The translations under genes were made by a program, and so were the position numbers. Shown here piece by piece: positions 1 to 49,601 of a stretch of DNA of 49,601 nt (within the stretch, counting starts at the first letter, position 1; each line of letters starts with the position of its first letter). Under the pieces are notes generated by a model. The model ran no database searches and was not told the origin of the DNA. It was given only the letters and a program-made list of their open reading frames with translations. The DNA is from Gemmatimonadota bacterium (lineage in GTDB: Bacteria > Gemmatimonadota > Gemmatimonadetes > Gemmatimonadales > GWC2-71-9): contig JAOTWJ010000007.1 of the NCBI GenBank assembly GCA_029862925.1, positions 1 to 49,601 of the forward strand. The letters run 5' to 3'.

Positions 1-441
1 CGCGCCGACGCCCACGTACACGAGTTGTGGCTGGACGACCGCCGGGGGGCCCGACGTGGTCGGTCGCACCTCGACCGGGCCGGCTCGGAAGACCGTATCG
101 CCCGCGGGGGACATGAGCGCCAGCGTGAGGAGAAACGCCTCGTCCGGCGCGAGCATCGGGACGCCGATTGAGAGGTCCACCGAGTCGGACCCGGCCGCGA
201 TCGCGATCACCGTATCCCGCGCCACCGTCCCGTCGGCCACCCGCGTCAGCGCCACGCGGGCGCTGCCGACCGGCACGATGCCAGCCTGGGCGCTCACGAA
301 TCCCGGCGCCAGCGCAAACCGTCCGGGGATCGGTGGCCGCGGTCCCGTCTGATCGGCGCAGCTGGCAATGAGCACCCCGGCCCCAATCACGACGAGGCCA
401 GGGACGATCAACGGAAGGGAACGGCGGCGCGGGCGCAGCAT
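1..441 (-). CDS. Surface lipoprotein, N-terminal part (runs off the window)
   Basis: This open frame begins at the ATG at 441 and is uninterrupted to base 1, giving 147 residues without a stop. A GGGAG sequence lies just upstream of the start. The N-terminus is a lipoprotein signal: basic residues, a hydrophobic stretch, then a lipobox IASC with the cysteine near residue 28. The rest aligns closely with residues about 30-145 of the neighbouring 678-4487 product. Shared features are a Thr-Gly-Pro after the lipid cysteine, an AGIV segment, a valine-rich strand ending ADGT.RDTV, a SPAGDT.FR segment and a closing YVGVGA. The two genes are therefore tandem paralogs. By analogy the missing part probably holds Ig-like domains. 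Its substrate or role is not visible. Confidence 0.75.
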   Translation of the reverse strand, partial: MLRPRRRSLPLIVPGLVVIGAGVLIASCADQTGPRPPIPGRFALAPGFVSAQAGIVPVGSARVALTRVADGTVARDTVIAIAAGSDSVDLSIGVPMLAPDEAFLLTLALMSPAGDTVFRAGPVEVRPTTSGPPAVVQPQLVYVGVGA

Positions 442-628
442 TGGCTCCCTCTCGCGAGGGTCGAACGCAACGTGTGGGACTCGCCCGGGGACCGGTGGGC
501 TGCCTTCCGGCCGATCCGCAGGCGTCCGGAACGCGGAGAGATGATGCAGGCTCCGAGCCACCGGCGGAAGGAGCAGGGAGCCGGGTAAGTGTGGCGGAGG
601 CGCTACAGGTCAGCCGCCTGGTGTAGTA

Positions 629-671
629 GCGAGGGGGCGGCTTGTCCCGTTGTAGGCCCTTCGCCCCTCGC
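629..671 (-). terminator. Hairpin just after the 678-4487 gene
   Basis: An inverted repeat (arms 629-639 and 662-671, one bulged G) starts 7 bases past the stop codon of the minus-strand lipoprotein gene. No T-tract follows it, so it may be a weak or Rho-type terminator or an mRNA 3' stabiliser. The rest of the 442-677 gap shows nothing else clear. Confidence 0.3.
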
Positions 672-677
672 GCTTCG

Positions 678-3600
678 TCAGGGGCGCCAGCTGGGCTGGA
701 TGTCCCGGACCACGAAGGGTCCGGCGGCCCCGCGTCCGGCGATGCGCCGGTCCGCGAGATACGTGGCTGCCGTCGTGGTATTCTTGATGGCATAGATCAG
801 CAGGTTCCCCTGGCCGTCGAACCCGGTGATCACGATCTCGGTCCCGTCCGGCGACCAATCGAATCCCAATAGATCCTCACTGAAGTCGCATATCGCTTCG
901 TTGGTCACCTGCACCTCGCCCGACCCATCGGTGTTGATCCGCCAAGCGTCGAGCGAGCAGTAGCCGGCAGCTTCGAGGTTGCGGCCGAAGAGGATCTGAC
1001 TGTTGTTCGGCGAGAAAAGGGGGCGCCCGTCGTCGTCCGGTCCAAACGTAAGCTGGGTGGGGTCGCCACCCGTGCGCGGAATCGTGAACAGCTTGGCGAT
1101 GCCCGTTTGGGGGTCCGCCGCGGAGAACGCCAACTGGGTGCCATCGGGGGACCAGTCGAGGCCGCCGACGATCTGCAGCGGTCCGCTTCCCACGTCCATG
1201 AAGTCCGGTGATAGCGGCTGCACGTCCGACCCGTCGAAGAGCGCCGTGTAGATCCGGCTCGTGCCTAGCGAATCGCGCACGAAGGCGAGCCGGTCGGGAT
1301 TCTGGGGATCCCAGGCGAACGCGCCGGGTCCGGTCTTGCGGTTCACCTGATCGAAGTCCGTGACGAACACCTTGCCCGCGCCGTTCCCGACCCCCTCGAG
1401 CGAGAGGATGGGGCCATCCACGTTCGGCACCACGCACACGTCGACTTCCGCGAACCGGTTTCCGCACTCGAACGCAAGGTGTTGTCCCGTGGAGTTGTAA
1501 CGCGGGAACCAGGTGCTCGTGTCCGTATCGCTGGTCACGTGCGCCAACTCGGCGCCGTCGGGCGAAATGACGTGGAGCTGATTGGTCAGGCCGAAGCTGC
1601 CGCCGGCCGAGTAGGTGATGCGGGTCCGGTCGGGCGACCAGCGCGGGTTGGCGAACGCAGCGCCCTCCGACGTGACGTTCACGCGGTTGCTGGCGTCGGG
1701 GTCGGATCGGAAAATGCCGATCGCCCCACCCGTCGAGTCGCCCGCGAACAGAATCTGCGCGACCGCCGCCGGCTGCGTGACGAGGTACAGCGTGTCGGCG
1801 ACGTACTGCCGTACGAAGCGCAGGGACGGATCGAGGCCGCTCACGGGCATCGCCACGAAGTCGCCGGTCCGAGACGCGAAGGTGAGGACCGGGAAGCGGT
1901 CGCCCACGCTGGGCGTGTAGCCCCCCAGCATGCTGACCGAGAGCGTTCCGTCCAAGAGCGCCCGGCCCGAGACGTTCAGCCGGTCGTGGGTCGTCAGGTT
2001 GGGAATGTCGATCTCGACCGCCGCCGTCGGCGTGAGCGGCAGGTCGCCCACGACCTGCAACTGGCCCACGGTCCCGACAGCGCCAGGAACCAGCCGGCCC
2101 GCAAGGGTCACCGCGCCGGGGACGTCCGACACGTTCAGCGTGCCGTTGCCTTGCACGATGGCGCCCGCACGATGATCGAGAGACCCGGCCGAGGTCACTG
2201 AGAACTGGCCGGTGCCAAGATCGAGGAAGCCGGTGTTGGTGAGCGGGCCCGTGATGCTGCCGCTCGAGGCGCCGACCGTGATGAGTCCCTCGTTGAGCAC
2301 CGCCGGCTCATTCTGGTTGTCGATCACACAGCCCGTCAGTTGCAGGGTGCCCGTGGGTCGGTTCACGAGGATCGCGCCCTGTCGGGGCCACAACCCCCCC
2401 GGGGCACCGCTGCACGTGAGAAGACCCTGGTTGTCGATGCTCCGGCTCTGGAACGTCGCGCGGCCCTGGATCTGGAGTTGGCCGGGACTCCCTACGAGTA
2501 GTGGTGCTGCGCCGGCCACGGTGGCCAGGTCCTGGACGCGCATCACTCCGACCACCGCGAACGGGGCTGGGCCGCTCAGGAGGCCGGTCACGGAGACGAG
2601 GCCGTTCACATTCACGAAGAGGTCACCGGTGACGCCAAGGCTCGCACCCGCGAAGTTGCTCACCTCCAGGGTGGGTTGCGGTGCGCCGCCGCCGACCCGT
2701 ACCGCATCAACCGTGATGGCCGCGTTGCCGCTCTGCACCGCGTAGGTACCAGCTATGGCAATGACCGCCGTGTCACCCGGTCCCGGCACGATCTGCGGTG
2801 TCCAATTAGAGGCCACGCTCCAGTCGCCGTTTTGCGCAGCAGTCCAGGTGAACGTGCGGCTCGCGAGCGGCAGGATATTGAACGGCGTGCTCGTAGCGGG
2901 CGACAGGCCGGTGGAGGTGGCCACGAGTGTATAGCCGCTGCCGGCGGCGTCGATGGAGAGATCGGAGAACGTGGCGAAGCCCGCGCTGGCATTCACGGTG
3001 ATCGTGCCCGAGAGCGTCCCGCCAGAGGGGTTGGCGCCGATGGCGGCGCTCATCGTCCCGACGAAGCTGAGTACCTGATTGCCCAACCGGTCGTACGGCA
3101 CCACGGTCGGCGCCGGTGCGATCGGGGTGCGCTCCGTGGTGTTGCCGGGCTGGGTGGCGAACTGGAGCTGGACCGGCGCGCCGGGGGTAGCGGTCGCCTG
3201 GAAGGCCGCGACGCTGCCGCTGAAGGGCAACCGGGCCTGGCCTGACTGCACGCTCGCCACGGGTCCGAGTGTCCAGACGGCGGACGCCCGCCCGACCGCA
3301 TCGGTGACGGCGCGACTCGGCGCCAACGATCCGCCGTCGAGGGCCACGAAATCGACGGTATCGTTCGGTACGGGCGCCCCGGCGGCATCGCGGGCCTCGA
3401 CCACGATGGGTTGGGGCAGCGTCGCCTCGACCGTGTCGGTCTGCCCGGAGCCGCTGATGATCGCGACCGTGGTGGCCCGCACCACCACCGCCGTCGCGCT
3501 GAAGAGCGCGCTGACGCCGGTGAGCCGCGGCGTTGTCGCGCTCACGGCTTGCGGACCTGCGGCCCCGACGCGGAACCCCACCGATACCCGGCCGGCGGAG

Positions 3601-4487
3601 TCCGCGCGTACCGAGTCGGCGAGCACCGTCCCGCCGCCCTGCGTCACCTGGAAGCGCACCCATTCGCCGAGCACGCCCAGCCCGTCGGCCGCGACCACAC
3701 GGGCGACGAGGGGCAGGGGCAGCAGGCTGTCCGGTGGTCCGGTCTGCCCGGCGCCGCTCTCGGCCACGAGGTCGGCGGGAACCGGCTGTGCGGTGACCCG
3801 CACCGTGTCGGCCGGCCCCGTGAGCAGCTCGGCGACCACGCGTGCGGTGCCGCGTTGCGAGCCGCCCGCGACCCGGCCGCTGTCCGCCCGCGCGACGCGG
3901 ACGCGCGTCGTATCGAGGGAGCGCCACGCGACGGGCGTCCCCGGAAGGGGGGCGTCGCCCGCGTCGTATGCCACGGCCGTGAAGGTCGCCGGCTCGCCGA
4001 AGTACACGGCCGTATCCGGCTCGAGGATCACCACCCGCGCCGCGTTGGCACCGACGCCGACGTAGGCCAGCGGCACGTCGATCGGCGTTGGCGTGCCGGT
4101 CGTCGTGGCCGTCACGGTCAACGGACCGCCCCGGAACAGCGTGTCCCCGGCGGGACCGATCAACGCCAGCCGCAGCACGAACTCCTCCGTGAGTGACTCC
4201 AGCTGGACCGTCACGGCGAGGTCCACGATGGAGTCGGCCGGGCTCAGCGTGACGACGGTGTCGCGGACCAGCGTGCCGTCGGCGTTCCGGGTGAGGGTGA
4301 GTCGCACGCGGGCGATCTCGACAATGCCGGCTGCGCTCGAGAGAAACCGCGGGGCCAGCGCCACAAGCCCCGGACGGAGGCCAGCCGGACCGGTATTCTC
4401 CGAGCAAGTCGTGACGGCGAGCGTCCCGAGTGCGAGGAGGCCCAGGGTGACGGCGAGGCGATGAGGGCGCGGCGAATGCCAATGCAT
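678..4487 (-). CDS. Mosaic lipoprotein: Ig-like repeats, beta-helix-like region, TolB/PD40 propeller
   Basis: This 1269-residue exported protein is probably lipid-anchored: a hydrophobic leader ends in VTTC near residue 28, a slightly atypical lipobox. Residues about 30-145 are shared with the paralog at 1-441. Residues about 150-540 hold several Ig-like (Big_1/Big_2-type) domains, recognisable from repeated GSGQT, D.AG.PVP and VTDA.GRAS segments. Residues about 545-890 open with a TWTAAQNGDWS..SNW motif and continue as short beta-rich repeats with N-G, G-L and T-G turns, like autotransporter or pectate-lyase-type beta-helices. Residues about 905-1269 are PD40/WD40-like blades (WSPDGT, RWSPD, FSPNNSQI) as in the TolB propeller. 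Such propellers bind proteins or glycans at the surface; the partner cannot be named here. Translation starts at ATG 4487. Confidence 0.85.
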   Translation of the reverse strand: MHWHSPRPHRLAVTLGLLALGTLAVTTCSENTGPAGLRPGLVALAPRFLSSAAGIVEIARVRLTLTRNADGTLVRDTVVTLSPADSIVDLAVTVQLESLTEEFVLRLALIGPAGDTLFRGGPLTVTATTTGTPTPIDVPLAYVGVGANAARVVILEPDTAVYFGEPATFTAVAYDAGDAPLPGTPVAWRSLDTTRVRVARADSGRVAGGSQRGTARVVAELLTGPADTVRVTAQPVPADLVAESGAGQTGPPDSLLPLPLVARVVAADGLGVLGEWVRFQVTQGGGTVLADSVRADSAGRVSVGFRVGAAGPQAVSATTPRLTGVSALFSATAVVVRATTVAIISGSGQTDTVEATLPQPIVVEARDAAGAPVPNDTVDFVALDGGSLAPSRAVTDAVGRASAVWTLGPVASVQSGQARLPFSGSVAAFQATATPGAPVQLQFATQPGNTTERTPIAPAPTVVPYDRLGNQVLSFVGTMSAAIGANPSGGTLSGTITVNASAGFATFSDLSIDAAGSGYTLVATSTGLSPATSTPFNILPLASRTFTWTAAQNGDWSVASNWTPQIVPGPGDTAVIAIAGTYAVQSGNAAITVDAVRVGGGAPQPTLEVSNFAGASLGVTGDLFVNVNGLVSVTGLLSGPAPFAVVGVMRVQDLATVAGAAPLLVGSPGQLQIQGRATFQSRSIDNQGLLTCSGAPGGLWPRQGAILVNRPTGTLQLTGCVIDNQNEPAVLNEGLITVGASSGSITGPLTNTGFLDLGTGQFSVTSAGSLDHRAGAIVQGNGTLNVSDVPGAVTLAGRLVPGAVGTVGQLQVVGDLPLTPTAAVEIDIPNLTTHDRLNVSGRALLDGTLSVSMLGGYTPSVGDRFPVLTFASRTGDFVAMPVSGLDPSLRFVRQYVADTLYLVTQPAAVAQILFAGDSTGGAIGIFRSDPDASNRVNVTSEGAAFANPRWSPDRTRITYSAGGSFGLTNQLHVISPDGAELAHVTSDTDTSTWFPRYNSTGQHLAFECGNRFAEVDVCVVPNVDGPILSLEGVGNGAGKVFVTDFDQVNRKTGPGAFAWDPQNPDRLAFVRDSLGTSRIYTALFDGSDVQPLSPDFMDVGSGPLQIVGGLDWSPDGTQLAFSAADPQTGIAKLFTIPRTGGDPTQLTFGPDDDGRPLFSPNNSQILFGRNLEAAGYCSLDAWRINTDGSGEVQVTNEAICDFSEDLLGFDWSPDGTEIVITGFDGQGNLLIYAIKNTTTAATYLADRRIAGRGAAGPFVVRDIQPSWRP

Positions 4488-4586
4488 GCGATTCCCCGTA
4501 TGCGGGGATGGTCGTGGCGAAGGTGCCCCGCAAAACGGAGACGCGCAAGAACCGGACCGGGCGCCGATCCGGGGCCTGGGATGCGG

Positions 4587-6461
4587 CTACTGCACCACGC
4601 CCTTCGTCTCCAGCCAGCGGTATTCGCCGGCTAGGGCCCGCCGAGCGAGGCCATACACCGCATCGTCGTCGTTGTCGAACAAGCGGTCGAACGCGGAGTC
4701 GATGCGACGCCGGGCAAGGCGGCAGAAGACGTCGGCGAGCTCCGTAGCCGTCTCCGCCTGCGCTCGTTCTTCGGGGGCCGTGGAGTTGCGCAGGGAGTGC
4801 GCCTTGGCACAGACCGCCGCCATCGCGAACAGGTCGGCGCCGACGTCCACCAGCCGGCCGAGCACAGCCTGCTTCTTCTCGAGCCGCGGGCCGAACCGGA
4901 CGATCGCGTGGAGTAGCGATCGGGCCAGCCGTCGCGACGCCCGGTTGAGGTAGCGCACGTGCCGGGCGAGCTTCCCGAACTCGGCGTACCGCGGCCACCG
5001 GCCCCAGCCGAACCAGCGCGTGGGGTACCAGCCCGCGTAGAAGAACCCGGAGCGGACCAAAGCCGCGAGCTTCGCGCCCATGCCGGCGTCGGGATCCGCG
5101 ATCGCACCAGCGACCTTGAGATGGGTGTCCAGCGCCTCCCGGGCGATGAACAGGCGCATGATCTCGCTCGAGCCCTCGAACAGCCGGTTGATGCGGAAAT
5201 CCCGCAGCATCCGCTCGACCGGGATGGGCTTCTCGCCGCGTTCCGCCAGCGACCACTCGGTCTCGTAGCCGCGGCCGCCCCGCACCTGCAACGTGTCGTC
5301 GATGAGCTCCCAACCGCGCTCCGTATTCCACATCTTCGCGATCGCCGCCTCCAGCCGGATGTCGTAGCCGCGATCGTTCATCAGCGTCGCCAGCTCGGCC
5401 ACGCTGTCCATGGCGAACGTGTGCGCCGCGATGCCGCCGATCTTCTGCGCGACGGCGTCGTGTTTGCCCACCGGCTGCCCCCACTGCACCCGCTCGGCCC
5501 CGAAGTGGCGCACGATATCGAGCGACCGCTTGGCCGCGGCCACCGCGATCGCGGGGATCGTGAGCCGCCCGGTATTGAGGGTGATCAGCGCGAGCTTGAG
5601 CCCCTTGCCCTCGGCGAGGAGGATGTTCTCCTTCGGCACCTTCACGTTGGTGAATCGGACCAGGGCGTTCTCGATGCCATTGAGCCCCATGAAGTGGCAC
5701 CGCTGCACCACCTCCACGCCGGGCCAGTCGCGCTCGACGATGAACGCCGTGATCTTCTTGTCGCCCGTGCGGGCCATCACGACGTAGAGCTCGGCGATCG
5801 TGCCGTTGGTGCACCACAGCTTGTCGCCGTTCAGCACGTAATGCGTGCCGTCGGCCGAGAGCGTGGCCGTGGCCGCCATGCGGGCGGGGTCGCTGCCGAC
5901 ATCGGGCTCGGTGAGGGCGAACGCGCTGATCGCCCCCTTGGCCAGACGCGGGAAGTATTTCTTCTTCTGCTCGGGCGTGCCGAACAGCTTGAGCGGTTGG
6001 GGGACCCCGATCGACTGGTGGGCCGATAGCAAGGTGGCGATCGAGCCGTCCACGCTGCCCACGATCGACATCGCCCGGTTGTAGATCATCTGCGAGAACC
6101 CGAGGCCGCCGTACTCGGTCGGGATCTTGATGCCGAATGTCCCGAGCGCCTTGAGGCCCTCGATGACGTCCGGAGGAATCTGCCGATTCCGGTCAATCGC
6201 GATCGAGTCGACGCTTTCCTTCATGAACCGTTCGAGCTTCTCGAGCCACGGCTTGGCCCGCTCGAACTCGGCGGCGTCCGGTTGGGGAAACGGGTGGATC
6301 AGGTCGAGCATGACGCGGCCGTTGAACAGTTCGCGCACGAAGCTCGGGCGGTCCCACACCTTCTCGCGAGCCGCCTCGGCGACCGCTCGCGCGTCCCGTT
6401 CGCTCGCTCCTTGCGGCTCGGTTCCCGAAGCCGTCGGACGGTCTGGGGCAATCGTTGACAT
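4587..6461 (-). CDS. Acyl-CoA dehydrogenase
   Basis: This is a flavoprotein of 624 residues that oxidises acyl-CoA to trans-2-enoyl-CoA, the first step of beta-oxidation, passing electrons to ETF. Family signatures are visible: [37 protein letters not shown] and [16 protein letters not shown]. The glutamate of that last FEG motif is at the position of the VLCAD-type catalytic base. The protein is longer than the roughly 380-residue short-chain enzymes and has an extra C-terminal helical region, as in VLCAD/FadE-like members. A start at 6461 (MSTIAPD) is chosen over an upstream in-frame ATG at 6512. It has GAGG about 9 bases upstream, and the 6512 start would overlap the -10 box. No ETF or other fatty-acid genes lie nearby, so chain-length preference is open. 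Confidence 0.92.
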
Positions 6462-6510
6462 GGTATCCAACCTCGAAGTTGAGGCCGCCCGCCGTCCGGG
6501 CGGGCCGCAC

Positions 6511-6553
6511 ATTATATTCGCGCTCGTTCAGTGTCCCTCGATGGAAATATAAC
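6511..6553. promoter_or_regulatory. Divergent promoter region for acyl-CoA dehydrogenase and the PRTase operon
   Basis: On the minus strand a perfect TATAAT occupies 6516-6511, with GGGACA (6537-6532) 15 bases upstream as a possible -35. This points at the acyl-CoA dehydrogenase 50 bases downstream. Its leader contains a GC hairpin (6488-6493 with 6499-6504). On the plus strand TATAAC (6548-6553) lies 11 bases before the GTG at 6565; no good -35 is visible for it. Assignment is by sequence match only. Confidence 0.5.
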
Positions 6554-6564
6554 CTCCGACGCCG

Positions 6565-7275
6565 GTGGGAGTTCCGACACCGTTGCGCGTCGTGGGGTCG
6601 CGTCGCAAGATTGGGCGCGTGACCGATTCCTCTGCTGCGACACCCCTGTACCCGTCGCGGGCGGCGGCGGGCGCTGTGTTGGCCCGTCTCATGGCCCAGC
6701 GTTGCACCCCGCCGATCACGCTGCTCGGCGTCACGCCAACGGGAGTGGAAATCGCCGCCAGCGCGGCGAGGGGCGGCGCGGGCACGTTCGACGTGATCGT
6801 CGGGGCGCACGTGCGGCTCGAGGGCCACGGCATCATCGGTGCCCTCGCGGAGGACGGCGACGCCGTCATCGACCGGCAGTTCGAGCCGGGATTCGAGTTG
6901 ATCGACCCGCTCAACTCGGCCATCGATCGGGCGCGCCGCGCCATCAAGACCGAACGGCTCCTGTTCCGCGGCCAGCGGCGGATCCGCGACCTCATGGAGC
7001 AGACGGTGGTGGTGATCGACGGGCACGTGACGTCGCCGTGGAAGCTGCTGGCCGCGGCCAGGACCGCGACGGATCTCGGGGCCTCCCGCGTGCTCGTCGC
7101 GGCCGCGGCCGCCACCCAGGGCGTGAAGGAGCGGGTGTTTGCGTACAAGTACGAGTTCATCTGCCCGACCGTCGTGCTCGACCCCAACGGCCACCCCCGC
7201 CCGTTCGGTGACCCGCAGGATCCCAGCGCCGAGCGGCTGCGCAGCATCGTCGTCGCGCGCCAGGCCGCTGCGTAA
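6565..7275 (+). CDS. Phosphoribosyltransferase-like protein with a degenerate PRPP loop
   Basis: This 236-residue protein follows the order of stand-alone PRTase-fold proteins. It has an N-terminal SRAAAGAVLARLM helix, a GVTPTGVEIA strand-turn (usually GIPRGG), a D-VIVGAHVRLEGH segment, and a long helix before the core strand VVVID at residues 148-152. In active PRTases that strand is followed by a second acidic residue and a GxATG(A/T)T loop that binds PRPP. Here it reads D-G-H-V-T-S-P-W, so the diphosphate-binding loop is not conserved. It may be non-catalytic or bind another ligand. Starts at GTG 6565 (near-leaderless behind TATAAC) and GTG 6619 are both possible. It heads a run of overlapping genes and overlaps the next one by up to 68 bases. 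Confidence 0.7.
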   Translation: MGVPTPLRVVGSRRKIGRVTDSSAATPLYPSRAAAGAVLARLMAQRCTPPITLLGVTPTGVEIAASAARGGAGTFDVIVGAHVRLEGHGIIGALAEDGDAVIDRQFEPGFELIDPLNSAIDRARRAIKTERLLFRGQRRIRDLMEQTVVVIDGHVTSPWKLLAAARTATDLGASRVLVAAAAATQGVKERVFAYKYEFICPTVVLDPNGHPRPFGDPQDPSAERLRSIVVARQAAA

Positions 7276-9769
7276 TCTCGCCGGCATCGTCCTGCTCGCC
7301 GCCCTGGTGCCGGGCGCCGCGGCCGCGCAGCTGGCGCCCCCGACCAGCGGCGGGCATCCGCGCTTCGATTGGTTGCTTCAGCGGGCGGCGGAGGGACGGC
7401 GGCTGCTGCTGATCGCGGCGCACCCCGACGACGAGGACACGGGGCTGCTCGTAACCCTCGCCCGCGGCCGCGGGGCGGACGCCGCCTATCTGTCGCTGTC
7501 GCGCGGGGAAGGGGGCCAGAACCTCCTCGGTACCGAGTTGGGCAGCGCGCTGGGCCTGCTGCGGACCGAAGAGCTGCGCGCCGCGCGGAGCGTGGACGGC
7601 GCCGCCCAGTTCTTCACCCGCGCGTACGACTTCGGCTACTCTCGTTCGCTCGACGAGACGGCGCGCTTCTGGCTGCCCGACACGGTGCTCAAGGACGCCG
7701 TGCGCATCGTGCGGCGCTTCCGCCCACATGTGATCGTCGCCGTCTTCTCCGGAACGCCGCGGGACGGACACGGTCAGCACCAGATGGCCGGCGTGATCGC
7801 ACGGCGCGCGTTCGACGCCGCGGGAGACACGACACGCTTCACGGAGCTGGCGGCAGAAGAAGGACTCGCGCCGTGGCGCCCGCTCAAGCTCTACACGTCC
7901 GCCCGGTTCAACGCGGCCGCGGCGACCCTTCGGCTGCCGGAGGGGACGCTGGAGCCGCGGAGTGGACGCACGCTGCACCAGCTCGCCATGGAGAGCCGGA
8001 GCCGACATCGGTCCCAGGACTTCGGCGTGCTGCAGCGCCTCGGGAGCTTCGAGACCCGGCTCGCGCTCGAGCACTCGCTCGTGCCCGGCGAGGACGATCC
8101 AGACGTCTTCGCCGGGATCCCTCCGGCGGAGACGTGGGCCACGCGGTTCGCCGATTCCCTGCGTCGGACCGTGACGCCGGCCACGCTGGCCGCCGCGGTC
8201 CCCCCGCTGGCCCGCGCCGTGACGCGGCTCCGCGAGGAGGGCGGCGACCCCCGCACGCTCGCCCTGCTCGGCGAGGCGCTCGCGATCGCCGCCGGGGTCG
8301 TGATCGACGCGCGCCTCGACCAACCCGCGCTGATTCCCGGCGACTCCGCGGCCGTGGACATCGAGGTCTATCACGCCGGGACCGGCGCGGTGCGGTGGCG
8401 AGGAGCGTGGCTCCGCGCGCACAACGGGAGCTGGCGTGACAGCCTCCCCCTGACGGTCGACACGGCGGTGACCCCCGGGACGCTGGCAACCCGACGGCGA
8501 ACAGTGCGCGTCCCGCGAGGCACGGAGCCGACCCAGCCGTACTTCCTGGCCCGGCCGCCGTCGGGCGGCTTGTACGATTGGCTGGCCGCCCCGGTCGAGG
8601 ACCGCGGGACGCTGATGCAGCCGCCGGTGCTCACGGCGTCGGTCGTCGTCGAAATCGACAGAGCGGCGGTCACGCTCAGCCGAGAGGTGACCGACCGCGT
8701 GCAGGACCAAGCGGTCGGCGAGGTGCGACGCCCGGTGCGCGTGGTCCCGCGCGTCGAGGTTCGGCTCGATCCCGATACGTTGCTGTGGCCCGCCGCGGAT
8801 ACGGCGCCGCGCCGATTCACCGTCGCACTCATGCTCCACGGAGCGGATCCGGTGGAAGGGGAGGTCCGGGTGGAGGCCGACGGGTGGCGGGCCCCGGCGG
8901 CCCAACCGTTCCGGCTGACCCGCAGTGGGGAGAACGTGGCGCTCGCGTTCGAGGTGCGCCGCCCGCCCGATCTCATGCGCGCCGACGTGCGCGTGCGGGC
9001 CACCGCGGTGACTACCACCGGCGAGCGGTTCCGGCTGGGCTCCGAGGAGATCGCGTATCCGCATGTCCGTCCGGCGGCATCGGTGCGGCCGGCGGAGAGC
9101 CTGGTCCGCGTCGCTCCCGTGACCGCCCCCCGCGCGCGCCGCATCGGGTACGTGCGCGGCGCGTCGGATCGGGTGCCGGAAGCGCTGCTGGAAGCGGGTC
9201 TGCTGGTGACGGTGTTGGATGGGGAGTCGCTCGCGAGAGGGGATCTCGCCGGCTACGAGGCCATCGTGATCGGGAGCCGCGCGTATGAAACGGATTCGGC
9301 CCTCGTGCGCCACAATGCCCGTCTCCTGGAGTACGTACGGCAGGGCGGACGGCTGGTGGTGCAGTACCAGCAATACGCGTTCGTTACCGGCCGCTACGCG
9401 CCGTTCCCGCTCGAGATCGCGCGGCCGCACGACCGAGTTACGGATGAGACGGCCCCGGTGGCCGTGCTCGATCCGGGCCATCCCGTGTTCCAGCGACCCA
9501 ACGTGATCGGCCCGACGGACTGGGAGGGATGGCCGCAGGAGCGCGGTCTGTACTTCCCGCGGACGTGGGACGAGGCGTACGTGCCCTTGCTCGAGATGCA
9601 CGATGCCGGCCAACCTCCGCAGCGGGGGGCGCTGCTGGTGGCACCCATGGGGCGCGGCACCTACGTGTATACGGGACTCAGCTTCTTCCGGGCGCTTCCG
9701 GCCGGGGTACCCGGCGCGTTTCGCCTGTTCTTCAATCTGTTGGAGCCGGTGCGTGCGACGATTCCGTAG
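7208..9769 (+). CDS. Secreted PIG-L (LmbE-type) deacetylase with C-terminal amidotransferase-like domain
   Basis: This is a zinc-dependent N-deacetylase of the PIG-L superfamily, about 853 residues. A signal peptide (hydrophobic LAGIVLLAALVPG, then an AAAA-Q cleavage site) is followed by the metal motif AHPDDE at residues 71-76 and a second metal histidine in DGHGQHQ about 120 residues later. The middle part is beta-rich. The last 200 residues (YVRGASDRVPEALLEAG, YEAIVIGSRAYE, GGRLVVQYQ) resemble a ThuA/DUF4350-like Rossmann domain. This two-part build of 800 or more residues is known from secreted PIG-L proteins of Gemmatimonadota and relatives. GTG 7208 is chosen because it gives a short basic n-region before the signal helix. 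CTG 7268 and the upstream TTG 7139 are alternatives. The substrate is presumably an extracytoplasmic N-acetyl sugar (inference). Confidence 0.85.
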   Translation: MTRRIPAPSGCAASSSRARPLRNLAGIVLLAALVPGAAAAQLAPPTSGGHPRFDWLLQRAAEGRRLLLIAAHPDDEDTGLLVTLARGRGADAAYLSLSRGEGGQNLLGTELGSALGLLRTEELRAARSVDGAAQFFTRAYDFGYSRSLDETARFWLPDTVLKDAVRIVRRFRPHVIVAVFSGTPRDGHGQHQMAGVIARRAFDAAGDTTRFTELAAEEGLAPWRPLKLYTSARFNAAAATLRLPEGTLEPRSGRTLHQLAMESRSRHRSQDFGVLQRLGSFETRLALEHSLVPGEDDPDVFAGIPPAETWATRFADSLRRTVTPATLAAAVPPLARAVTRLREEGGDPRTLALLGEALAIAAGVVIDARLDQPALIPGDSAAVDIEVYHAGTGAVRWRGAWLRAHNGSWRDSLPLTVDTAVTPGTLATRRRTVRVPRGTEPTQPYFLARPPSGGLYDWLAAPVEDRGTLMQPPVLTASVVVEIDRAAVTLSREVTDRVQDQAVGEVRRPVRVVPRVEVRLDPDTLLWPAADTAPRRFTVALMLHGADPVEGEVRVEADGWRAPAAQPFRLTRSGENVALAFEVRRPPDLMRADVRVRATAVTTTGERFRLGSEEIAYPHVRPAASVRPAESLVRVAPVTAPRARRIGYVRGASDRVPEALLEAGLLVTVLDGESLARGDLAGYEAIVIGSRAYETDSALVRHNARLLEYVRQGGRLVVQYQQYAFVTGRYAPFPLEIARPHDRVTDETAPVAVLDPGHPVFQRPNVIGPTDWEGWPQERGLYFPRTWDEAYVPLLEMHDAGQPPQRGALLVAPMGRGTYVYTGLSFFRALPAGVPGAFRLFFNLLEPVRATIP

Positions 9770-10832
9770 GGTGGGCGGGCGGTTGGGCGGGTGGGCGGGC
9801 TGGCGGTCGGCGAGGCATGTCGCCGTGGCGGCGGGCCTCGTGCTCTCGGCGTGCCAGCGGGACGGCCGCACGCCGCTGGTGATCTACTCGCCGCACGGCC
9901 GGGATCTGTTGGCGCTCGCCGAGCGGACGTTCGAAGCGCAGCGCCCGGACATCGACGTGCGCTGGCTCGACATGGGGTCCCAGGACGTGCTCGACCGGAT
10001 CCGGTCGGAGCGCGCCAACCCCCAGGCCGACGTGTGGTTTGGCGGGCCGGCGATGCTGTTCCAACGCGCGGTCGCCGATTCCCTGCTCACGCCGTTCACA
10101 CCGTCGTGGGCCGAGCATGTGCCCGCCCGCAGTCGTGGCCCGAACGATCTGTACGTGGCGGCGTACGAGACGCCGGCGGTGATTGCGTACAACACGGCTG
10201 CCTTGGCACCGGAGCAGGCCCCACAGGATTGGGAAGAGGTGCTCACGCCGCGCTGGCGGGGGCAGGTGGTGATTCGCGACCCGCTGGCCTCGGGGACGAT
10301 GCGGGCGATCTTCGGCATGGCGGTGCTCCGCAGTCTCCGGCAGACAGGGGACACGGCGGCGGGCTTCGTCTGGTTGCGGCGTCTCGATGGCCAGACCCGC
10401 GAGTACGTGCTGAACCCGGCGCTGCTGCACCAGAAGCTGATTCGGCAGGAAGGGCTGATCTCCCTTTGGGACCTGCCGGACATCCTGATCGAGAGCTCCA
10501 AGGGCCAGCCGCTGGGGTTCACCCTCCCCACGAGCGGCACGCCGGTGATCGAAGACGCCATCGCGCTCGTGCGCGGTACCCCGCATCCGGAGGCCGCCCG
10601 GGCCTTCATCGAGTGGGTGGGATCGGTTGCGGGTCAGCTGTTGGCGGCGCGCGAGGTCTACCGGCTTCCGGCGCGACAGGACCTGCCGGCGGACTCGCTC
10701 CCCGACTGGGTGCGCGAGGTGCGGGCCCGACTGGTGGTCGAGCCGATGGAGTGGGACCGGCTTGCCACCGACGGCAACGCGTGGATGGCTTACTGGGACC
10801 GCAACGTGCGGGGGCGCGGCGCGCGACGCTGA
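9753..10832 (+). CDS. ABC importer substrate-binding lipoprotein (family 1, ion/small-molecule type)
   Basis: This 359-residue periplasmic binding lipoprotein carries lipobox LSAC, with the cysteine followed by QRDGR. The mature part has the layout of iron(III)/phosphonate/thiamine-type binding proteins: LVIYSPHGRDLL at the start of lobe 1, P.ADVWFGGPA, AYETPAVIAYNT, WRGQVVIRDPLASGT at the hinge and the TSGTPVIEDAIALVRGTPHPEAARAFIEWV block. The adjacent tyrosine pair that binds iron in FbpA-type proteins is not visible, so the ligand is left open. GTG 9753 is favoured because GGAG lies 7 bases upstream, inside the end of the PIG-L gene (17-base overlap). The signal-peptide codons contain a G-quadruplex motif. 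ATPase and permease follow directly. Confidence 0.88.
   Translation: MRRFRRVGGRLGGWAGWRSARHVAVAAGLVLSACQRDGRTPLVIYSPHGRDLLALAERTFEAQRPDIDVRWLDMGSQDVLDRIRSERANPQADVWFGGPAMLFQRAVADSLLTPFTPSWAEHVPARSRGPNDLYVAAYETPAVIAYNTAALAPEQAPQDWEEVLTPRWRGQVVIRDPLASGTMRAIFGMAVLRSLRQTGDTAAGFVWLRRLDGQTREYVLNPALLHQKLIRQEGLISLWDLPDILIESSKGQPLGFTLPTSGTPVIEDAIALVRGTPHPEAARAFIEWVGSVAGQLLAAREVYRLPARQDLPADSLPDWVREVRARLVVEPMEWDRLATDGNAWMAYWDRNVRGRGARR
9769..9799 (+). other. G-quadruplex-forming run of seven GGG tracts
   Basis: Seven GGG tracts lie within 31 bases (9769, 9773, 9777, 9785, 9789, 9793 and 9797), separated by 1-base loops and one 5-base loop, all on the coding strand. The run starts on the last base of the PIG-L stop codon and covers the first codons of the binding-protein gene, so the G4 would form in mRNA at the start of translation. 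Confidence 0.7.
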
Positions 10833-11854
10833 TGGGCGAGCCCTTTCTCGAGCTGCGCGGTCTGACCAAGCACTTCACCGGACACGCCGCCGTCCAGGAT
10901 CTGTCGCTCGCCGTGCCGCGCGGGGCCGTCCTCGCGCTGCTCGGCCCAAGTGGCAGCGGCAAGACCACCACGCTGCGGCTGCTAGCCGGGTTTGACCGCC
11001 CCGACGCGGGGTCCATCCTGGTCGAAGGCCGTGACGTCACGCGCCTGCCGTCCGCCGCCCGGCGGTGCGGTATGGTCTTCCAACACTACGCGCTCTTCCC
11101 CCATCTCACGGTTGGCGAAAACGTCGCGTTCGGGATCCAGCAGCGCCCCGATCGGGACGAGCGAGTGCGCACCATGTTGCGGCTGGTGGACCTCGCGGGA
11201 TTCGAACGGCGGACTATCGACGCGCTCTCCGGGGGACAGCAGCAACGGGTGGCCCTGGCGCGGGCCCTGGCGCCCGAGCCTCGCGTACTGCTGCTCGACG
11301 AGCCGCTGTCCAACCTCGATCCCGCCTTACGGGAGCGGACGCGGCGGGAGTTGCGTGCTGCGTTGCGGGCCGTGGGCATCACCACGGTGCTGGTGACCCA
11401 CGAGCAGGAAGAGGCGTTTGCGCTGGGCGACCTCATCGCCGTGCTGCGCGAGGGCCGGCTCGAGCAGGTGGGCACCGGACCCGATCTCTACGAACGGCCG
11501 GCAACACAGTTCGTGGCGACGTTCGTGGGGCGCGCGAGCGTGGTGCCGGGGACCATGGCCGATCCGACGCACGCCCAGGTGGCGCCCGCCGTGGTGTGGC
11601 CGGTGCGCACGGCGCTCCCGGTGACTCCCGGTACGGCCGTCTCCGTGGTCGTGCGTCCCGACGCGCTTCGGCTGGCGGAAGCCGGCCTGCGAGGAACCGT
11701 GCGGGACAAACGCTATCTCGGGGGCGGCGCGCTGTTTCACGTGGAGACCGAGGTCGGCCGGATCGAGATCGAGGCCCCGGTTGCCGCGGCGGCCGTGGGC
11801 GCCGTCGTGCACGTGGTGGCAACGACCGGGCACGCGTTCCCCGCGGAGTCATGA
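10832..11854 (+). CDS. ABC importer ATP-binding protein with TOBE domain
   Basis: This 340-residue ATPase powers the importer encoded around it. It has Walker A GPSGSGKTT (K44), Q-loop FQHYALFPHL, signature LSGGQQQRVALARAL, Walker B VLLLDEPLSNLD and H-loop VTHEQEEA. A C-terminal TOBE-like regulatory domain (about residues 235-340, with VVVRPDALRL) marks it as one of the FbpC/PotA/CysA type importer ATPases. The start ATG shares its A with the TGA of the binding-protein gene, and its own stop overlaps the permease start in an ATGA. The three genes are therefore translationally coupled. Confidence 0.93.
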   Translation: MGEPFLELRGLTKHFTGHAAVQDLSLAVPRGAVLALLGPSGSGKTTTLRLLAGFDRPDAGSILVEGRDVTRLPSAARRCGMVFQHYALFPHLTVGENVAFGIQQRPDRDERVRTMLRLVDLAGFERRTIDALSGGQQQRVALARALAPEPRVLLLDEPLSNLDPALRERTRRELRAALRAVGITTVLVTHEQEEAFALGDLIAVLREGRLEQVGTGPDLYERPATQFVATFVGRASVVPGTMADPTHAQVAPAVVWPVRTALPVTPGTAVSVVVRPDALRLAEAGLRGTVRDKRYLGGGALFHVETEVGRIEIEAPVAAAAVGAVVHVVATTGHAFPAES

Positions 11855-13485
11855 CCCGTCGCCCGCGGGGCATCGCGCTCGCCCTCGTCCTGGCGTGGCT
11901 GGTCGTGTACCCGCTTGCCCTGGTGACGGTGGATGCGCTGCGCGACCAGGGGGCCTGGAGTTTCGCCCACGTGCAAGCCTTCGTGCGCGAGCCGCGCGAA
12001 TGGCAGGCGCTGTGGGCGAGCGTGTGGATCTCGGTAGCGAGCGTGGCGCTCGCCGGAGCCATCGGCATTCCGCTGGCATTCGTGTTCGAACGACTGGAGT
12101 TCCCCGGTCGCCGCCTGCTCGGGGCACTCGTCGCGCTGCCCGCGGTTTTGCCGCCCCTCGTGGGCGTGATCGCCTTCCTGTTTCTGTACGGCGAAAGCGG
12201 CTTCGTCGCGCGCACGGTCACCCGGCTCTTCGGACTCGCGTCGGCGCCGTGGCGGCTTCAGGGGGCCGGCGCCATCCTGCTGGTCCACGCCTACTCGATG
12301 TACGTGTACTTCTATCTGTTTGCCCGGGCGGGTCTGGCCCGCGTGGACCGGTCCATGCTCGAGGCCGCCGAATCGCTGGGCGCCGGCCGGTGGGACGGAT
12401 TGCGGCGGGTGACGCTCCCGCTGCTCCGGCCGCAGTTGGTGGCCGCTGCGCTGCTCACGTTCATGACGTCGTTGGGCTCGTTCAGCGCCCCATACGTGTT
12501 CGGGGGGGGCTTCCGCGTGATGACCACGCAGATCGTTGCCACCAAGCTGAACGGCGACCTCGGGCTCGCGATGGTACAGACCGTGGCCCTCGCGGCCGTC
12601 GCCCTCGTCGGTCTTGCCGCGCTGCGACGCACGCAGGGCGGGCGCTCGGTCGCCGTGGTGGGGAAGGGCACCGCGCCGGCGGCGCGCGAGCTGCACCAGC
12701 CGCTCGCGCGTTGGGGGGCCGCCGTTGTCGGATGGGCGTTCGCCGCCGTGCTCCTGCTGCCGCACGCGACGCTGGTGCTCGTGTCGTTCGTCCCCATCGG
12801 GACCTGGACCACCGAGCTGTTTCCGCCGGCGTACTCGCTCGGTAACTACGGCGCCCTGCTACGCGATCCCGAGCGCCTGCGACCCCTCCTCAACTCGGTG
12901 TGGATGGCGGCGGCGGCGACGGTGGGTACGGTCGTGCTCGCGCTCTGGGCCGGACGCCTCATCGTGCAGCGGCGCGCGCAATTCGGGCGGACCATCGAGA
13001 CGCTCACCACCGTCCCGTGGGCCGTGCCGGGCACCGTGCTCGCCATCGCGCTCGCGACGGTGTTCAGCGCGCGGCAGCCGTGGATCGGTCGCTGGGTGCT
13101 CGTGGGGACGGCGGCGATCCTCCCGCTGGCGTACCTGGTGCGCAACCTCCCGATCACCGCGGGCTCGGTGCTCGCCGGGTTCCGGCAGCTCGACCCGTCG
13201 CTCGACGAAGCCGCCGCCTCCCTGGGCGCGGGGCGCACGCGGACGCTGGTCCGCGTGACCATGCCCATCCTGCGGCCCGCGATTTTGGCGGGCGCCGCGC
13301 TGGCGTTTGCCACCGCGCTGGGAGACTTCGTGACGTCCATCGTGCTGTACACGTTCGAGACGCGACCCATCTCGATCGAGATCCTCGGCGCCCTGCGGCA
13401 GTTCGATCTGGGCACGGCCGCGGCCTATGGGGTGATTCTCATGCTGATCTCCGCCGCCGCCATGGCCGTGGGCACCCGCCGATGA
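11851..13485 (+). CDS. ABC importer permease, two fused membrane domains
   Basis: This inner-membrane permease of 544 residues has about 12 hydrophobic segments, in two halves of about six. Each half carries an EAA loop that docks the ATPase: EAAESLGAGRWDGLRRVTLPLL in the first and DEAAASLGAGRTRTLVRVTMPIL in the second. Fused double-length permeases are typical of FbpB/ThiP/phosphonate-type importers that use one gene instead of two. The start overlaps the ATPase stop (ATGA) and the stop overlaps the MFS start (ATGA). The transported compound is unknown. Confidence 0.93.
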   Translation: MTRRPRGIALALVLAWLVVYPLALVTVDALRDQGAWSFAHVQAFVREPREWQALWASVWISVASVALAGAIGIPLAFVFERLEFPGRRLLGALVALPAVLPPLVGVIAFLFLYGESGFVARTVTRLFGLASAPWRLQGAGAILLVHAYSMYVYFYLFARAGLARVDRSMLEAAESLGAGRWDGLRRVTLPLLRPQLVAAALLTFMTSLGSFSAPYVFGGGFRVMTTQIVATKLNGDLGLAMVQTVALAAVALVGLAALRRTQGGRSVAVVGKGTAPAARELHQPLARWGAAVVGWAFAAVLLLPHATLVLVSFVPIGTWTTELFPPAYSLGNYGALLRDPERLRPLLNSVWMAAAATVGTVVLALWAGRLIVQRRAQFGRTIETLTTVPWAVPGTVLAIALATVFSARQPWIGRWVLVGTAAILPLAYLVRNLPITAGSVLAGFRQLDPSLDEAAASLGAGRTRTLVRVTMPILRPAILAGAALAFATALGDFVTSIVLYTFETRPISIEILGALRQFDLGTAAAYGVILMLISAAAMAVGTRR

Positions 13486-14699
13486 GCGACGCCGGCATGA
13501 AGAAGATCTCGGTGCTGATCGGCATCGGGTTCGTGGACATGCTCGGCTTCGCGATGATCTTCCCGCTGCTCCCGTTCTACGCGCTCCGGCTCCAGGCGCA
13601 GGAATGGGTGATCGGGTGGATGATCGCGAGCTTCTCGATTGCCCAGCTCGCGTCCGCGCCCGTGTGGGGGCGGCTGTCCGACCGGCTGGGCCGTCGCCCG
13701 GCGCTGATGGTTGGCTTGGCGGCCTCGGGCGTCGCGTTCATCGTGTTCGGCTACGCGGTCTCGATCTGGATGTTGTTCCTGTCGCGGATCATCCAGGGCG
13801 CGGGCGGCGGCACCACGGGGGTGGCCCAGGCCTACATCGGTGACGCCATCGAGCCGAAGAACCGCGCCAAGGCCTTGGGCTGGCTGTCGGCGGCGACGTC
13901 GGCCGGCGTGATGATCGGCCCGGCCCTGGGCTCGCTCGCCACGACGCTGGGCCACGAGGCGCCGGGGCTCATCGCCGGCGGTCTCTGTTTCCTCAACGTG
14001 TTGTTCGCCTGGCGTTGGCTCCCGGAAACGTCGCCCTCGCAACAGCCGGGAGCCCCACGCGCCGCCGCCGGTGTCCCGCCCCGTCGGTCCATCCGGGCCT
14101 CGGTGTGGGAAGTGATTCGGCATCCGGACGCGCCGGCTTCCCGACTCATCTGGATCTACGCCGTAGGCATGCTCGGCTTCATGTCGATGACCGGAGTGCT
14201 GGCGCTGTACCTCGAAAGCGAGTTTGGCGTCACCGAACGGACGATCGGCGTGTTCTTCGTCTATATCGGGGCGCTGTCGGTCGTGATGCGCGCGGTGATC
14301 CTCGGCAAGCTCGTTGACACCTACGGCGAGACGCGCGTCATGCGCCTCGGCGGCGCACTGTTGGCCTTTGGCCTGTTGATCATCCCGCTGCCCAATTCCG
14401 TGGCGCTGCTGGCGCTCACCATCACGTTCGTGCCGATCGGCACGGCGCTCCTGTTTCCCACGACCACGGCCCTGGTCACCCACAAGACGCCGGACGCCGA
14501 GCGCGGCCAGGTGATGGGCGTGCAGCAGACGTTCGGTGGCGTCGCGCGCGTGATCGCCCCGGTGGGCGCGACGGCCGCGTTCCAGGGACTGGGCGTGGAC
14601 GTGCCGTTTTACATCGCGGCTGGGATCGTGATGCTGGTGGCGGTGCTGGCGTGGCGGGTGGAAGGGGCGGCTCGGACGCCGAGACAGGCAGATGCATAG
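13482..14699 (+). CDS. MFS transporter, TetA-like (DHA1 type)
   Basis: This is a 405-residue, 12-segment major facilitator. Motif A is GRLSDRLGRRPA in the loop between helices 2 and 3, and helix 4 holds SRIIQGAGGGTTGVAQAYI. A central hydrophilic loop (about residues 183-205, rich in Pro, Ala and Arg) separates the two halves. The sequence resembles TetA-like proton-driven drug exporters, but such proteins export many compounds and the substrate is not predictable. It is the last gene of the overlapping plus-strand run and begins in an ATGA overlap with the permease. The next gene is convergent, 45 bases away, with no clear hairpin between. Confidence 0.88.
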   Translation: MSDAGMKKISVLIGIGFVDMLGFAMIFPLLPFYALRLQAQEWVIGWMIASFSIAQLASAPVWGRLSDRLGRRPALMVGLAASGVAFIVFGYAVSIWMLFLSRIIQGAGGGTTGVAQAYIGDAIEPKNRAKALGWLSAATSAGVMIGPALGSLATTLGHEAPGLIAGGLCFLNVLFAWRWLPETSPSQQPGAPRAAAGVPPRRSIRASVWEVIRHPDAPASRLIWIYAVGMLGFMSMTGVLALYLESEFGVTERTIGVFFVYIGALSVVMRAVILGKLVDTYGETRVMRLGGALLAFGLLIIPLPNSVALLALTITFVPIGTALLFPTTTALVTHKTPDAERGQVMGVQQTFGGVARVIAPVGATAAFQGLGVDVPFYIAAGIVMLVAVLAWRVEGAARTPRQADA

Positions 14700-14744
14700 G
14701 ACAGACGACCGGACGCCTAGCGGTTCGGAGCTCGCAGGTCCCCC

Positions 14745-16403
14745 TCACGGTCCCCTGTACACTACAACCCCGCCGAGCACCGTCATCTCGACTCGGGTAT
14801 CCAGAATCCGGTCCGCTGCCACGGACATGATGTCCTGATCCAGCACCACGAAGTCGGCGTACTTGCCGGCGGTGAGCGAGCCGGACACGTCTTCCATGAA
14901 CGCCGCGTACGCGGGCCACAGGGTCATGCTGAGCAGTGCTTCCTGGCGCGTCGTGCGCTCGGCGGCAAACCAGCCGCCGGCCGGATAACTGTTGGCATCT
15001 TGTCGGGTGACGAACGCCTTGAACGAGATCAGCGGGTTCACCGCCTCCACCGGGAAATCGGACCCGTTCGGGATCACGACGCCGGTATTCAGCAGCGAAC
15101 GCCACGCGTAGCTGCCCTGCGCGCGGCTCCAGCCGATCCGGTTGGGCACCCAGTACATGTCGCTCGTCTGGTGGCTCCCCTGCATGGACGGAATCACGTC
15201 GAGTTGGGCGAACCGCGGCAAATCCTGGTAGTTGAGAATCTGGGCGTGCTCGATGCGGAACCGATGGTCCGCGGTGGGGACCTCGCGCAGGGCGTCTTCG
15301 AAGATGTCGAGCGTGGTGCGGTTGGCGCGGTCCCCGATGGCGTGGACGTTGACCTGGAACCCGGTGCGCAGCGCCTTCGCGGCCACGCGGCGTAGGTAGC
15401 CCGAATCGGCTGTCACGAGTCCGCGGTTGCCGGGCTCGTCACTGTAGTCGTCGAGTAGCGCGGCGCCTCGGCTCCCCAGGGCGCCGTCGGCGCTGATCTT
15501 GATGCTGCGGAGCCAGAGCCGCCCGTCGTACAGCGCCGTACGCGGCGCGCGGTCCATCAACCGGTTGAGCGTCGTTTCCTCGGCGCGGACCATGACGTAG
15601 TTCCGGAGGTTGTACCGGCCGGCGCGCGCCAGCTCCTCATAGAGGGCAATCACATCCTCGCTCACGCCGGCGTCGTGGATCCCGGTGAGTCCCCACCGAT
15701 TGGCCTCGGCAATGGCAACGAGGATCGCCTCCCTGAGCTCGTCGCGTGAGTCGGGTGGAATCACCCGACCCACGAGGCTGGTTGCCCGGTCCACGAGCAC
15801 GCCGGTGGGATGGCCCGCCGCGTCACGAATCAGCCGCCCCCCCTCGGGATCGGCGGTGGCGGCGGTGATCCCGGCGAGCTCCATCGCCTCCGCGTTGACC
15901 AGCACGGCGTGGCCGTCCACTCGTCCGAGATAGACGGGGTTGTTCGGCACGGCGCGCGAGAGCGCGTCATGCGTAGGGAAGACGGTGACGGGCCAATCAT
16001 TCTGATCCCACCCGCGCCCGCGGATCCACTCCCCCGGTCGGGCCGTGCGGGCGCGCTGGACGACCCGAGCGATGACGGCGTCATACGACGTCGTCCCCAC
16101 CAGATCCACGATGCGCAGGGCCTGCCCGAGGCTGAGCAGGTGGGCGTGCGCGTCCACCATCCCAGGAATCACGGTCTTCCCCGCGAGGTCGAGCCGCTGC
16201 GTACGCGGCCCGGCCAGCGCCTCGGCACCCCGATTGCTGCCGATGAATGCGATCCGCCCGCCGCGGACGGCCAGCGCGCTGGCGGTGGGCCGGTTCGCGT
16301 CCGCGGTGTAGATACGGGCGTTCAGGACGATGAGGTCGGCGGGCTGCTGCTGCGCGGCGAGCGGCGCCGCGGCGAGCAGGAGCAGAGAGACAAAGCGAGC
16401 CAT
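14745..16403 (-). CDS. Secreted amidohydrolase, YtcJ-like
   Basis: This metal-dependent hydrolase of the amidohydrolase superfamily is 552 residues long. The leader (MARFVSLLLLAAAPLAAQ) looks like a type I signal peptide. The beta-sandwich and TIM barrel then show GMVDAHAHL (metal HxH), a central K..ADGALGSRGA segment, HAIGD (metal His) and GSDFPVE (metal Asp), the set seen in YtcJ/AepA-type proteins. The usual annotation is amidohydrolase family 3; natural substrates are poorly known. ATG 16403 has GGA about 8 bases upstream and starts directly at the signal peptide; ATG 16412 is the alternative. It lies downstream of the decarboxylase on the same strand, with an octamer array in the gap. 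Confidence 0.88.
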   Translation of the reverse strand: MARFVSLLLLAAAPLAAQQQPADLIVLNARIYTADANRPTASALAVRGGRIAFIGSNRGAEALAGPRTQRLDLAGKTVIPGMVDAHAHLLSLGQALRIVDLVGTTSYDAVIARVVQRARTARPGEWIRGRGWDQNDWPVTVFPTHDALSRAVPNNPVYLGRVDGHAVLVNAEAMELAGITAATADPEGGRLIRDAAGHPTGVLVDRATSLVGRVIPPDSRDELREAILVAIAEANRWGLTGIHDAGVSEDVIALYEELARAGRYNLRNYVMVRAEETTLNRLMDRAPRTALYDGRLWLRSIKISADGALGSRGAALLDDYSDEPGNRGLVTADSGYLRRVAAKALRTGFQVNVHAIGDRANRTTLDIFEDALREVPTADHRFRIEHAQILNYQDLPRFAQLDVIPSMQGSHQTSDMYWVPNRIGWSRAQGSYAWRSLLNTGVVIPNGSDFPVEAVNPLISFKAFVTRQDANSYPAGGWFAAERTTRQEALLSMTLWPAYAAFMEDVSGSLTAGKYADFVVLDQDIMSVAADRILDTRVEMTVLGGVVVYRGP

Positions 16404-16447
16404 GAGCAGCATCCGATCGAGGTGCGGGGAATGTAAAGCCGTCACCC

Positions 16448-16480
16448 CATCCCGTCATCCCGTTCTCCCGTCATCCCGTC
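16448..16480 (-). repeat. Octamer array, four ACGGGATG-type units
   Basis: On the minus strand four 8-base units (consensus GACGGGAT, one AACGGGAT and one GACGGGAG) run without gaps. The first unit overlaps the stop codon of the decarboxylase gene, and the array fills the gap to the amidohydrolase gene. The same octamer recurs at 28856-28895 on the plus strand. Confidence 0.8.
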
Positions 16481-17907
16481 GCCGCTTCCAATCCCGCCCC
16501 CAGCTCCGCCACGGCATCCACCGCGAGCTTCGCGTCGGCCGCCGTCGTGCGGAAATTGAGAATCGCCGCGCGCAGGCACGCGGTGCCGTTCACCGTCGTT
16601 CCGGAAACGAACAGCCGCCCGTCCTTCTGGATCCGATCCACCAGTCGACGGTTGAGTCGCTGCGCATCCTCTCGCGCCGGCACGTACCGGAAACAGACGA
16701 TCGAGAGGTCCGACGGGCCCACGAGCTCGAGACGCGGGTGCTCGGCGACCAACCGGCGCAATTCCGCGGCGGTGGCCAGGTCCTGCCGCCACAGCGTGCG
16801 ATAGCCCCCGAGCCCGATCTGCCGCATCACGGCCCAGATCTTGAGCGCGCGGAACGCGCGGGAGAGCTGGGGTCCCTGCTGGTAGAACCACAGCGGACCG
16901 CTGAAATAGTCCTCTTCCTCGACTTCGAGGTAGTCGGCCTTGGTGGCGAACGCGCGCGTGAGGGCGTTGCGGTCGCGCACGAGCACGAGCCCGGCCTCGT
17001 AGGGCACATAGAGCCACTTGTGGGGATTGATGGCCAAGCTGTCGGCGTCGGCGAGCCCGGCGTACCGGTCGGCCAGCTCTGGCAACGCGGCCAGCACGCC
17101 TCCGTACGCGCCGTCGATGTGGAACCAGAGATCCTCGGCGCGCGCCACCTCCCGCAGCTCGGTGAGCCGGTCCACGGCGCCGAGGTTCACCGTGCCCGCG
17201 GTCGCCACGACACAGAGCGGCAAGCGTCCCGTGGCGCGATCCTCGCGCACGGCGGCCGCGAGAGCAGCGGGATCCATGCGGAGCCGGTCGTCCGTCGGGA
17301 GCAGGCGCAGGGCGTCGTTGCCAAACCCCAGGAGGTCCACGGCCCGTCGGATGCAGGAATGGGTCTCGTAGGTCACGTAGACCACGGGCGGTCGATCCAG
17401 GTGACGGAGCCCGTGTTGGCGAGTGCCGGGGAGCTTTGCCTCGCGCATCGCGGCGAGCGCTACAAAGTTCGCGGCCGACCCGCCCGACAGGAGGATCCCG
17501 CCGGCGTCGGGCGGATAGCCCACCAACTCGGCTAGCCAGCGCACGACGGTCATCTCGAGATAGGTCGCAATCTGTGCGCTTCCCGAGCAGTTGTTGTTCA
17601 TCGTCGTGGCCAGCAGGTCGGTGGCCATGCCGAAGGGGCTCGGGCTCGCCCGCACGTAGCCCCACCAACGCGGGTGCCCAATGCCCAGCGAGTACGGCAG
17701 CACGTCGCGCTCGATGTCCGCGAGAATGCGATCCGCCGGTTCACCTTCCTTCGGAAGCGGGGCGGCCTCGAAGCGGCGCACGACGTCATCCGGGGGACGG
17801 CGAAAGGCTTCCCGCTCGGGGAGTCGTCGGAGATAGTCGACCGCCAACTCTTGGACGCGTGCGAGCGTTCGTGCGAACGCGTCAGGAGAGAAATCCGGGA
17901 GGGTCAT
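16471..17907 (-). CDS. PLP-dependent group II amino acid decarboxylase
   Basis: This cytoplasmic enzyme of 478 residues belongs to the aromatic-L-amino-acid / glutamate decarboxylase family and removes CO2 from an L-amino acid using pyridoxal phosphate. Key sites are visible: THSC with H183 stacking on PLP, HIDGAYGG with D265 contacting the pyridine nitrogen, and NPHKWLY with the Schiff-base lysine K297. GGSAANFVALAAMRE is the usual phosphate-side segment. The sequence is closer to the AADC/tyrosine decarboxylase branch than to GadB. The substrate is not determined. It is preceded in an ATGA overlap by the alpha/beta hydrolase gene, so the two are co-translated. Confidence 0.9.
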   Translation of the reverse strand: MTLPDFSPDAFARTLARVQELAVDYLRRLPEREAFRRPPDDVVRRFEAAPLPKEGEPADRILADIERDVLPYSLGIGHPRWWGYVRASPSPFGMATDLLATTMNNNCSGSAQIATYLEMTVVRWLAELVGYPPDAGGILLSGGSAANFVALAAMREAKLPGTRQHGLRHLDRPPVVYVTYETHSCIRRAVDLLGFGNDALRLLPTDDRLRMDPAALAAAVREDRATGRLPLCVVATAGTVNLGAVDRLTELREVARAEDLWFHIDGAYGGVLAALPELADRYAGLADADSLAINPHKWLYVPYEAGLVLVRDRNALTRAFATKADYLEVEEEDYFSGPLWFYQQGPQLSRAFRALKIWAVMRQIGLGGYRTLWRQDLATAAELRRLVAEHPRLELVGPSDLSIVCFRYVPAREDAQRLNRRLVDRIQKDGRLFVSGTTVNGTACLRAAILNFRTTAADAKLAVDAVAELGAGLEAATG

Positions 17908-18734
17908 TGCAGGGTCTCGCGGAGAAAGGCCGCCATGCGGTCGCGATACGCGGCACCGCCCACCACGTAGGTGTCGTTGTGCCCCGAGCCTTCGAGTGCC
18001 AGGAATTCGCGGGCGTGGCCGGCCTCGGCCACCGCACGTCCCATCGCGATGGGCGCGATGCGGTCGTCGGCGCCGTGCACCACGAGGAGCGGCGCGTCCA
18101 GTCCGGCCGCCCGCTCGAGGTTGTCCAGCGACAACCGCACCAGGCCCGGGGGGAGAAACCAGTAGTGGTGGCGCGCCATCGCCCTGGCGTTCGTGAAGGG
18201 CGAGTCGAGCACCACCGCCCGCACCGGCCGTTCCGTTGCGAGATACAGCGCCACCGCGCTCCCGAGCGACCGGCCGTAGACGGCAAGCCGCTCGGGATCC
18301 ACGTCCGCCCGTTCGGCGAGCCAGGTCCAGGCGGCGTCGGCGTCTCGGTAGAGGCCGGTTTCGGTGGCGTGTCCCTCGCTCTCCCCATAGCCCCGGTAAT
18401 CGATCGCGAGCAGCCCGATCTCCCGCGGCTTCCAGGCGACGAGCACCGGCGCCATGGCGGCGACGGTTTCCATGTTGCCATAGAACCAGAGCAGGGCCGG
18501 CGCCGGCCGCGGCGCGTCCGACGCCGGGGGCAGATACCAGCCGTGGAGTCGCACGCCATCGACCGTCGTGAGCGTCACCCGCTCACCATCGGGTATGCCC
18601 AGCACGGCCGGCGCCGGCAGCGGCATGCGCGGCGCCGGAAAGGCGAGCCGCTCCTGATAGCGCCAGGCGAGCACCAGCAGCACGACGTATCCCACCAGGC
18701 CTACCGCCGCGACGCGAATCACGAGTCCGGTCAT
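17904..18734 (-). CDS. Membrane-anchored alpha/beta hydrolase (serine hydrolase, BEM46-like)
   Basis: This 276-residue hydrolase begins with one hydrophobic helix (about residues 4-24) that should anchor it in the inner membrane. The catalytic domain shows FYGNMET (oxyanion side), IDYRGYGESEG, the nucleophile elbow GRSLGS, the acid in HGADDRIAP and the histidine in GSGHND. It resembles BEM46/YfhR-type hydrolases of unknown substrate. The start ATG 18734 has no Shine-Dalgarno but TATGTT lies 8 bases upstream, so transcription may begin almost at the start codon. It is the first gene of a minus-strand unit with the decarboxylase. Confidence 0.87.
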   Translation of the reverse strand: MTGLVIRVAAVGLVGYVVLLVLAWRYQERLAFPAPRMPLPAPAVLGIPDGERVTLTTVDGVRLHGWYLPPASDAPRPAPALLWFYGNMETVAAMAPVLVAWKPREIGLLAIDYRGYGESEGHATETGLYRDADAAWTWLAERADVDPERLAVYGRSLGSAVALYLATERPVRAVVLDSPFTNARAMARHHYWFLPPGLVRLSLDNLERAAGLDAPLLVVHGADDRIAPIAMGRAVAEAGHAREFLALEGSGHNDTYVVGGAAYRDRMAAFLRETLQ

Positions 18735-18815
18735 AGCGGAGAAACATACACGCACCTGCCCGGGCACCAGCTGGGTTCGCTTGCGTCCTGCTCCGAGCCG
18801 GGGTTGATTGCGCCC

Positions 18816-19748
18816 ATGACGCCCGACGCGGCCATCCGCTGCCGCGGACTCGTAAAACACTATGGCGATGTGGTCGCGGTGGACGGCCTCGATCTCGAGG
18901 TGCGCCCCGGCGAGTGCTTCGGCCTGCTCGGTCCCAACGGCGCGGGCAAGACGACCACCGTCGAGATCCTGCAGGGCCTCCTGCCGCCCACCGCGGGGTC
19001 CGTGGAGGTGCTCGGCCGGACCTGGGACCGCGACCGCGCCGAACTGCGACAGCGGCTCGGGACCCAGCTTCAAGAGACGCTGTTCCCCGAAAAGCTCACC
19101 GTGCGCGAAACCCTCCAACTGTTCCGCAGCTTCTACCGCCGCGGCATGGACGTGGAGGACGCGCTTGCCGTCGTGGGGCTCGAGGAGAAACGGACCGCCC
19201 GGGTGAAGCAGCTGTCCGGCGGGCAGCGCCAGCGACTCGCGATCGCCGTGGCGCTCGTGAGCGAGCCCGAGCTGCTGTTTCTCGACGAGCCGACGGCCGG
19301 CCTCGATCCGCAGGCGCGTCGCCAGCTGTGGGAGATCGTGTTGGCGCTCCGCGCGCGCGGGCGGACGGTCCTGCTCACGACGCACTACATGGACGAAGCC
19401 GAACGGCTCTGTGATCGCGTGGCCGTGGTGGACCACGGACGCATGATTGCGTTGGGGACCCCGCAGGAGCTGATCGCGTCACTCGGTGCGGAGCACGTGG
19501 TCGAGTTCGCGGCGGCCGACGGGGCTGCGCTCGCACCGGCCGCCCTCCGGGCGCTTCCCGGCGTCACGGCCGTGCACGCGGAAGACGGGACGGTCCGCCT
19601 CACGGTCGCGCGGATTCATGAAACCGTGCCCGCGCTCATGGCACTCGTCCGCGATCGGGCCATCGAGCTCACGCGACTCGTGACCCACCATGCGACGCTC
19701 GAGGACGTGTTCTTGCACCTCACCGGCCGGAGTCTGCGCGATGAGTAA
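18816..19748 (+). CDS. ABC-2 type exporter ATP-binding protein
   Basis: This 310-residue ATPase is of the DrrA/CcmA-like exporter class. It shows Walker A GPNGAGKTT (K45), signature LSGGQRQRLAIAVAL, Walker B LLFLDEPTAGLDP and H-loop TTHYMDEAERL. The last 80 residues form the small C-terminal domain usual in this class, ending in TLEDVFLHLTGRSLRD. It pairs with the membrane subunit that starts 8 bases before its stop. Drug, lipid or antibiotic export is typical for the family; nothing here fixes the cargo. The gene is divergent from the alpha/beta hydrolase, 81 bases away. Confidence 0.93.
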   Translation: MTPDAAIRCRGLVKHYGDVVAVDGLDLEVRPGECFGLLGPNGAGKTTTVEILQGLLPPTAGSVEVLGRTWDRDRAELRQRLGTQLQETLFPEKLTVRETLQLFRSFYRRGMDVEDALAVVGLEEKRTARVKQLSGGQRQRLAIAVALVSEPELLFLDEPTAGLDPQARRQLWEIVLALRARGRTVLLTTHYMDEAERLCDRVAVVDHGRMIALGTPQELIASLGAEHVVEFAAADGAALAPAALRALPGVTAVHAEDGTVRLTVARIHETVPALMALVRDRAIELTRLVTHHATLEDVFLHLTGRSLRDE

Positions 19749-20784
19749 GCGGGGTGGCGGACCCCTGCTGCAGCTCACGCTCTGGCGTCTGCGGGAGCTC
19801 ATGCGCGAGCCGGAAGCCGTGTTCTGGGTGTTCGCCTTCCCGATTCTGCTGGCGTTGGCGCTCGGCATCGCGTTCAAGAACCGCGCGCCCCAGGCGCTGG
19901 CGGTGGCCGTGCAGGGGACGACGGGCAGGGCCGACTCGGCGGTCGCGGCGTTGGGGGTGGAGTCTCGGCTCCGGGTCGTCGCGCTCGATTCGGTCGAGGC
20001 GTACCGGCGGCTCCGCACGGGGCGCGTAGCGCTGGTCGTCGTCCCGGGCGACCCGCTCACGTTCCGCTACGACTCCACCCGAGAGGAAAGCCACCTGGCG
20101 CGGCTCCTCGCCCATGCGGCGCTGCAGCAGGCCGCCGGCCGGCGGGACGTGCGGGACGTGCGGGACGTCACAACGGCCGAGCGTGGCGCCCGGTATATCG
20201 ACTTCCTGATCCCCGGGCTGCTGGGACTCAACATCATGGGCACGGGAATGTGGGGCATCGGGTTCGGGATCGTGCAGACCCGGCAGCGCGGGCTGCTCAA
20301 ACGCCTGGTCGCGTCGCCCATGCGCAAGAGCGAGTTCATGCTCGGGCAGGTCCTGGCCCGGCTCGTGTTCCTGGTGTTCGAGGTGGGTGTGGTGCTCGCG
20401 TTCGGAGCGCTCGCCTTCGGAGTTCCGCTCAGGGGTTCACTGCTGCATCTGTCGGTCATCGTGCTCGCCGGAGCCCTGGCGTTTTCCGGCCTGGGGCTGC
20501 TGGTGGCAAGCCGGCCGCGGACCGTCGAAGGCGTATCGGGGCTGATGAACCTCGCCATGGTGCCGATGTGGGTGCTGTCAGGCGTGTTCTTCGCGTGGTC
20601 GCATTTCCCCGAGGCGATGCACCCGTTCATCCGCCTGCTGCCGCTCACGGCGCTCAACGACGGTCTGCGGGCGGTGCTGCTCGAAGGCGCCGGCATCGGT
20701 ACCACGCTGGGCCTGCTCGCCAACATGGCGATGTGGGCCGTCGGTAGCTTCGCCGTGTCGCTCAAAATCTTCCGCTGGAGCTAG
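19741..20784 (+). CDS. ABC-2 type exporter permease
   Basis: This 347-residue membrane subunit has the ABC-2 layout. One hydrophobic segment lies near residues 28-45, then a large extracytoplasmic domain to about residue 155, then five more segments. GVFFAWSHFPE before the last segments is the usual ABC2 signature region. The external domain ends in a threefold RDV repeat encoded by three copies of a 9-base unit (about 20148-20168), which may vary by slippage. It overlaps the ATPase gene by 8 bases and is followed 16 bases later by a small coiled-coil gene. Confidence 0.9.
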   Translation: MSKRGGGPLLQLTLWRLRELMREPEAVFWVFAFPILLALALGIAFKNRAPQALAVAVQGTTGRADSAVAALGVESRLRVVALDSVEAYRRLRTGRVALVVVPGDPLTFRYDSTREESHLARLLAHAALQQAAGRRDVRDVRDVTTAERGARYIDFLIPGLLGLNIMGTGMWGIGFGIVQTRQRGLLKRLVASPMRKSEFMLGQVLARLVFLVFEVGVVLAFGALAFGVPLRGSLLHLSVIVLAGALAFSGLGLLVASRPRTVEGVSGLMNLAMVPMWVLSGVFFAWSHFPEAMHPFIRLLPLTALNDGLRAVLLEGAGIGTTLGLLANMAMWAVGSFAVSLKIFRWS

Positions 20785-20800
20785 CCTCCAGGAGATCGTG

Positions 20801-21202
20801 ATGAAGAAGCTCAGCACGCAGGCGCAACAGGAGCTGGAGGTGCTCACGCAGGCGCGGCGCAAGGTGGATCGCCTCCATTCGCTGGTGGAGCAATACGCCG
20901 CCATGAAAAAGGGCCAGGATGCCTATGCGGCGCTGATTGCGCGCGCCGCGACCGAGCTGGGCCGGCTGCTGCTGTTGAACGGCATGGGCGTCATGGCCGA
21001 CAGCGCGAACCAGCTGGCCATGCTCGCCAAGCGAGGCGGGGCGACGCAGGGCAAGATCCGCGGGCTACGGGAGTACGTCGCCAATCTGCGCCCCGCCGTC
21101 GAGCGCGCCGAGAAGGCCGTCCACGAGCGGGAAGCGTCGATCGGTCGGGTGAGCGAACGGGTGGTGCCGCAGGCGGGGGAAAACGTGAAACGTGAAACGT
21201 GA
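20801..21202 (+). CDS. Small helical protein of unknown function
   Basis: The 133-residue product is not recognised. It is almost wholly helical, with charged heptad-like stretches at residues about 3-40 and 85-115 that suggest coiled coil; the middle is rich in Ala, Leu and Met. There is no signal peptide or membrane segment. The start ATG 20801 is chosen because AGGAG lies 6 bases upstream; a GTG three bases earlier would be too close. It follows the ABC exporter by 16 bases and is probably co-transcribed. Its last residues, VKRET, are encoded by a heptamer repeat that also forms half of a long palindrome shared with the convergent gene. Confidence 0.7.
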   Translation: MKKLSTQAQQELEVLTQARRKVDRLHSLVEQYAAMKKGQDAYAALIARAATELGRLLLLNGMGVMADSANQLAMLAKRGGATQGKIRGLREYVANLRPAVERAEKAVHEREASIGRVSERVVPQAGENVKRET

Positions 21203-21245
21203 AACGTGGAACGATCACCCCGACTTCCACGTCTCACGTTTCACG
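21184..21245. repeat. Heptamer repeat and 21-bp palindrome between convergent genes
   Basis: Three CGTGAAA units and a partial CGTGG run from 21184 to 21209. Bases 21191-21211 pair with 21225-21245 (21 bp, one mismatch, 13-base loop). The left arm holds the last codons and stop of the small helical gene. The right arm holds the end of the hydrolase gene. It could act as a bidirectional terminator, with TTTT following only on the minus strand. Confidence 0.8.
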
Positions 21246-22024
21246 CTGAGGACATCCTCGACCGCCGCCCGCACCGCTTCGCCATGCGTGAGCGGCACGA
21301 TGTGCCCCGCATCCGGGAGTACCCGTAGTTCGGCACGTGGCAGACCGCGGGCGAGGGTCTCGGCCGCCGCGACGGGGAACAGCCGGTCCCGCTTCCCGTG
21401 CAGCACGATCGCCGGAAGTTCCAGCTCCGACAGCCGGTCGCGAACGTCGAAGCCGTCCATCGCCCAGCGATAGGACCGCCGCGCGGCCCAGTCGGTGTTG
21501 CGCCAGCCCGCAACCCCGACGGCAAGATCGCTGCGGAAGCGGAGGGCCCGAAAATCTACGTCGCGCGTGCGGAGCGTGCCGCCGTTCAAGAGGCGCTTGA
21601 CGCCCCGCGTCACGCGCCCGTGATACCAGGCCGGCAGGAACGGCTTGATCCCCACGCGCAGCTCCCGATCGCCCACGCGCGCGAGCTGGATGCGGACCGC
21701 ATCGAACATCGGCCCGGCCGTGGTCCCCACCAGCACGAGTCCACGGACGGCCGCCGGTCCCGACAGCCGGTGACGCAGCAGCCACACCAATGCCAGCATC
21801 CCGCCAAAGCTGTGGCCCACCACCACGCGGTCTGCCGCGCCGGTCCAGAGCGGATCGTCCACCAGCCGATCCAGCGCTTCGAGGTAGGGCTCCATGCCGC
21901 GGCCGGTCCCCGGCACGAAACGGCTGAAATTCGGGGCGAGTGCCGGGTACGGGAACGCCGGAAACGTCGTCGCGTTGAGCGACATGCCTGGCAACAGGAG
22001 CAGAACGGGGTCGGCGGACGGCAC
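21215..22024 (-). CDS. Alpha/beta hydrolase
   Basis: This is a cytoplasmic alpha/beta-fold hydrolase of about 269 residues. It shows an LLLLPGMSLN oxyanion segment, the nucleophile elbow GHSFGG, the acid in HGKRDRLFP and the catalytic histidine in DAGHIVPLTHGE. Specificity is unknown; carboxylesterase or lactonase are typical guesses. A GTG start at 22024 is chosen over the TTG at 22057 because a good promoter (TTGATC, 16 bases, TATACT) ends 5 bases before it, which implies a leaderless transcript. The TTG would lie inside the -35 box. The C-terminus carries VKRETWKSG from the palindromic repeat. Confidence 0.82.
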   Translation of the reverse strand: MPSADPVLLLLPGMSLNATTFPAFPYPALAPNFSRFVPGTGRGMEPYLEALDRLVDDPLWTGAADRVVVGHSFGGMLALVWLLRHRLSGPAAVRGLVLVGTTAGPMFDAVRIQLARVGDRELRVGIKPFLPAWYHGRVTRGVKRLLNGGTLRTRDVDFRALRFRSDLAVGVAGWRNTDWAARRSYRWAMDGFDVRDRLSELELPAIVLHGKRDRLFPVAAAETLARGLPRAELRVLPDAGHIVPLTHGEAVRAAVEDVLSVKRETWKSG

Positions 22025-22029
22025 GCCGG

Positions 22030-22057
22030 AGTATAGACGGGGCCGGGCGCTGATCAA
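22030..22057 (-). promoter_or_regulatory. Sigma70-like promoter for the alpha/beta hydrolase, leaderless
   Basis: On the minus strand TTGATC (22057-22052) and TATACT (22035-22030) are 16 bases apart. The GTG start at 22024 begins 6 bases past the -10 box, at the expected transcription start. Confidence 0.55.
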
Positions 22058-22093
22058 AGCACGGTCAGCGACCGGACTGAAACCTCCGTTCCG

Positions 22094-22148
22094 TTGACAT
22101 CGTACGGTTAACAGCGTTAGGTTAACGGCGTTAAATTAACACTGTTTA
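22094..22148 (+). promoter_or_regulatory. Promoter and triple operator of the TetR-RND efflux operon
   Basis: A perfect TTGACA -35 (22094-22099) is followed by three head-to-tail 14-base units at 22107, 22121 and 22135 (GTTAACAGCGTTAG, GTTAACGGCGTTAA, ATTAACACTGTTTA). The first two hold a palindrome TAAC-N3-GTTA; the third is a variant. They cover the expected -10 and start-site region. The simplest reading is repression by the TetR protein encoded 55 bases downstream. The AT-rich block stands out from its GC-rich surroundings. Confidence 0.7.
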
Positions 22149-22202
22149 CCATCCCTGCGAAGCCCAAGTCGAAGCCTAAGTTGTTCGAGGAGAACTGGTT
22201 AT

Positions 22203-22841
22203 ATGGTGAGAGCGGCTGAGGCGACGTCCCGGGAACACGAGGCGGCGATTCTGGACGCGGCCATCAGTCTCATGGCGGAAGGTGGGGTGGAGGCCTTGTC
22301 GATGCGCGCCGTTGCCGAGCGCGTCGGCGTCTCCGCGACCGCCCTGTATCACTATTTCCATAATAAACAGGACCTCGTGGACCGGGTTGTCCGCATGGGG
22401 TTCGAGCGGTTTGGGGCGTACCTGCGCGACGCCGCCCAGCGTCATCCCGAGGGATCGATGGAGCGTGTGCGGGCTCTGGGGGAGGCGTACCTCCAGTTCG
22501 CGCTCGAGAACGAAGCCTATTTCCGGGTGATCTTCAGTATCCAGCTGCGCGGTCCGCGCGCCCTCGAGGAGCTGCCCGGCGGCGGCGGCTACCCGCTGCT
22601 GCGGCAGTTCGTCCAGGACGCCATGGATGCCGGCTCGATGCGCCGGTTCGATCCCGACCTAGTGGCGCATTACCTCTGGGCGACCGTGCACGGCATCGTG
22701 ACCCTCGCCCTCGCGTGCCGCCTGCGCGGCTGCGAGGCGTGCGACGCCGGCGGCGGCGGTGCGTCGCCGATCGATCTGTTCCACGCGTTCGACCCCTTTG
22801 TTCGTCACGGCCTGTCCACCGAGGGCGCGTTACTCCCATGA
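22203..22841 (+). CDS. TetR family transcriptional regulator
   Basis: This 212-residue dimeric repressor has an N-terminal helix-turn-helix (about residues 14-60) that includes ILDAAISLMAEGG, MRAVAERVGVSATALYHYF and HNKQDLVDRV, the classical TetR pattern. The C-terminal ligand domain is all helical and ends with a Cys/Gly-rich loop (GCEACDAGGGG). GAGGAGA lies 9 bases before the ATG. It is the first gene of the RND efflux operon, overlaps the TolC-like gene in an ATGA, and lies downstream of three operator-like repeats. Autoregulated control of efflux by a toxic ligand is the likely role (inference from position). Confidence 0.92.
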   Translation: MVRAAEATSREHEAAILDAAISLMAEGGVEALSMRAVAERVGVSATALYHYFHNKQDLVDRVVRMGFERFGAYLRDAAQRHPEGSMERVRALGEAYLQFALENEAYFRVIFSIQLRGPRALEELPGGGGYPLLRQFVQDAMDAGSMRRFDPDLVAHYLWATVHGIVTLALACRLRGCEACDAGGGGASPIDLFHAFDPFVRHGLSTEGALLP

Positions 22842-24325
22842 ACCGTTCTGTCATCGTTGCATTCGCGCGGGGTGCCGCCGCGGGCGTAGTCGCGGTCGCG
22901 GTCGTGGCAACCGCGACCGCCGGGATGCTGCACGCCCAGAGCGCGGAGGCTGTGACCCTCGACCGGGCCATCGCGACGGCGCTCGCCAACAGCCGCGCCG
23001 TGGCGGAGGCGGAAGCCGGCCTGGTCGCCGCCGGTGGGCGGGTGCGTGAAGCGTGGGCCAGCGTGCTGCCCGACGTGTCGGCATCGGCGAGCTACCAGCG
23101 CAACCTCAAGGTGCAGGAGATCTTCCTGCCTGCCGTGTTCTTCGATTCGACGGCCGCCCCCGGCGAGTTCCGGCCGGTGCGCGTGGGGGCCGACAACAGC
23201 TGGGCGGCCGGCGTCACCGTAAGCCAGCCCCTGTTCGAGGTGGGGGCCTTCATCGGCGTCGGCGCGGCGGGACGGTTCCGCGCCCTCGAGGCGGAGCGCG
23301 CGCGCGGTGTCACCCAGAGCGTCGTGACCCAGGTGCGTCAGCGGTACTTCGATGTGCTGCTCGCGCTCGAGAGCGTGCGGCTGACCGAACTGTCCGTCGA
23401 GCGGGTGCGGCAGACCCTGGCGGAGACGCAGGCGCTGAACCGGGCCGGGCTCGCGAGCAACTACGACGTACTCCGGCTCGAGGTGCAGCTCGCCAACCTG
23501 GAGCCCAACCTGCGGCGCGCGCGTGACGGGACGGCCGCTGCCAAGCGGACGCTGCTCGTGGAGATGGGCCGCGGTGCAAACGAGAGCATTGAGCTGGTGG
23601 GCCGGTTGTACGAGGTGGACATCACAGACCTCGCCCGCAACGCTCCCGAGAATGCCCGGCTGGTGGCGCTGGCGGGCCCCGAGATTTCCAGCTCCGAATT
23701 GCGCGCCGCCTACGATACGGCGCTCGCCCGGCGCACCGACGTACGCCAGGTGGAGCTCAACCTCGAGCTCGAGCGCGCGCGCCTCGCCGTGGAACGGGCG
23801 GAGTATTTCCCCACGGTTTCCCTGTTCGGCGCGTACAACGTGAACGCCCAGGAGGACGGCGGCCTCAGCTTCTTCGGAGAGAACGCCAACCAGCGGACGA
23901 CCACCGCGTGGGGCGGTATCCGAGTCGAGGTGCCCATCTTTCGCGGGTTCTCGCAGTCGGCGCGGATGCAGCAGGCGCGGGCGGCCATTACGCAGAACCG
24001 CGCGCGCCTCGAGCTCACGCGCGAACAGGCGGCGGACCAGTTGCGCACCCTGGTGGACGCGCTGGCGGAGTCGCGGCAGCGGGTGGTGAGCCAGCGCCGG
24101 GCGGTGGAGCAGGCGCAGCGCGGTTTCGAGATTGCCTCGGCCGAGTACCGGGCCGGGGTCGGGTCCCAGCTGCAGATCACCGATGCCGAGGTGGCGTTGC
24201 GGCAATCGGAGTTCAATTACGCGCAGGCCGTCTACGACTATCTCATCGCACGGACCAACCTGGATGCGGCCAGGGGCACCGTGCCCGAGCGGGCGGGCGA
24301 ATTGGTCGCCGCCCGGAACGACTAG
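22838..24325 (+). CDS. TolC-like outer membrane efflux channel
   Basis: This 495-residue outer-membrane factor of a tripartite pump has a signal peptide with AVAVVATATAGMLHAQ, then two repeats of long helices. The first contains ALANSRAVAEAEAGLVAAGGRVREA, the second ALARRTDVRQVELNLELERARLAVERAEYFPTVSL. Beta segments follow each (DNSWAAGVTVSQPLF and TTTAWGGIRVEVPIFRG). The motif YRAGVGSQLQITDAEVALRQSE near the end is a family hallmark. It would form the trimeric channel for the RND pump encoded downstream. It starts in an ATGA overlap with the TetR gene. Confidence 0.92.
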   Translation: MNRSVIVAFARGAAAGVVAVAVVATATAGMLHAQSAEAVTLDRAIATALANSRAVAEAEAGLVAAGGRVREAWASVLPDVSASASYQRNLKVQEIFLPAVFFDSTAAPGEFRPVRVGADNSWAAGVTVSQPLFEVGAFIGVGAAGRFRALEAERARGVTQSVVTQVRQRYFDVLLALESVRLTELSVERVRQTLAETQALNRAGLASNYDVLRLEVQLANLEPNLRRARDGTAAAKRTLLVEMGRGANESIELVGRLYEVDITDLARNAPENARLVALAGPEISSSELRAAYDTALARRTDVRQVELNLELERARLAVERAEYFPTVSLFGAYNVNAQEDGGLSFFGENANQRTTTAWGGIRVEVPIFRGFSQSARMQQARAAITQNRARLELTREQAADQLRTLVDALAESRQRVVSQRRAVEQAQRGFEIASAEYRAGVGSQLQITDAEVALRQSEFNYAQAVYDYLIARTNLDAARGTVPERAGELVAARND

Positions 24326-24339
24326 GGAGACTCAGAGCG

Positions 24340-25440
24340 ATGCGTGCACGAGACGTGGCGGAGTGGCTGGTACTGGGAGGAGCCGTGGTGGCGGCGGGCT
24401 GTCAGGCGTCCTCCGGGTCCGGACAGCCGGCCGACGAGACGCTGACCCGCGTGGTGAACGTCGAGGCGACCTCCGTCGCCGTGAATCAGTTCACGGACAT
24501 CCTGCGGATCACCGGGGAGGTCGAGGCGATGCACGACGTGACGCTCTCGGCCGAAGAGGCGGGGCGCATCGCCACCTTCCGCGCGGCCAAGGGCGCGGTC
24601 GTGGGTGCCGGCCAGGTGATCGCGGAACTCGACACCGACGTGCTGCGCGCGCAGGCGGCCGAGGCGCGGGCGGCGGCCGACTTGGCGCGGGAGCAGTTCG
24701 AGCGGCAGCGGCAGCTCTGGGAAGTCGAGAAGATCGGCAGCGAGATCGCGTACCTGCAGGCGCGCGCCAATGCGGAAGCAGCGGCGGCCCGGCTGGCGAC
24801 CTTGGAGGCTCGGCTCGAGCGGACCCGCATCCGCACTCCCGTGGCGGGGGTGTTCGACGAGAAGTACGCCGAGGCGGGCGAGATGGCGATGCCCGGCACC
24901 CGGATCGCGCGGGTGGTGGCCACGCGCCAGGTGAAAGTCGCCGCCGGCGTGCCGGAGCGCGACGCCCTGGTCGTGGGCCGCGGTGACCGGGTGATGGTCA
25001 CGTTCGACGTGCTGCCCGGGCAGGAATTCGAAGGGCGGATCGGCTACGTGGGCGCGAGCGTGGACGCCGTCAACCGCACGGTGCCGATCGAGGTCGTGAT
25101 GGACAATCCGGGCGGGCGCATCAAGCCCCGGATGGTCGCCAACGTGCGGGTCGCCCGCTCCCGCTTGGCCGATGTGATCGTGGTGCCACAGCAGGTGGTG
25201 CTGCGGACGGAGGACGGCTACGAGGTGTTCGTGGTGACCGACGAGGACGGGAGCCAGATCGCGCGCGCCCGGCGCGTGACGCTGGGCGCCTCCCATGGCA
25301 ACCGGGTCGTGATCCGTGACGGGCTCGCGCCGGGCGACCGGTTGATCACGCTGGGCCAGCAGCAAGTGGAAGACGGCAGTCGGGTCCGGGTGGTGAACGC
25401 CGCGTCGGCCGACACGGCGGCTCCAGGGGGCGGGTCGTGA
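24340..25440 (+). CDS. RND efflux membrane fusion (periplasmic adaptor) lipoprotein
   Basis: This 366-residue adaptor links the pump to the outer-membrane channel. It has a lipoprotein leader ending AAGC near residue 21. The lipoyl half-domain (GEVEAMHDVTLSAEEAGRI and VVGAGQVIAELDT), an alpha-hairpin (about residues 105-155), the second lipoyl half (RTRIRTPVAGVFDEKYAEAGEMAMPG) and beta-barrel and membrane-proximal domains follow. AGGGAGA lies about 9 bases before the ATG. The stop overlaps the pump gene in a GTGA. Confidence 0.92.
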   Translation: MRARDVAEWLVLGGAVVAAGCQASSGSGQPADETLTRVVNVEATSVAVNQFTDILRITGEVEAMHDVTLSAEEAGRIATFRAAKGAVVGAGQVIAELDTDVLRAQAAEARAAADLAREQFERQRQLWEVEKIGSEIAYLQARANAEAAAARLATLEARLERTRIRTPVAGVFDEKYAEAGEMAMPGTRIARVVATRQVKVAAGVPERDALVVGRGDRVMVTFDVLPGQEFEGRIGYVGASVDAVNRTVPIEVVMDNPGGRIKPRMVANVRVARSRLADVIVVPQQVVLRTEDGYEVFVVTDEDGSQIARARRVTLGASHGNRVVIRDGLAPGDRLITLGQQQVEDGSRVRVVNAASADTAAPGGGS

Positions 25441-28400
25441 CGCCGCCGGGCGAGACGAAGTTCAAGGAGTTCCGCCTCAGCTCCTTTGCGGTGGACCACC
25501 CGACGATGGTGCTGGTGCTGACGTTCATCGTGCTGGTGATGGGGCTCAGCGCCTACGTGACAGTGCCCAAGGAATCATCGCCGGAGATCGTGGTGCCGAA
25601 CATCATCGTCAACACGGTGTACTCCGGCGTCGCGCCGAAGGACATCGAGACGCTGATCACCCGGCCGATCGAGGAAGAGCTCAACACCATCGGGGACGTC
25701 AAGGAGATCACGTCCGTCTCCACCGAAGGCTATTCGAGCATCAACGTCGAGTTCGAAGCCGGGGTGAACATGGACGAGGCGCTGGCGAAGGTGCGGGAGA
25801 AGGTGGACATCGCCAAGCCCGACCTGCCCACCGCCGCCGAGGAGCCCGAGATCCTCGAGATCAACTTCTCGGAGTTCCCGATTATGCAGGTGAACGTCTC
25901 GGGACCGTACAGCCTGGTGCGCCTCCGGGACGTGGCGGAAGACCTGCAGGACGAGCTGGAGCAGATTCCCAGCGTGCTCGAGGTGCAGCGGTCCGGCGGG
26001 CTGGAGCGCGAGGTGAAGGTCGACGTCGACATCGCCAAGCTCAAGTTCTACGACCTCGCCTTCGACGACGTGGTGGACGCGATCCGGTTCGAAAACGTGA
26101 CGGTCCCCGGCGGGTCGATCGACGTCGGCGAGATGAAGTACCTCGTGCGGATCCCCGGGGAGTTCGAGACCACCGCGCCCCTCGCCGACGTCGTGATCAA
26201 GACCCGCAACGGCCGGCCGGTGTACGTGCGCGACGTGGCGCGTGTGGACTTCGGGTTCAAGGACCGTGATTCGTTCGCCCGGCTGGACGGCGACCCCGTG
26301 GTCTCGCTCGCCGTCAAGAAGCGGAGCGGCGAGAACATCATCGCCACGGCGGAGGCGGTCCGCGCCGCCATCGAGCGGATGCGTCCCTCGTTCCCGCCCG
26401 GCACGGTCGTGAAGATCACGTCCGATCAGTCGCAGGACATCCAGGAGATGGTGGCGAGTCTGGAGAACAACATCATTTCCGGACTGATCCTGGTCGTTGG
26501 GGTGCTCCTGTTCTTCCTCGGGGTGCGGACCGCGTGGTTTGTCGGACTCGCGATCCCGATGTCCATGCTGCTCTCGTTCATCGTGCTCAAGGCGGCGGGC
26601 TTCACGATGAACATGGTCGTGCTGTTCAGCCTGATCCTCGCGCTGGGCATGCTGGTGGACAACGCGATCGTGGTGGTCGAGAACATCTACCGGTTCCGCG
26701 AGCAGGGGTTCGATCGGAAGCACGCCGCGAAGTATGCCACCGCCGAGGTGGCCATGCCGATCATCGGTTCCACGGCCACCACGCTGGCGGCGTTCCTGCC
26801 GATGGTGTTCTGGCCGGGCATCGTGGGCGAGTTCATGAAGTTCCTGCCGTACACGCTGATCATCACGCTCAGTTCCTCGCTGTTCGTGGCCCTGGTGATC
26901 GTGCCCACCCTGTGCGCGCTGTTCCTGAGCCTGGAGCACAGCCCGCGCGTGCCGCTCAAGCCGGCGGCCCGGCGGACCCTGCTTGGCGCCGGGACGCTGC
27001 TGGTGATCGCCCTGCTGGCCACGAACTGGCTCACGGCGGTCCTGCTGACGGCCACCGCCGGCCTGGCCTACGCCTTCCACCGTTTCGTGGCGGTGCCGCT
27101 CAGCTGGTGGTTCATGGATAAGGTCTTGCCGGCCGTGATCGACGACTACGAGCGGCGGCTGCGCTGGGCGCTGGATCACCGCGGGGCCGTGCTGGGCACC
27201 GCGTTCGGCGGCCTCCTGCTGGCGATGGTCGCCTTCGGGTTGGTGGGTCCGGGGGTGGAGTTCTTCCCGGAGGACATTCCGCCCGCCACGGTCTACGTGC
27301 AGGTCACAGCGCCCGTGGGGACCCGGGTCGAGCAAACGGACGGCATCGTGCGGCGGATCGAGGAGGAGCTCGGTCGCGTGGAGGGGCGGGAGGACTTTGA
27401 GTCGGTGGTGGCCACCGTGGGCTCCCAGGTCTCCAACACGTTCTCGGGAGCCGGGGGCGGGACGCACCTGGCCTCCACCGCGGTCAACTTCGCCGACTTC
27501 AACGACCGGCGCACCGACGTGTTCCTGACTCTCGAGCGGATGCGCCAAACGGTCGGGGCGGGGATCGCCGGCGCCGACATCGCGGTCGAGAAACCCAACG
27601 ACGGCCCGCCCACCGGTCTGCCGGTCACCATCGAGATCGCGGGAGACAATGCCGATACCCTGCGACTCCTCGCCGACGCCATCGTGCGCCGTCTGGAGCA
27701 ATCCCCGGTGTTTGCGAAGCTCGACGGCCTGGAAAGCGACATGGCTGCCGGCCGGCCGGAGCTGGTGGTGGACGTGGACCGCGAACGCGCCGCGCTCTAC
27801 GGCCTCAACACCAACGACATCGGGCGCACGGTGCGGGCGGCGATCAACGGCGTCGAAGCCTCCAAGTTTCGCGATGGTAAGGAGGAATACGACATCACCG
27901 TCCGACTGGCCCCCGAGTACCGCGAGGACCTGAGTGCGCTGGAGCGCCTCACGCTGGTGCCCGAGGACGGCGGCCAGGTGCCGCTGTCGTCGGTGGCCCG
28001 GCTGCAGGTGGGGCGCGGATTCAGCGACGTGCGGCGCAAGGACCTGGACCGCGTGGCCACCGTGTCGTCGGACGTGCGCTCGGGTTACAACGCGAATGCG
28101 GTCCTGGCCGAAGTGCAGGCAACCCTGGACGAGTTCGTGGTCGGCCTGCCCTCGGGGTATCAGCTGCGCTACGCCGGCTCGCAGGAGGAACAGGCTGAGT
28201 CGCAGGCGTTCCTCTCGGGCGCGTTCGTGATCGCGCTGCTGCTCATCGGCTTCATTCTGGTGTGGCAGTTCGACTCGGTCACCAAGCCGCTCATCATCAT
28301 GACGTCGGTCATCCTCTCCACGATCGGTGTCCTGCTCGGCCTGGTTGTCTTCCAGATGCCGTTCGGCATCATCATGACCGGGGTCGGCGTGATCAGTCTG

Positions 28401-28853
28401 GCGGGCGTCGTGGTGAACAACGCCATCGTGCTGATCGACTACACCGACCTGCTGCGCGACCGGGACGGGCTGTCCCGACGCGAGGCGGTGGTCAAGGCCG
28501 GCAAGACGCGCTTCCGGCCGGTGGTGCTGACGGCGATCACCACGGTGTTGGGACTCGTTCCCCTCGGCATCGGGATGAACATCGATTTCCTGGGGTTCTA
28601 CACGGTGCTCCAGCCCGACTTCTACTGGGGCGGCGAGCAGGCTGCCTGGTGGGGCCAGATGGCGGTCGCGGTGATCGTGGGCCTGTCGTTCGCGACGGTG
28701 CTGACGCTGATGGTCGTGCCGTGCACCTACTCGTTGCTCGACGACCTGGACAAGGTGCTGGCCACGCACTTCGTGAGCAAGCGGCCGCGGACCGGCGAGT
28801 TCCCGCTCGTCGGCGGACGGGCAAAGGACGACGGGTTGGTCGGGGCGTCGTGA
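25437..28853 (+). CDS. RND efflux pump inner-membrane subunit (HAE1/AcrB-like)
   Basis: This 1138-residue proton-driven pump has an N-terminal helix after DHPTMVL, two large periplasmic porter regions and two bundles of membrane helices. TM4 carries GMLVDNAIVVVENI: the first of the two proton-relay aspartates of AcrB is present, but the second is Asn, as in a subset of HAE-type pumps. The C-terminal half has GVVVNNAIVLIDY and GKTRFRPVVLTAITT with the usual basic residues. It is about 90 residues longer than AcrB. Multidrug or metabolite export is the family role; the substrate is unknown. The gene ends the operon and is followed by an octamer array and a hairpin. Confidence 0.94.
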   Translation: MTPPGETKFKEFRLSSFAVDHPTMVLVLTFIVLVMGLSAYVTVPKESSPEIVVPNIIVNTVYSGVAPKDIETLITRPIEEELNTIGDVKEITSVSTEGYSSINVEFEAGVNMDEALAKVREKVDIAKPDLPTAAEEPEILEINFSEFPIMQVNVSGPYSLVRLRDVAEDLQDELEQIPSVLEVQRSGGLEREVKVDVDIAKLKFYDLAFDDVVDAIRFENVTVPGGSIDVGEMKYLVRIPGEFETTAPLADVVIKTRNGRPVYVRDVARVDFGFKDRDSFARLDGDPVVSLAVKKRSGENIIATAEAVRAAIERMRPSFPPGTVVKITSDQSQDIQEMVASLENNIISGLILVVGVLLFFLGVRTAWFVGLAIPMSMLLSFIVLKAAGFTMNMVVLFSLILALGMLVDNAIVVVENIYRFREQGFDRKHAAKYATAEVAMPIIGSTATTLAAFLPMVFWPGIVGEFMKFLPYTLIITLSSSLFVALVIVPTLCALFLSLEHSPRVPLKPAARRTLLGAGTLLVIALLATNWLTAVLLTATAGLAYAFHRFVAVPLSWWFMDKVLPAVIDDYERRLRWALDHRGAVLGTAFGGLLLAMVAFGLVGPGVEFFPEDIPPATVYVQVTAPVGTRVEQTDGIVRRIEEELGRVEGREDFESVVATVGSQVSNTFSGAGGGTHLASTAVNFADFNDRRTDVFLTLERMRQTVGAGIAGADIAVEKPNDGPPTGLPVTIEIAGDNADTLRLLADAIVRRLEQSPVFAKLDGLESDMAAGRPELVVDVDRERAALYGLNTNDIGRTVRAAINGVEASKFRDGKEEYDITVRLAPEYREDLSALERLTLVPEDGGQVPLSSVARLQVGRGFSDVRRKDLDRVATVSSDVRSGYNANAVLAEVQATLDEFVVGLPSGYQLRYAGSQEEQAESQAFLSGAFVIALLLIGFILVWQFDSVTKPLIIMTSVILSTIGVLLGLVVFQMPFGIIMTGVGVISLAGVVVNNAIVLIDYTDLLRDRDGLSRREAVVKAGKTRFRPVVLTAITTVLGLVPLGIGMNIDFLGFYTVLQPDFYWGGEQAAWWGQMAVAVIVGLSFATVLTLMVVPCTYSLLDDLDKVLATHFVSKRPRTGEFPLVGGRAKDDGLVGAS

Positions 28854-28855
28854 GA

Positions 28856-28895
28856 GCGGGATAACGGGATGACGGGATGACGGGATCACGGGATG
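28856..28895 (+). repeat. Octamer array, five ACGGGATG units
   Basis: Five 8-base units (GCGGGATA, ACGGGATG twice, ACGGGATC, ACGGGATG) start two bases after the stop codon of the RND pump gene. The same octamer forms the array at 16448-16480 on the opposite strand. Confidence 0.85.
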
Positions 28896-28905
28896 CCCGG
28901 AAGAT

Positions 28906-28931
28906 GGGAGGGTGCGATGCGCGACCCTCCC
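28906..28931 (+). terminator. Hairpin after the RND operon
   Basis: GGGAGGGT (28906-28913) pairs perfectly with ACCCTCCC (28924-28931), giving an 8-bp GC stem with a 10-base loop. It is followed by GTCGTCGTTT, a weak T-rich tail. It lies about 50 bases past the pump stop and before the DUF5916 gene, so it is a candidate intrinsic terminator. The rest of 28854-29024 shows only the octamer array. Confidence 0.45.
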
Positions 28932-29024
28932 GTCGTCGTTTGGGCGCTCGCGCGCCGGCTGCAACCAAACGGGGCCTCCAACCGTCCAAGTAGCGAAGGC
29001 TTGGTGCCGGAGGGCGGAAGTCCC

Positions 29025-31709
29025 ATGTCGAATGAGACCGCCGGACGTGCGATCGCGCTCTGGGCCTTGGTCGCGGCGACACCCGCGGGCGCCCAGAACA
29101 GCACGATCCATCCCACGCCCCCGCCCATCGTGGCGGCAGGCCGTGTCGCTGGTGCCATCCACCTCGACGGCATGCTGGACGACCCGTCTTGGCAGTCGGT
29201 CGCCCCGGCGACCGGCTTTCTCCAGTCGCAGCCAAGCGAGGGCCAGCCCGCCACCCAGCGCACCGACGTGCGCTTCCTGTTCGACGACGACGCGCTCTAC
29301 GTGGGTGCGCGCCTGTACGACTCCCTTGGCGCGGCCGGTGTGCGGACCCGGCTCGTGCGCCGCGACGGCTCCGCCGATGCCGATGAGCTGACGCTCGTCT
29401 TCGACACCTTCCACGACCACCTCGGGCGCACGCAGTTTTCGGTGAATCCTTCGGGGGTCAAGTGGGACTGGTATGGTCCCGGCGGCGCCGGACTGGATCA
29501 GTCGTGGGATCCGGTGTGGGAAGTGGCGACGACCATCGATTCGCTGGGATGGACCGCCGAGCTGCGCATTCCCTTTTCACAGCTCCGCTACCCGACCGCG
29601 GCCGAGCAGACTTGGGGGCTCCAACTCCTGCGGATGGTCAGTCGGCTCAACGAACGGTCGCATTGGGCCTGGTGGCCACTGAACCAGTCCGGGGGGCCTG
29701 AGCGGTACGGGCACCTTACCGGACTGGAGATCGTACGGGGCCCGGGTCGCTTCGAACTGCAACCGTACGTCGTGGGCCGCTCGATCAACCGCCCGGTGAC
29801 GGATTCGGCCGATCCGTTCGCGGACGCGCACGCGTGGGGTGGCCGCGTCGGCGCCGACGTCAAGTACCTCCTCACGTCGAACCTCACGCTGACGGCCACC
29901 GCAAATCCGGACTTCGGCCAAGTGGAGGTGGACCCGGCCGTCGTCAACCTCTCGGCCTTCGAGACGTTCTTCGAGGAGCGGCGCCCGTTCTTCATCGAGG
30001 GGTCGGGCCTGTTCCGGTTTGGCGGACTCAACTGCTTCTTCTGCTCGAACGTCTCGGGGCTGTCGATGTTCTACTCGCGCCGGATCGGCCGCGCGCCGCA
30101 GGGTGCCAGTCTTGCCTCCGACGTGGGGCCCTACGCCGAGTCCCCGGAAGCGTCCACGATTCTGGGGGCGGCGAAGATCACGGGCCGCACGCCGAGCGGA
30201 TGGTCCCTCGGGGCGTTGAACGCCGTGACGCGGCGCGAGTTCGCTACCGTGCAACTTGCGGACTCGTCCCGCACCTCGCTCGAGGTCGAGCCGTTCACGA
30301 ACTACTTCGTGGGTCGCGTGGCGAAGGACCTGCGGGGCGGGGCGACGGTGCTCCGCGGCATCGGGACCTCGGTGGTGCGGGACCTCCGCGACCCGGCCCT
30401 GGCCGTCCGACTCCACCGGCACGCCGAAGGGTTTGGCCTCGAAACGGACTCGTGGTGGGGCCAGCGGACCTACCGGCTGATGGCCTCCCTGGCGTTCTCC
30501 CAGATCGCCGGGGACTCGCAGGCCATCCTCCGTGCCCAGCGCTCCAGCGCGCGGTACTTCCAGCGCCCCGATCGTAAACAGGGGAGCAATGGTTTGTTCA
30601 CGGATCGCTACGACTCCACGCTCACGACGATGCGGGGATTGGCGGCCTACGCGCGGTTCAGCAAGGAGTCGGGCGACTGGAAGTTCGAAACGTCGGCCAA
30701 CCTCCGGAGCCCGGGGTTCGAAGTGAACGATCTCGCGTTCCTGAGCCAAGCGGATTACGTGTGGATGAACGGCAACGTGGTCCGGCAGTTCACGAAGCCC
30801 ACCAAGCTCTACCGCCAGATGTTCTTCATCGCCGGCGGGCAACAGCAGTACAACTTCGACGGCGATCTGACCGACCGCCAGCTGCAGGCCTTCGCCTTCA
30901 TACAGCCCCGCAACTACTGGGAGGCGAGTGCCTTCGTGATTCGGCGGTTCGGCGTGTTCGATGACCGCCTCACCCGCGGCGGGCCGGTCGTGCGCCGGCC
31001 GGCCGTGACCTTCCTGGCGTTCAATCTCTCGACCGACGAGCGAAAGGCGATCGTCCTCGAGACGAACCCCAGCCGTGGCTGCACGGAAGAGGGGGCGTGC
31101 AGCTGGTCGGTGAACCTCGACGCGACCGTCCGGCCGGCGTCGAACCTGGTCATCCGGATCGGGCCGTCCTACGAGTACGACGTGAGCCGCGCCCAGTACG
31201 TGACGGCCGTCGACGACCCGACGGCGACGACGTTCTACGGGCGCCGATACGTGTTCGGCGGCCTCGAACAGAGGACGCTGTCGATGAACACGCGGCTGAA
31301 CCTCACGTTCACGCCCACGCTGTCGCTCGAGGTGTTTGCCCAGCCGTTGATCGCGAGCGGTCGCTACACGGACTACAAGGAGTTCGTCGCGCCGCGCGTG
31401 CTGGAGAAGCGGGTGTACCAGGCGGTGAGCGAGCAGGACGGGGTGGTGACGATCGACCCCGACGAAGCCGGTCCGGCGGACGCGTTCTCGTTCGACAAAC
31501 CGGACTTCACGTTCCGATCCCTGCGCGGGAATGCGGTGCTGCGCTGGGAGTACCGGCCCGGGTCGACCCTCTTCCTAGTCTGGACGCAGTCGCGGGCCAG
31601 CGAGGAGCTCCTGGGCGATCTCTCGTTGCGACGCGACGTGGACGCCCTGTTCGCGGCGCCGGCGGAGAACATCTTCCTCATCAAAGTCAGCTACTGGTTG
31701 GGCTTGTGA
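29025..31709 (+). CDS. DUF5916 outer-membrane protein with CBM9-like N-terminal domain
   Basis: This 894-residue exported protein has a signal peptide ending PAGAQ. Residues about 38-215 match the CBM9/DOMON-like sugar-binding fold: AIHLDGMLDDPSWQ, DVRFLFDDDALYVGARLYD, VFDTFHDHLGRTQFSVNPSG and W.AELRIPFSQLRY. The remainder is DUF5916: FGQVEVDPAVVNLSAFETFF.ERRPFFIEGSGLF, then many alternating strands ending in an aromatic (VSYWLGL), as expected of an outer-membrane beta-barrel. Function of the family is not established; a role in surface glycan binding is often suggested. The ATG at 29025 has GGAGGG and GGAAG upstream. It is preceded by a terminator-like hairpin, so it probably has its own promoter. 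Confidence 0.88.
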   Translation: MSNETAGRAIALWALVAATPAGAQNSTIHPTPPPIVAAGRVAGAIHLDGMLDDPSWQSVAPATGFLQSQPSEGQPATQRTDVRFLFDDDALYVGARLYDSLGAAGVRTRLVRRDGSADADELTLVFDTFHDHLGRTQFSVNPSGVKWDWYGPGGAGLDQSWDPVWEVATTIDSLGWTAELRIPFSQLRYPTAAEQTWGLQLLRMVSRLNERSHWAWWPLNQSGGPERYGHLTGLEIVRGPGRFELQPYVVGRSINRPVTDSADPFADAHAWGGRVGADVKYLLTSNLTLTATANPDFGQVEVDPAVVNLSAFETFFEERRPFFIEGSGLFRFGGLNCFFCSNVSGLSMFYSRRIGRAPQGASLASDVGPYAESPEASTILGAAKITGRTPSGWSLGALNAVTRREFATVQLADSSRTSLEVEPFTNYFVGRVAKDLRGGATVLRGIGTSVVRDLRDPALAVRLHRHAEGFGLETDSWWGQRTYRLMASLAFSQIAGDSQAILRAQRSSARYFQRPDRKQGSNGLFTDRYDSTLTTMRGLAAYARFSKESGDWKFETSANLRSPGFEVNDLAFLSQADYVWMNGNVVRQFTKPTKLYRQMFFIAGGQQQYNFDGDLTDRQLQAFAFIQPRNYWEASAFVIRRFGVFDDRLTRGGPVVRRPAVTFLAFNLSTDERKAIVLETNPSRGCTEEGACSWSVNLDATVRPASNLVIRIGPSYEYDVSRAQYVTAVDDPTATTFYGRRYVFGGLEQRTLSMNTRLNLTFTPTLSLEVFAQPLIASGRYTDYKEFVAPRVLEKRVYQAVSEQDGVVTIDPDEAGPADAFSFDKPDFTFRSLRGNAVLRWEYRPGSTLFLVWTQSRASEELLGDLSLRRDVDALFAAPAENIFLIKVSYWLGL

Positions 31710-31734
31710 ACGCCGCGTCGTAGGCGGGCCCGGG

Positions 31735-31962
31735 ATGCACTCGCACGTGTCCACGACGGCGGACTGCCCGGCGATCGCGATGTCGGTCAACCCGGTGCGC
31801 ACGGACATCGCGGCGGCCGGGATGCTGCGCCTGAACGTCCAGCACCAGTGGCTGGTGCCGACCGCCGCACTCGGCGCGTCTGCGGCCGGTCAGGGCGTGC
31901 TGTCGTGTGTGCGCTCGGATTGGCTGGACCCCGGGGCGCGGAAGAAGGCCCGGGCGCGGTGA
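31735..31962 (+). CDS. Possible small ORF, unrecognised
   Basis: A 75-codon frame fills the gap between the DUF5916 gene and the topoisomerase gene and ends 2 bases before the latter's stop. It has no clear Shine-Dalgarno and no recognised domain, and it contains three scattered cysteines. It could be a decayed remnant or chance frame in GC-rich DNA. It is listed only because nothing else explains 31710-31963. Confidence 0.2.
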   Translation: MHSHVSTTADCPAIAMSVNPVRTDIAAAGMLRLNVQHQWLVPTAALGASAAGQGVLSCVRSDWLDPGARKKARAR

Positions 31963-31963
31963 G

Positions 31964-33040
31964 TCACGCTCCCAGCGCGACGTCCGGCTCGTCTTGGAGG
32001 AACTGGAGCACGGCGACTTCGTCCCGGCGCAACGCGGCGGTCGGCCGTTCGCGGCGCGGCGCGGCGCCGGGCTCGGCTGGTGGCGGGGCAGTCGCGCCCT
32101 GCAGGTACGCGGCGAGCAGGGCTGGGTGGATGTAGTACTTGCGGCAGACCGCGCGCGTGTTGCCCAGGCGTGCCGCCACGGCGTCAACGGCGCGCACGAG
32201 GTTCCGCTCGGCTTCGCGCTTGCTCGCGGCGGGCCCGACCTCCCGTAGCTCGCGCGCGGCCAGCATCGTGCCGGCCCAGGTGCGGAAGTCCTTGGCGGTG
32301 ACGTCGCGCCCGGTGATCTCGCGCAAATACGCGTTCACGTCCCCCGACGAAATCGCCTGGCGCTTGCCGTCGTCGTCGACGTACTGAAACAGCTCTTGCC
32401 CGGGGAGATCCTGACACTGCTGGATGATGCGGGCCAGACGGCGGTCGGTGATGGCGACCGTATGTGGGACGCCGCTCTTCCCGCGGAAGCTGAATCGCAG
32501 GGTTGCGCCTTTGACTTGCACGTGCCGCTCGCGCAACGTCGTGAGCCCGAAGGAGCGGTTCTCGCGGGCGTACTCGTCGTTCCCCACGCGGATCAGCGTC
32601 TTGTCGAGCAACCGGACCACGGTGGCCAGGATCTTCCGCCGCGTGAGCGCCCGGGGGCGCAGATCGCGCTCCACGCACTCACGGATGTACGGAAGAACCT
32701 CGCTGAACTCGAGGATGCGCCGGAATTTCGACTGATCGCGCGTGGCGCGGTAGCGTGGATGGTAGCGGTACTGTTTACGGCCCCGGGCGTCCCGCGCCGT
32801 CGCCTGGATGTGACCGTCGGGGTCGGGGCAGATCCAGACGTCCGTCCACGCCGGCGGGATGGCAAGCCCGTTGAGCCGGCGTCGCTCCACGCGGTCCGTG
32901 ATCCGGGAACCGTCCGGCGCGTAATACGCCCAGCCACGCCCGGCCCGGCGCCGCCGAATGCCGGCCACGCCGTCGGTCACATAGCTGAGGCCCACGCTGT
33001 GCGCAGCCTCGCGATGCTCGTGGTTTCGCGGCGACGTCAA
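31964..33040 (-). CDS. DNA topoisomerase IB (poxvirus type)
   Basis: This enzyme relaxes supercoils by nicking one strand through a 3'-phosphotyrosine link. Its 358 residues fit the small bacterial/poxviral class. The N-terminal domain holds LNGLAIPPAWTDVWICPDPDGHIQATARDARGRKQYRYH. The catalytic domain has VGNDEYARENRSFGLTTLR with the active Arg near R162, a KGATLRFSFRGKSG lysine region, FRTWAGTML and CRKYYIHP with the nucleophile Y303. The TTG start at 33040 is well supported: AGGGAG lies 6 bases upstream. The last 45 residues (APPPAEPGAAPRRERP) are a low-complexity tail. No neighbour has a related function. Confidence 0.92.
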   Translation of the reverse strand: MTSPRNHEHREAAHSVGLSYVTDGVAGIRRRRAGRGWAYYAPDGSRITDRVERRRLNGLAIPPAWTDVWICPDPDGHIQATARDARGRKQYRYHPRYRATRDQSKFRRILEFSEVLPYIRECVERDLRPRALTRRKILATVVRLLDKTLIRVGNDEYARENRSFGLTTLRERHVQVKGATLRFSFRGKSGVPHTVAITDRRLARIIQQCQDLPGQELFQYVDDDGKRQAISSGDVNAYLREITGRDVTAKDFRTWAGTMLAARELREVGPAASKREAERNLVRAVDAVAARLGNTRAVCRKYYIHPALLAAYLQGATAPPPAEPGAAPRRERPTAALRRDEVAVLQFLQDEPDVALGA

Positions 33041-33245
33041 CGAGCGCTCCCTCCCGTGAGCGGTTCGGACAGCCTATCCACCGGGCCGGTGGGCGTGCTG
33101 CGACCCACCTCACAGCCCCGGCGTGTCGGCGCTGGCCAAGTCGTTGCCGGTCCCTAGGATATGAGGTTTGGTGCTGGCGTGCCACTGGCGCGACCCCGGG
33201 GGGGTGCCTGGGAGGCCGTCCCGTCCCGCGGGCGCGGGCGTCAGA

Positions 33246-33722
33246 TCAGGGGGGTGCGAGTGGGTAGTGGTCGGCGTCCGCGTACGTGATCAGCCAGTCG
33301 CGCCCGCGCCGTTCCCAGACGAGCGTCGTCGGTCCCCACAGCCGCAGGACGTCGCCGGTGCGCATCACGATCGAGTCGCGGAACGTGAAGGTGGCGACCG
33401 CCGCCTCGCGGCTCAGCACGAGCACTTCGAGATTCGTCCACACGGGCGCGAAGGAGGCGAACGCTGGAAGACTGCGGCGGATGCTGGCGACCGCGGAGTC
33501 GTATCCCGTCCGCACGCCGTCGTTGTACATGTAGAATTCGGGCGCCAGATGCGCGATCGTCCGCTCGATGTCGAGTGCGCGCTCGGCCGCGGCCAAGGCG
33601 CGCGTCGCCGAATCCACGCTGGTCCGGACCGCCTGCCGCTCGGCGTCGTTCGCCGGGACCGGCGTGCCGGCGCACGCGAGCGCGAGGGCGATCAGCGCAA
33701 CCCCGCCTCTCCGCCAGGCCAT
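33246..33722 (-). CDS. NTF2-like (SnoaL/DUF4440) lipoprotein
   Basis: This 158-residue protein has a lipoprotein leader (ALIALALAC, cysteine near residue 17) and a cone-shaped NTF2-like fold. An N-terminal helix pair (RQAVRTSVDSATRALAAAERALD) precedes AHLAPEFYMYNDG and strands VVWERRGRDWLITYADADHY. DUF4440-type proteins are small ligand-binding or catalytic modules; nothing fixes a substrate. Its ATG overlaps the TAA of the MBL hydrolase by one base (TAATG on the minus strand), so the two are coupled. Confidence 0.78.
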   Translation of the reverse strand: MAWRRGGVALIALALACAGTPVPANDAERQAVRTSVDSATRALAAAERALDIERTIAHLAPEFYMYNDGVRTGYDSAVASIRRSLPAFASFAPVWTNLEVLVLSREAAVATFTFRDSIVMRTGDVLRLWGPTTLVWERRGRDWLITYADADHYPLAPP

Positions 33723-34681
33723 TATCCCGTCAGCTCCCGGTACCAGGCGGCGAACGCCCGCTCGTAGAAGGTCCGGCCGAACAGCACCCACTCGCCCAGG
33801 GAGGGCGGGAGGGCAAACCGCTCGGCGGCGGCCGCCGCGTCGAGCCCCTCCCCATGCGCTTGCCGGGCCGCCCCCTCCACCTCGGACAGGACGGCGACAT
33901 ACTGATCGAATTCGCCTCCGCCGCCGAGGGGACCGTGGCCGGGAACGTATGCGGTGTCGCGGGTCCGACGGAGGGCGCGCACAGCGGCCGTCAGGCGGCT
34001 CGGGATCGCGTCCACGAAGTTGGGGAACATGCCGTGCCACACGAGGTCGCCGCAGAAGACGACGCTGGGGTCGTCGATTTCGAGTGAGACGTCGCTTGCC
34101 GTGTGTCCGTCGCGCGGCACCAGGCGGACCACGCGGTCCCCCAGGTCGAGGACGCTCGGCTCGGTGGGCAGCGGGGCCACGGCGGCGAGCGCCGCTCGGC
34201 GCTCGTCGTTCGGCTGGTTGCGGTCGAGCGCGAGGTCGCGGGTGACCGTGGTGGCACGCAGGGCGGGCCGGACGTCCGCGGTCACGTACCCGCCCACGCC
34301 GTTCGTGTGGTCGGCGTGATAGTGGGTGAGGGCGACGTGCGTCGGCCAGCGGCCGGTGAGCGCCCGCGCCTGGGCGGCGAGCCACGCGGCGCCCTCCGGC
34401 TGGTAAAACCCCTCGACGGCGAGGACGCCCGCCCGCCCGGCCACGATCCCACCGTTCGCGAGTGTGGTGCGGTCGCCGGTGAGCGGCGTGGAGATCAGGG
34501 CCCAAATGCCGTCGGCCACTCGCTCCAACCGGCCGAAGGGGGCCTGGGCGACGACCGGTCGGCGCGGCGTTGCGACCCACCGCCGGCGCCACGTGGGGGG
34601 GAGAACCGCGGCAGCGAGCGCCAGATGCGTGGCGCACGAGGCCGAGTGTGCGACGAAGTCGCGGCGGGACAGGCGCGGCAT
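33722..34681 (-). CDS. MBL-fold metallohydrolase with Tat-type leader
   Basis: This 319-residue metallo-beta-lactamase-fold enzyme is exported folded: the leader has SRRDFVAHSA, a Tat-like twin arginine, then an Ala-rich helix. Metal motifs are complete: THYHADH (H120, H122, D124, H125), DGHTASD, FCGDLVW and GHGPLGG. The sequence resembles the periplasmic SoxH/quinoprotein-relay type of MBL hydrolase. The substrate is unknown; no quinoprotein gene is in view. It overlaps the downstream NTF2-like gene by one base. Confidence 0.87.
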   Translation of the reverse strand: MPRLSRRDFVAHSASCATHLALAAAVLPPTWRRRWVATPRRPVVAQAPFGRLERVADGIWALISTPLTGDRTTLANGGIVAGRAGVLAVEGFYQPEGAAWLAAQARALTGRWPTHVALTHYHADHTNGVGGYVTADVRPALRATTVTRDLALDRNQPNDERRAALAAVAPLPTEPSVLDLGDRVVRLVPRDGHTASDVSLEIDDPSVVFCGDLVWHGMFPNFVDAIPSRLTAAVRALRRTRDTAYVPGHGPLGGGGEFDQYVAVLSEVEGAARQAHGEGLDAAAAAERFALPPSLGEWVLFGRTFYERAFAAWYRELTG

Positions 34682-34714
34682 GGGGCCAATAGTGGCGCGC
34701 GCGCCGGCCGACGG

Positions 34715-35155
34715 CTAGGCGGCCGCGGCGCAGCGCACGGTCAAGGCGTAGCGGGTTGACGGGACGTACGTGGGATCGCTGTCGTCCCCGCCGTCCCAAC
34801 TGGCCTCCACGAAGCACACTTCGCGACCGCGCCGCAGCGCGAACGCGGTGCCGTCTGGTCCGTCCGCCGCGTAGCGCGGGTCCTCGCGCCACCCGAGCGC
34901 GGTCAAGCCGGCGCGCAGTCGCTCCTCGGGCGACGGGCCGTCGGCGAACTCGGTCCGAACCGTCTCGAGCCCAAGCCAGCATCCCCGCCGCCGGTGGCCG
35001 GTCACGGGATCGGTGACGGAGGTGTCGCGGACCAGCGTGGGCCGCACACCGTCGCCGCCGAGAACGGCGGCGACTGCCGCACACGCGGGGGGTGGCTGCT
35101 GCGCCGCCGCGTCTGCCGCGCCCACGCCGGCGAGCAGGAACCCGGCCATGAGCAT
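34715..35155 (-). CDS. Small secreted protein, unrecognised
   Basis: This 146-residue protein has a clear signal peptide (MLMAGFLLAGVGAADAAAQ). The mature part has four cysteines (CAAVAAVLGG, RRGCWLG, REVCFVEASW, TVRCAAAA) that could form two disulfides. It also has a SPEERLRAGLTALGW helix and a GTAFALRRGREVCFVEASWDGG sheet region. No family is recognised. It lies between the zinc-ribbon gene (14-base gap) and the MBL hydrolase (33-base gap) on the same strand. ATG 35155 is preferred; ATG 35149 is also possible. Confidence 0.65.
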   Translation of the reverse strand: MLMAGFLLAGVGAADAAAQQPPPACAAVAAVLGGDGVRPTLVRDTSVTDPVTGHRRRGCWLGLETVRTEFADGPSPEERLRAGLTALGWREDPRYAADGPDGTAFALRRGREVCFVEASWDGGDDSDPTYVPSTRYALTVRCAAAA

Positions 35156-35169
35156 CCGCGGCCCGGACC

Positions 35170-35331
35170 TCACTGCGCGCCGGCGCTGATGCCGACGATC
35201 TTGTGGCAGTGCGGGCAACAGAACACGCGGTTGATCGAGAACCACCCGCGTTTGACCTCGACCAGCTTGGCGAGCTTCATCTGGCAGTGCGGGCAGACCG
35301 GCTTGATGTCTTCCTTTTCGATCTTCACCAT
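35170..35331 (-). CDS. 53-residue zinc-ribbon protein
   Basis: This mini-protein has two CPHC knuckles at residues 13-16 and 39-42 (an extra Cys at 38), enough to bind one zinc in a ribbon fold. Between them lies a basic strand (KLAKLVEVKRGWFSINRV). There is no signal peptide. AAGGAGGT, a perfect anti-16S match, ends 3 bases before the ATG, strong support for real translation. Nucleic-acid or protein contact is the usual role of such ribbons. It is the second of two mini cysteine-rich genes in a row. Confidence 0.75.
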   Translation of the reverse strand: MVKIEKEDIKPVCPHCQMKLAKLVEVKRGWFSINRVFCCPHCHKIVGISAGAQ

Positions 35332-35364
35332 GGTACCTCCTTCCCGCGCGTCGTCCTGCCCGGT

Positions 35365-35562
35365 TCAGTCGTGATGGTCGGCGGGCCGCATGTGCTCCGC
35401 TCCCGCCAGCCGGCCGGTGAGCTGCGTGGGATCGTGAATCAGGACCGGCAGATGCTGCGGGCAGATCCACAGACGCGCGCCCTGATAGTCCAGCGGGATG
35501 AGGGGGATGTCGTCAGGCCCGCGGCCGCAGGCGATGCACGCTGAGGGTGTCGTTGCCGTCAT
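35365..35562 (-). CDS. 65-residue cysteine/histidine-rich small protein
   Basis: This small cytosolic protein has C9-x2-C12 and C34-x2-H37, a possible CCCH zinc site, in the frame CIACGRGPDD...LWICPQHLPVLIHDP. The C-terminus is rich in His and Asp (HMRPADHHD), which could add metal binding. No clear Shine-Dalgarno precedes ATG 35562. It sits 36 bases after the nitrilase-like gene and 33 bases before the zinc-ribbon gene, so it may be part of the same transcript. Confidence 0.6.
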   Translation of the reverse strand: MTATTPSACIACGRGPDDIPLIPLDYQGARLWICPQHLPVLIHDPTQLTGRLAGAEHMRPADHHD

Positions 35563-35598
35563 CGGGTCACACGCACAGGGATCGCCAACGTCACCGGG

Positions 35599-36426
35599 CT
35601 ATCCGGATCCGAGGCCCGGGTACACCTCCGGGCGACGGTGACGCCAGAACAGGGTTCGGGCGGGGGAGGCAGCGCATTCCGCCAGGTCCAGATCGACGAC
35701 CACGAGGTCGTTCTCGAGGCGCTTGCCGCGCGCGATCACCGCGCCGTTGGGCGCGCTCACGAACGACTCCCCCGCAAACGTGAGCCGCTCCTCCGCCCCC
35801 ACCCGATTGCAGAGCGCGGCGAAGTAGCCGTTCTGAAACGCGGCCGTGCGCACTTCGGCCTCGTACATGCCCTCCGGCCACTCGTCGAGGCCGCCCGCCT
35901 GGGGGATGACCACGAGTTCCGCACCCGCGAGGCCGAGCGCCCGCATGTATTCAGGGTAGTGTCGGTCGTAGCAGATCGCGACGCCCACGCGTCCCACGCG
36001 GGTCTCGTACACCGGTGCACCACGGTCGCCCGGATCGTAATAGGCCTGCTCGTGGAAGCACGCGTAGTCGGTGATGTGGACCATGCGCGTGATGCCGAGC
36101 AGCGTCCCGTCGGCGTCGAACACCGGCGAGGTGTCGTAGTGCTTGCCAGCCGCGGCCTCGTACTGGTTGAACACCGTCACGAGCCCGCGGTCCGCGGCCT
36201 TGGCGGCGATCCGATCGCTCGTGGGACCGGGGATGGGCTCGGCCAGTTCCCGCGCGCCGGCATGGCGTTCCCACTGCGGGAAGAACCGCAACAGGGCCAA
36301 CTCCGGGAAGGCGACGAGCCCGGCCCCGAGGTCGGCGGCTGCGTCCATGGTCGCGAGCGCCCGCTCGAGGTTCCGCGCGGGATCTCGCCCCGCTGCTACC
36401 TGGGCCAAGGCGAGGCGGACGGTCAC
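35599..36426 (-). CDS. Carbon-nitrogen hydrolase (nitrilase superfamily) lacking the catalytic lysine
   Basis: This 275-residue protein has the nitrilase-superfamily core. E42 lies in FPEL, the second glutamate E126 in CFHEQAYY and nucleophile C152 in AICYDRHYPEY; the C-terminal FWRHRRPEVYP is as in N-carbamoylputrescine / beta-ureidopropionase-like members. At the lysine position (R-K-M-H in N-carbamoylputrescine amidohydrolases) it reads ITRMVHITD, so K is replaced by M115. Without the lysine, amide hydrolysis by the known mechanism should fail, so it may be an altered or non-catalytic member. The GTG start overlaps the methyltransferase stop (GTGA). Confidence 0.85.
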   Translation of the reverse strand: MTVRLALAQVAAGRDPARNLERALATMDAAADLGAGLVAFPELALLRFFPQWERHAGARELAEPIPGPTSDRIAAKAADRGLVTVFNQYEAAAGKHYDTSPVFDADGTLLGITRMVHITDYACFHEQAYYDPGDRGAPVYETRVGRVGVAICYDRHYPEYMRALGLAGAELVVIPQAGGLDEWPEGMYEAEVRTAAFQNGYFAALCNRVGAEERLTFAGESFVSAPNGAVIARGKRLENDLVVVDLDLAECAASPARTLFWRHRRPEVYPGLGSG

Positions 36427-37128
36427 GGCCGCTCGCCCATGGTGAGCAGCGTTCCGTGGGTGACCTTCCAGTCGGGGGGGCCGTCGGACTCGGCCGGCTC
36501 GGGTTGCCGGATCCGTTCCTGCGACACGTGCACGAAACCGGCCCGCTCGAACGCGGCCTGCCAGCCCGCCTGGTCGAGCAGGGTCATCTCCACCCCGAGG
36601 TCATCAGGCCACGAGTGGCTGGCCACGTTCTCCCCGTAGAAGTCGACCGCGCACGCGAACCGCCCGCCGGGCACCAGCAAGTCGAGCGTCTCGCCGAGCG
36701 CGGCGTCGAGGTCGGGGAGGTAATAGAAGACCTCCATCGAGAAGATGGCGTCGAACAGGCCCACCGGGTTGCCGGTGCCGTCGGGCGCGAGCCCGGCCAG
36801 CCCACCGCGCGCGCCGAACATCGCCACCCGAAACTCGGTGTTGGGTAAACGGGCCGACAGGCGTTTGGCCAGCGCGATCATCTCCGGCGATACGTCGATT
36901 CCCACGACCCGGCCACCGGGAGCCGCGGCGGCGGCCCACCGCACCGCAGAGCCGTTGCCGCACCCGATGTCCAGAAACCTGGCGTCGCGCGCCAGCGCGA
37001 GCCGCTCCAGGGCCCGCCGGGCCACGGGCCAATGGCTGTCGGCCATGCGGTCCGCCCGGTCGCCCTGGGCCCACTCGTCGAATACCGCCCGGACCCGGGC
37101 GACCCGGCGCTCAATGGAATCGGCGCCG

Positions 37129-37142
<14 letters not shown>
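36423..37142 (-). CDS. Class I SAM-dependent methyltransferase
   Basis: This 239-residue Rossmann-fold enzyme has motif I FLDIGCGNGSAVRWA, motif II VVGIDVSPEMI and the post-I acidic end of strand 2. FDAIFSMEVFYYLPDLDAAL (motif IV) and LLVPGGRFACAVDFYGEN follow. It fits the Methyltransf_11/25 small-molecule class. A TTG start at 37142 is chosen: GGAGG lies 4 bases upstream and the start overlaps the kinase gene by 14 bases. It overlaps the nitrilase-like gene by 4 bases. The acceptor is unknown; a link to the kinase or to the nitrilase-like protein is suggested only by the coupling. Confidence 0.87.
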
Positions 37143-38898
<1,756 letters not shown>

Positions 38899-39021
38899 GA
38901 TGGGCCGGGCGCAGACATGGGTCCTGGAAAAGTAATCTCGATCGGCGGCGGGGGCGCTGGTCCCGTGCGGGCCCATCCCCCAGATTCCTCGGGGAACAGA
39001 CTCTCTTGCGGAGGTCGAACC

Positions 39022-39342
39022 ATGTCAGTGAGTCGTCGGGAGTTTACCGAAGTGGCAGCGCTCGCGGCCGTCCTGCCCCTGCTTGCCCGTCCCCGATCAT
39101 CCTCAGGGGAGCCGGCTGCCGCGCCGGCAGCCCCGGCCCAGCAAGAAGAACCGTCGGCCGAGGCCCGCGCGCTGGGGGCCTGGGTCCGGGCGCGCTACGG
39201 GGACCGGCTCACGGCCAACCAATACGCCGAGGTTGTGCAGGATATCGACGGCGCGCTCCGCCGCGCGGCGCGGCTCAACGCCCCCGCGCTCACGAACGCG
39301 GACGAACCGGACATGATCTTCCGCGCCTACCGGGGAGGCTGA
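39022..39342 (+). CDS. Small Tat-leader protein beside the amidase
   Basis: This 106-residue protein has a short twin-arginine leader (SRREF, then AALAAVLPLLA) and a Pro/Ala/Glu-rich linker. The helical end carries ARALGAWVRARYGDRLTANQYAEVVQDIDGALRRA. GGAGG lies 7 bases before the ATG. It ends 3 bases before the amidase start, so both are translated from one mRNA. The amidase itself has no leader. A partner or escort role for the amidase is possible but unproven; no family is recognised. Confidence 0.7.
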   Translation: MSVSRREFTEVAALAAVLPLLARPRSSSGEPAAAPAAPAQQEEPSAEARALGAWVRARYGDRLTANQYAEVVQDIDGALRRAARLNAPALTNADEPDMIFRAYRGG

Positions 39343-39345
39343 CCG

Positions 39346-40755
39346 ATGTACGACGACAGCATTGCCTTCCTGCCGGCTCGGGAACTGGGGCGGCGCCTGC
39401 ATGCCAAGCAGCTCTCTCCGATCGAGCTCGCCGAGACGTACCTGGCGCGGCTGGAACGGTGGGGACCGACGTTCAACTGCGTGGTGACCCTCACGCGCGA
39501 GCGTGCCCTGCGCGAGGCGCGTCGGGCAGAGCAGGAGATCATGCGTGGTCGGATCCGGGGACCGCTGCACGGCGTTCCGTACGGCGCCAAGGACCTGCTG
39601 GCCACCGCGGACTACCCCACGAGCTGGGGGGCGGCGCCGTATCGCGGCCAGCGGTTCGATCGGGACGCGACCGTCATTCAGCGACTCGAGGCGGCCGGTG
39701 CCGTGCTGGTGGCCAAGCTCGCCATGGTGGAGCTGGCCGGCGGCATGGGCTACAACCAGGCCAACGCGTCGTTCACCGGTCCGGGCATCACGCCGTGGAA
39801 CACGAAGTACTGGTCCGGTGGGTCGTCCAGCGGTTCCGGAGCGGCCGTTGCCGCCGGGCTCGTGCCGTTCGCCATCGGATCGGAGACGTGGGGCTCGATC
39901 ATGGCGCCCGCCACGTTTTGCGGCGTGTCGGGGCTGCGGCCCACGTACGGGCGGGTGAGTCGCCACGGGGCGATGGCCCTGTCGTGGTCCATGGACAAGC
40001 TCGGGTCCCTCTGCCGTACGGCGGACGACTGCGGGCTCGTGCTCGCGGCGATCGCCGGCGCCGATGCCGCCGATCCGAGCGCCGTCACGCAGCCGTACGC
40101 GTACCGGCCCGCTCGGCCTGCGGGGAGGCGCTGGCGGCTCGGGGTGCTGAAGGATGCGGCGACGGGTGCCCAGGAGGACGTGCGCCGGAATTTCGAGACC
40201 TCGCTCGAAGTCGTGCGTAACTTCGCCGACCTCGTCATGGACCTCGAGCTCCCCGACCTGCCGTTCGGCCAGGCGGCCGGAACGATCATCGATGCCGAAG
40301 GCGCGAGTGCCTTCGAGGACCTGATCCACGACGGGCGCGCGAACGAGCTTGCCGCTCCCGAAGACCGCACCGGCGGCTATTCCGGTCTCGTGGTACTGGC
40401 GAAGGACTACCTCAAGGCGCTGCGCCTGCGTCGCCAGATGGTGGTGGCGTTCGACGAGTTCCTGAAACCGCTGGACGGGATCGTCCATCCCACCCGCGCC
40501 ACGCCGGCCTATCCGCTCGACAAGCCGTTCCGCGAGGGCTGGCCCGGCGTGCGCGGCGGACCCGGACTGAGCGGGGCGGAAAATTTGTGCGGCACGCCGG
40601 GCATTGGGATTCCCAACGGGTTCGGCGTGGAGAACCTGCCCACCGGACTCCAGTTCAGCGCACGCGCGTTCGACGAGAACGTCGTGCTGACGCTCGCCGC
40701 CGAGTTTCAGCGCCGCACCGATTGGCACGCGCGGCGACCCCCGCTCGACGCGTGA
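39346..40755 (+). CDS. Amidase (amidase signature family)
   Basis: This 469-residue hydrolase of the amidase-signature family has a catalytic Ser-cisSer-Lys set. K82 lies in GAKDLL, the GGSSSGSGAAVAAG segment at 158-171 holds the cis-Ser, and nucleophile Ser184 lies in GSETWGSI. The usual SIR after the nucleophile is SIM here. C-terminal parts (FLKPLDGIVHPT, GTPGIGIPNGF, PTGLQF) match the family. It could cleave aryl or alkyl amides, as GatA-related enzymes do. GatB/GatC are absent, so a role in tRNA amidation is unlikely. It is coupled to the small Tat-leader gene. Confidence 0.92.
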   Translation: MYDDSIAFLPARELGRRLHAKQLSPIELAETYLARLERWGPTFNCVVTLTRERALREARRAEQEIMRGRIRGPLHGVPYGAKDLLATADYPTSWGAAPYRGQRFDRDATVIQRLEAAGAVLVAKLAMVELAGGMGYNQANASFTGPGITPWNTKYWSGGSSSGSGAAVAAGLVPFAIGSETWGSIMAPATFCGVSGLRPTYGRVSRHGAMALSWSMDKLGSLCRTADDCGLVLAAIAGADAADPSAVTQPYAYRPARPAGRRWRLGVLKDAATGAQEDVRRNFETSLEVVRNFADLVMDLELPDLPFGQAAGTIIDAEGASAFEDLIHDGRANELAAPEDRTGGYSGLVVLAKDYLKALRLRRQMVVAFDEFLKPLDGIVHPTRATPAYPLDKPFREGWPGVRGGPGLSGAENLCGTPGIGIPNGFGVENLPTGLQFSARAFDENVVLTLAAEFQRRTDWHARRPPLDA

Positions 40756-40798
40756 CGCCGCCGCTCCTGCCCGCCGACGTGCGAACGAAGCGGCCCCG

Positions 40799-43411
40799 CT
40801 GACTACCATCGTCGTCGTCCCGCATACGCACTGGGACCGCGAGTGGTACCTCCCGTTCGCGCGGTTCCGCCAGCGGCTCGTCCCCCTCGTCGACGATCTC
40901 CTGGATGCGCTCGACGCCGATCCCGCGCTGCGGTTTCATCTCGACGGCCAGATGGCGCTGATAGACGACTATCTCGACGTCCGGCCCGATGCGCACGCGC
41001 GGCTGAGCCGACTCGTCGACGACGACCGGCTGAGCATCGGGCCGTGGTACGTGCTCGCGGACGAGCTCCTGGCCGGGGGGGAGCCGCTGCTCCGCAACCT
41101 GCTGATGGGACGCCGCCGCGCCGCGGCGCTCGGTGGGTGGCTGCCGGTCGGCTACAGTCCGGACGCGTTCGGGCATCCGGCAACCCTGCCGAGTCTACTG
41201 CGCGGTTTCGGTATCTCGACGGCGCTGCTGTGGCGCGGCGCCGAGCCCGAGCCCGGGCGCGACCGGGATCTCTTCCGGTGGACGGCGCCCGACGGCGCGT
41301 CCGTGCTGGTGCACCATCTGCCCCCCGAGGGCTACGAGTACGGTGCCGAGCTGCCGGCCACGGTGGAGGCGCTGCGGCCTCGGTGGACCGCGCTGCGCGC
41401 CGTGCTCGAGCGGCGCGCGGTCACCTCGGTCCTGCTCGTGCTGAACGGTGCCGATCACCACGCGTTGCAACCCGATCTCCCAGCGGCGGTCGCGGCCCTG
41501 CGGTCGCTCGAGCCCGACGCGGAGGTCAGGATCGGTACACTCGCCGACTACTTTGCCGCGATCCGGAGCGCCGGGGGCGATCAGCCGACGGCGCCCGACC
41601 GGCGGGGCGAGCTACGCCACTCGCCGCGACATACGTGGGCGCTCCAGGGGGTGCATGCGACGCGCGCCGGGCTCAAGCGGCGGATCGCCGAAGGGGCCGC
41701 GTTGCTGACCCGCTGGGCGGAGCCGCAGGCGGCGCTCGCGGCCCTGGCGGGCGGCCGCGATCGCCGCGCGCTGCTGGAGGCTGCGTGGCGCGCGCACCTG
41801 CTGAACCTGTCACACGACGTGCTCGCCGGCTGTGTCGCGGATGCCGTCGCCGCCGACGCGGCGCGCCGCGCCGACCAGGTGATCGAGCAGGCCCGCGGGC
41901 TGCTGGACGACGCGCTGCACGAGCGGCTCGGCCAGGATCGGGTGCGGGCGCGCCGGGCGCCGGAGCAGTGGCAGCCGGCGCTCGTGCTCGTGAATCCGTC
42001 GCCCCACCCGCGGGCCGGGATCGTGGAGACCACCGTGACGGTGTTCGGCTCGCACGTGTCCGTCGGGCGGCCACCCAAGCCGGGGCCTGCCAGAGCCGGG
42101 CGCGTCGCGTTTCACCTGCGCGACGCCAGCGGTCGCGTGGTCCCGCACCAGGCGCTCGGCGCGTGGGAAGCGTACGAACGGCTGGACAGTGCTCGAGCCT
42201 ACCCCGACCAGGACCGTGTCTGGGCGACGCGCGTGGCCCTGTTGGCGCCGCAGGTGCCCGCGTTCGGCGTGCTGCGACTGGACCTTGCCGATCGGGCGGC
42301 CGGCGGTGCGATCTCCGATCCCGTCCGCGCCACGGCTCGGGCACTCCACGCCCCGTGGGGTCGCGTCGTGCCGTCGGCGGGCGGGTTTGCGGTGCAGCGA
42401 GGTTCAGCCGTGCTCGAAGGCGTCGGCGGGCTGGAGAGCGAACGGGATGCCGGCGATACCTACACGTTCGAGGCGGTTCCGGGGGATTCGGCCGCCCGGG
42501 CGCAATGGGGGGCGCCGCGCGTGGTCTGGCGGGGTCCGTTGGTGGCCGCCCTGGCGCGACCGTTCCGGATCGGCCGGCGCGTGCGCGGAACGCTGTTCCT
42601 GCGGATCGATGCCCGCAGCGATCTGGTGCGGCTGACCGTCGAGGGCGAGAACCTCCAGGGCGACCATCGGTGCCGCATGGTGCTGCCCGCGGGCCACGCC
42701 GGTGCGGTGACCGCCGACATGCCGTTTGGGCCGGTGACGCGAACGCCGAGGCGGCATGGGCCGCAGGTGGGCGACCGGGAGCGCCCGCCGCCGACGGCGC
42801 CGATGCACCGGTACGTCGCGGCGCCGCGGTGGACGCTGTACGCCCGCGGCCAGCACGAGTATGAGTGCCGACCGGGCGGCGACGTGGCCGTCACGCTGTT
42901 CCGAGCGGTCGGGGAACTGTCGCGGGACACCCTGCGCGCCCGGCCGGGGCACGCCGGCTGGCCCACGGCGACCCCCGAGGCGCAGGCGATCGGTCCGTTC
43001 CGGGTCGAACTCGCGCTGGCGCCCCGCGGCGCGGACGAGACGAGCCCAGGAGCGGACTGGGAGGCGGTCGAGCGGGCGGCCGAAACGTTCCACGCCCCCG
43101 TGATCGGGCGGATGCTGCGGTACGGGATCGCGGTTCCGCAAGCGGAGGCGGGGCCGGAGCTCTCCGGTGAAGGTCTCGTCTTCTCGGCTCTCAAACCGCG
43201 GGACGACGGTGAGGGCGTCGTCCTGCGGTGCGTCAACGTCACGCGCCAACGCGTGGCGGGGACCTGGCGTTGGCCGACCGCCATCACGCGCGCGCTCCGG
43301 GCCCGGCTCGACGAGACCGTGCTCGCCGAGCTCAAGCTCGGGCGCGACCGCCGCACGATCCGGTTCACGGCGGGTCCGCGGGAGATCGTGACGGTGGTGG
43401 TGGAGGTGTGA
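40799..43411 (+). CDS. GH38-type alpha-mannosidase (probable CTG start)
   Basis: This glycoside hydrolase has about 870 residues. The GH38 zinc and substrate motif HTHWDREWY (residues 9-17) opens the protein, followed by HLDGQ and the nucleophile segment SPDAFGHPATLPSLL (nucleophile D122). The rest is the helical bundle and C-terminal beta domains of GH38. The conserved frame has no ATG, GTG or TTG before ATG 40952, which would cut off HTHWDREWY. The first usable codon is CTG 40799, four codons before IVVVPHTHW, so a CTG start is inferred. A sequencing slip near 40780 is the alternative. No signal peptide is seen, so action is cytoplasmic on imported oligosaccharides. It is convergent with the DppC-like gene, 7 bases apart. 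Confidence 0.85.
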   Translation: MTTIVVVPHTHWDREWYLPFARFRQRLVPLVDDLLDALDADPALRFHLDGQMALIDDYLDVRPDAHARLSRLVDDDRLSIGPWYVLADELLAGGEPLLRNLLMGRRRAAALGGWLPVGYSPDAFGHPATLPSLLRGFGISTALLWRGAEPEPGRDRDLFRWTAPDGASVLVHHLPPEGYEYGAELPATVEALRPRWTALRAVLERRAVTSVLLVLNGADHHALQPDLPAAVAALRSLEPDAEVRIGTLADYFAAIRSAGGDQPTAPDRRGELRHSPRHTWALQGVHATRAGLKRRIAEGAALLTRWAEPQAALAALAGGRDRRALLEAAWRAHLLNLSHDVLAGCVADAVAADAARRADQVIEQARGLLDDALHERLGQDRVRARRAPEQWQPALVLVNPSPHPRAGIVETTVTVFGSHVSVGRPPKPGPARAGRVAFHLRDASGRVVPHQALGAWEAYERLDSARAYPDQDRVWATRVALLAPQVPAFGVLRLDLADRAAGGAISDPVRATARALHAPWGRVVPSAGGFAVQRGSAVLEGVGGLESERDAGDTYTFEAVPGDSAARAQWGAPRVVWRGPLVAALARPFRIGRRVRGTLFLRIDARSDLVRLTVEGENLQGDHRCRMVLPAGHAGAVTADMPFGPVTRTPRRHGPQVGDRERPPPTAPMHRYVAAPRWTLYARGQHEYECRPGGDVAVTLFRAVGELSRDTLRARPGHAGWPTATPEAQAIGPFRVELALAPRGADETSPGADWEAVERAAETFHAPVIGRMLRYGIAVPQAEAGPELSGEGLVFSALKPRDDGEGVVLRCVNVTRQRVAGTWRWPTAITRALRARLDETVLAELKLGRDRRTIRFTAGPREIVTVVVEV

Positions 43412-43418
43412 ACCGACG

Positions 43419-44270
43419 TCACCGCGCCGTCGGGTCCATGGCATCGCGGATCCCGTCTCCGACGAGATTGCATCCCACCACCGCCAAGGCCACAGCCAGG
43501 CCGGGGAACGTGGCGATCCACGGGGCCTGCACCAAGGCGTCCCGGCCGCTCGCGATCATGTTCCCCCAGGACGGCGTGGGGGCGGGGATGCCGAGACCGA
43601 GAAAGGCCAGCCCCGCTTCGAGCGTGATGGCATTGCCGACGCCCAGCGCGGTGGCGACGATCACGGGGGTGAGGGCGTTAGGGAGCAGGTGGCGCACCAG
43701 GAGCCGGACGGGCGAGCTGCCGGCTGCGCGCGCGGCATCGGCGTAGGGTCGGCCGAGCACGCCAAGCACTTCCGCCCGGGCGAGCCGCGCCACCGGCATC
43801 CACCCTGTGAGCGCAAGGACGAGCACCACGAGCGGTGCGCTGGGTGAGAGCAAGGCGACGAGCGCGAGCAGCAGGACGAGGCGGGGCAGCGCCAGCGCCG
43901 CGTCGGTCGCCGCCATGAGCACCCGCTCGACGGCGCCGCGGAACAGCGCGGCGAAGGCGCCGATCGCGGTCCCGATGACGGCGGCGAGCACGGCAGCCAG
44001 GACGCCGACGGCGAGCGAGATCCGCGCGCCGTACGCGAGTCGGCTCAGGAGGTCGCGGCCCAGCTGGTCGGTGCCGAGCCAGCGCACCGCGCCGTCGGGC
44101 CCGGCGGCCAGCGGCGCGAGGAACCGGGTGCGGAGGATGTCGGGCTGTGCCAGCGGGTCGTGCGGCACGATCCAGGGCGCGAGCAGACCCGCCAGGGCGA
44201 ACGCGCCCAGGATCGCGCCGCCGGCCAGGACCCGTCGGTCGCGCAGGGCGAACCGCAGGCTCGCGGTCAT
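43419..44270 (-). CDS. Oligopeptide/oligosaccharide ABC permease, DppC-like
   Basis: This 283-residue permease has an N-terminal helix (GGAILGAFALAGLLAPWIVP), the DppC-type WLGTDQLGRDLLSRLAYGARISL segment and an EAA-like loop DAARAAGSSPVRLLVRHLLPN. The last segments end LVGDGIRDAMDPTAR, typical of DppC/OppC. The ATG at 44270 overlaps the stop of the DppB-like gene (ATGA). It has no ATPase gene beside it in this window. In glycan loci such permeases often move oligosaccharides rather than peptides (inference). Confidence 0.92.
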   Translation of the reverse strand: MTASLRFALRDRRVLAGGAILGAFALAGLLAPWIVPHDPLAQPDILRTRFLAPLAAGPDGAVRWLGTDQLGRDLLSRLAYGARISLAVGVLAAVLAAVIGTAIGAFAALFRGAVERVLMAATDAALALPRLVLLLALVALLSPSAPLVVLVLALTGWMPVARLARAEVLGVLGRPYADAARAAGSSPVRLLVRHLLPNALTPVIVATALGVGNAITLEAGLAFLGLGIPAPTPSWGNMIASGRDALVQAPWIATFPGLAVALAVVGCNLVGDGIRDAMDPTAR

Positions 44271-45253
44271 CGGCGGAGCCGCGGGTCCACCGCGGCGTAC
44301 AGCAGATCGGCGAGCAGGTTGCCAAGCACCACCAGGGCGCCGAACACCGCGGTGGCGGCCATGACCACCGGGTAGTCGCGGGCGGACACGGCGCCCACCA
44401 GCTCGCGGCCCATGCCCGGCCACGCGAAGATGACCTCGACGAACACGGTGCCGGAAAACAGGGCGGGAAGCGACAGGCCGAGCAAGGTGACGACCGGAAG
44501 CAGGGCGCTGCGCAGCACGTGCCGCCGCACCACGGTGGGCGTGGGAAGGCCTTTCGCGATCGCCGTCCGCACGTAGTCCTGCTGGCGCACGTCGATCGCG
44601 GCGCCCCGCACATAGCGTGCGGTGCCCGCGATGCCGAGAAGGCTCAGGGTCGTGAGCGGCAGGACCAGGTGCTCCAAGCGATCGAGCAGGCGTTGGCCGG
44701 GAGTCAGGAAGTCCGCGTCCAGCCCCGCGGCGCCCATCGCCGGGAACTGGAGCCAGGCCGGCCAGCCGAACCGGGCGGCGCCGTAGGCGAAGACCAGCAC
44801 CAGAATCAGGGCGAGCCAGTAGCTCGGCATCCCGTACACGAAGAGCGTCAGCACGGTGAGGGCGGTGTCCAGCGGCCGGGCCCGCTTTACCGCCTGCACC
44901 AATCCGACGATTATCCCCCCGAGGTAGGTCAGCAGCAGCGAGGCGCCCGAGAGGAGCAGCGTGTACGGGACGGCGTCCGCGAGGACGCGGGTGACGGGGC
45001 GCTGCTGCGCGAGGCTCGTGCCCCAGTCGCCGCGGACGATGGTGCCGAGCCACGTCACGTAGCGGGCGGGGAGCGGCCGGTCGAGGCCCAGGGCCCGGCG
45101 TGCCGCCTCGAGGTCGGCGGCTCCGGCCCCGGGGCCGACCCATAACTGCGCCGGATCGCCCGGTGCGAGATTCAGCAGCAGAAAGGTCACGGTGACGACC
45201 GCGAACACGAGGCCCACGCCCGTGAACAACCGGACCAGCGTCCGACGCAGCAT
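44267..45253 (-). CDS. Oligopeptide/oligosaccharide ABC permease, DppB-like
   Basis: This 328-residue permease has an N-terminal helix (LVRLFTGVGLVFAVVTVTFLLLN), APGDPAQLW, RYVTWLGTIVRGDWGTSL and the DppB hallmark DYVRTAIAKGLPTPTVVRRHVLRSALLPVVT EAA region. ATG 45253 is preferred; the next in-frame start upstream is 45292, well inside the divergent gene. With ATG 45253 the two divergent genes use the two strands of one CATG as start codons. It pairs with the DppC-like permease. Confidence 0.9.
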   Translation of the reverse strand: MLRRTLVRLFTGVGLVFAVVTVTFLLLNLAPGDPAQLWVGPGAGAADLEAARRALGLDRPLPARYVTWLGTIVRGDWGTSLAQQRPVTRVLADAVPYTLLLSGASLLLTYLGGIIVGLVQAVKRARPLDTALTVLTLFVYGMPSYWLALILVLVFAYGAARFGWPAWLQFPAMGAAGLDADFLTPGQRLLDRLEHLVLPLTTLSLLGIAGTARYVRGAAIDVRQQDYVRTAIAKGLPTPTVVRRHVLRSALLPVVTLLGLSLPALFSGTVFVEVIFAWPGMGRELVGAVSARDYPVVMAATAVFGALVVLGNLLADLLYAAVDPRLRR

Positions 45254-46865
45254 GCCCAAGGCTGCGACGACGGCTGGCCGGGCGTCAAGCACGCTGCTGC
45301 TCGCGCTGCTCGCCGCCGCCTGCGAGCCCGGACCCGACGGCCACGCCGCGACGGTGTTCTACGCGTCCGGTGCCGAGCTCCAGTCCATCAACCCACTGGT
45401 GACCGTCCATCCGCTGGCCAAGCAGGTCCAGAAACACGTGCTGTTCCTGACGCTCGCGGACTACGACGAGCGCATGGAGCCACGGTCCCGTCTCGCGACG
45501 TGGACGTGGAGTGACGACCGCCGCCGGCTCCAATTCGAGTTGCGGCGGGACGTGCGGTGGCACGACGGCACACCGACGACGGCGGCGGATGTCGTTTGGA
45601 CGCTGGACCGCGCGCGCGATCCGCGCGTCGCCTATCCGCGGGCGACGGAGCTGCGCGACGTCACGGGCGCAGTGGCGCGCGATTCGTTCAGCCTGACGCT
45701 GCAGTTCCGCCGGCCTCAGCCGGTGTTTCCCGACGTGCTCACCGACCTCGCGATTCTGCCGCGCCACCGGCTGACCGCCGTCCCCCCGGAGCGCCTCCGT
45801 GAGGCGCCGTTCAACCGAGCGCCGGTCGGGAACGGGCCGTTCGTGTTCGTCGAACATCGGGCGAATCAGCGCTGGGTGTTCGACCGATCCCCCGGATTCC
45901 CCGCGGCCTTGGGGCAGCCCCACGTCGACCGCTTCGTCGTGGCGATCGTCGACGAGCCCACCACCAAGCTCGCGGCGCTCACGTCGGGCGAGCTGGATTT
46001 CGCGGGTATCAACCCCGCCCACGCCGCGTTCGTGCGGCGCGACGCGCGCCTCCAGGTCATCGACTACCCGATTCTCCTCTCCTACGCCGTGGTGTTCAAC
46101 CTGCGGCGTGTCCCGTTCGACGACCCAACGGTGCGCCGCGCGCTGTCCCGGGCAATCGACCGGGGCACCATCATCCGGGCCTACCTGTTCGGGTTCGGCA
46201 CGGTGGCATCCGGCCCCGTGAGTCCGGAGCATCCGTGGTACAACACCGCGGATTCGATCCCGTTCGACCCGGCGGCGGCAGCGGCCTTGCTTGAAGCCGG
46301 CGGGTGGCGGCGGGGTCCCGACGGCGTCCGTGTCCGCAACGGGGCCCGTCTGGCGTTCGACCTGCTCACCGTGGGCACGGGGGACATGGCGCTCGAGCAG
46401 ATGCTCCAGGCCCAGTGGCGCGGCCTCGGTGTGGCCGTGCGCATCCGCCAGCTCGAGCTCACGACGTTTCTCGCGACGGCTCAGAGCTCGGCCCGCGACT
46501 TCGACGCGCTCGTGACCGGCATCCCGGGTGACTTCGCGCTCGGCCACGTGGCGGCGATGTTCGATGGCGACGGCCCGTTGGCCTATCCCGGTCTGCGGGA
46601 TGCGGCCGTCGCGGCGGCCTTTGGCGCGGTGCGGGCGGCGGGGACCGCGACCGAGCTGGAGGCCGCGTGGCGCGGCGTGCAACGCGCCCTTGCGGCGGTC
46701 GAGGCGGTGGCGTGGGTGTATCATGCGCGGGGCGTGCAGGGCGCGGCGCGACGCGTCGCCGGCGTGCGGATCGACCTGCGGGGTGAACTGGCCGGCATTG
46801 CCGCGTGGCGCCTCGCGACGACGCCCGCCGACGGACGCGGCGGGACGGAGGGCGGATGGCCGTGA
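45252..46865 (+). CDS. Solute-binding lipoprotein (SBP_bac_5, DppA/OppA-like)
   Basis: This 537-residue extracytoplasmic binding protein has a leader with LLLALLAAAC (lipobox LAAAC, cysteine near residue 26). Mature motifs fit SBP_bac_5: AELQSINPLVTVHPLA, DGTPTTAADVVWTLDRARDP, NRAPVGNGPFVF, VFNLRRVPFDDPTVRRALSRAIDRGTII and the C-terminal Leu-rich region. ATG 45252 shares CATG (45251-45254) with the divergent DppB-like start. An ATG 60 bases upstream would add a basic extension inside the other gene. The stop overlaps the GHMP kinase start by 10 bases. It probably feeds the Dpp-type permease with oligosaccharides or peptides. Confidence 0.9.
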   Translation: MPKAATTAGRASSTLLLALLAAACEPGPDGHAATVFYASGAELQSINPLVTVHPLAKQVQKHVLFLTLADYDERMEPRSRLATWTWSDDRRRLQFELRRDVRWHDGTPTTAADVVWTLDRARDPRVAYPRATELRDVTGAVARDSFSLTLQFRRPQPVFPDVLTDLAILPRHRLTAVPPERLREAPFNRAPVGNGPFVFVEHRANQRWVFDRSPGFPAALGQPHVDRFVVAIVDEPTTKLAALTSGELDFAGINPAHAAFVRRDARLQVIDYPILLSYAVVFNLRRVPFDDPTVRRALSRAIDRGTIIRAYLFGFGTVASGPVSPEHPWYNTADSIPFDPAAAAALLEAGGWRRGPDGVRVRNGARLAFDLLTVGTGDMALEQMLQAQWRGLGVAVRIRQLELTTFLATAQSSARDFDALVTGIPGDFALGHVAAMFDGDGPLAYPGLRDAAVAAAFGAVRAAGTATELEAAWRGVQRALAAVEAVAWVYHARGVQGAARRVAGVRIDLRGELAGIAAWRLATTPADGRGGTEGGWP

Positions 46866-47899
46866 CGGACGGGCCGTGGCGGGTGCGCGCGCGCGCGCCC
46901 GTGCGCATCGATTTCGCCGGTGGGTGGTCGGACGTCCCCGTGTTCGCGGAGGCCGCCGGCGGGGTGGTCACGAACGCCGCGCTGGCGGCGCATGTGCACG
47001 TCGATGCGCTCCGCGGTGGCCGGGGCATTCGCCTCGTGGCCGAAGACCTGGGGGAGCGGGTCGCGGTTGACGGACCCGCCGGGCTCACCTACGACGGACG
47101 ACTCGACCTCCACAAGGCGGCGCTCAACATGCTGCCGGTGACCGGAGGGATCGAGGTGCTCACCCGCGCGGATGTGCCCGCGGGATCCGGGCTGGGGGCG
47201 TCCGGGGCGTTGGATGTCGCGCTGGTCGCCGCGCTCGCATACCTGCGCCACGAGCGCTTCGACCGGGCCGACCTCGCCGAGTTGGGGTTTGACCTCGAAG
47301 CCAAGGAACTGGGCCTCCTCGGCGGCCGGCAGGATCAGTACGCCGGCGCGTTGGGCGGATGGCACGAGCTCGCGTTCTCGGCGGTGGGGGTAGCCGTCCG
47401 GCCGATCGCCCCGACGCCGGAGCAGGTGGGGGAGCTCGAGAGCATGCTCGTGATTGCCTACACCGGTCAGTCGCACTTCTCCTCCCACACGCACGGCCGG
47501 GTGTGGGACGCCTTTCGGGCCGGCAACCCGGAGGTGGTGGAAGCGCTCGGGGTGATTCGGGACCTGGGGGCTGCCGCGGCGAACGCCCTGCGTGCCGGTG
47601 ACTGGCGCGCCCTCGCCGCTACGATTGACGAGAACTGGCGCCAGCAGCAGCGGCTCGACGACACCATCTCCACCCCGGCGGTCCGCCGGGTCGAGGACGC
47701 CGCCCGTGGGGCGGGGGCGTGGGGCCTCAAGGCGACGGGTGCGGGCGCGGGTGGCTGCCTCCTCGTGCTCGGCCCGCCGTCCCGGCGCCACGAGGTGGAG
47801 CGGGCGGTCGAGGCTGCGGGGGCGACCACGCTCTCCGTGAGGTTCGACTTTTCCGGGGTCGAGGTGTGGGAAGACGATGCTCCGGCCGATCGCGCGTGA
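46856..47899 (+). CDS. GHMP sugar kinase (HddA / fucokinase-like)
   Basis: This 347-residue kinase has the GHMP start RAPVRIDFAGGWSDVPVFAEAAGGVVTNAA, the phosphate loop PAGSGLGASGALD (usually PxGxGLGSSSA) and the C-terminal GLKATGAGAGGCLL motif. The FAGGWxDVP motif is typical of D-glycero-D-manno-heptose-7-phosphate kinase and the L-fucose kinase group. In this locus it probably phosphorylates a sugar freed by the mannosidase or lyase. ATG 46856 has GGAGGG just upstream. It overlaps both neighbours: 10 bases with the binding protein, 23 bases with the heparinase-type gene. Confidence 0.9.
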   Translation: MAVTDGPWRVRARAPVRIDFAGGWSDVPVFAEAAGGVVTNAALAAHVHVDALRGGRGIRLVAEDLGERVAVDGPAGLTYDGRLDLHKAALNMLPVTGGIEVLTRADVPAGSGLGASGALDVALVAALAYLRHERFDRADLAELGFDLEAKELGLLGGRQDQYAGALGGWHELAFSAVGVAVRPIAPTPEQVGELESMLVIAYTGQSHFSSHTHGRVWDAFRAGNPEVVEALGVIRDLGAAAANALRAGDWRALAATIDENWRQQQRLDDTISTPAVRRVEDAARGAGAWGLKATGAGAGGCLLVLGPPSRRHEVERAVEAAGATTLSVRFDFSGVEVWEDDAPADRA

Positions 47900-49601
47900 A
47901 CTCGGCGAGCGCCGCCTGACCGTCGCGCGTACGCCGGTCCTCGCGCGGGCGGCGGCGCGGCTCGAGCGGCTGCTCGGCGATCTCGGCCTCGCTCACCCGT
48001 ACCTGCCCGAGGCCAAAGCCCTGCTCTCCCGCGACGGGGGCGTCTGTCCGCACGACGGAACCCGACTCACCTTCGATCCTGATGCGCCGTTCGCGCACCG
48101 CTGCCCCTGCTGCCATGCCACGTTCGAGGGCGAGCGGCACCATCGGGCGTGGGTCACCCGCTACCAACTCTGGCTCAGCGAACGCGCCGTGCATCTGGCG
48201 CTGCTCGGGGCGCTGGGTGCCCGGCGGGATCTCGCCGAGCGCGCGGGTCGTATCCTCACCGCCTACGCCGGTCAGTATCACCACTACCCGAATGCCGACA
48301 ACGTGCTCGGACCGACGCGACTCTTCTTCTCCACCTATCTCGAGTCCATCTGGCTCGTACAGGTAGTCGTCGCCAGCGCTGTGCTCGAAGCCGGTCATCC
48401 CGACGCCCTGACGACCGCCGAGTGGGCCGCCGTGCGGCGCATGGTGGGCGACTCGGCGGCGCTGATCGCGGAGTTCGAGGAGGGCTGGTCGAACCGGCAG
48501 GTGTGGAATGCCGCCGCACTCGTGGCGGCCGGTGGTTGGCTCGGCGACGCGCGCCTCAGGGACCGCGGGTGGCGTGGTCCTTGGGGCCTTGCCTCGCTGG
48601 CCCGGGCGGTGGACGACGATGGGCTGTGGCACGAGGGGGAGAACTACCACCTGTTCGCCACCCGCGGGTTCTTGCTGGCCGCCGAGGTGATCCGGTGGCA
48701 GGGTGGCGACCTCTATGCGGGAACCCGGCTCGATCGCATGTACGGCGCTCCCCTCGTCACCCTGCTGTCGGACCTCACACTGCCCGCCCGCGGGGACGCG
48801 CCCTACGGGGTGTCGGTCCGGCAGCCCCGGTTCTGCGAACTCTGGGAGCTCGGTCGGGCCCGCGCCCGCGACCCCCGTCTGGACGGCATCCTCGCGCGAC
48901 TGTACGCGGCCGACGGACCGGAGCTCGACGACGCCGGCCGACGCGAGCTCGCGGAACAGGAGATCAACCGCCCCGCGCATCGCCAGCACCGCGACCGCGC
49001 GGGATGGAAAGGCCTGTTGTGGATGCGCCCCGACGCCCCGACGCCCGGAGACGACGGCACGGCCGACTCCCATCTGTTGGAGCTCCAGGGACTCGCCGTG
49101 TTGCGGCCGGAAGGCCGGCGAACGGCATTGCTCGAATGCGGCCGTCGCGCCGGCGGACACGCGCACCCCGATCGTCTCCACCTGTCGCTGGCGTGGGAGA
49201 CGCCCGTGCTCGCTGATTTCGGCACGGGCTCGTACGTCAGCCCGTCGCTCCACTGGTATCGCTCGGCGCTGGCGCACAACGCGCCGCTCCCCACGGGGGG
49301 CCGGCAGGACTCCGTTCCTGCGGCGTGCGACGGCTTTGGGTCGGTCGAGGAGTGGAGGTGGTGTCGCGCACGCGCCGACGGTCTGTGCGGCCCACACACG
49401 GGGGCCACCCGCACGGTCGTGGCCGGCACGGACTTCGTGCTCGACGTGGTGGACATCCGCGCGCCGCAGGGGGTGATGATCGACCTCCCCGTCCATCCCC
49501 TCATCCCCCTCGTTGGGTCGGCGGGGACACCCGCCGCGGCCCCCGGCGTAGCGCCTGTTGGCCACGAGACAGGGTACGATCGCGTGACCGCGTGGCGCGA
49601 A
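47877..49601 (+). CDS. Heparinase II/III-type polysaccharide lyase, C-terminus beyond the window
   Basis: The frame is open for 575 residues to the window edge. It starts at ATG 47877 inside the GHMP kinase gene. The N-terminal helical domain carries WVTRYQLWLSERAVHLALLG and a long alpha-alpha toroid with YHHYPNADNVLGPTRLFFSTYLE. The family hallmark is at about residues 420-450: GGHAHPDRLHLSL, VLADFGTGSY and YRSALAHNAPL. Residues about 60-85 form a degenerate zinc ribbon, CPHDG then CPCC. No signal peptide is seen. Such lyases split uronate-containing polysaccharides; here it sits with a mannosidase and sugar kinase. The end of the protein is missing. Confidence 0.9.
   Translation, partial: MLRPIARELGERRLTVARTPVLARAAARLERLLGDLGLAHPYLPEAKALLSRDGGVCPHDGTRLTFDPDAPFAHRCPCCHATFEGERHHRAWVTRYQLWLSERAVHLALLGALGARRDLAERAGRILTAYAGQYHHYPNADNVLGPTRLFFSTYLESIWLVQVVVASAVLEAGHPDALTTAEWAAVRRMVGDSAALIAEFEEGWSNRQVWNAAALVAAGGWLGDARLRDRGWRGPWGLASLARAVDDDGLWHEGENYHLFATRGFLLAAEVIRWQGGDLYAGTRLDRMYGAPLVTLLSDLTLPARGDAPYGVSVRQPRFCELWELGRARARDPRLDGILARLYAADGPELDDAGRRELAEQEINRPAHRQHRDRAGWKGLLWMRPDAPTPGDDGTADSHLLELQGLAVLRPEGRRTALLECGRRAGGHAHPDRLHLSLAWETPVLADFGTGSYVSPSLHWYRSALAHNAPLPTGGRQDSVPAACDGFGSVEEWRWCRARADGLCGPHTGATRTVVAGTDFVLDVVDIRAPQGVMIDLPVHPLIPLVGSAGTPAAAPGVAPVGHETGYDRVTAWRE

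Follow-up and report, generated by a model that had tools for sequence, protein, structure and literature searches.

The divergent genes for a DppB-like permease subunit (dppB) and a substrate-binding lipoprotein (SBP) begin within one and the same CATG, which, judged by comparison with related loci, is a genuine start-on-start junction inherited within one lineage. The window, that is, the whole stretch of 49,601 nucleotides analysed, belongs to a Gemmatimonadota genome (G000; 3.49 Mb in 290 contigs). We put at roughly 65% the probability of an overall reading in which this is a compact, derived start-on-start arrangement with a nested leaderless dppB promoter and an SBP transcript that begins upstream. 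The CATG junction would then be the zero-spacer form of an ancestral leaderless divergent promoter region. Leftward transcription of dppB would come from a sigma-70-type promoter (TTGAC-18-NANNNT) contained entirely in the signal-peptide codons of SBP, and transcription starting at the ATG or a few bases off it would make a Shine-Dalgarno sequence unneeded. In most relatives outside the clade of the window SBP would have a leaderless promoter of its own, placed rightwards of where dppB begins; the clade has lost this signal, and there the SBP frame extends left to the dppB ATG. The nesting would be asymmetric, the dppB promoter being inside SBP and no SBP promoter having been located. The junction, the frame register, the conserved dppB signature and the loss of the SBP leaderless signal can be read directly from the sequences, whereas start sites, promoter activity and regulatory consequences are deduced from them.

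Both genes are part of a cassette (Table 1) comprising, in order, a GH38 glycosidase gene, the convergent dppC-dppB pair, the divergent SBP gene, a GHMP kinase gene and an alginate-lyase/heparinase-like gene. It is present across the family of the window and in a sister family, GH38 being non-adjacent in some loci; in the window GH38 and dppC are 7 nt apart. No ABC ATPase gene was seen beside the permease and SBP genes at window positions 43419-49601. The minus-strand protein (45253-44270, 328 aa) is matched, above the cut-offs of both profiles, by Pfam BPD_transp_1 (PF00528; 6.5e-42, 143.8 bits) and PF19300 (48.6 bits), which places it among the Opp/Dpp/Nik permeases. Its N-terminus at 45253 is supported because the PF19300 domain, spanning residues 1-100, starts at residue 1. 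Strict assignment as DppB, the dipeptide permease, fails, with 172 bits for PRK10914 against 590 and all NCBIfam equivalog cut-offs missed. The plus-strand protein (45252-46862) matches SBP_bac_5 (PF00496, 6.3e-75, 253 bits against 32.4); read by eye, it starts with the lipoprotein signal peptide MPKAATTAGRASSTLLLALLAAAC and has the lipobox LAAAC. As for GH38, its motif HTHWDREWY (window 40736-40952, plus strand) precedes the first ATG, GTG or TTG, the nearest plausible start is the CTG at 40809, and a CTG is similarly placed in L035 and L036; the sequence suggests that this gene uses a CUG start.

Table 1. Features of the dppB-SBP junction and of the surrounding cassette (window coordinates).
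Feature	Coordinates	Strand	Basis
CATG with both start codons	45251..45254	.	Sequence; in register across clade
Opp/Dpp/Nik-type ABC permease B subunit (DppB-like), ATG start 45253	44267..45253	-	Pfam/NCBIfam profiles
Permease C subunit (DppC-like), start overlaps B-subunit stop	43419..44270	-	Profiles
SBP_bac_5 family substrate-binding lipoprotein, ATG start 45252	45252..46865	+	PF00496, start analysis
Lipoprotein signal-peptide codons, M1 to lipobox Cys24, also containing predicted dppB promoter	45252..45323	+	Sequence
Predicted dppB -35 TTGACG, in SBP codons 11-13 (rare Ser codon TCA)	45283..45288	-	TTGAC in 13/14 clade loci, 0/65 others
Predicted dppB -10 CAGCCT (NANNNT), 18-nt spacer, 5 nt to ATG	45259..45264	-	NANNNT in 13/14 clade loci, 1.5 expected
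GHMP kinase, HddA-like (below NCBIfam cut-off), SBP direction	46853..47899	+	Profiles; conserved neighbour
Alginate-lyase/heparinase II-III-like protein, runs past window end	47877..49601	+	Profiles; conserved neighbour
GH38 glycosidase, convergent with permease genes, probable CTG start 40809	40809..43411	+	Profiles, relatives

The plus-strand ATG occupies 45252-45254 and the minus-strand ATG reads from 45253, giving the two frames 2 nt in common (45252-45253); as the original prediction had it, no intergenic space separates the genes. Its remark that neither gene has a visible Shine-Dalgarno sequence also stands, none that is convincing being found in the window. In the SBP frame of the window no further ATG, GTG or TTG intervenes between CATG and the lipobox Cys; the upstream GTGs at 45192 and 45222, within dppB, are formally possible starts. 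A layout with both starts downstream of CATG and a promoter-bearing gap between them, which would have spoken against a shared start, is not that of the window, and a gap is present in most relatives outside the clade.

For comparison, 82 divergent dppB-SBP loci were aligned at the dppB start; L103, L114 and L151 were set aside, and the remaining 79 were divided into 14 class A loci, the window included, and 65 others. Some of the features counted also helped to define class A, but the tree that groups its members was built from DppB protein sequences alone; in it, 13/14 class A loci and L103 form a single clade (support 100/99), L099 of class A being absent from the tree. Fourteen of the 15 clade loci were thus analysed, L103, a member by the tree, being excluded from the counts for want of an ATG where its dppB should begin by projection. 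By itself CATG carries little weight, since the CAT of the dppB start is followed by G in 43/65 loci outside the clade, and its conservation on its own was rejected as proof. What goes beyond chance is the SBP frame: in all 14 class A loci, which are related and hence non-independent, it keeps the register of the dppB ATG and stays open to the lipobox Cys (19 to 90 codons), as against the same register in 19/65 elsewhere. In the alignment of homologues, proposed earlier as a check on whether the overlap is fixed, the junction is CATG in 11/14 class A loci and CATA in three (L034, L097 and L101), and most loci outside the clade have a gap.

In L038 and L102 an in-frame TGA lies just upstream and no usable start lies downstream, so the ATG of CATG is forced. 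Judged by the in-frame starts and by reading of the peptides, the same ATG is the only start yielding a charged signal peptide in the window, L037, L039 and L096. SBP may begin further downstream in the three CATA loci, each of which has a start there, and alternatives of this kind exist in L035, L036 and L098 too. L036 (G006) carries an in-frame insertion of about 200 nt between CATG and the SBP signal peptide, and its probable new start is an ATG at codon 53. Outside the clade, the CATG of genus g14 (L048, L116 and others) was considered as the same trait and rejected for most of its loci, which have a better GTG start about 22-66 nt to the right, preceded at 5 nt by TACCTT or TACTTT. L047 (G015), also outside the clade, has a CATG start-on-start and no downstream SBP start before the Cys, and is possibly an independent case.

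Divergent overlapping genes are strongly under-represented in prokaryotes (PMC2174442), and in one survey all divergent overlaps longer than 60 bp were misannotations (PMC2478687). As each of the two genes requires a control region upstream, such overlaps are generally put down to wrongly called start codons. The frames of dppB and SBP likewise overlap at their 5' ends; unlike the reported cases, the overlap is 2 nt long, its starts are forced in relatives and it is kept in a clade. A literature search, mostly of freely accessible papers, found no described start-on-start pair with a promoter kept in signal-peptide codons.

The original prediction placed each promoter inside the other gene. 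For dppB this does appear to be so: on the minus strand, TTGAC at 45284-45288 and NANNNT at 45259-45264 lie within the SBP signal-peptide codons. As part of the class A signature TTGAC-18-NANNNT-5-ATG, TTGAC is in place in 13/14 loci, with the exact geometry in 12/14, and at the equivalent site it occurs in 0/65 other loci; L035 has the signature displaced by one codon, and L038 lacks TTGAC but has a better -10, TACTGT. On the SBP strand the -35 includes the Ser codon TCA, used for 3 of the 90 serines in the cassette genes of the window and for 8.4% of serines in class A loci. Synonymous resampling with the codon usage of each locus gave TTGAC at the site with P = 0-0.024 per locus, a total expectation of 0.14 loci against the 13 observed. 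By this measure the promoter elements are kept against codon preference, which shows selection for promoter function and not for coupling. NANNNT stands 4-7 nt before the dppB ATG in 13/14 class A loci, where 1.5 would be expected, and in 64 of the 65 others, where the expectation is 5.9. The -10 of the window, CAGCCT, is weak, and a strict sigma-70 scan detected no promoter around the junction.

A TANNNT some 12 nt upstream of the start marks leaderless genes (PMC3160421; for Deinococcus-Thermus, PMC12340547). The dppB -10 ends at the distance expected of them, about 5-7 nt before the start, as NANNNT; the full TANNNT consensus is absent in the window. A signal closely similar to theirs precedes dppB in nearly all loci, and SBP outside the clade has the same signal and spacing. 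What sets clade dppB apart from those genes is that its -10 is mostly just NANNNT, is paired with a TTGAC -35 and lies inside the coding sequence of the neighbouring gene. This predicts a dppB mRNA that is leaderless or nearly so, which would account for the missing Shine-Dalgarno sequence. Among other genes of these loci TANNNT at -14 to -10 was found in 13/174, against about 2.4 expected, beside weak Shine-Dalgarno signals. Another leaderless-looking start in the window lies near 22024 on the minus strand (TATACT, 5 nt, GTG).

For SBP the predicted nesting finds no counterpart. TANNNT 4-8 nt before the SBP start, mostly GTG, occurs in 59/65 loci outside class A and in 0/14 within it, and an SBP leaderless promoter just left of CATG was rejected, the clade having no TANNNT register there. 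Conserved A/T wobble bases are absent from dppB codons 1-29; a search for an SBP promoter inside dppB by this means was likewise abandoned, only codons 30, 33 and 104 standing out, with no promoter pattern. In class A loci the first 50 dppB codons hold no conserved promoter-like feature, and no sigma-70-like match for an SBP promoter was found inside dppB. Since the clade has lost the leaderless signal and no SBP promoter was located in dppB, the SBP transcript would have to begin upstream, antisense to the beginning of dppB and possibly even from GH38, a step that proceeds by exclusion. SBP elongation would then cross the dppB promoter, the 5' ends of the two mRNAs would be complementary, and we infer mild interference between their transcription as likely. 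An SBP transcript that begins within dppB or beyond it would overlap the dppB mRNA in antisense, as in an excludon or a noncontiguous operon (PMC7154746).

The original prediction that the layout would force coupled or mutually exclusive expression is too strong: the geometry permits interference and makes either outcome plausible, but of the E. coli bidirectional promoters, the five that Warman et al. tested were too weak for polymerase competition (PMC12825309). We regard as doubtful, on present sequence evidence, that the shared start acts as a cis switch in which SBP transcripts arising inside dppB or beyond it block the dppB promoter and supply antisense RNA to the dppB start; in that case four shared bases would tune the permease and the binding protein reciprocally, with no regulator devoted to them. 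A considerably stronger contender, if still somewhat short of even odds, keeps the same anatomy and gives it no regulatory meaning, the layout being simple compaction of independently expressed genes. This opposes only the regulatory part of our reading, and confidences in the readings therefore do not sum to 1. The E. coli promoters that do not compete favour it, as do the restriction of the layout to one clade, its decay in several members and the fact that regulation is not shown by the present sequence analysis. The retention of dppB promoter elements in coding sequence argues against it in part, as selection for a promoter and not for coupling.

It is unlikely that the SBP start is misassigned, with the real start further right, a bidirectional promoter sharing a symmetric -10 (A 45259, T 45263) and the in-frame ATG at CATG being a by-product of the dppB start. 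Symmetric -10 bidirectional promoters were described by Warman et al. (2021; as related in PMC10268837 and PMC12825309), and start sites of bidirectional promoters are 7-25 bp apart, most commonly 18, with 10 and 23 also common (PMC10268837, PMC12825309). The clade -10 is symmetric in this sense, -7T and -11A being reciprocal across the strands (A6 and T10 in 13/14 class A loci); from the description in PMC10268837 an SBP start about 18 bp away would be expected. The frequent G after CAT, the downstream starts of the CATA loci and the related genera g36 and g29, with starts 22 nt apart and -10s sharing TA, also fit. Against this, the plus-strand symmetry is an automatic consequence of the dppB -10, the predicted plus start has no conserved A in clade sequences, the frame register holds in 14/14, and the window, L038 and L102 offer no ATG, GTG or TTG between CATG and the Cys. 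In the window the SBP start site predicted from the symmetric -10 falls downstream of the SBP ATG. Unlike in Warman's promoters, as far as these are described in the two sources, the start codon of clade SBP lies left of the shared -10, and for this reason the element cannot supply an SBP mRNA containing its ATG.

Least probable is a noncontiguous operon in which transcripts from GH38 would continue antisense across dppC-dppB into SBP-GHMP-lyase and SBP could do without a promoter near CATG: GH38 is on the SBP strand and convergent with dppC in 40 loci, and the window, with no terminator-like site found between GH38 and dppC, fits same-strand genes flanking an opposite-strand gene, as in the S. 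aureus example reviewed in PMC7154746, but relatives vary, with GH38-dppC gaps of about 600-800 nt in many and 1.6 kb in L036 and no GH38 found in the stretch examined of several clade loci, an inconsistency for which it was rejected as the main model.

Under the reading preferred here, a leaderless dppB promoter nested in SBP, the clade suggests a route to spacer loss in a lineage of leaderless genes, one promoter having moved into the signal-peptide codons of its neighbour. For the question of how two promoters share DNA, the 65 loci outside class A provide a natural series, with starts about 22, 46-49 or more nt apart. Most of them have a gap, the SBP start lying about 22-49 nt or more from that of dppB behind its own promoter-like signal, and the spacings group at about 22 nt and 46-49 nt. 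The latter is probably ancestral because it is also found in the sister family. The start codons are 22 nt apart in g36 (L061, L117, L123, L130 and L147) and g29 (L129, L132, L140, L141 and L143), where, as in Warman's promoters so far as reported, the -10s overlap on opposite strands (TACATT/TAGACT and TAGATT/TAAATT) and share TA; these would form a very compact and probably doubly leaderless bidirectional promoter. In about 26 loci (e.g. L054, L109 and L112) the starts are 46-48 nt apart, and GAATCTCGCGC and GCTAGAAT are strongly conserved before the GTG; the GAATCTCGCGC block covers the dppB -10 and may double as an operator. At the far end, in L056 (G010), dppB and SBP are about 1.3 kb apart, and TAGAAT-5-GTG remains with SBP.
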